A stretch of DNA of 33,487 nucleotides from Leptolyngbyaceae cyanobacterium SM1_4_3 (GTDB taxonomy: Bacteria; Cyanobacteriota; Cyanobacteriia; Elainellales; Elainellaceae), in NCBI GenBank assembly GCA_012031415.1, contig JAAUTN010000034.1:1-33487 (forward strand). Direction: 5' to 3'. Position 1 is the first letter of the stretch. Each line of letters opens with the position of its first letter. The translations under genes were made by a program, and so were the position numbers. Positions 1 to 33,487 of this stretch are shown piece after piece. The notes beneath the pieces were generated by a model. It searched no databases. It worked only from the letters and a program-made list of their open reading frames with translations, and had not been told where the DNA came from.

Positions 1-454
1 TAAGCCCCTTCGTCAATAGGGAATGCGTAAGTTCTGTTCGCCAATTCTGCTTCACCTGAGCTTTATAGAGTTACATCTTTAGTGACAATCGTTAAAAATC
101 TGCAATAAACTAGTACTGAACTTTACCTTACTTAACAAAACTGGGGTATTATCGAGATCAGATAGGTAATTGTTCCTACCGCATTCAATTTTTCACTGTT
201 TACTCGATCTGTCAAGGATAACTTCGTGGAAGTCCTGCAAGGTTACAGCCTCTTGATTAATGGGTTCGCCCTACCTGCCATTTATCCGTTCTGCTCAAGA
301 CAGCAGAGCCATCTCATCCAGGAGCGCCTGTTCTCTTCCCGCTTCCTACCCCCAGCTAAATGCGCTTCTTTACAGATCGAGCCTGTGTTGCTCTGTAGCA
401 AGCCTACTCTGCAACCCGAACGTCCTTCATATTTAGAACTTTGGGTAGGCTCTC
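1..454. other. Gene-free leader upstream of ndhD
   Basis: No convincing gene is seen in these 454 bases. The one open frame (from a GTG at 226) has no family signature and runs into the ndhD start in another frame. The left part is AT-rich and probably contains the promoter or the long untranslated leader of ndhD, but no element stands out clearly. In many cyanobacteria ndhF lies just upstream of ndhD, so the window may begin just after it; nothing here proves that. Confidence 0.4.
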
Positions 455-2064
455 ATGATGAGTATTGATTTTCCTTGGTTAACAGTCCTGATTCTGTTCC
501 CCCTTGTGGCATCTCTGCCGATTCCCTTTCTGCCCGATCAGGAGGGCAAAGTGGTTCGCTGGTATGCACTAGGAGCGGCTCTGGCAGAATTTGCGCTGAT
601 CATTTACACCTTCTGGCAGCATTACGACCTTCGCAACCCAGAGTATCAACTGGTTGAAACCTATAGCTGGCTTCCTCAAATTGGGCTGAACTGGTCTGTT
701 GCAGTAGATGGGCTTTCAATGCCTCTGGTTATTCTGACGGGTTTGATTACAACGCTGGCGATTCTGGCAGGATGGCAGATCAAGCATAAGCCGCGCCTGT
801 TCTTCTTCCTGATGCTGGCAATGTACAGCGCTCAGATTGGCGTTTTCGTCGCTCAGGATCTCCTATTTTTCTTCATCATGTGGGAACTGGAACTGGTTCC
901 GGTTTACCTGCTAATTTCGATTTGGGGTGGCGAGAGGCGCTCCTATGCAGCGACGAAGTTCATTCTTTACACGGCGATCGGGTCGCTGTTTATTCTCCTA
1001 GCCGCCTTTGCGATGGCTTTCTACGGAGACAACTTCACCCTGAATATCTCTGAGTTGGGGCTGAAGGACTACTCTCTCACCTTTGAGTTGCTGATTTACT
1101 CTGCCTTCCTGGTCGCTTTTGGTGTGAAGCTGCCAATCTTCCCGTTCCACACTTGGCTACCCGATGCTCACAGTGAAGCTCCTGCACCCGCTTCAATGAT
1201 TTTGGCAGGTGTGCTGCTGAAGATGGCAGGTTACGGGCTAATCCGCTTCAATATTGAGATGTTGCCTAACGCTCATGTCTACTTTGCTCCAGTGCTAGCA
1301 GTTTTGGGTGTAGTCAACATTATTTACGCTTCCTTGACAGCCTTTGCTCAGACCAGCTTGAAGCGGCGACTTGCCTACTCTTCGATCGCCCACATGGGGT
1401 TTGTCCTGATTGGCATTGCCTCTTCACAACGCTGGGCATCAGTGGCGCAGTGCTGCAAATGGTTTCGCACGGCTTAATCGCAGCGGCTCTCTTCTTCCTG
1501 TCGGGTGTAACCTACGAGCGGACTCACACTCTGGCAATGGATCGGATGGGCGGCATGGCGAAGAAGATGCCTCTGGTGTTTGCCCTGTTCACGGTTGGCT
1601 CTCTGGCTTCGCTAGCGCTACCGGGAATGAGCGGTTTTGTGGGTGAGTTAAGTGTTTTCCTCGGTTTCACAACCAGTGACGCTTACAGTGCGACTTTTAA
1701 AGCAGCAATCGTTTTACTAGCGGCGGTTGGTGTGATTCTCTCGCCGATTTATCTGCTGTCGATGCTACGGGAAGTTTTCTACGGTTCTGAGAATGTTGAG
1801 CTAACGGCTAAGTTTGACTTTAGCGATGCCAGGCCGCGTGAAGCGTTCATTGCACTCTGTTTGCTGGTGCCGATTGTGGCGATCGGAGTTTATCCAAAGC
1901 TGGCGACTCAGACCTATGACGTAAAGACGGTCGCGGTCGCAACGCAGGCACGAAACGTTTTGCCGTTGATTGCTGAACAGCCAATTCGGGTGTTCACGCC
2001 TCCCTTCTTTGCCCCACCGATTTTGGGCGCTGAGACAAAGGAGCTGGCTAGTTTAGGCGAGTAG
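455..2064 (+). CDS. ndhD: NAD(P)H-quinone oxidoreductase subunit 4 (NdhD1-type), frameshifted
   Basis: This is a proton-pumping membrane subunit (NuoM/Mrp-antiporter family) of thylakoid NDH-1, used in respiration and cyclic electron flow. The N-terminal part (455 to about 1425) contains the family landmarks: Glu144 in MWELELVP, Lys225 in [16 protein letters not shown] and Lys256 in [10 protein letters not shown]. The frame then breaks. After GIAS the sequence reads TCTTCACAACG, whereas one more T (TCT TTC ACA ACG) restores [21 protein letters not shown] and continues to the stop at 2062-2064. The rebuilt protein is about 536 residues, normal for NdhD. Start choice: two adjacent ATGs at 455 and 458, with a weak TAGG upstream. 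Both halves are fully conserved, so I favour a sequencing deletion or very recent mutation over an old pseudogene. Identity is very secure; the NdhD1 rather than NdhD2 paralogue call is less so. Confidence 0.93.
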
Positions 2065-2081
2065 TTCTAGTCCATCATCGA

Positions 2082-2120
2082 AAGAGAGGAACTTTTCTCA
2101 TTGAGAAGGGTTCCTCTTTT
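2082..2120 (+). terminator. Rho-independent terminator after ndhD
   Basis: A long hairpin starts 18 bases after the ndhD stop. The left arm AAAGAGAGGAAC pairs with the right arm GTTCCTCTTTT. An inner stem TTCTC/GAGAA around an ATT loop continues the helix through G-U pairs. The right arm ends in a T run (2117-2120). It sits between ndhD and the next plus-strand gene, so it should separate their transcripts. Confidence 0.8.
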
Positions 2121-2188
2121 GTGGCGCAAGTCTTGAGACATCCAGGATGCTCACGAGATAGACTTGGAATCAAAGACATCCAAATATA

Positions 2189-2818
2189 ATGATGCGACTT
2201 ATGGGGCGATCGCCACACCTTCTAACCTATTTAGTCCTGGCTGTTGCTCTCAATTTTGGGTTGCCGTTGGGGGCGATCGCCGTTGAGCAGGAGACTATCC
2301 TCTCTCTAATTCGGGAAACTGAGCCGCCAGACTTACGGTTGCTGCAACCGGAAGCCGTTCCATCAGATGGTTCCGTTATTACAGCAGATACCGTTTCTCA
2401 AACTGATCTGACTGTTCCTAGCTTATGGTGGGCAGACGAACAGTTTGGCGGCAAACTGCTCAACAACTGGTTTGCTTTCACGGGCAGCAATGGCGAAACG
2501 CGGCGGGTAGACCTGATTGTAAATCAGCAAATCTGGAGCCTTTACAATTACCTGGAGCGCTATACCTTCATTAACCAGTTAGGCACTGCTGCAAGAGACT
2601 TTGGCTACAGCACCAGAGTTTACAATCAGCAGCAAGAGCCTTTGGCAGCTTATGTTTGCGAATTTCCAGAGGCTGAGTTTGAGGCTCAACGGTTGATCAG
2701 CCCAGACGATTTACCAGAGGAGTTGCCTCAGAGCAGTTGCGCGATTCTGCTGGACTCATTTGGTCAGGGTGGCTTGACAGGTCAAACAAACCCGTTCGAG
2801 CGTTTCACTAACCCATGA
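2189..2818 (+). CDS. Exported hypothetical protein, 209 aa
   Basis: I do not recognise a named family. Residues about 8-32 form a hydrophobic signal peptide (LLTYLVLAVALNFGLPLGAIA), so the product is probably periplasmic or outer-membrane associated. The mature part is acidic, with a tryptophan-rich stretch (LTVPSLWWADEQFGGKLLNNW, about 74-94) and a single late Cys pair (AYVCEF and SSCAIL), which could form a disulfide. It resembles conserved cyanobacterial proteins of unknown function. It starts 124 bases after ndhD, beyond the terminator, and converges with the COP23-like gene with only 13 bases between stops. No strong ribosome site is visible; ATG at 2189 or 2192 are both possible. Confidence 0.7.
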   Translation: MMRLMGRSPHLLTYLVLAVALNFGLPLGAIAVEQETILSLIRETEPPDLRLLQPEAVPSDGSVITADTVSQTDLTVPSLWWADEQFGGKLLNNWFAFTGSNGETRRVDLIVNQQIWSLYNYLERYTFINQLGTAARDFGYSTRVYNQQQEPLAAYVCEFPEAEFEAQRLISPDDLPEELPQSSCAILLDSFGQGGLTGQTNPFERFTNP

Positions 2819-2831
2819 AGGGTTGCTGGGG

Positions 2832-3770
2832 TCAGCGCACGGTGTAGGTATAGCTGCCGCGACCCGTTTCGTCATAAGAGTTCGCGACAATTCGGTAAAC
2901 TCCTGTGGCGGGTAGCGTCACAACGATTTGAGAGTTGAAACTGCCTGACCCGATGTCGTCATTCTCAGCGATGCGATCGCCATTTGGCCCAAACAAGATT
3001 AAGTACGTGTCAAATGCAGCACTTTCCAGGGTAATCGTCACCGTCTGACCCGCTGTGCCCGAAAAGAGGTGCTCATTGTACAGGCTACCGTCGTTTAGCA
3101 CTGGGCCGCCCGCAACCAGAGTACCCTGTCCCTGCAAAATGTAGTCGCCCGTTCCAGAGGGTGAGTTGTAAGGAACGGTGCTGATGGGCGGCGTTGCCTG
3201 CTGCTGATTGAGCGCAATGAATGCCTGACGAGCCTGACTGTTTCCTCGTCCGGTTTGACCAGGAAACTGGCGGTTACACTGTTCTCTCGTAATGCCGCTG
3301 GAGTCACCCTGGACACCCTGACGAAAAAGATTTTCTTCAAACGCAGGAATAAACAGACAGCCTTGAATTTCGTTTTGAAAGGTCAGCAGAATGTTATCTG
3401 GATCGCAGATGCCCCGTTGCTGATCCTGAGCGTTTCTGGAAAGGCACATGACTGGCTCGTTATTGATGTAGCCAAAAGTCGCGTTGGAGAAGGCAGACGC
3501 GCCATCTCTGACAAAAACCCGTTGAAATCGGGCAGAAATCACCTGGCAGCGCACCTCAGCGGTGTAGGGTGGCGGTGCCCAGGCAGAGGTAAAGGTAATA
3601 AAATCAATAATTTGCCCATTCCCTGAAGCAACCATGACGGGCGGTTCGCGGCTCTCGTCACAGTAAAATCCGGCTCCGGTCTGCGCCTGAATCGGCTGAT
3701 GTACTCCGGGCAGCAGGGCGGGTACGGTCGAGCCAATTAGTAAAGCAATTAGGAGTTTGAATGGTTTCAC
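2832..3770 (-). CDS. COP23 domain protein with C-terminal PPC domain
   Basis: The protein has a signal peptide (about 1-29, ending PIQAQ), a COP23-like domain (about 34-165) and a C-terminal bacterial pre-peptidase (PPC) beta-sandwich (about 205-312). COP23 signs are the FYC start, the TAEVRCQVISARFQRVF segment, GYINNEPVMCLS and a second pair of cysteines, matching the circadian oscillating polypeptide family described in cyanobacteria. PPC signs are DYILQGQGTL, the EHLFSGTAGQTVTITLES core, FDTYLILFGPNG, IAENDDIG and GVYRIVANSYD. PPC domains usually help secretion or folding and are often removed. The start codon is GTG (3768-3770), supported by GGAG nine bases upstream. It lies downstream of the kinase gene on the same strand, separated by a 7-bp repeat tract. 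Function of the fusion is unknown. Confidence 0.82.
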   Translation of the reverse strand: MKPFKLLIALLIGSTVPALLPGVHQPIQAQTGAGFYCDESREPPVMVASGNGQIIDFITFTSAWAPPPYTAEVRCQVISARFQRVFVRDGASAFSNATFGYINNEPVMCLSRNAQDQQRGICDPDNILLTFQNEIQGCLFIPAFEENLFRQGVQGDSSGITREQCNRQFPGQTGRGNSQARQAFIALNQQQATPPISTVPYNSPSGTGDYILQGQGTLVAGGPVLNDGSLYNEHLFSGTAGQTVTITLESAAFDTYLILFGPNGDRIAENDDIGSGSFNSQIVVTLPATGVYRIVANSYDETGRGSYTYTVR

Positions 3771-3800
3771 AGATATTGGCTCCGGGTTTAGAGGTGAAGA

Positions 3801-3842
3801 ATGAGGGATGAGGGATGAGGGAGGAGGGAGGAGGGATGAAGA
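3801..3842. repeat. Heptamer tandem repeat (STRR-like)
   Basis: Six consecutive 7-base units: ATGAGGG three times, AGGAGGG twice, then ATGAAGA. It fills the gap between the kinase stop and the COP23 gene start. Heptameric short tandem repeats are a known feature of filamentous cyanobacterial genomes. Confidence 0.85.
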
Positions 3843-3864
3843 GGGTAGATGTTTAGCGGCGGGT

Positions 3865-5976
3865 TTAGAGGCAGACTCCGTTGGGGCAGGCGGGATCGGT
3901 GAAGGTGGGAGCTTGAGGCTGGGGTTGGGCGGCGGGGCGCTGGCGCTGGGGTTGGGATTGACGGCGGGGTTGGGATTGCCGACTAGGTTGGGACTGACGC
4001 TGCTGGGGAGATTCCTGCTCGGCGGCTCTTTGCTCAGCGGCTCTTTGCTCAGCGGCTGTAATTTCAGTGTTGGCTTTTTCTACGATGGGGGCTGCTTGCT
4101 GTTTCCAGTAGCGGTTAGTGATTTTTTCGGTTTCAGCGATCGCCGCCTGCCATTCCCCCCGATCGATCGCTTCCTGAGCCGATTTCACCAGCCCCTCATC
4201 GGTTCCCCATGCCTGATTCCAGGAGGCGATTTGTGCCTGTGCCTGCTCATAGACTGAGCTATTTTCAGGAATCGCGTTTGCCATTGCGATCGCGTTTTCT
4301 AACTTTCCACCCTGATATTGATCTGCCGCCAGTTGCAGAATTTGCTCAGACCATTCACCCACTAGACGCTGTGACTCCTCATGGGCAGAGTGATTTTCAG
4401 CAATTTCGCTGACCGCAAGAATTGCATCCTTAAGCTGATTGTTGGCGGCCAATGCCTGAGCCTGAGCCAATTGACAATCGCCTAGTAACTGCTGGGCTTC
4501 TGCGTCTCCGGCTAGCGCCATTGCACTACGAACGCACTCTTCATGGTTTCCTGCCATTTTGAGGGAGGCAATCTGTCCGAGGGCAAACTGCCGCTGAGAT
4601 TGGCTGTAGTAGTTCATGCCGACAAATGCAGTGGCGATCGCCGCCGCCACCCCTACTCCCATTCCCAGGAATTTCCAGCGGCTGCGAGGAGACTGCACCA
4701 CCGTTCCCTCAGAGACAACAGAAGCCACCGTCGGCGGCACTTGCGCTGGAGGAGAGGAAGGCGGCTCCGTTAGCGGCACGGTCGGTGGCGAGGAGGGAGA
4801 TACTTCACCCTGGCTCGTCTCGGTAGATATTGTTTCAACCTGAGTTACGGGCGGTGAAGAAGGCGGCGCAGTCACAGGTACCGTTGGTGCAGAGGAACTC
4901 GTTGCCGCAGAGAAGGCTACAGACGAGGGTTGAGCAGAATCAGGTTCAACAGGCGTAACCTCAGTTGCAGGCACACTGCCAATAGCAGCGACGGGAACTG
5001 CGGCTGAGTCTGATTCAGCCATCGTTGGCAGTTGAGGACTGACTTCTGTCAGGGAGAGAGGATTGCCCGACAGAGTAGAGATGGGAGCCGTAAGTGGTGC
5101 TGCTTCTGGCGGCTGCGTCACAGGCGGAAAGGCGACCTGGTGAGACGAAGTGCCTGTCATCAAGGGTTCTAGCGATCGCATGACATCTTGAGTCGTCTGG
5201 TAGCGCTGGCGAAAGTCGTAACACACCATGCCATCCAAAATTTCACCAAACCCAGAGCTGACGTTAACTCCATCTTTCCAAACCAGTTCACCCGTCGCCG
5301 GATCGTCTCGCAACTCGGTTGGATACAGCCCTGTCAAAGCCTGAATGCCCATCATGCCGACCGCGTAGATGTCGCTGCACAGGCGAGGTTTACCGCTGAG
5401 CAGTTCGTTGGGCGCGTAGCCCATTGTGCCGACTGCGACCGTCAGCATTGTTTTGCCCTGGGAGGTGACAACCTGAGTACTGATTTGCTTGACCGCACCA
5501 AAGTCAATCAGCACAAGCTGATTATCCCGCTGCCGCCGCCGAATGTTGGAGGGTTTGAGGTCACGATGAATCACCTGATGCTGATGCACAAAGCTGAGAA
5601 CTTCGAGAATTTCCCACACCAGTCGAATCGCGTCTGCCTCTGACCACTGCTTGCCCAGCAGCAGTTCGCGGCTCAGATCGTGTCCTTCAATAAATTCTTG
5701 AACCAGGTAGAATTCCTGATTTTCCTCAAAGTGGGCTAAAAGTCGGGGAATTTGCCCATGACTGCCCAGTTTGTGTAAAGTTCTGGCTTCAGATTCAAAC
5801 AGTCGTCGAGCAACCTGTAGCGTCAGCGGGTCGGTGAACTGGGGCTTAAGCTGCTTGACGACGCAAAGGTTATCTTCGGGGATGTACGCATCCTCTGCTA
5901 GGTAAGTTTGACCAAAGCTACCGCCTCCCAGGTGTTTAAAGATTCGGTAGCGACTTCCAATAACTTGACCCAGCAT
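3865..5976 (-). CDS. Membrane-anchored Ser/Thr protein kinase
   Basis: This is a Hanks-type kinase of 703 residues. The catalytic domain is at the N-terminus (about 8-270): glycine loop LGGGSFGQTYLAED, Lys41 in VVKQL, HRDLKPSN at 137-144, DFG at 158-160, and a GTMGYAPNE activation segment. It is followed by a Pro/Ser/Thr-rich linker (about 275-430), one membrane segment (WKFLGMGVGVAAAIATAFVG, about 435-455) and a C-terminal outer part of helical repeats. The C-terminus carries repeats of AAEQR, a Gln/Pro/Arg-rich stretch and the tail ACPNGVCL with two cysteines. Catalytic residues are intact, so activity is expected. The outer domain may sense an envelope signal. It lies 103 bases downstream of the TPS-CHAT gene on the same strand and may be co-transcribed with it or use its own promoter in that gap. 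Its substrate is unknown. Confidence 0.92.
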   Translation of the reverse strand: MLGQVIGSRYRIFKHLGGGSFGQTYLAEDAYIPEDNLCVVKQLKPQFTDPLTLQVARRLFESEARTLHKLGSHGQIPRLLAHFEENQEFYLVQEFIEGHDLSRELLLGKQWSEADAIRLVWEILEVLSFVHQHQVIHRDLKPSNIRRRQRDNQLVLIDFGAVKQISTQVVTSQGKTMLTVAVGTMGYAPNELLSGKPRLCSDIYAVGMMGIQALTGLYPTELRDDPATGELVWKDGVNVSSGFGEILDGMVCYDFRQRYQTTQDVMRSLEPLMTGTSSHQVAFPPVTQPPEAAPLTAPISTLSGNPLSLTEVSPQLPTMAESDSAAVPVAAIGSVPATEVTPVEPDSAQPSSVAFSAATSSSAPTVPVTAPPSSPPVTQVETISTETSQGEVSPSSPPTVPLTEPPSSPPAQVPPTVASVVSEGTVVQSPRSRWKFLGMGVGVAAAIATAFVGMNYYSQSQRQFALGQIASLKMAGNHEECVRSAMALAGDAEAQQLLGDCQLAQAQALAANNQLKDAILAVSEIAENHSAHEESQRLVGEWSEQILQLAADQYQGGKLENAIAMANAIPENSSVYEQAQAQIASWNQAWGTDEGLVKSAQEAIDRGEWQAAIAETEKITNRYWKQQAAPIVEKANTEITAAEQRAAEQRAAEQESPQQRQSQPSRQSQPRRQSQPQRQRPAAQPQPQAPTFTDPACPNGVCL

Positions 5977-6079
5977 AAGAATTCAGTGTTTTTGTCTACC
6001 AAATTAGCATGAAGCAAATCTTTCCCCAGGTATAAATACAAGCTGCTACATGAATTTTCCATAAGGATTTCACAGCCTC

Positions 6080-9000
6080 TTACCAGGGATTGCCGATCAT
6101 CGTGAATGCTGCCCAGTAATAGGGATGTGATAGTTCACGGCTGCTAATATTTAAGCTGGCAGAGGGTAGGGTTAGGCCGTCAATGCCTTCCAGTCCAAGC
6201 AACTGGCCGTTTTCCAAATAAACTTCACCCCGCGCCATCGAGATCTGGGCTTGCCGCAGTGCCTCTGCCTTAATGGGAGCGGTACTCAGCGATCGGTAGA
6301 AGCCTGTCATCAGAGCGGCGGTTCCGGTGTCACTGACATACCAGAGGCTTGCAACCGCTGTTTTAACTCCCGTCTGGACGGCTAGCCCTGCAAAGCCCAG
6401 TTCTGCCTGTGCGTCTCCCAGGGCAGTCCGGCAGGCGCTTAGCACCAGCATTTCTACGGGTGGGTCATTCCAACCAAGCTGCCGCACCTGATCCATTCGC
6501 AGTTTGTCATTCCAAAGCTGAATGTAGGAGTCGTTGACTGGTCCCGCTACAAAGTCAGCGTGAGTTGCCATGTGAATGATGCCAAAGGGCTGCTCGGTAC
6601 GAATTTGACGCAGATTGTCCAGGGTAGCGCGATCGTTGAGAAAGATTCTGCCGCGCCAGAGGTTTAGCACGACGGTGGAAAGCTCGACTGGCACGGCGGG
6701 CAGTGGTGTTTGTCCTTGAGTGCTTTCAGAAACGCCCATAGCCAGCATTTGAGCGTCTTTGATATCGACGTAGCGGGTATCAGTCAGGCTCAAACTGGGC
6801 ATTAAGCCAACGCTGTATTGCTCAACCAGGAATTGTTCGCCGCTGTGCAGGGCGGAAAAGGGGAGCGATCGCAATCCCACATCTGGCAAAAACACCAGGT
6901 TGTTGATTGCCTCAGCTTGCAAATCAGACTGAATCGGGGCAACGAGCCACTGATAAAGCTGCTGGGCCGATGTCAGGTAGCTTGTGCTACGCGTTCCTCT
7001 AGGATTTGTTACCTGCCCCCGAAATTCCTGGGCGGTGGCCAAAACCAGGGCACGAGTGGCTTCTGGAACTCGTCTGCGCGTTAACCCTGTTTTGGTCACG
7101 ACGACCAGTTCCAGTTGATCGCTGTCCTGAGGAGCATAGTTTCCTGGCAGCAGATTAAGCGATTCGGGCACAAAGCTGACGTAGACGAAAGCAGGTTTGG
7201 CTCCTGTAGCGTCTTCGATTTCCTGTAAGATTACCTGTGCTTCATCCAGCGATCGCAGGCGCGTGTTTTCCAACCCCAAATAGCCTTCAAATTCCTGGGT
7301 GAAGTTCTCTTCGAGGCGGGCGATCGCCGTGTCAATGGTGATGGGCGATCGGTCTACCAGTTCTGGCGTGGGACTGACCGGATCAACAGGAAGAAGTTCA
7401 CCCTCGGTAAAAGGTGGAATGGGCGGGGACGGGGTAGGCGTGGGAGTCGGAGTTGGCGTGGGTGTAGGAGTTGGCGTGGGTGTAGGAGTGGGTGTAGGAG
7501 TGGGTGTGGGTGTAGGAGTTGGCGTGGGCGTGGGCGTGGGCGTGGTTTCAGAGGTGAGGACTTGAATATTGCCCCGTGCAAATTCGACACCGGGAATGGG
7601 AGAATCAGCAGCAGTGAGGCTTGCTTCGCCTGTGGTAATGGCTCCAGCAGTTCCATTGGTGGGGTTGGCAGTGCCAATGGTGAAGGGAGTTTCTGTGCGA
7701 CCGCCCTCATGTCGAATGCTAATGGAGCCACCGCCGCTTAAGCCCGATGTGGAAATGCTGGCGTTGATTTCATTGCGATCGCCAAAACTGCCCAACACCC
7801 GAAACAGACGACCCGCGGTAATGTCTACCGTTCCGCCTGTGCCTTCAAAGCCTTGAGTATTGATCGTGTTAACTCGAATTGTGCGTTCAGCGTTCAGCGT
7901 TACGCTGCCGCCATTGCCGCCGCTTGAGGTATCAACATTGCCTAGCAGCAGACTTGCACCAGAAATGCTCAAATCGTTGCCGTTTGTGTCTAGCGTGTCG
8001 TTCAAACTCATTGAAAAGTTACCCACGCCATCGCCATCAGCATCAGCTCGAAACTGAATCGTGGCGGGGCTAAACGTTTCAAAATCAAATAAAGTCAGAA
8101 TGCCGTCCGAAAGCGGCTCAATTATGATGTTGTTGGTTGCTTCTAGCTGCACATTGCCAAAGGAGATAGCATTTTCTAGCGCTGCTTCAGAAATTGTGAA
8201 TGATTCACCAGGGGCACCCTCATCCACCAAAATGGTGCCGTTATCCAGCAATTGAGCATCATCGTCCCCGCCTGTGCCCGCCACAACGGTGATGTTTACC
8301 GGATCGAGCAGTAGAGTGCCCGCTTGACCGTTGCTAGCGCTGGTGTTGACCCTGCCTCTAAAAATCAGGTTTTCGCGACCCGACACTTCCACAAAGCCGC
8401 CATTGCCCGAAATTTCGCCGCCTTGAGCGCTGATGCTGCCGTGAAAGGCGGCTGTCTCGTCTGCCCAGATGATGACGCGGCCACCATTGCCGCGATCGCC
8501 TCCATCCGCATTAATTACAGAATCGCGGTTGACCCATGTGCGCGAAGCCGTTGGAATGCTTCCCTCTCCCTGATAGTCGCCGCCAACTAGCACCGTGCCA
8601 CCACCCTGACCAGAGGCATCAATGTTGGCTTCTACTAATCCGACGACATCGCCCAAGATGTGAACCGTGCCCCCAGCCAAGCTGGCGGCAGTTGAGGAAA
8701 CGTCTAGATTACCGGATGCGATCGCCACTCCTAGCCGATCGGGAATTTGAATGCCAGAGCCAACTAGCTCGACTTCCCCATCAGGGTTGAGCCGTAGCCC
8801 AGTTGCGCTGCTAGCGTTTCCCCCGGTGAGCAGTTCAGGCAGAGAGGCAGTGGGCAGTGTCCAAGAGGCAGGTTCACCGGATTGATCCTGGGCAGCAACA
8901 GGTTCAATCTCAAGGCTGAGCAAATGCCCTACCTGCCTTAGCCGTACCCGATTTGCCCCGGAAACTGCGGTTAGGGTAATTTGCCCCGCAGGTGCAGAGA

Positions 9001-9742
9001 GTTCTCCAGTGTTAGTGACGGTGCCACCCAGCAGGGTGAGGGAATGTCCTTCAGAAACGCTGAGGTTGCCTGCGTTGGCGATCGCCCCCGGTTCCGCCAT
9101 CGTGAAGACAAACTGAGTCGGCGTACCCACCAAACGGGCATAGTCATTTGCCCCTGAGCCATTAAACCAGCCCTGCTCAAACCCAATTCCGCTAGCCGTT
9201 GTAGCGGTAAATGCCGCAGGCACATCCAGCCGCGCACTGGCACCAAACAGAATTCCGGCAGGGTTCATCAAATACAGGTTTGAGTCGCCGCCCGTGACCT
9301 GAAGCAAGCCGTTGATTAAAGAAGGATCGCCGCCTACTACCCGTGCCAAAATATTTTGAATTGCTGGGTCAGAGCGAAACAAGGCAATTTCACTGCGGCT
9401 CAGCCCAAACCGCTCAAAGCTTTGGAAGAGATTGCCCCCATCCTCTGAAAGCTGCCCACCGCGAATGATGTAGCGATCGCCATCGACCCTGACACGAGTT
9501 CCCGTTCCATCATTGGCAGGCACAATAGACTGAGCGACGGCTGGAGTAGCAGCGGTGCCGACGATGAGCAACGTCCCGACGGCAAACGTTCCGACCGTGA
9601 AAGCAACAGAGGAGCTGGGTGAGGCGATCGCACCTCCCCAGCTAGCTCCCTGATGAGACGAAGAAACACCAGGAATAGAAGGAATCATACGGGTGTTTGA
9701 ATGCTGAGTAACCGTTACTACAAAATACGCCAGCCCTGACAA
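6080..9742 (-). CDS. TPS/FHA-type exported protein fused to a C-terminal CHAT protease
   Basis: Domain order, numbered from the TTG at 9742: signal peptide (about 48-70, ending PAVAQS); an FHA-type two-partner-secretion domain (about 75-200, with DGDRYIIRGG, FQSFERFGLS, GGDPSLINGLLQVTGG, NLYLMNPAGILFGASARLD); beta-helix repeats to about 730; a Thr-Pro repeat linker (about 733-770); and a C-terminal CHAT caspase-like domain (about 870-1218). The CHAT catalytic pair is present: His1061 in HMATHADF and Cys1104 in LSACRTALGD, 43 residues apart. TPS domains normally carry proteins through an outer-membrane TpsB pore. CHAT domains are C14/C25-clan peptidases, in bacteria mostly intracellular. Start is uncertain: the long frame begins at TTG, while ATG at 9686-9688 (residue 19) gives 1,202 residues and a more ordinary signal peptide; neither has a good ribosome site. 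No TpsB gene is in the window. The domain calls are strong; the substrate is unknown. Confidence 0.9.
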   Translation of the reverse strand: MSGLAYFVVTVTQHSNTRMIPSIPGVSSSHQGASWGGAIASPSSSVAFTVGTFAVGTLLIVGTAATPAVAQSIVPANDGTGTRVRVDGDRYIIRGGQLSEDGGNLFQSFERFGLSRSEIALFRSDPAIQNILARVVGGDPSLINGLLQVTGGDSNLYLMNPAGILFGASARLDVPAAFTATTASGIGFEQGWFNGSGANDYARLVGTPTQFVFTMAEPGAIANAGNLSVSEGHSLTLLGGTVTNTGELSAPAGQITLTAVSGANRVRLRQVGHLLSLEIEPVAAQDQSGEPASWTLPTASLPELLTGGNASSATGLRLNPDGEVELVGSGIQIPDRLGVAIASGNLDVSSTAASLAGGTVHILGDVVGLVEANIDASGQGGGTVLVGGDYQGEGSIPTASRTWVNRDSVINADGGDRGNGGRVIIWADETAAFHGSISAQGGEISGNGGFVEVSGRENLIFRGRVNTSASNGQAGTLLLDPVNITVVAGTGGDDDAQLLDNGTILVDEGAPGESFTISEAALENAISFGNVQLEATNNIIIEPLSDGILTLFDFETFSPATIQFRADADGDGVGNFSMSLNDTLDTNGNDLSISGASLLLGNVDTSSGGNGGSVTLNAERTIRVNTINTQGFEGTGGTVDITAGRLFRVLGSFGDRNEINASISTSGLSGGGSISIRHEGGRTETPFTIGTANPTNGTAGAITTGEASLTAADSPIPGVEFARGNIQVLTSETTPTPTPTPTPTPTPTPTPTPTPTPTPTPTPTPTPTPTPSPPIPPFTEGELLPVDPVSPTPELVDRSPITIDTAIARLEENFTQEFEGYLGLENTRLRSLDEAQVILQEIEDATGAKPAFVYVSFVPESLNLLPGNYAPQDSDQLELVVVTKTGLTRRRVPEATRALVLATAQEFRGQVTNPRGTRSTSYLTSAQQLYQWLVAPIQSDLQAEAINNLVFLPDVGLRSLPFSALHSGEQFLVEQYSVGLMPSLSLTDTRYVDIKDAQMLAMGVSESTQGQTPLPAVPVELSTVVLNLWRGRIFLNDRATLDNLRQIRTEQPFGIIHMATHADFVAGPVNDSYIQLWNDKLRMDQVRQLGWNDPPVEMLVLSACRTALGDAQAELGFAGLAVQTGVKTAVASLWYVSDTGTAALMTGFYRSLSTAPIKAEALRQAQISMARGEVYLENGQLLGLEGIDGLTLPSASLNISSRELSHPYYWAAFTMIGNPW
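7433..7545 (-). repeat. Thr-Pro coding minisatellite in the CHAT protein
   Basis: An array of 6-base units (ggcgtg, ggtgta, ggagtt and similar) that together form imperfect 12- and 18-base higher units. On the coding strand it gives about 35-40 residues of alternating Thr and Pro, an extended stiff linker between the beta-helix and the protease. Copy number is likely variable between strains. Confidence 0.9.
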
Positions 9743-9791
9743 GAATCAGAACTGGCGATATCAAAACTTAATTCGGTTATGACACCAAGCA

Positions 9792-9806
9792 CCTTTCGGG
9801 GAAAGG
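9792..9806 (-). terminator. Short hairpin after the first WGxxGxxG gene
   Basis: CCTTTC and GAAAGG pair around a three-base loop, just past the stop of the gene ending at 9814. No T run follows on the minus strand, so it may act as an attenuator or mRNA stabiliser rather than a full terminator, and would let transcription continue into the TPS-CHAT gene. Confidence 0.35.
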
Positions 9807-9813
9807 AATCCTG

Positions 9814-10104
9814 CTACTCGCGATAGCTCGTGCCGCTTGCTACATCCGGTCCCCGATCTGTCTCTCGGTAGGTCGTGGTGGTCTTAGGCTTACGAAGCAG
9901 GTTTGCCAAACCAACTAAACCAATCAAACCCAGCCAACCCCAGTTTCCAGGATCATCCTCACTCTCTTGAAACGGAGTCGTGTCTACAGTCGGGTTACTT
10001 GTATCTTCAGTTTGAGCCAGAGCAGACGGCGCAGCGGGCAATAAAATTAGGCTGGCTGCTAGAAGTCCAGACTTGACAAGTTTAGAAATGTCAGCGCTTT
10101 TCAT
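9814..10104 (-). CDS. WGxxGxxG family exported protein, 96 aa
   Basis: A small exported protein. It has a signal peptide (about 1-31, ending ALAQ), an acidic spacer and the short hydrophobic motif WGWLGLIGLVGLANLLRK (about 55-72), which fits the WGxxGxxG C-terminal domain family. In the typical form the WG motif and basic residues sit near the C-terminus, like protein-sorting tags. Here a 24-residue hydrophilic tail containing two YRE triplets follows. The ATG at 10102-10104 has AAGGAA upstream. Its paralogue lies 147 bases upstream on the same strand, and the TPS-CHAT gene follows. Function is unknown; a role as a sorted or membrane-tethered surface protein is inferred only from the motif. 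Confidence 0.75.
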   Translation of the reverse strand: MKSADISKLVKSGLLAASLILLPAAPSALAQTEDTSNPTVDTTPFQESEDDPGNWGWLGLIGLVGLANLLRKPKTTTTYRETDRGPDVASGTSYRE

Positions 10105-10251
10105 GTTTATTTCCTTCGTTTAAAGGTCTGATCTCTATCAAAAATTTTTCGGAAAACTTAACGATTGGGTCTCAGGAAGCAACCCAAGACCCCATTGTTC
10201 TGCTGATCGGCCTCTACTTCCGCCGCTTAGACAGTCCTTAAATAGCGGTGC

Positions 10252-10533
10252 TTAATAGCGTGTAGAAGGACGGCTCGCTTCATCCGGCTCACGGTAGCGG
10301 GTAGCAGGCTCTTCGTTCTTACGAGCCAAACCAGCCAAGCCAATCAAGCCCAACAAACCTAGCCAACCCCAGTCGAAGTCGCGATCGCCTTCTACTTCAG
10401 TTTCGGTGATTGTTGTGGTGTCTTCAACCGCAGGAGCGTCCTGAGCTAATCCAGGCGCACCCAGAGACAGCATAGTTAGGCTTAACGTCAGAACACTGGC
10501 TCCAGCCAATTTAGTGAGATTTGAAAGCTTCAT
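10252..10533 (-). CDS. WGxxGxxG family exported protein, 93 aa (paralogue)
   Basis: This is a paralogue of the neighbouring gene, with the same plan: signal peptide (about 1-31, ending GLAQ), acidic spacer rich in Thr and Glu, motif WGWLGLLGLIGLAGLARK (about 55-72) and a tail with TRYRE and a terminal STRY. The WG motif falls at the same residue number in both proteins, which suggests a tandem duplication. The ATG at 10531-10533 has GAGG about ten bases upstream. It is the first gene of the minus-strand block, so its promoter should lie in the gene-poor region to the right. Function is unknown. Confidence 0.75.
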   Translation of the reverse strand: MKLSNLTKLAGASVLTLSLTMLSLGAPGLAQDAPAVEDTTTITETEVEGDRDFDWGWLGLLGLIGLAGLARKNEEPATRYREPDEASRPSTRY

Positions 10534-11284
10534 AGTCGAATGTCCTCGCTAATTCTGCATTTTAAGGAAACTTGGCAATGCAACTACCGATAAGAAACCA
10601 GTTCGTTGCTAATTTGGTAAAGGGTTTATTTGACCCGTTCAGCAGCCATGCTCCTACAGTATTCGTTTGCCTTTAACACTCGAATCAACCTAGAGCGATA
10701 AACCTAAATCAGGGATAGTCATCCCGCAGAGATAGAGAAACAGTAGAGACAATCTATTTCAACCTTTTCAACAGAATCATTCTTAGAAAAAGCACTCAGT
10801 TCATTTTGAACTCTACACCTATAGAAGTCTAAAACCTTTGCTATTGGGAGATTTCAGTCTTTGAGAAAATTCAAATCGCATCTGGAAAACTGAAACCACG
10901 TATCAAAAACATAGGGCTACAGGTCATGGCTTTAAGTACAGGCAAAAAATGGATTTCTCAGAAAACATACATTTCTAAACAATCAAAATTCTGTTTAGCC
11001 AAATCTACAAATCTTATACGTCTTGTCTGTACGCTACTGAGTCAACTTTTACAACGCAAAGGGCTGTGGCTAATTGGGTACACTCCAGGTTTGGAAGTAG
11101 TGCGGTGAAGCCTGTGTCCCTGACAAGTCTAGATGCAAAGATAGAAAGCATCTCAACAATTCTTCATTTAGAAATTCAGAGAATAGAAAAAGTTTGACCT
11201 GACAGATTGTGAATTGAGCAGAGTCGAATTCCACGACTTTAAAGGTCTGCTAGGCAACCAGAAAATGTAGTTCTGAAGCAGCTT
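10534..11284. other. 750-base AT-rich intergenic region
   Basis: I see no credible gene. The plus-strand frame at 10926-11108 has no family signature and an implausible composition. A small hairpin (GGGAT/ATCCC, 10712-10725) is present. The right-hand part should hold the 3' end of the TMEM175 transcript, and the left part the promoter of the WGxxGxxG genes. The size leaves room for a small RNA, but I cannot support one. Confidence 0.5.
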
Positions 11285-11860
11285 TTATAGAGTTAGAGCC
11301 TTCTCAATGCGGCGATCGGGGATAAGCCACAGAACTGCAACCAAAACATATAGCGCACAGGCAATCCATGAGTTTACAAAAGAAAGCAAAATGGACAGAG
11401 CATACACAGCCATTGACGTTTTGCCTTTGAAATCTCGACCTACTGCGACGGCTAGGGCAGAACCTTTTTCGTGACAGGCAATCAGACTGCGGGTAAGGAT
11501 GGAGTAGGCGATCGCCGCACACAGCAACACGGTGCCATAGAGCGCAGCGGGCAAAGCAGCAAAGTTATTCTCGCCTGTCCAGGCTGTTACAAAGGGAACT
11601 AGCGACAGCCAGAATAACAAATGCAAATTAGCCCACAGGACACTACCATTCACGCGCCGAGCCGCCTGCAACAGGTGATGATGATTGTTCCAGTAAACGC
11701 CGATGTAAATAAAGCTGAGTACATAGCTCAGGAAGACAGGCATTAGCGGACGCAGCGCAGCCCAATTAGCTTCATCGGGCACTTCTAATTCCAGCACCAT
11801 AATGGTGATGATAATGGCGATTACCCCGTCGCTAAATGCTTCTAGCCGCCCTTTACCCAT
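11285..11860 (-). CDS. TMEM175 family potassium channel protein (DUF1211)
   Basis: An integral membrane protein of 191 residues. The family hallmark is at the N-terminus: RLEAFSDGVIAIIITIMVLEL, with the conserved RxxxFSD motif. Six hydrophobic segments follow, as expected for one bacterial TMEM175 subunit; bacterial members form tetrameric potassium channels. A longer frame runs up to 11968, but I choose ATG at 11858-11860. It has AGGAAG about ten bases upstream, it places the FSD motif at the correct distance from the start, and the extra upstream residues would be encoded by a palindromic repeat element. It is a lone minus-strand gene, divergent from yebC. Ion selectivity is taken from the family, not from this sequence. 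Confidence 0.88.
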   Translation of the reverse strand: MGKGRLEAFSDGVIAIIITIMVLELEVPDEANWAALRPLMPVFLSYVLSFIYIGVYWNNHHHLLQAARRVNGSVLWANLHLLFWLSLVPFVTAWTGENNFAALPAALYGTVLLCAAIAYSILTRSLIACHEKGSALAVAVGRDFKGKTSMAVYALSILLSFVNSWIACALYVLVAVLWLIPDRRIEKALTL

Positions 11861-11936
11861 TTCTGTGCGCTTCCTGTTTGCCAAGTTAGAAGTGAGTTCA
11901 GATATTTTGTACTCTACTGCTGCTTCAGACCAGACG

Positions 11937-12049
11937 CAATCTGACAGGGGTGCATCCCAATTTTGCATTTAGTTTTGTAAGTGGCGCGGGCTAAGCCCGC
12001 GCACTTACAAAACTGGGATGTACCCATCTGACAATCTGACAGGGGTGCA
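11937..12049. repeat. MITE-like palindromic element between TMEM175 and yebC genes
   Basis: A 113-base structured element. The 18-base sequence CAATCTGACAGGGGTGCA is present as a direct repeat at both ends (11937-11954 and 12032-12049). Inside lies a large inverted repeat: GGGTGCATCCCA with TGGGATGTACCC, then AGTTTTGTAAGTG with CACTTACAAAACT, then CGCGGGCT with AGCCCGCG around a single A. It carries no gene. It looks like a miniature mobile or repeat-derived element, and lies upstream of both divergent genes. Confidence 0.75.
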
Positions 12050-12100
12050 GCAGGTTTATTATTCTAGGTTTGGACGTTATCTCAAAGCATTGATTGGCGC

Positions 12101-12868
12101 ATGGCAGGACACAGCAAGTGGGCAAATATCAAGCGGCAAAAAGCCAGAGTTGATGCGGTAAAGGGCAAAACCTTTGCCAAAATTTCACGGGAGATTATTG
12201 TGGCCGCCCGCAGCGGCGTGCCTGACCCCAACGGCAACTTTCAGCTTCGCACGGCGATTGAGAAGGCAAAGGCGGCAGGAATTCCCAATGACAATATTGA
12301 GCGGGCGATCGCCAAAGGATCGGGCAAGCTGGGTGCGGATGCCGATGCGCTAGAGGCGATGCGCTATGAGGGCTATGGCCCTGGCGGGGTGGCTGTGCTG
12401 ATCGAAGCCTTTACCGACAACCGTAACCGCACGGCGGCTGACCTGAGAGCCGCCTTTAACAAAGTTGGAGGAAACTTAGGAGAAACGGGCTGCGTCGGCT
12501 GGATGTTTGAGCAGAAGGGCGTTGTCACCCTGACTGGAGAAATTGACGAGGATGAGTTGCTGGAAGCTTCCCTGGAAGGCGGCGCAGAATCCTATGAACT
12601 GGTTGAGATAGACGAATTAGCGGGGGCTGAGATTTTCACAGAACCGACTCATTTAGAAACCCTGAGTCAAGCTTTACAGGAAAAGGGCTACCGAATTCAC
12701 CAGACTGAACTGCGCTGGATTCCACAAAATTCTGTAGAAGTGACTGACCCTGACCAGGCGCGATCGCTGCTCAAGCTGATGGATGCGCTAGAAGACCTGG
12801 ACGATGTGCAGTCGGTCAACGCTAACTTTGACATGGCCGATGAGCTAATGTCAGTCAGCATGGTCTAG
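12101..12868 (+). CDS. yebC: YebC/PmpR family protein
   Basis: A cytosolic three-domain protein of 255 residues, the normal length. The diagnostic N-terminus [19 protein letters not shown] is followed by [23 protein letters not shown] and the [21 protein letters not shown] motif. Members were described as DNA-binding regulators (PmpR), and more recent work on YebC and mitochondrial TACO1 supports a role in translating proline-rich stretches on the ribosome. The gene is monocistronic, and its last 18 bases overlap antisense with the 3' end of the first DUF928 gene. Confidence 0.96.
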
Positions 12869-13747
12869 AGGTTCGTCAGCGATCGCACCTAGCCCAACTG
12901 ATTCCAGCAAGTTACGCCAGCGGGCATTGGCAGCTGCATCTTCAGGGTCAGCGCGGCGCTGCTCGGCGATCGCACTCAGGGCATCGTGCCAGAATCCAGC
13001 GGCGGCGTAAATAGCGGGGCGATCGCTCTCTGCTGCTGCTTCAAGTTGGGCAACCAGATCGGGCGCAGGCTCAACTCGCTGAATCCAGCCCTCGGTATAA
13101 ACGTCGGCTGAGCGATCGCCTGAGTCACAAATCAGGGAGAAAGACCAGCGATATAGCTCACCTACTTCCAGCGGTGGCATTCCAGCATGGGCAGGTAGCG
13201 TCAGGCTAACGATTCCCGCTTCGCCTGTGATTTGTAATTGAGTGCGGTAAATCTCGTTGTCTGCCTCATCAAACAGAATTAGCTCTATGGCTGCTGCCTG
13301 ATTCGAGGGAACCTGCCAGAACAGGGTAGGGTAGCCCGTAACGGTTCCGCCATAGTTGTCCAGCGGCATCAGGGCAACCAGATTTTGCGGGTTGTCCGGT
13401 TGTGAGTCGTCCGGTTGCGGGTTGTTAACGCAGCTACCACTGCGGGTGCCGCCTGCCTCACGCCGACCGGGCAATCCCGACGCGGGAGGGGTATAGCGCC
13501 CAGGTGCAGGTTGAGCGGGAGATCTTTGCTGTTCAAGCTGGGGTAGCTCGATTGCAGGCGCATCGGCTCCAGGTGGTCGCGCAAAGTTGCCTAACCGCGT
13601 ACCGCCATCACCCAAACGTTCGGGCAATCCCAAATCCGGTGGAACGTACTGCTGCGCTAGGGCTGACGGTAAGCTGCTATTTAACCATAGCCCTGATGTT
13701 GCTAGACAAGCCGCAATGCGAATAAGTCGAGGGCGATCGCAGCACAT
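12851..13747 (-). CDS. DUF928 exported protein 1, with doubled N-terminal motif
   Basis: A 298-residue exported protein. The signal peptide ends at ALAQ (about 32). The DUF928 body (about 122-290) includes [54 protein letters not shown] and [11 protein letters not shown]. The family's short motif YxPPxxGLPxRxxGGTRxG occurs twice, at about 34-52 (degenerate: [11 protein letters not shown]) and 85-103 (good: [11 protein letters not shown]), so the N-terminus looks internally duplicated. It is the last gene of a three-gene cassette, 30 bases after DUF928 protein 2. DUF928 genes in cyanobacteria are often found near CHAT and TPS proteins; their function is unknown. Confidence 0.86.
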
Positions 13748-13777
13748 AGGAGGAAACCGAATGAGGAATTGTGGACG

Positions 13778-14536
13778 TTACGGGCTGGTGCCCAAATGAC
13801 TGCTGAGAGGCCAGATGCTGACTTGCTCACAGCAAGAGACAAACGGCTGATCTGCGACGTTGGCTAGCTCTACCGAATCTAGTAAAGTTCTCCACTCTCT
13901 TACAAAAGTGGCGTTTTGCGGGTTGGCGCGACGCAAATCGGCGAGAGAGGCGAGGGCATCATGCCAAATTCCAGCGGCAGCGTAGATTGCGGGGCGATCG
14001 CGGGCGGCGGCTGTTTCCAACCGAGCAGTCAGGGCTGCATCCGGCTCAACTCTCTGAATCCAGCCTTCGGTATAGGGATCACCCGACCGATCAACCTCAT
14101 CACACACCAGTGAAAAATACCAGTGATAGTCTTTCCCAACCTCTAGAGGTGGCATTCCGGCAGTTTCAGGCAGGCTCAGGCTAATGACCCCCGTATCTCC
14201 CGTTACCTGAAAACGGGTGCGATATAGCTCGTTGTCATTTTCATCCAACAGCACAAACTCCGCTGCTTGCGGTCGCACATCAGGAATGTACCAGAAAAAA
14301 GTAGGATACTCGGCAATGGTTTTACCAAAGTTAGTGTCAGGCATCAGGGCCGTTAGGCGCTGACTGCTGCTCAGGCAATCGCCACGAGTGCCTCCCCCTT
14401 CACGGCGACCCGGCAAGCCGCGCTGGGGAGGGATGTATTGTTGCGCCAAAGTTACGGTGGGCAGGGCAACCAGCCATATTCCCACCGATAGCATCAGCGA
14501 AACAGAAAACCATTTAAGCAGAGAGGGTCGATGCAT
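13778..14536 (-). CDS. DUF928 exported protein 2
   Basis: A 252-residue paralogue. The signal peptide ends at TLAQ (about 32), followed at once by YIPPQRGLPGRREGGGTRG, then LMPDTNFGKTIAEYPTFFWYIP, FVLLDENDNELYRT, LEVGKDYHWYFSLVCD and [11 protein letters not shown]. It ends with an alpha-helical part (IYAAAGIWHDALASLADLRR) and a Cys-Cys pair (SCCEQ) that may form a vicinal or inter-chain disulfide. GAGAAG precedes the ATG at 14534-14536. The helical part resembles the short TPR-like end of DUF928 proteins. The cassette order suggests co-transcription with its two paralogues. Confidence 0.87.
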   Translation of the reverse strand: MHRPSLLKWFSVSLMLSVGIWLVALPTVTLAQQYIPPQRGLPGRREGGGTRGDCLSSSQRLTALMPDTNFGKTIAEYPTFFWYIPDVRPQAAEFVLLDENDNELYRTRFQVTGDTGVISLSLPETAGMPPLEVGKDYHWYFSLVCDEVDRSGDPYTEGWIQRVEPDAALTARLETAAARDRPAIYAAAGIWHDALASLADLRRANPQNATFVREWRTLLDSVELANVADQPFVSCCEQVSIWPLSSHLGTSP

Positions 14537-14651
14537 GACTTTTACTTCTCAGGACGGTTAGTTAGGCTTGAGTGGTGTTTAGGCGGTCTTGACAGTCGTG
14601 AGAGATAGAGTGCGGGTAAGATGCAAGCACCCACACGTTCAAGCAGGCGGT

Positions 14652-15434
14652 TTACTCCGTCTGAGCAGTGGTACAGCACTGAGCAAAGGCAGATTCAGCA
14701 ATGTGACCAAGCCCAACAGAGTTGAGTAGAGTAGACCACTGAGTTGTAAAAGTTGGAGTTGTAGGGGTAGTGCGAAGCGCCACCAGACTAGCGAGTGCGT
14801 CGTACCAAATCCCTGATTGGGCATAGAGGGTAGGAAGTTGGGCTGGAGCGGCGTTTGTCAGGGCAGTTTGCAGTTCAGCGCTGGGCTGAATGCGCTGAAT
14901 CCAGCCGTCCATAACGCGATCGCCAGAACGATCGTCCAGGTTGCAGGTCAAGCCAAAGCTCCACTGGTAGGATTTGCCAAGTTCCAGGGCCGATGCGCTA
15001 TTGGTAGGCAGCGTAACGCTGATCACGTTAGCGGTATGACGAGGTTGAAAGGTGGTGCTGTAGACTTCGTTGCCCTGCTCATCCAGCAGCACAAAGTCAG
15101 CCGCTACTGCTTTTTCAGCATAAAGCTGAGGGATATAAAAGAAGAAAGTGGGATGCTCTAAGGTGGTGTAGCCAAAGTTTTCAGCAGGGGTCAAAGCTGT
15201 CGGCAACTCTTCTATGGAAGACTGGGACAGGGTGCTGTTTGCCGCTGCTAGCTCGTTCCAACAGCCACGAGTGCCGCCGCCTTCTCGCCGTCCTGGTAAA
15301 CCGAGATTGGGGGGGGTATATTCCTGGGCGATCGCTCTCAGCGGGAAGCCCCCTATCGCTATTCCTAAAGAAAAGGTGCAGCAAACTACAACGAGAATTG
15401 GACGAGCCTTAGAATTCAGATTTAATTGGTACAT
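14652..15434 (-). CDS. DUF928 exported protein 3
   Basis: This is the first gene of the DUF928 cassette. The frame can be extended to a TTG at 15485, but I choose ATG at 15432-15434, which gives MYQLNLNSK and a normal signal peptide ending at AIAQ. The mature part has YTPPNLGLPGRREGGGTRG, a spacer, YTTLEHPTFFFYIPQ, DFVLLDEQGNEVYSTT, LELGKSYQWSFGLTCN, WIQRIQPS and the final helical segment IWYDALASLVALR. It ends with AQCCTTAQTE, matching the Cys-Cys pair of paralogue 2. The three copies differ in many positions, so the duplications are not recent. The promoter should lie in the 466-base gap to the right. Confidence 0.87.
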   Translation of the reverse strand: MYQLNLNSKARPILVVVCCTFSLGIAIGGFPLRAIAQEYTPPNLGLPGRREGGGTRGCWNELAAANSTLSQSSIEELPTALTPAENFGYTTLEHPTFFFYIPQLYAEKAVAADFVLLDEQGNEVYSTTFQPRHTANVISVTLPTNSASALELGKSYQWSFGLTCNLDDRSGDRVMDGWIQRIQPSAELQTALTNAAPAQLPTLYAQSGIWYDALASLVALRTTPTTPTFTTQWSTLLNSVGLGHIAESAFAQCCTTAQTE

Positions 15435-15900
15435 ACTAATTTCATCCCATGAACACACAAAGATTGTTTGATGCAGATGGCTCAATCGAAGGATAAAAGC
15501 GATGGTCTGAAGCGATCGCAGACTATTTCACATTCCCATCAGATTGAGCCGGGGCCGCAATCTGAGTGGATTTAGCTACGAGATCTCGACTATCTTTTGA
15601 CTCAACAGGTAAAGGTTTTGATAATTGGCTCAACAACGGACTCGCTAACCGCGATCTGCACGGGTCTCCGCCTGAGCATCAGAACTAGTACGGAGGTGCT
15701 TGTTCTATAGATTCACGGAATTTACTTTTGTTTCCGTACTAATTTCATCCAATTCGTTCACCTAATTGGGTGTATTCACTAATAGTTAGCTGTCTTGCAT
15801 CTCCGGTTCCCATTTAAGCGCGTAGGATTTAAGTTTCCGGTTTAACCCGATGAAGATTAGATGAACCCGTTGCGGTTTCTCCTCCCTCTGCTCAAACCCC
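15435..15900. other. Intergenic region upstream of the DUF928 cassette
   Basis: No gene is seen. The 14-mer TACTAATTTCATCC occurs twice (15434-15447, touching the chosen DUF928-3 start codon, and 15737-15750). TAGTACGG (15686-15693) is inverted as CCGTACTA (15734-15741), and ACGGAA/TTCCGT (15715-15737) can form a hairpin. These could be promoter or operator elements for the cassette. The right edge is the 3' end of the ClC gene on the same strand. Confidence 0.4.
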
Positions 15901-18528
15901 TTAACTCTGGGCCGCGATCGCCCCTCTGACTAGAATGATCGTGCGATCGCCATAGCGGGCGATCGCCTCTGGAATATTGCCCTTAATCGCCTGCTGCAAC
16001 AGCCCTTCACGGCTCGCACCCAGCACAATCACATCACAAGCATCCCTGACCGCCAGATTCAAAATAGCCTCTGGAACCGAAGGTCCCCAGGCAGGGCAAG
16101 CTACCACCGGATAATGCACCTGGCTAGTCAACTGATCGACCGCCTGCTGAAGCAACACATTTTCCTCAGCAGAATCCATCGAATTAAATACCTGACAAAT
16201 TTCGACAGTGGGGGAAGGGCTAAGCGTCGTCAGGGCTGGCAATAGCTGCAAAGCCTTTTGAGAGTTGGGTCCGCCCGCAATCGGCACCAGCCAGTGGTCA
16301 AAGGTTACGGCTCTGTTGAGCTTAATCACCACCACATCGCAGGACGCTTGCCGCACGATCGTATCTACCGCACTGCCAAAAACGCGCCCTGGCGTAGCGG
16401 TAGTGCCCTTCCAACCCATCAAAATCAGGTCAATGTGTCGTTCCTTGATCGTTTCTAGCATCGCCTGTGCTGCATCGTGGGCAACCCGAATTTGGGTGTG
16501 AATTGGAATTTGCCAGTCTCGCCCCAGTTGTTCGGTTTGACGCAGCAGACGACGGCTAACGGTTGTTCTGACGGCTGTCTCTGCGGGGGAACTGCTGCGT
16601 GGCACGATGATTACCTGTAAGCATTCCAGTTCGTAGTCGCGATCGCGGGCAATAGTCGCCGCAATTTTGAGCAGCAGCGGAGCCGTTTGGGGGTTGCTCA
16701 GCGGCACCAGCAGCCGACCCTTGCCTGTGGCGGGCGATCGCGTCTGATAGACCATGTAGGAAGGCTCTGGCTGTGGCCCAAACTGCCTGTCCCCATTAAG
16801 CTGGTCAGATTCTGCCCGAATAATGTCAGCACGGGTAATGATTCCAACCAGCTTTTGCCCTTCAGTGACAGGCAGGCGACTGAGCTTAAACCGATTCAAC
16901 AGATAAAGCACATGGGTCAGCGGATCGGTTGGACTAACGCTGACAGGCTGAGGGGTCATAATGTCTGCCAGTGTTGCTTCCTGAGCGGCAGACGGACGGC
17001 GCGAAGTGTCTGCCAGGTCGCTCTGGGTGACGATGCCGACTAGCTTGCCGTCATCCACAACCGGAAAGCCACGATGGTGCGATCGCGAAAAAGCCTGCAC
17101 GGCCTCACTCAGCTTCATCTGGCTAGATAGTGTCTCAACCCGTCGCTGCATCAGCGTGGCTGCGCTCAGGTCAGCCCAGGGGCCAGTGTTTGCCGTCACC
17201 GATTCCAGATGAATGCCATTCCAGGATAGTAGACGGTTATAGAGTGACCCCCCTGCCAGGCGATCGGCGATCAGGTAAGCAATCACAGAACCGATCATCA
17301 GCGGCAGCACCAAATTAAAATCCGTCGTGATTTCAAACACGATGACGATCGCCGTGATCGGCCCTCGCGTGATGGCGCTAAAAAAAGCGCCCATTCCCGC
17401 CAGCGCATAGGTGGTTGCAGGGCTAATGCCAGCAGGCATTCCCAGAGGAACTCCGACCAAATTTTCTAGCCCCTGAGCCGAGAATCCGACTAGATAGCCC
17501 AGTGCTGACCCCAACACCAGCGACGGCGCAAAAAGTCCTCCTGGTGCGCCAGAACCGTAAGCAACCAGCGTCAGAACAAACTTCACCCCAAAAACAAGCA
17601 GCGTCACCTGCCAGCCCGCTTCTCCAGTACTCAAAAAATCTTGTAACCCCGTGTTGTCTCGCACGGCGGGCGGGAGAAGCATTCCCACCAGACCCGTAAT
17701 CAGCCCAGCCAACCCGACCTTTAAAGGCAAACCTAACCGCAGAGTCCGGCGATAAAAGTTTAGGCTAACGAAGATACCCTGACTAAACAAAGCGCCCAGC
17801 AGCCCTGCCAGCAACCCCAAAATCAGAAAAAAGGGGATATCTTGCAGCGAAAAACTCACGTGAGAGTCTGCCATCACGGAATTCAGGCTGAGTCCCTGTC
17901 CGCCCAAAAGTCGAGAGACGACTGCTCCAATAAACGAAGCCAAAATAGCCGTGCCCAGGGTTAGCCCAGAAAAATCCTGTAAGAACTCTTCTACAACAAA
18001 CAGCACCCCTGCGATCGGGGCGTTAAAGCCTGCCGCCAAACCCGCCGCCGCTCCCGCTGCCAAAAGCTGCCTGCGATATTCTGGCGAAGTGGGAATCCAC
18101 TGGCTTAGTTGGGCAGCCAGTGCTGCGCCGATTTGCACGGTCGGGCCTTGGCGACCCAGACTTAACCCTGACCCTAGCGCTAGGGTAACGCTGACTAACT
18201 TAACGATCGCCACTCGCAAGTTAAGCGGAATGGGAAAGTTTGCCAGGGCTGCTTTGACCTGAGGAATTCCACTGCCTGCGGCTTCTGGGGCTAAGCGTTC
18301 AATTAATAAACCCGTCAAGCACCCCCCTCCCAGCCCAATCAGAGGAAGCATCCAGGGAAATTGAGTCGAGGTGCTGAGTTGCCAGCCGCCCAGCCAGCTA
18401 ATTCCTTGCTTAAGCAGAACGGCTGCCAAACCTGAGACGAGTCCAATTACACAAGCTTCAAAGATGGCAAGACGCTTTGACCCGATTAGAAGCTGTCGGA
18501 ATTGCCTGGGAACAGATAGATGCCACAT
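15901..18528 (-). CDS. ClC-type chloride transporter with CBS pair and two Usp domains
   Basis: An 875-residue fusion. The ClC membrane domain (about 15-435) has GSGIP at 85-89, the GxxGP filter motif as GRQGP at 125-129, GFNAPIAGVLFVVEE at 167-181 and GSGAPGGLFAPSLVLG. Then two CBS domains (about 455-575; RGFPVVDDGKLVGIVT and SRLPVTEGQKLVGIIT) and two universal-stress-protein domains (about 605-870; DLILMGWKG, DVVVIKL, DVIVLGASREG). CBS and Usp domains bind nucleotides and probably gate transport by energy state. The usual gating glutamate (GREGP, Glu148 in E. coli ClC-ec1) is replaced by Gln127 (codon CAA), while the paired glutamates of helix H are kept. This hints at altered proton coupling. 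The start ATG at 18526-18528 has no clear ribosome site. It is a lone minus-strand gene. Confidence 0.94.
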   Translation of the reverse strand: MWHLSVPRQFRQLLIGSKRLAIFEACVIGLVSGLAAVLLKQGISWLGGWQLSTSTQFPWMLPLIGLGGGCLTGLLIERLAPEAAGSGIPQVKAALANFPIPLNLRVAIVKLVSVTLALGSGLSLGRQGPTVQIGAALAAQLSQWIPTSPEYRRQLLAAGAAAGLAAGFNAPIAGVLFVVEEFLQDFSGLTLGTAILASFIGAVVSRLLGGQGLSLNSVMADSHVSFSLQDIPFFLILGLLAGLLGALFSQGIFVSLNFYRRTLRLGLPLKVGLAGLITGLVGMLLPPAVRDNTGLQDFLSTGEAGWQVTLLVFGVKFVLTLVAYGSGAPGGLFAPSLVLGSALGYLVGFSAQGLENLVGVPLGMPAGISPATTYALAGMGAFFSAITRGPITAIVIVFEITTDFNLVLPLMIGSVIAYLIADRLAGGSLYNRLLSWNGIHLESVTANTGPWADLSAATLMQRRVETLSSQMKLSEAVQAFSRSHHRGFPVVDDGKLVGIVTQSDLADTSRRPSAAQEATLADIMTPQPVSVSPTDPLTHVLYLLNRFKLSRLPVTEGQKLVGIITRADIIRAESDQLNGDRQFGPQPEPSYMVYQTRSPATGKGRLLVPLSNPQTAPLLLKIAATIARDRDYELECLQVIIVPRSSSPAETAVRTTVSRRLLRQTEQLGRDWQIPIHTQIRVAHDAAQAMLETIKERHIDLILMGWKGTTATPGRVFGSAVDTIVRQASCDVVVIKLNRAVTFDHWLVPIAGGPNSQKALQLLPALTTLSPSPTVEICQVFNSMDSAEENVLLQQAVDQLTSQVHYPVVACPAWGPSVPEAILNLAVRDACDVIVLGASREGLLQQAIKGNIPEAIARYGDRTIILVRGAIAAQS

Positions 18529-18918
18529 TGGGGGGCGGAGAAGGGGTAGAAGAGAGCAAGAGAGGCAGGCAGGGGAAGCTTTGACGTATCCTTTGCCCTT
18601 TACAGCGGCAGAAGTAGACTGGGTAGCTCGGTTAGCCTATGTACTAAAAATTTAACTTTCCTTAAGCTTATGGGTCGGAAACTTGGTACAGCCTGTATAC
18701 CTATCAAAGAGGCAATTTTTCACAAAAACGCTCTACCTTCTGTTATTTTTGTTCACTTTATTCGATTGCAGATTGATTTGGGTTTCACTGGAAAGTCTGT
18801 CTCAATTGTTGCTTCAGTGATGATTTGGGGTGCTGAAATCATTGAATGCTGGCTGTGAACCTTGCTTGCAGGGTTAAAAAAGTCGATTTATGTTCCTTGT
18901 TATCACCTTTTATAGCCG
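18529..18918. other. Divergent promoter region
   Basis: 390 bases between the divergent ClC and GAF/PAS kinase genes. No gene is credible; short frames here lack family signatures. The right half is AT-rich and should hold the kinase promoter, but I do not see clear -35/-10 boxes. Confidence 0.4.
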
Positions 18919-21839
18919 ATGGCAGCACGATTGCTTGATGAATCTGCCAGACTTGCGGCCTTGCTTCAGTATCGAATTCTAGATTCTGGACCAGAGGCTA
19001 CGTTTGATGCGATCGCCCGTCTAGCTACTCAAACCTGTCAGGTGCCAATCGCCATGATTAATTTTGTGGCAGATAATCGTTTCTGGTCAAAGTCGAGGGT
19101 TGGCACAGAGTTACCCATCAGCCTAGAGCAATTATTTTGTGCCCACGTGGTTGAGCAAGCAAGTTTGCTGATAGTGCCGGATATGTTGGCAGATCAGCGG
19201 TTTAAGCTGCATCCGCTGGTGGTAGACCATCCCCACGTTCGCTTTTACGCAGGCGTGCCGCTGATTACCTCAGAAGGGTTGTGTCTGGGGGCGCTGTGCG
19301 TGATGGATTGGGTGGCGCGATCGCTCAGCCTGGAACAGCAGGAAGCACTGCAAACCCTGGGCGATCAGGTCGTCACGCAACTGGAACTGCGGCGCAAGAC
19401 GGCAGAACTGGAGGAGGCGATCGCCAATCGCACTCAGCTTGACACAGGTGAAACCAGGTCTAAACGCAAACTTGCCCGCCTGCTAGCAAGCATTACGGAT
19501 GCTTTTTTCACCCTTGACCATAACTGGCGGTTTACCTACCTGAATCCTCAGGTTGAGAGAGTACTGTTTAAAACTCAAAGTGAATTGCTGGGCCGCTGCA
19601 TCTGGGAGGTGTTTCCCGAAACCGTTGGATCGATATTTGAGCAGGAATATCGGCGGGCGATCGCCCAGCAAACGCCCGTGCATTTTGAGGAATTCTCCCC
19701 GCCTTTGGGAACGTGGTTTGAGGTGCGGGCATTTCCCCATCAGGAGGGTCTGTCCGTTTACTTTCGCGATGTGACGACGCGCAAACAGTCAGAGCTAGAT
19801 TTATTGCAGCGATCGCATCTGTCTGAGTTTATTGCCACGATGGGCGTATTGCTGGCGCAAGGCGGAGCGCTGTTTGAGATTTTGGAGCGCTGCGCTGAAA
19901 CAATGGTGCAGTATCTTGATGCAAATTTTGTTCGGGTTTGGACTTATAGCGCTGAGGCAAAACTGCTAGAGCTACAGGCGATCGCCGGACAGCATTCCCA
20001 CGTCGAAGACTTCTATAGCCGCATTCCGCTTGGCATCTCGATCATTGGCTTTATTGCTCAGACCCGTCAGCCCTATGAGACAAACGATGTCCCCAACGAT
20101 GTCTGCATCGGTGCAAAGGATTGGGTACAGCGCGAAGGACTGGTCAGTTTTGCCGGATATCCGCTGATCGTCGAAGATCGGCTGGTCGGCGTAATGGCGC
20201 TGTTTTGTCGCCAGCCGCTGAGCGGGGCAACCCTCAACACCCTCGGCTGGATTGCCAACAGCATTGCAGTGGCGATCGACCGCATTTGGGCGAGAGAGGC
20301 CCTGATGAGCCGCCGAGAAGCGCTGCTGTTTCGATTGGCTAGCCAGATTCGAGAATCGCTCAATCTGGATGTAATTCTGGGGACAACGGTGAGCGAGGTG
20401 CGATCGCTGCTGCAAATCGATCGCTGCCACTTCATCTGGTGCTGGATGAACGACGATCAGCCCAGCCTGGTTGTCACTCACGAATCTTGTGAATCTGGTT
20501 TGCCCAGCCTGTTGGGAGACTGCTTGCCCGAAGAAACGGTTACTCTGGCGGCAAAAATCCTGAATCTTCAGATGATTCGGATCGATGCTGTCACTCAGGA
20601 GCCTGAGCAAGACGCTGACGTACAGGAGTTACTCAACCGCTCTGGAATCATGGCCCAACTGCTAGTGCCGCTAGAAACTCAGTCTAACCAGCTAGGCGCA
20701 ATCGTCTGTAGCCACAGCCGCCTCCATGCCTGGAGCGACAGTGAAGTAGAACTGCTGCACGCTGTTGTAGACCAAGTGCGATCGCCATTGAGCAAGCAGA
20801 ACTCTACGCCAAAACTCGTGCCGCCGCCTTTGCCGCCGAAACCCAAGCCAAACAGCTAGCCGAAGCCCTGCAAAACTTACAGCAAACCCAGTCTCAACTG
20901 ATTCAAACTGAGAAAATGTCCAGCCTGGGGCAAATGGTGGCAGGAATTGCCCACGAAATCAATAACCCTGTCAATTTCATCACAGGTAATCTGGTTCACG
21001 CCAATAACTACACCAAAGACCTGCTGCATCTGATTCAGCTTTATCAGCAGTGCTATCCCGACCCAGACCCCGAAATTCAGGAGTTAATTCAGGCAATTGA
21101 TATTGAATTTGTTGCTGACGACCTGCCCAAGCTGCTAGCCTCCATGCGACTCGGAGCCGACCGAATTCGCCGAATCGTACTGTCTCTCCGCAACTTCTCC
21201 CGCCTGGATGAAGCAGCTATGAAGCCTGTGGATATTCACGAAGGCATCGACAGTACGCTGCTGATTCTACATAATCGGCTCAAGTCCTGCGGCGGTAGTA
21301 CGGGCATTCAGATCGTCAAAGAATATGGCACGTTGCCTCCTGTTGAGTGCTACGCAGGACAACTCAACCAGGTCTTTATGAATATTTTGAGCAATGCGAT
21401 CGATGCCCTTGAAAACCAGCCCGCCCCCGGAATAATCACCATTCAAACTGAGTTTATTCCCACCCGACCCGTGACAACTGTTCTATCTGAAACCGAAGCG
21501 GAAATAATGCCAAAATTATCAGTTCCCTTGTCTGAGTCAGCAACTCAAACGGTTCTAAATTCTGGTGATAAGACAGACCGAAATTCACAGGGCATCGTCA
21601 CTATTCGCATTCGAGATAACGGTGCAGGAATGGCTCCTAACATTCGGGAGCGGCTATTTGATCCCTTCTTTACTACCAAGCCCGTTGGTAAAGGAACGGG
21701 TCTGGGACTGTCTATTAGCTACCAGATTGTTGTGCAAAAGCATGGTGGCAGTCTTGAATGTCGTTCGGCTCCTGGTCAGGGTACAGAATTTGTGCTTCAG
21801 ATTCCTTCTTCCCCTCAAAATATCTCAGTGCCTCGTTGA
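18919..21839 (+). CDS. GAF-PAS-GAF-GAF sensor histidine kinase, frameshifted
   Basis: A soluble sensor kinase without membrane segments. The first part (18919 to about 20778) encodes a GAF (about 15-160), a PAS (about 185-290) and two more GAF domains (about 305-620). The second part, in another frame, gives a coiled coil, the phosphorylated-His segment GIAHEINNPVNF and an HATPase with N-box NQVFMNILSNAIDAL, G1 IRDNGAGM and G2 GKGTGLGLS. The frame breaks inside the last GAF helix: the text reads GTG CGA TCG CCA, while one extra G (GTG GCG ATC GCC ATT GAG CAA GC) restores VAIAIEQAELYAKTR and leads to the kinase core with no stop. The whole protein would be about 973 residues. No receiver domain follows. 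The His motif with NNP is typical of cyanobacterial light or redox sensors. Ligands of the GAF domains cannot be assigned. Confidence 0.9.
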
Positions 21840-21872
21840 TATCCATGTTGATTCCATACTTGTTCTAAGGTA

Positions 21873-21885
21873 AGCGCGTAGCGCT
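21873..21885. repeat. Short GC palindrome between convergent genes
   Basis: AGCGC and GCGCT around a GTA loop, in the gap between the histidine kinase and PAS gene stops. It could act as a weak bidirectional terminator or be a dispersed repeat; there is no T run. Confidence 0.4.
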
Positions 21886-21888
21886 ATG

Positions 21889-22326
21889 TTACTGGCGATT
21901 GGTAATGTCTCTACTAAAAACAGCAACGCCCGTAACCTGTCCGTTTTGACTAAAGATTGGGTTAAAAGAGATATCAAGATAAATAGAGATATCGTTCAAA
22001 AAATAGTAATGCTCTGTGTAGAAGCGATCGCCCCCCAGGGCACGATCATAATAGTCTATCCATAGAGGTTGTTGCTCAGCAGGCAGAGATTTTACTGCAT
22101 TCATTCCAGGAACAGATTCTACCTCAAAAGCAAGTAAAAACAGTTGCTTAAATGCCAAATTTAAAGTCAAGAGGGTATAGCTTGAATCAATTGACCAAAT
22201 AGCATCTTGAGTACTTTCAATCAGGTTCAGTAAGTTTGTTTCGCTTTGACGCAACGTTTTTTCGACTTGCTGAAGCTGCTCATTTTCAGCTTGCAAACGT
22301 TGATTGATTCCTTCTATCCCCAACAT
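21889..22326 (-). CDS. Orphan PAS domain protein, 145 aa
   Basis: A short coiled coil (about 8-28, QRLQAENEQLQQVEKTLRQ) is followed by one PAS domain (about 28-143), with a recognisable NLIESTQDAIWSIDSSYTL start and a PAC-like end (GQVTGVAVFSRDITNRQ). The stop comes directly after the PAC motif, where sensor kinases normally continue into a linker and a kinase core. The gene may therefore be the sensor end of a truncated kinase, or a genuine stand-alone PAS adaptor. ATG at 22324-22326. It converges with the GAF/PAS kinase gene, but nothing shows that they work together. Confidence 0.75.
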   Translation of the reverse strand: MLGIEGINQRLQAENEQLQQVEKTLRQSETNLLNLIESTQDAIWSIDSSYTLLTLNLAFKQLFLLAFEVESVPGMNAVKSLPAEQQPLWIDYYDRALGGDRFYTEHYYFLNDISIYLDISFNPIFSQNGQVTGVAVFSRDITNRQ

Positions 22327-22619
22327 AACCCCTGCCTTTGAAACTTGAGATTGAATAAATAGCTCATACTGATTCTCTTTAAATCTAAAAATTGAAGGTG
22401 AAGAAGCTGGGAAGAAAGCGAAGGTTTATCAGAGTTTTACAGCAAGTCAAAATTGGGGATGATCACAATTGGGGATGATGAAATTAGAAAGTTCTTTGCT
22501 GCTGCTTCTCCGCCCTCCCTATCAGCTAGACTCTAGCTAGACTACTGAGGGCGATCGCGTCAGAATAAAAAGGCATAGATCCTTATTTTTCGTTCTCGCT
22601 TGACCGATACGGCTTGCTT
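22327..22619. promoter_or_regulatory. Divergent intergenic region with a 13-base direct repeat
   Basis: The sequence AATTGGGGATGAT occurs twice in direct orientation, at 22451-22463 and 22467-22479, a 16-base period. It lies between the divergent PAS and FAD hydroxylase genes and could be an operator. No other gene or RNA is seen. Confidence 0.35.
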
Positions 22620-23915
22620 ATGGTGTTAAATCAGCTTCCACCCCAAAACTTGCTTACGACGGATCATCATTCCTCTGCCAAATCTGAGGTTCAGGTCGGA
22701 AAAGCCGATCGCCTCCAGTTAGACTACGACGTGGCGATCGTAGGGGGAGGAATTGTGGGACTGACCCTAGCCTCTGCCCTAAAGCAGTCGGGGCTAAAAA
22801 TCGCTTTGATTGAAGCAAAGCCTCGCACTGCTGGACTGGAGCGGCGACGGGCCTATCACGTCACACTGACCTCCAGCAGGATTTTTGCTGGATTAGGAAT
22901 TTGGGCAAAGATCTTGCCAAAGATTACCGCTTTTCAGCAAATTCATCTCGCTGATGCTGACTATCCGGCAGTGGTGCAGTTTCAGCCCACAGACCTGGGG
23001 ACTGAAGCGCTGGGTTACGTGGCAGAACATCGAGTTTTGCTGCAAGCTTTGCAGGAGAGTTTGACTGAGGCAGAGGTAAGCTGGCTTTGTCCGGCTGAGG
23101 TTTTAGCCGCAGGCTATCAGCCTGACTGCGTAACGTTGACCGTCTCGATGCAGGGAAAAATTCAATCTATCAAAACGCGGCTGCTGGTCGCGGCAGATGG
23201 AACGCGATCGCCCATGCGTCAGCAGGCAGGCATCGGCACTCACGGCTGGCAATATTGGCAATCGTGCATTACAGCAGTCATTCAACCTGAAAAATCGCAC
23301 GGCAACATTGCCCGTGAACACTTCTGGGAAAGCGGCCCGTTTGCTACTCTGCCGCTGTCTGACAACCGCTGTCAGATTGTGCTGACGGCTCCCCATGCCG
23401 AAGCAAAAGCCCTGATGGAACTAAGCGAAACCGAATTTTTGGCAGAGCTAGACCGCCGCTACGCGGGGCAACTGGGGCGACTGACGCTGGTGAGCGATCG
23501 CCTCTTGTTCCCCGTTCAGTTGATGCATAGCGATCGCTATACGCTTCCCCGTCTGGCGCTAATTGGAGATGCAGCCCACTGCTGTCATCCCGTTGGCGGA
23601 CAGGGTTTAAACATGGGCATTCGAGACGCGGCTGCGCTGGCTCAGGTTTTGCAAAAAGCCTTTCAGCAGGGCGAAGATATCGGTACATTAAAAGTCCTAA
23701 AGCGCTATGAACACTGGCGCTGGCTAGAAAATCTAGCAATTCTAGGCTTCACCGACCTGCTCGATCGCTGTTTCTCAACCCACTGGTTGCCTCTGTTGTT
23801 CAGTCGGCGACTGGGGCTGCGGGTAATGCGATCGCTTCGCCCCCTCAAATGGCTCGCCCTGCGGCTCATGACCGGACTCAGCGGACGCATACCAGACCTG
23901 GCAAAACCCCTGTAG
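22620..23915 (+). CDS. UbiH-type FAD-dependent hydroxylase
   Basis: A flavoprotein monooxygenase of 431 residues in the UbiH/UbiF/VisC family. The FAD fold is at the N-terminus (VAIVGGGIVGLTLASALKQSG, about 37-57), followed by LIEAKP, AEHRVLLQAL, the VAADGTRSPMR segment and the second FAD motif GDAAHCCHPVGGQGLNMGIRD. In cyanobacteria such enzymes are thought to act on quinone or related ring substrates; the true substrate is not clear from the sequence. The frame could start at TTG 22614, but ATG at 22620 is more likely; about 35 poorly conserved residues precede the FAD fold. The Cys-Cys in the GD motif (AHCCHP) is a small peculiarity. It converges with the hybrid kinase, 22 bases away. Confidence 0.88.
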   Translation: MVLNQLPPQNLLTTDHHSSAKSEVQVGKADRLQLDYDVAIVGGGIVGLTLASALKQSGLKIALIEAKPRTAGLERRRAYHVTLTSSRIFAGLGIWAKILPKITAFQQIHLADADYPAVVQFQPTDLGTEALGYVAEHRVLLQALQESLTEAEVSWLCPAEVLAAGYQPDCVTLTVSMQGKIQSIKTRLLVAADGTRSPMRQQAGIGTHGWQYWQSCITAVIQPEKSHGNIAREHFWESGPFATLPLSDNRCQIVLTAPHAEAKALMELSETEFLAELDRRYAGQLGRLTLVSDRLLFPVQLMHSDRYTLPRLALIGDAAHCCHPVGGQGLNMGIRDAAALAQVLQKAFQQGEDIGTLKVLKRYEHWRWLENLAILGFTDLLDRCFSTHWLPLLFSRRLGLRVMRSLRPLKWLALRLMTGLSGRIPDLAKPL

Positions 23916-23919
23916 TCAC

Positions 23920-23940
23920 CCCCATTCCCCATTCCCTTCA
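23920..23940. repeat. CCCCATT heptamer pair
   Basis: Two perfect copies of CCCCATT and a decayed third (CCCTTCA) lie in the gap between convergent stops, overlapping the last codon of the hybrid kinase. The unit fits the C-rich heptamers of cyanobacterial STRR sequences. Two copies alone are weak evidence. Confidence 0.55.
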
Positions 23941-26598
23941 CTCCCGCCTTCCCACAACCCCTAACGTCTGTTCAACAATTTGAATCAAGTCTTCCATGCC
24001 GACAGACTGTTTGCTCACCAGAGTAGCCAAGCCGCGTTTGAGATAAGCTTTCTCTGCCAAAGTTAACTCAGCCCCGGTCATCACCAGTACAGGCAGTGTC
24101 AGTGTCTTTCGGTCTGAGCGCAGTTGTCTTAGCACCTCAAATCCATCTACCTGCGGCATCAGCAGGTCAAGAATCAGCAGGTCAGGCAACTGATGGCGAA
24201 TGCACTCAAGCGCCTGTCTGCCGTTAGCAGCTTCGACAAATTGCACGTCCGCTCCAGTTTTGAGAGAATCAATCACCTGCTGGCGAAAATTTGGATCATC
24301 ATCTACAATCAACAAAACTTTGCCAGCGAGGTGCGGTAAGTGATGCTGGATAGCTTGTTTCAACAGTTCAGGAGCAACCGTTTTAGGCAAATATTCAGCG
24401 CCGTTGAAGACTAACCCTCTCGTGTTGGGTTCGGTTATGGTAATCACCACGACAGGAATAGATGCTAGCTGACGGTTGCCTTTGAGGGTAATGAGAAAGT
24501 CCCATCCATCCATTTCTCCGGCTAATAGAATGTCGAGAAATATGAGACGAGGCAGATGTTGTTGAATCAGTTCTAGCGCCTGTTCAGCAAATGCAGTTGA
24601 AACAATGTGTAAGTTTGTGTGACCAAACTGCTCCCGCAAAAGTTCGGTAAAGGCGGTATCGTCCTCGACTAGCAGAATGTCAATCGTTGCGGAAGGATAG
24701 TGGCTGTTGACTAAGGTTTTGGGTACTTGTACTGCCTGGGGCAACGTAACAAAGAAGGTGCTGCCTCGCCCAAGTTCGCTTTCCACCCAAACCTGTCCGT
24801 TATGGGCTTCAATAATTTCTTTAACTAACGCCAACCCTAGCCCCGTTCCGCCGATTTTGCGGGTGTTAGCATTGTCTACTCGATAGAATTTGGTGAACAG
24901 GTGCGTCATTGCTTCAGGGGCAATGCCTATTCCCTGATCGGTGATGCTGACTTGAACCAGTGCCTCTTGTTGAACGGCAGAAATCACCACTTCTCCACCC
25001 TCTGGAGAGTATTTGATGGCGTTGGAGACGAGGTTAGAAAGCACTTGACGAATGCGATCGCCATCTGCCTTTACCTCTGGCAAAAAGTCAGCAACTTCAA
25101 CTCGAAACAAATGTAGTTCATTGGCTCCAGCAAATAGGGCTACTGTCTCATGCAGCAGTGGCACCAGGTCGAGTGGCGCAAAGTCGTAGTTTTGTCGTCC
25201 CGACTCAATCCGCTGAAGGTCAAGGAAATCATTAATCAAATGGGTCAGGCGCTTGCTCTCGCTTTGAATGATGGTCAGGTATTGCCGCTGTTTTTCGGGA
25301 GAGCAAGACTTCCGCAATAGGATTTCACTAAAGCCACGCAGACTGGTTAGGGGAGTCCGCAATTCGTGACTTACCGTAGAGACAAACTCATTCTTCATTC
25401 GCTCGACTTCTTTGCGCTCTGTGTGGTTACGGGCGACGCAAAACATTAGCTGTTCGGTGGCAGACCAACTGGCAGACCAGATGATGTCTACCCGTGAGCC
25501 ATCTTTGCGAATGTAGCAGTTTTCAAAGCCTGAGATGGGTTTGCCTGCAACAATTTCAGCGGCGATCGCCTGTGTTTTTTCCACATCGTCAGGCACCACA
25601 AACTCCGTATAAAATCGACCGATGAGTTCGCTGGGCAAGTATCCCCAAACCTTAAAGGAAGCCGGACTAACTTCTACGAATCGTCCTTCCCCATCAATTG
25701 AACAAATCACGTCTAGTGAATTATCGAGCAGGGCTTTTTCTTTTCGGGCTGCCTCGGCAATTTGAAGATTGGCAGTTTGCAGCCAGGTCTGTTTCTGAGA
25801 AATTTGATCCGCCGTTGCATAAAGTGCCTGATCTAGCCGATTAATTTCGTCTTCTCCTAAAATTGGCTCAGAGAGTGGTTCTCCGTCCGCAACCAAAAGG
25901 GCATTGCGCTGAAGTCCATGAATTCGGCGAACAATGCTAATGGTGTAAAGATAGTTAGCTCCCAAGCCCCCGACAATGCCAACGCCCCCCGCTAACCAAA
26001 GTGCTGCTCTACTGAGCGCCCTTTCCTGGTCTAAAGTTTGCTGTCGCTTTGCGAGTCGGGTTTCTTCAACGTCAATAAATTCTCTCAAGTTATTGCGTAG
26101 AGCATCCATTGCAGACTTTCCCCGAATCAATGTCTCCAATTTTTCTCCGTCTGCCGAAAGCGTCAGGCTGCCATTAGAGGACTGGAGCAAGGCTATGTTA
26201 CTTTGCAGTGAAGCCAGCCTTCGATCGACTTGCTCAGAGATTGCCTGCAATCGAGGCAGTTGGCTGGGGTTCTCCTGGCTGAGTGCCTCTAGACCATCAA
26301 CTAGATCCAGCAATTCTTCTTTGGCAGAGTAGTAGGGACTAAGAAACTCTGCATCTCCTGTGAGCAGGTAGCCACGCACTCCTGTTTCTGCATCGATCAA
26401 GAGCCGCAAGATTTGCTCGGAGCATAGCCGAACTTCCTGCGTATGTTGGACTTCTTGCTCAGCTAGCTCTACCCGCCGATTGAGCAAAATAGAGATGCCA
26501 ATGGCGATCGCCAAACACAGGACGGGTAGGGCAATGACAACGGTGCCTTTGCTGCGAATGGGCAGCCTGAACCAAAACCTAAGGAGTTGCTCAAACAT
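23938..26598 (-). CDS. CHASE3 hybrid sensor histidine kinase with two receivers
   Basis: An 886-residue membrane kinase. TM1 is at about 20-39, a CHASE3 periplasmic sensor at about 42-190 (RLCSEQILRLLIDAETGVRGYLLTG is diagnostic), TM2 at about 196-220, a HAMP-like segment, PAS at about 286-395, HisKA with His411 in VSTVSHELRTPL, and HATPase to about 622 (SNLVSNAIKYS, DQGIGIA, GGTGLGLALVKEI). Two receivers follow: the first with Asp689 (FLDILL), the second from about 763 with ILDLLMP. Both keep their acidic pockets and lysines, so a multi-step phosphorelay is possible. The response regulator gene lies 24 bases upstream on the same strand, so the two are very likely an operon. The stimulus is unknown. 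Confidence 0.95.
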   Translation of the reverse strand: MFEQLLRFWFRLPIRSKGTVVIALPVLCLAIAIGISILLNRRVELAEQEVQHTQEVRLCSEQILRLLIDAETGVRGYLLTGDAEFLSPYYSAKEELLDLVDGLEALSQENPSQLPRLQAISEQVDRRLASLQSNIALLQSSNGSLTLSADGEKLETLIRGKSAMDALRNNLREFIDVEETRLAKRQQTLDQERALSRAALWLAGGVGIVGGLGANYLYTISIVRRIHGLQRNALLVADGEPLSEPILGEDEINRLDQALYATADQISQKQTWLQTANLQIAEAARKEKALLDNSLDVICSIDGEGRFVEVSPASFKVWGYLPSELIGRFYTEFVVPDDVEKTQAIAAEIVAGKPISGFENCYIRKDGSRVDIIWSASWSATEQLMFCVARNHTERKEVERMKNEFVSTVSHELRTPLTSLRGFSEILLRKSCSPEKQRQYLTIIQSESKRLTHLINDFLDLQRIESGRQNYDFAPLDLVPLLHETVALFAGANELHLFRVEVADFLPEVKADGDRIRQVLSNLVSNAIKYSPEGGEVVISAVQQEALVQVSITDQGIGIAPEAMTHLFTKFYRVDNANTRKIGGTGLGLALVKEIIEAHNGQVWVESELGRGSTFFVTLPQAVQVPKTLVNSHYPSATIDILLVEDDTAFTELLREQFGHTNLHIVSTAFAEQALELIQQHLPRLIFLDILLAGEMDGWDFLITLKGNRQLASIPVVVITITEPNTRGLVFNGAEYLPKTVAPELLKQAIQHHLPHLAGKVLLIVDDDPNFRQQVIDSLKTGADVQFVEAANGRQALECIRHQLPDLLILDLLMPQVDGFEVLRQLRSDRKTLTLPVLVMTGAELTLAEKAYLKRGLATLVSKQSVGMEDLIQIVEQTLGVVGRRE

Positions 26599-26622
26599 GG
26601 AGACTTGATTGGGAAACGATCA

Positions 26623-26991
26623 TCAAGTAAGAATTTCTTCGATCAGCGTCAAAAGCTCTAGCGGGCTGAAGGGTTTGGTGAGATAGTAGCTGACTCCTGC
26701 GGCTTTACCCATCTCGATATCTCGCTGCTGAAATTTGGCAGTCAGCATAATAATGGGGCGATCGCAAAATTTAGGGTTAGCGCGAAGCGCCTTGCAAACC
26801 GCGATGCCGTCCAATATCGGCATCATGTTGTCTAGCAAAAATAAATCAGGACTAATCTGAGCCGCAACCTCCAAAACTTGCTGTCCGTCCTCAGCTTCGT
26901 AAATGTCATAGTCTTCATCCTCAAGTGTTGTTCGCACCAGAAGCCTCAGTTGAGGCTCGTCATCTGCGATCAAAATGACTTTCTTGGTCAT
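26623..26991 (-). CDS. Single-domain response regulator
   Basis: A CheY/PatA-like REC-only protein of 122 residues. The acidic pair is IADDEP (10-11), the phosphorylation site is Asp54 (FLLDNMMP), Thr is in IMLTAKF and Lys106 is in YLTKPFSP. There is no output domain, so it should pass phosphate or act by protein contact. It is the first gene of a two-gene operon with the CHASE3 hybrid kinase, 24 bases apart. Partner specificity is inferred from adjacency. Confidence 0.93.
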   Translation of the reverse strand: MTKKVILIADDEPQLRLLVRTTLEDEDYDIYEAEDGQQVLEVAAQISPDLFLLDNMMPILDGIAVCKALRANPKFCDRPIIMLTAKFQQRDIEMGKAAGVSYYLTKPFSPLELLTLIEEILT

Positions 26992-27546
26992 TAGAACAGG
27001 TTACAAGAGTGTCTAAAAAGGTCATCAGATGTCGTTACAAACTAAATTCACCGTTCAACTTAATGAGTCTAGCTGATTGGTCTTACTTTTCTAAAACAGA
27101 AGAGTCAGCATTAACTCTCACGGCTGTGCGATTGCACTTTTATAAAAAGCTCACTTCGCCACAAACAACCCCAAAAAGCAGGATCAAGGCTCTCCAATAA
27201 GACTTTCTGGAAATTACGCAGAGACTTGGGTTTGGCACTAAGCCTCTTTCACCTAATTTATTAGATCGATTGCTCATTATTCAAATGATTAGACAAAAGT
27301 TTCTCATGCCTGCATTAAGTGTAGAGAAGTTTTTGTCTAATCATAATTATTTTTTCTATTTTTTTAAGTTGGTTAAAATTCACCTTCTTCTAACAAAAAC
27401 TCGTACTCCTACGGAAGAAAAGTATTAAGATCAAAGCTAACTAAGGCAATTTACCGAAATGCTAAGTGAAATCACTGAAAGCGCGAAAAGCCTTGTTACC
27501 CAGCAACTTTTTAACCATTAGCGCGGTAGCGTTTGGTAGGAGCGGG
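26992..27546. other. Divergent intergenic region between response regulator and selD
   Basis: 555 bases without a credible gene. The frame at 27009-27200 has no family signature. The region is AT-rich, contains the large inverted repeat at 27285-27344 and a TTTTTT-rich stretch after it (27347-27365), and should hold both the response regulator promoter (left) and the selD promoter (right). Confidence 0.5.
27285..27344. repeat. 21-base imperfect inverted repeat
   Basis: The left arm (27285-27305, beginning ATGATTAGACAAAA) and right arm (27324-27344, ending TTTTGTCTAATCAT) pair over 21 bases with two mismatches around an 18-base loop. A T-rich stretch follows on the plus strand. It could be a terminator, an RNA structure in the selD leader, or an IS-derived end pair. 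Confidence 0.7.
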
Positions 27547-29820
27547 ATGCAGCGATCGCGACCCATTGTTCAAGATTTGGTATTGGTTGGAGGAGGGCAC
27601 AGCCATGCGATCGCCCTCAAGAAATTTGGCATGAAACCGCTGCCCGGTGTGCGGTTGACGCTAATTACCGATGTCGCCCATACGCCTTACTCAGGAATGT
27701 TGCCAGGATACGTAGCGGGTCTTTATAGCTTTGACGACTGCCACATTGACCTGCGCCCCCTGAGTCAATTTGCCCAGGTACAAATGGTGGTTGACCGGGC
27801 AATCGGTCTGGATCTGGAGCAAAATCGGGTGCTGTGCGCCAACCGTCCAGCGATCGCCTTTGACTTGCTCTCCATCGATATTGGCAGCACCCCAACTGCA
27901 TCTCCCGTTCCAGGAGCTTTAGAATACGCCACTCCGGTTAAACCCATTTCCCAATTTCTGCACTATTGGGAACAACTGCTAGAAGCTGTAACCCAAGCTC
28001 CCCATCAACCTCTCAGGTTGGGCATTGTTGGAGGTGGAGCAGGTGGGGTAGAACTGGCACTGTCAGTGCAGGCTCATCTTCAGCGGGTTTATCGTGCCGC
28101 TGGACAACCCGCCGCCAACCTGGAACTGCATCTGTTTCATCGGGGCAGTCGCCTCTTGCCCGATCGCAATCCCTGGTTGGGTCAGCGTCTAGGCAAAATT
28201 TTGAGCGATCGCGGCTTAAGGCTACACCTGCGAGAGAGCGTTTCTGAGATTAAACCGGGGCTAGTCCGGTGCAAGTCAGGACTAGATGTAGAGTGCGATC
28301 GCGTCTTCTGGGTGACACAAGCAGCCGCTGCCCCCTGGCTGAGCAAATCCGGCTTGGCAACTGATACTCAGGGCTTCATTCAAGTGAACGACGCGCTGCA
28401 ATCTGTCTCCCATCCTCAAGTGTTTGCTGCTGGAGACATCGCCACAATGGTCAATCACTCCCGCCCCAAGGCAGGCGTGTTTGCTGTCCGTCAAGGCAAA
28501 CCCCTGTTTCAAAATCTTTGCAATGCGCTGCTCAATAAACCGCTCAAGCCATTTGTTCCTCAGAAGAAGTACCTGATTTTAGTGGGAACGGGTGAAGGTA
28601 GCGCGATCGCCTCCCGCGATCCCTTCGCCTTTGGACCTTCTCCCTGGCTCTGGCGCTGGAAAGACCACATCGATCGCAAATTCATGCGCCAGTTCACCCA
28701 CCTCAAACCAATGGGAGAACCGCTCCCCGCTCCCCGCTCCCCGCTCCTCCCTCCTCAGTTCCCAATGCCTTGTGCAGGCTGCGGCTCCAAAGTTGGCAGT
28801 TCCACTCTAGAAAACTCCCTTAGACGCATTCAGCAAGAGCAAACTTGGGCCAATCGAGACGATGTGCTAGTCGGACTGGATGCAGCCGAGGATGCGGCTG
28901 TTGTGCAGGTGCCAGCAGGTCAGGCAATGGTACAAACGGTGGACTATTTTCGCGCCCTGATTGCCGATCCCTTCCTGTTTGGGCAAATCAGCGCCAACCA
29001 TTGCCTGAGCGACCTTTTTGCGATGGGGGCTGAACCACAAAGTGCGCTGGCGATCGCCACCCTGCCCTACGCCACCCCAGCCAAGCACGAAGAAGCCCTT
29101 TATCAATTGCTCTCTGGTGCAGTCAAAGTGCTGAATCAGGCAAACGCTGTTCTGATTGGCGGACACACGAGCGAGGGCGCAGAGCTAGCCTTTGGGCTGT
29201 CCTGTAATGGTTTAGCACCTCCCGATCGCCTGCTGCGAAAGAGCGGACTGAAACCTGGTCAAGTCCTGCTCCTGACGAAACCTTTGGGCACAGGCACGCT
29301 GTTCGCTGCCGATATGCAACTAAAGGCAAAAGGACGCTGGATTGAGGCGGCAATTGAATCCATGCTGTTGTCTAATCAGGCGGCGGCTGGCTGTTTAAGG
29401 GAAGGGGGGGCGATCGCCTGCACTGACATCACGGGCTTTGGACTGCTGGGGCATTTGGCAGAAATGCTCCACGCTTCCCAAGTTTCTGTTGAACTGAACC
29501 TGGACGCGATCCCGGTGCTAGACGGTGCAGAAAACACGCTCCAGCAAGGCATTTTTAGTTCTCTCTATGCTCAAAACCTTCAGGCATCTCGCCAGATCCA
29601 GAATCTTGAGCAGGTTAGTAGCCATCCCCTATTTCCCCTGCTGTTTGATCCCCAAACGTCAGGTGGGCTGCTGGCTGCTGTTCCTGGCGATCGCGCTGCC
29701 GACTGTCTCGCCTGCCTCAAATCTGCTGGATATCCCCACAGCCGCGTCATTGGCAGTGTCCTTCCCCCCGCTCAAAGCAAACTCCCCATTACGATAGTCA
29801 ATAGACTCGACAATTTCTGA
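27547..29820 (+). CDS. selD: SelD fused to an NADH-dehydrogenase-like FAD domain
   Basis: A 757-residue bifunctional protein. Residues about 1-390 form an NDH-2-like FAD oxidoreductase (LVLVGGGHSHAIALKKFGM, IVGGGAGGVELALSVQAHL, VFAAGDIATM). Residues about 405-757 form selenide, water dikinase, which makes selenophosphate from selenide and ATP. The SelD catalytic Cys412 and Lys (AGCGSK) are kept; the second Cys of E. coli's CGC motif (Cys19) is Ser here. Asp-rich ATP/Mg sites (VDYFRAL, GGHTSEGAE) are present. The fusion is known in cyanobacteria; the oxidoreductase may reduce or supply the selenium donor, but this is inference. A longer frame starts at GTG 27466. I choose ATG 27547, with TAGGAG 4 bases upstream. 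It forms a probable operon with mnmH. Confidence 0.96.
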   Translation: MQRSRPIVQDLVLVGGGHSHAIALKKFGMKPLPGVRLTLITDVAHTPYSGMLPGYVAGLYSFDDCHIDLRPLSQFAQVQMVVDRAIGLDLEQNRVLCANRPAIAFDLLSIDIGSTPTASPVPGALEYATPVKPISQFLHYWEQLLEAVTQAPHQPLRLGIVGGGAGGVELALSVQAHLQRVYRAAGQPAANLELHLFHRGSRLLPDRNPWLGQRLGKILSDRGLRLHLRESVSEIKPGLVRCKSGLDVECDRVFWVTQAAAAPWLSKSGLATDTQGFIQVNDALQSVSHPQVFAAGDIATMVNHSRPKAGVFAVRQGKPLFQNLCNALLNKPLKPFVPQKKYLILVGTGEGSAIASRDPFAFGPSPWLWRWKDHIDRKFMRQFTHLKPMGEPLPAPRSPLLPPQFPMPCAGCGSKVGSSTLENSLRRIQQEQTWANRDDVLVGLDAAEDAAVVQVPAGQAMVQTVDYFRALIADPFLFGQISANHCLSDLFAMGAEPQSALAIATLPYATPAKHEEALYQLLSGAVKVLNQANAVLIGGHTSEGAELAFGLSCNGLAPPDRLLRKSGLKPGQVLLLTKPLGTGTLFAADMQLKAKGRWIEAAIESMLLSNQAAAGCLREGGAIACTDITGFGLLGHLAEMLHASQVSVELNLDAIPVLDGAENTLQQGIFSSLYAQNLQASRQIQNLEQVSSHPLFPLLFDPQTSGGLLAAVPGDRAADCLACLKSAGYPHSRVIGSVLPPAQSKLPITIVNRLDNF
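28720..28754 (+). repeat. CCGCTCC heptamer repeat at the SelD domain junction
   Basis: Four copies of CCGCTCC and one TCCCTCC lie inside the selD gene, exactly in the linker between the oxidoreductase and SelD parts (residues about 392-403; PLPAPRSPLLPP). The unit is of the C-rich heptamer class seen elsewhere in the window. Confidence 0.75.
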
Positions 29821-29962
29821 GAGCATTTCTTTTAGGAGAACCTGTGGCGAACTTCTGCCTTCTGTCACTGCAAGGTTCCATTTGTAATTTCAACTGAGAG
29901 ACTCTGCCTTTTGCTTTCCTGATAAACAGAGCATCACAAAAAGCCTCCCCGGTAACTCAGAG

Positions 29963-30013
29963 GCGGGCAAGATGCCCACCCCACAGCACCCTAGCCCCTA
30001 GCCCCTAGCCCCT
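29963..30013. repeat. Short palindrome followed by CCCTAGC heptamers before mnmH
   Basis: Positions 29963-29979 hold the hairpin GGGCA/TGCCC around AGA. At 29989-30013 there are three copies of CCCTAGC and a partial fourth, an STRR-type tract. It sits directly in front of the mnmH start codon and adds an in-frame stop for any longer reading of mnmH. Confidence 0.7.
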
Positions 30014-30015
30014 CC

Positions 30016-31047
30016 ATGCCCCCTTCCCCTCCCTCTCTCCGACTTCCTCAACGCACCAGGAATCATCCTGGATGTGCGAAGTCCAGGTGAGTACGTTCAA
30101 GGACATATCCCCGGTGCTGCAAGCTTTCCCCTGTTTACCGATGAAGAACGGGCGCAGGTAGGAACTTGCTATAAGCAACAGGGACGGGATCAGGCGGTGG
30201 AATTGGGGTTTGCGATCGCCGGTCCCAAGTTCGTTCATTTCATCACCCAAGCTCAAGCCCTGGCACCTGACAAACAGGTTCGGGTTCACTGTTGGCGCGG
30301 GGGAATGCGGAGCGGAGCCGTTGCCTGGGTGCTGGAGATGGCTGGCTTCCAGGTTTCCACTCTGGTAGACGGCTACAAATCATTTCGCAACTGGGCATTA
30401 ACCGCTGGTCAAGCGCCCAAACCGATCATTACCCTGGGCGGTATGACCGGAACGGGCAAAACCAATATTCTCACTGCATTAGCAACACAGGGCGCACAAA
30501 CCCTGGATTTAGAGCAACTGGCAAGTCATCGGGGTAGCAGTTTTGGCAGTCTGGGTTTGCCGCCGCAGCCGTCTAATGAGCATTTTGAGAATCGAGTGGC
30601 GATCGCCTGGGCTAACTTCAACCCAACCCAACCCGTTTGGATTGAAGCCGAAAGCCGTCGCATCGGAGTCTGTCGCGTACCGGATGCTCTCTTTCAGCAA
30701 ATGATGCAGGCTCCAATCATTCAGGTGGTTCGCCCTCGTGCAGAGCGATTGGCGCTTTTGGTGGAGGTCTACGGTTCGGCGGATACAGAGGAACTAATCG
30801 CTGCAACGGAGCGAATTCATAAGCGTCTGGGCGGATTGCGAACTCAGCAGCGATCGCCCTACTTCAACAGCGACAGCTTACGGAAGCTTTTGACTTAATT
30901 CTGGAATACTACGACAAAACCTACCAATACGACTTAGAGAAGCGAAACGTGCCGATCTATAGCGTTGATGTTACAGGTTTATCAGATGCGGAAAGTGCAG
31001 CACTTTTACTCGAAAAAGCAAAATTTTATTGTCAGGAAGTCTATTAA
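30016..31047 (+). CDS. mnmH: tRNA 2-selenouridine synthase MnmH, frameshifted
   Basis: The enzyme replaces sulfur by selenium in 5-substituted 2-thiouridine at the wobble position of tRNAs, using the selenophosphate made by SelD. Its two parts are visible: an N-terminal rhodanese domain (LDVRSPGEYVQGHIPGA, catalytic Cys in VHCWRGGMRSG) and a P-loop domain (GGMTGTGKTNIL, IEAESRRIG). Two frame breaks are needed. Near the start, ATG 30016 reads into the protein only if one C of the CCCCC run at 30019-30023 is extra (giving MPLPLPLSDFLNAPGIILDV). Near the end, CAG CAG CGA TCG becomes CAG CAG GCG ATC GCC if one G is added at 30850, restoring ALLQQRQLTEAFDLILEYYD to the stop at 31045-31047. The 3' end overlaps the convergent gene by 4 bases. 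It probably forms an operon with selD. Confidence 0.9.
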
Positions 31048-31790
31048 ACCACTTTCTCCAGTTCTAAACGTTTCCCAACAAACTGAAGACAGGCATAAAG
31101 GATTAAATTCTCACCAATCAATTCCGATAATTCTTCGTAGGCTATTCTCAAATTTTCGATTGGCAATCCTAAAAATGTCTCATATTCAATGCTTTGATAC
31201 GAACCAGCGTTAAGCAGAATATCTTTGAGAATTTCAGATCCATAGCCGCCCAAGACAAAAATCGCAATACCCAAGAAAACCAGGTAAGTTTCCTGTCGAG
31301 CATATCGCCAGAGCTGAATAAAACTCCGGCAGTGCCATGCCATAACACCTACAAACAGGCTGAGATAAAGCCACTTCCAGTTTTGACCTGCTAGCAGCCG
31401 ATGAAGCTGCAAATGAATTTTGAAAACTTCATCAACTGCGGCATAAAGAACTAGCACAGCAAAGGTAATTAGGAAAGTGGAAGAAGGAATTTGGATAAGC
31501 GGTTTCGCCCGACTGAATAGTTTTTGGGGAGAGTAACTGCCAGATTTTTGAATAGAAATCTGGTGGAAATATCGCTGTCCTAATATCCACAGAATGATCA
31601 AGGCGATCGCCAAAAAATGCAGCGCTTGCAGCAACGATGGCACCGTAGCCTGCCCATTAAAATCAAACGACGAATAAGCTACACCCGTTGCCCTAATGCT
31701 ACCTAAATAAATCAGTAGAATGATCGCCTCGACCATTATCAGGCTAATCAACAATCGCTGACTGACCCGCCGCACGACACGAGATGACAT
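31044..31790 (-). CDS. Multi-pass membrane protein of unknown function
   Basis: 248 residues with about six hydrophobic segments (about 12-31, 53-72, 103-122, 137-157, 168-190 and a shorter one near 225-240). A charged membrane-embedded motif, LYAAVDEVFKIHLQLHRLL (about 114-132), stands out, with Asp, Glu, Lys and two His in or next to a segment. That could be an ion or metal site, though I know of no assigned function. ATG 31788-31790 lies 3 bases after the GTPase stop, so it is probably the second gene of a GTPase-membrane-protein operon. Its stop codon overlaps the mnmH stop by 4 bases. Confidence 0.75.
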   Translation of the reverse strand: MSSRVVRRVSQRLLISLIMVEAIILLIYLGSIRATGVAYSSFDFNGQATVPSLLQALHFLAIALIILWILGQRYFHQISIQKSGSYSPQKLFSRAKPLIQIPSSTFLITFAVLVLYAAVDEVFKIHLQLHRLLAGQNWKWLYLSLFVGVMAWHCRSFIQLWRYARQETYLVFLGIAIFVLGGYGSEILKDILLNAGSYQSIEYETFLGLPIENLRIAYEELSELIGENLILYACLQFVGKRLELEKVV

Positions 31791-31793
31791 TGC

Positions 31794-33269
31794 TTACTTT
31801 GCCGCACCAGGAAGCGCTGGCGCTGGCGTTGAAACCGGGGCAAGACGGCCAATTCCCTGCTGCACCAAAGCTTGAAGAAAGGCAGCCCGCTGGTTGTCCT
31901 GAAATACAGCTTTTAGTTTTTGGGTTAGACGATCAGCCTGGAATGGGGCTGCATTCGGGTCAAGGACATGGCTTTGTTCCTGAAAATATTCGATCAGGCT
32001 CAGTCCTGCCAAGTGAGTCAGGTAAGCAGCGCTGACCCCTTCCATCAAACCACCCGCTACAAAGGTGACGGCATGGCTCTTCAGCAGCGGACTGATTGCC
32101 TGAGCCGATAGCTCAACCAGACCTAACTTGACCATCAGGTTAGCTAGCGTACCCGCAGCCGTCTTTGCCTGCTGCAACGAAAACTTCTGCTGGTAAATTT
32201 CGCTCAGGTCAACAATCAGTTGAGTATTGACGGCGGCAGTCGCCAGTAGATCCAAACTTGGTACAGGGTTAGCAAAGGCAGCAGCAGCAGCAATCCACTG
32301 AGATTGCTCAATCAGCGGTAGGGCGCGATCGCGTCTCACCCCATTCAGCGCATTCTGAACCTCGATCCGCAGCAAATTGACCTGACGCAGCACAGTAGAG
32401 AAGATCAGCCGCTGACCTTCCTCAGCCAAAACTTGAGTTAGGCGATCGCTTAACCCACTAACATCCGCAGCGGGCTGCTCCAGTCGCTCCTGAACAGTTC
32501 CAGACTGATATTGACGCACTTTAACCGGAGCAGGAGCAGTGGCGATCGCCATCACATCATCTGCGATCAGTTGTCCCTGTACCCTTGCCCGAATTTGTTG
32601 CAGCACCAGCGGACGCTCATCGGGTAAATACTGATCTTGTTTATTGAACAACAGCAAAACCCGCTGCTGTCGCGCTAGCAACTGCTGGATTGTCTGGTAT
32701 TCTGGACTGGTCAAATCACCAGCGGTGACAAACAGCACCAAGTCGGCTGAGTCAATTTCTGGCGCTAGTGCTGCTCCAACTTCTTCCGGTTCAGCAAACA
32801 GCCCGGCCGTGTCGCCGATCGAAATCTTTTGAACCTGAGGCATCCAGTTCTCAGTCAGATATTGAGCTAGGGCTGTTTTACCAACGGATTGTCCGCCTGC
32901 GATCGCCAACCGAATCTCGCTGCGCTCCAGCTCGGCGGTTAGCTGCGTCAGTTTTTCCTGAAAGCTAGTGAGCGTGGAAACCTGAATTTCTGAGGTGGTT
33001 TCCGCTGCCAGTTGTTTCACTAAAGTTTCGACTGCCGACAGCGCTTTTTCTACGGCAGTCCGATCAACGGGTAGGGCTGGAGTCGTCAGGTCAAGCGGTT
33101 TGAGCGATCGCTTGCGTAGCCACCAAAAGCCTGAGCTAAGGGCAAGCGCTCCCCAGATAGTGGTGCCGCTAAAATCAGCAATTCCTGGGTGGATGCCATG
33201 CAATAGCCAGACCCCAGCCGTCAACCCTAATCCCCCTACCAAAATGGGTTTCCGCAGCTTAAAATTCAT
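31794..33269 (-). CDS. GTPase with C-terminal DUF697-type domain
   Basis: A 491-residue protein. Two hydrophobic N-terminal segments (about 9-25 and 36-52) likely anchor it in the membrane. The G domain has P-loop GGQSVGKTAL (about 124-133), a switch segment with SIGDTAG, a G3-like SADLVLFV and NKQD (NKxD guanine site). The C-terminal half (about 305-460) fits the DUF697 family, which is found with Era/YihA-like GTPases in cyanobacteria, and ends with a Pro/Ala-rich tail. A role in envelope or membrane processes is plausible but not shown here. ATG at 33267-33269. The downstream membrane protein follows after 3 bases. Confidence 0.85.
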   Translation of the reverse strand: MNFKLRKPILVGGLGLTAGVWLLHGIHPGIADFSGTTIWGALALSSGFWWLRKRSLKPLDLTTPALPVDRTAVEKALSAVETLVKQLAAETTSEIQVSTLTSFQEKLTQLTAELERSEIRLAIAGGQSVGKTALAQYLTENWMPQVQKISIGDTAGLFAEPEEVGAALAPEIDSADLVLFVTAGDLTSPEYQTIQQLLARQQRVLLLFNKQDQYLPDERPLVLQQIRARVQGQLIADDVMAIATAPAPVKVRQYQSGTVQERLEQPAADVSGLSDRLTQVLAEEGQRLIFSTVLRQVNLLRIEVQNALNGVRRDRALPLIEQSQWIAAAAAFANPVPSLDLLATAAVNTQLIVDLSEIYQQKFSLQQAKTAAGTLANLMVKLGLVELSAQAISPLLKSHAVTFVAGGLMEGVSAAYLTHLAGLSLIEYFQEQSHVLDPNAAPFQADRLTQKLKAVFQDNQRAAFLQALVQQGIGRLAPVSTPAPALPGAAK

Positions 33270-33377
33270 TTAAATTTTGCCTCTCAATCCTGTGCCTTCA
33301 CTAGTACTTTCATTCTACTGAGTCGAAGTCCTGCTTCTGGATGAAATAGTTAGAATCGCTACGATTTTTCATACGCG

Positions 33378-33410
33378 AAAGCCCTGCAATCTTTTAATCG
33401 CAGGGGCTTT
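33378..33410 (-). terminator. Hairpin downstream of tRNA-fMet
   Basis: AAAGCCCTGC (33378-33387) pairs with GCAGGGGCTTT (33400-33410) with one bulge. It lies 8 bases beyond the CCA end of the tRNA on the same strand. A short T stretch of the right kind follows on the minus strand (TTT then CGCG), so termination is probable but not ideal. Confidence 0.6.
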
Positions 33411-33418
33411 AGCTAACT

Positions 33419-33487
<69 letters not shown>

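What the first reader, a model, noticed from the sequence alone, without database searches (positions are those of the whole stretch)
6080..9742. Exported fusion of a two-partner-secretion domain and a CHAT caspase-like protease
Seen: signal peptide, FHA-type TPS domain, beta-helix, Thr-Pro linker, then a CHAT domain with both catalytic residues (His1061, Cys1104). Known: CHAT proteases studied in bacteria (gasdermin activation, TPR-CHAT/Craspase) work inside the cell, while TPS proteins are moved to the surface. Inferred: this would be a caspase-like protease displayed outside the cell, perhaps releasing itself or cutting surface partners or neighbours' proteins. The Thr-Pro linker could be a stalk.
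Basis: partly seen in the sequence, partly recalled or inferred. Interest (0 to 1): 0.75.

Follow-up and report, generated by a model that had tools for sequence, protein, structure and literature searches.

The report
Exported caspase-like protease fused to adhesin
Many filamentous cyanobacteria make a very large exported protein that carries an intact separase/caspase-type protease at its tail; its genes often sit beside membrane receptors whose inner ends are immune-type effectors, suggesting a protease acting outside the cytoplasm to feed a signal inwards.

Summary
Window ORF 6080-9742 (-) encodes a Sec signal, a TPS (FHA-type) domain (E 3e-40), a repeat-rich middle part, a Pro-rich linker and a C-terminal CHAT domain (E 5e-70) with H1061/C1104. 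The start is more likely the ATG at 9688. It is not an oddity: 68 single-ORF TPS-CHAT fusions turned up in cyanobacterial contigs. His and Cys are intact in all long examples, and dN/dS is 0.05-0.07 in CHAT. An AlphaFold model (pLDDT 92.7) matches Csx29/TPR-CHAT (Z 27.7), separase (Z 25) and gingipain (Z 18.5). Free-standing CHATs of the same subfamily also carry signal peptides (14 of 15). TpsB is not near the window gene but adjoins a minority of fusions elsewhere. In relatives, exported CHATs recur beside DUF928 and CHASE2 receptors, whose cytosolic parts vary: cyclase, kinase, TIR, caspase, trypsin, CHAT. Sometimes DUF1822 and a sigma factor follow. I read it as an exported, active CHAT protease, probably the outer part of a transmembrane signalling or conflict module. 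Display on the outer surface, the substrate and self-release are inferred. The Thr-Pro stalk is a variable Pro-rich linker. I found no description in the open literature searched.

The parts
6080..9688 (-). TPS-CHAT fusion gene with the more likely ATG start (1202 aa; the ORF extends to a TTG at 9742)
   Evidence: ORF; orthologue L097 starts at the matching ATG after an upstream stop
9533..9688 (-). signal peptide (h-region SVAFTVGTFAVGTLLIVGTAATPAVA, cleavage likely before QS)
   Evidence: read from the sequence; hydrophobic run and AxA site kept in L089 and L097. No dedicated predictor was run
8903..9508 (-). TPS (filamentous haemagglutinin N-terminal) secretion domain, residues 79-280
   Evidence: PF05860 3.2e-40, TIGR01901 9e-21
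7562..8887 (-). Gly/Asn/Thr-rich repeat region, probably beta-helix (residues 286-727)
   Evidence: sequence character and place after a TPS domain; fold not modelled
7412..7546 (-). Thr-Pro repeat linker (about residues 733-777)
   Evidence: sequence; repeat number differs between orthologues; linker type varies in homologues
6971..7342 (-). pre-CHAT region (residues 801-924), part of the separase/Csx29-type fold
   Evidence: AlphaFold model and match to Csx29 and separase over nearly the whole 440 aa
6089..6970 (-). CHAT peptidase domain; His1061 codon 6560-6562, Cys1104 codon 6431-6433
   Evidence: PF12770 5e-70; dyad invariant in 71 sequences; model pLDDT 92.7
9814..10104 (-). WGxxGxxG family small exported protein, immediately upstream
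   Evidence: NF041742 7.6e-16; neighbour family upstream of fusions in 6 loci including L184
10252..10533 (-). second WGxxGxxG family protein
   Evidence: NF041742 2.6e-17
3865..5976 (-). Ser/Thr kinase with one TM-like segment, 104 bp downstream on the same strand; possible signalling partner
   Evidence: PF00069 8e-34; kinase family recurs next to fusions in 7 loci, near-identical relatives included
2832..3770 (-). COP23 + PPC exported protein; conserved with the fusion only in close relatives
12851..13747 (-). DUF928 exported protein 1
   Evidence: PF06051 2.8e-59
13778..14536 (-). DUF928 exported protein 2 (model: beta sandwich plus four helices)
   Evidence: PF06051 1.1e-68; AlphaFold
14652..15485 (-). 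DUF928 exported protein 3
   Evidence: PF06051 9.7e-57

Best explanation
It is a two-partner-secretion exoprotein whose C-terminal cargo is a catalytically competent CHAT (separase/Csx29-type) cysteine protease. Shown by sequence: a signal peptide, a TPS domain, a linker and an intact CHAT dyad in a strongly constrained gene, in a family spread over filamentous cyanobacteria. Inferred: Sec exports it, a TpsB pore (unlinked here) threads the beta-helix out, and the CHAT domain works at or near the outer membrane, in the periplasm or on the surface. There, after a conformational trigger, it cleaves one or a few specific proteins. Inferred from recurring neighbours: it is the outer protease of a signalling module in which DUF928 (exported, Ig/Fn3-like plus helices) and a membrane receptor (CHASE2 in many loci, perhaps the adjoining Ser/Thr kinase in the window) pass the event to interchangeable cytosolic outputs.
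For: Domains and dyad. Purifying selection. Model matches Csx29 and separase across 306-348 residues; the H-C spacing of 43 equals Csx29 H615/C658, whose mutation abolishes cleavage (PMC10028731). 68 fusions, all long ones with H and C intact. Signal peptides on 14 of 15 free-standing CHATs of the subfamily and on 11 of 13 CHAT ORFs in the module loci. Of 40 DUF928 genes in six genomes, 21 lie within 3 kb of CHASE2 (about 0.5 expected) and 22 within 3 kb of CHAT (about 1 expected). One locus, L203, holds TpsB, TPS-CHAT, DUF928, CHAT-CHASE2, DUF1822 and a sigma factor side by side. CHASE2 partners carry cyclase, kinase, TIR, GGDEF-EAL, CHAT, caspase or trypsin domains.
Against: No CHASE2 gene and no TpsB in the window. 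In the contig sample only 7 of 68 fusions have TpsB, 10 DUF928 and 9 CHASE2 within 6 kb, so the module link holds for a subset. Proteolysis, substrate, localisation and topology are untested. Gene adjacency does not prove interaction.
Confidence: 0.5

Rival explanations
1. A surface processing or maturation protease: after TpsB export, CHAT releases the beta-helix or trims sheath, pilus or S-layer proteins (as gingipains do), with no link to signalling.
For: Gingipain RgpB is an exported caspase-fold protease and matches the model (Z 18.5). Pro-rich linkers before CHAT in half of the fusions would suit release. Many fusions have no CHASE2 or DUF928 nearby.
Against: No conserved cleavage site could be sought without a known specificity. 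The DUF928/CHASE2 clustering is far above chance and is not explained.
Confidence: 0.25
2. A contact-dependent weapon of the CdiA/FHA kind: the stick carries a protease toxin delivered into neighbouring cells.
For: TpsA architecture with an enzymatic C-terminus; tandem copies in some genomes (L102, L090, L146).
Against: The C-terminus is conserved rather than swapped (CHAT in the last residues of 66 of 71 fusions), there is no VENN motif in the window protein, and no cognate immunity gene pairs with every copy.
Confidence: 0.1
3. A sensor rather than an enzyme: CHAT serves as an extracytoplasmic binding or scaffold domain, as may be the case in the membrane anti-sigma factor DdvA.
For: DdvA is among the structural matches (Z 18) and is a membrane regulator.
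Against: Both catalytic residues are kept in every long fusion while much of the rest varies.
Confidence: 0.1
4. Decayed or misassembled gene, with chance joining of two ORFs.
For: Some paralogues in this genome are frameshifted (C240, C573).
Against: The window gene is open over 1220 codons, 95% and 84% identical orthologues have the same layout, and dN/dS is 0.1.
Confidence: 0.01

Closest known systems
Csx29 / TPR-CHAT (Craspase, type III-E CRISPR)
   Same: CHAT fold over the full pre-CHAT + CHAT length (Z 27.7), same H-C spacing of 43 (H615/C658). Csx29 cleaves Csx30, which holds a sigma factor; some relatives of the window gene sit with DUF1822 and a sigma factor
   Different: Csx29 is cytosolic, TPR-fused and RNA-activated; ours has a signal peptide and a TPS domain and no Cas7-11
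TPS exoproteins (FHA, HMW1) and the TPS-secreted protease LepA of Pseudomonas
   Same: Signal peptide and TPS domain; LepA shows that TPS systems can export proteases (my knowledge)
   Different: LepA is a trypsin-like serine protease; a CHAT cargo was not found described; TpsB is not adjacent in the window
Gingipain RgpB (clan CD, exported by type IX secretion)
   Same: Exported cysteine protease of caspase fold; model Z 18.5
   Different: Other family (C25), other secretion route, no TPS domain
HetF of Anabaena
   Same: Cyanobacterial CHAT protein, membrane-associated at septa (PMC8406250)
   Different: One TM segment and TPRs, partner of FtsI, no TPS domain
DdvA transmembrane anti-sigma factor
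   Same: Membrane regulator with a region that matches the CHAT model (Z 18)
   Different: Anti-sigma factor, not a TPS exoprotein

Membership tests
Two-partner secretion exoprotein (TpsA) | N-terminal TPS domain | tested here: met
   PF05860 3.2e-40, cut-off passed; TIGR01901 9e-21
Two-partner secretion exoprotein (TpsA) | Sec signal peptide | tested here: inconclusive
   Hydrophobic run and AVA/QS site, conserved in orthologues, but few n-region charges in the window and no dedicated predictor run
Two-partner secretion exoprotein (TpsA) | cognate TpsB pore | tested here: inconclusive
   None in the window; five POTRA_2 proteins elsewhere in the assembly, one next to a paralogue; near 7 of 68 homologous fusions and in L203
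Two-partner secretion exoprotein (TpsA) | secretion through the outer membrane | not testable with these tools
   needs fractionation
CHAT peptidase (separase-like, clan CD) | CHAT domain above curated cut-off | tested here: met
   237 bits against 24
CHAT peptidase (separase-like, clan CD) | His/Cys dyad | tested here: met
   H1061/C1104 invariant in 71 sequences
CHAT peptidase (separase-like, clan CD) | separase/Csx29 fold | tested here: met
   pLDDT 92.7; Z 27.7 Csx29, Z 25 separase
CHAT peptidase (separase-like, clan CD) | proteolytic activity | not testable with these tools
   needs assay
CHASE2/DUF928/exported-CHAT neighbourhood | DUF928 nearby | tested here: met
   three DUF928 genes 3-6 kb away on the same strand, with TMEM175-like and yebC genes between
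CHASE2/DUF928/exported-CHAT neighbourhood | CHASE2 receptor adjacent | tested here: not met
   none in the window; present for the paralogue at contig C487
CdiA contact-dependent toxin | variable C-terminal toxin with immunity gene | tested here: not met
   CHAT is the constant C-terminus in 66 of 71 fusions
Craspase (type III-E CRISPR) | Cas7-11 partner in the locus | tested here: not met
   no such gene among the window ORFs scanned

The most novel reading that the evidence does not exclude
Multicellular cyanobacteria have an undescribed transmembrane immune or self-recognition system. Exported CHAT proteases (TPS- or TPR-fused) with DUF928 act outside the cytoplasm and trigger CHASE2 receptors whose inner ends are swappable death or signalling effectors (TIR, caspase, CHAT, trypsin, cyclase, kinase), in some loci through a second CHAT protease and a DUF1822/sigma-factor pair.
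Probability: 0.3. Interest if true: 0.88.

Novelty: new variant of a known kind. Interest (0 to 1): 0.66.

Why it matters
CHAT-type proteases are known as cytosolic switches in CRISPR immunity, in gasdermin activation and, as separase, in mitosis. A large family exported by signal peptides and TPS domains would place this switch outside the cytoplasm. The neighbourhood with receptors bearing TIR, caspase, trypsin and CHAT outputs gives a concrete, testable scheme for how filamentous cyanobacteria might sense contact or attack, and offers a functional context for DUF928 and DUF1822.

Tried and rejected
TpsB near the window gene: none found. Anti-phage libraries: PADLOC has no model for the fusion or DUF928; the kinase hits there only reflect the kinase domain. 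Solved structures by sequence: no hit at E 0.1, so fold comparison was used. DUF928 fold: weak matches to Ig/Fn3-like sandwiches with low TM-scores, no function read from them. Literature: TPS + CHAT + cyanobacteria, DUF928, and CHASE2 + CHAT searches found no description; one paper notes CHASE2 and DUF928 side by side in Nostoc (PMC5587647), and the 2020 conflict-system survey held in the library does not mention CHASE2, CHAT or DUF928 by those names. Tree: fusions are clustered but need about 9 changes on a quick tree; the one-clade test did not finish, so single origin is left open. CDI toxin and decayed gene rejected as given under rivals.

Full report
Observation. The minus-strand frame 6080-9742 is open over 1220 codons. 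Pfam finds TPS at residues 79-280 (3.2e-40) and CHAT at 925-1218 (5e-70), both well over the curated cut-offs; NCBIfam adds the haemagglutinin N-terminal domain. The two orthologues L089 (95% identical) and L097 (84%) keep the whole layout. L097 has a stop upstream and an ATG at the position matching window 9688, so the protein probably starts there. dN/dS is 0.05-0.07 in CHAT, 0.09-0.14 in TPS and about 0.13 in the middle part. The Thr-Pro run is real, but its length differs between orthologues.

Family. A scan of species genomes with an alignment of the fusion kept 77 loci, all from records titled as cyanobacteria. In them 68 single ORFs hold both TPS and CHAT; with the window's own genome the sizes run from 973 to 3582 aa. 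H-x-x-T-H and S-A-C are intact in all long examples, and CHAT ends two residues from the C-terminus in 66 of 71. The own genome has at least four more copies: C487, C240 (frameshifted), C420 (cut by the contig end) and C573 (broken). In 36 genomes of the same order, 35 have a match to the pre-CHAT + CHAT region, many in frames of over 1200 aa. Linkers differ: (TP)n, (PA)n, (PPT)n, PEP-like or none; 36 of 72 are Pro-rich by a simple count.

Fold. The 440 C-terminal residues were modelled with 71 sequences (pLDDT 92.7, pTM 0.91). The best solved matches are the TPR-CHAT protease Csx29 (Z 27.7, rmsd 3.4, 337 residues), separase (Z 25.1, rmsd 3.3, 324 residues), gingipain RgpB (Z 18.5, rmsd 3.4, 275 residues) and the anti-sigma factor DdvA (Z 18). 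The His-Cys spacing of 43 equals that of Csx29 H615/C658, whose mutation abolishes cleavage (PMC10028731). Protease competence is thus well supported by sequence and fold, but not shown.

Export. The window protein has a hydrophobic run and an AVA/QS site before the TPS domain. Free-standing CHATs of the same subfamily (about 440-500 aa) begin with evident signal peptides in 14 of 15 loci, the exception being cut by a contig end; 11 of 13 CHAT ORFs in the module loci do too. These are simple hydrophobicity calls checked by eye, not a trained predictor. The subfamily is therefore exported as a rule. TpsB is absent from the window. It lies near 7 of 68 fusions, beside a paralogue in C240 and in L203. 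Whether CHAT crosses the outer membrane is open: the C-terminal parts of FHA and CdiA can stay in the periplasm (my knowledge).

Surroundings. In six genomes, 21 of 40 DUF928 genes lie within 3 kb of a CHASE2 gene (about 0.5 expected) and 22 within 3 kb of a CHAT gene (about 1 expected); 24 of 118 CHAT hits lie within 6 kb of a TPS hit, fusions included (2.1 expected). These expectations assume random placement and use rounded genome sizes. DUF928 proteins mostly begin with signal peptides by eye, and the model shows a beta sandwich and four helices. CHASE2 proteins beside exported CHAT, TPS or DUF928 genes carry different cytosolic parts: guanylate/adenylate cyclase, histidine kinase, TIR, GGDEF-EAL, CHAT, Peptidase C14, trypsin. 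The cytosolic CHAT of CHASE2 proteins keeps a GHS...NSC pair. DUF1822 lies next to 11 of 36 CHASE2 ORFs, and in L203 it is followed by a sigma-70 factor. L203 thus holds TpsB, TPS-CHAT, DUF928, CHAT-CHASE2, DUF1822 and sigma in a row. Separated versions occur on plasmids: Nostoc sp. UHCC 0302 has CHASE2, DUF928, TpsA, TpsB, CHAT, TpsA; Gloeothece has CHASE2, CHAT, TpsA, TpsB.

Window locus. Here the fusion is preceded by two WGxxGxxG proteins and followed 104 bp downstream by a Ser/Thr kinase, then COP23; three DUF928 genes lie 3-6 kb upstream, with TMEM175-like and yebC genes between. The kinase family recurs beside fusions in 7 loci and WGxxGxxG in 6, near-identical relatives included. There is no CHASE2 here, so the kinase may be the receptor partner; this is inference.

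Mechanism. Most likely (0.5): an exported, specific CHAT protease that acts outside the cytoplasm, upstream of a membrane receptor. Shown: domains, dyad, conservation, fold by model, and clustering with DUF928/CHASE2 in relatives. Inferred: export route, side of the outer membrane, trigger, substrate and coupling. The parallel with Csx29, which cleaves a sigma inhibitor (PMC10028731), suggests what the inner CHAT and DUF1822/sigma pair might do, but membership in that system is not claimed. Rivals: surface processing protease (0.25), weapon (0.1), non-enzymatic sensor (0.1).

Novelty. Each domain is known. I found no description of the TPS-CHAT fusion or of the CHASE2/DUF928/exported-CHAT neighbourhood in the open library searched, which lacks many subscription papers. 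I class it as a new variant of a known kind.

Noticed in passing
window 12868-12870; L183 about 943-13391; own-genome contig C240 (L064): A 12.4-kb segment with TpsB, a 125-aa exported protein, a second TPS-CHAT (frameshifted), a TIR protein, an nSTAND1-WD40 protein and a TPR protein lies between DUF928 and yebC in the relative, but is absent from the window and L097. Contig C240 of the window's own assembly is 99.9% identical to the relative, so the assembly may mix two strains.
   Followed up: partly
L119, L187, L189, L196, L155, L120, L063: CHASE2 receptors near exported CHAT/DUF928 genes have interchangeable cytosolic parts: TIR, trypsin, caspase, CHAT, GGDEF-EAL, cyclase, histidine kinase.
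   Followed up: partly
L083 (Caballeronia sp. M1242 plasmid): TPR-CHAT with a changed catalytic His (HIASD), TpsB and a 2008-aa TpsA are set inside a type VI secretion cluster.
   Followed up: no
window 455-2064: NADH/Mrp antiporter-type subunit split over two overlapping frames (profile parts 1-196 and 202-283); frameshift or assembly error.
   Followed up: no
L102, L090, L146, L122: Tandem TPS-CHAT genes, up to three in a row.
   Followed up: no
L188, L190-L192, L199, L201: A family of about 215-225 aa without Pfam match (two members scanned) precedes DUF1822 and CHAT-CHASE2; it sits where L203 has a sigma-70 factor, but a direct profile comparison gave no match.
   Followed up: partly
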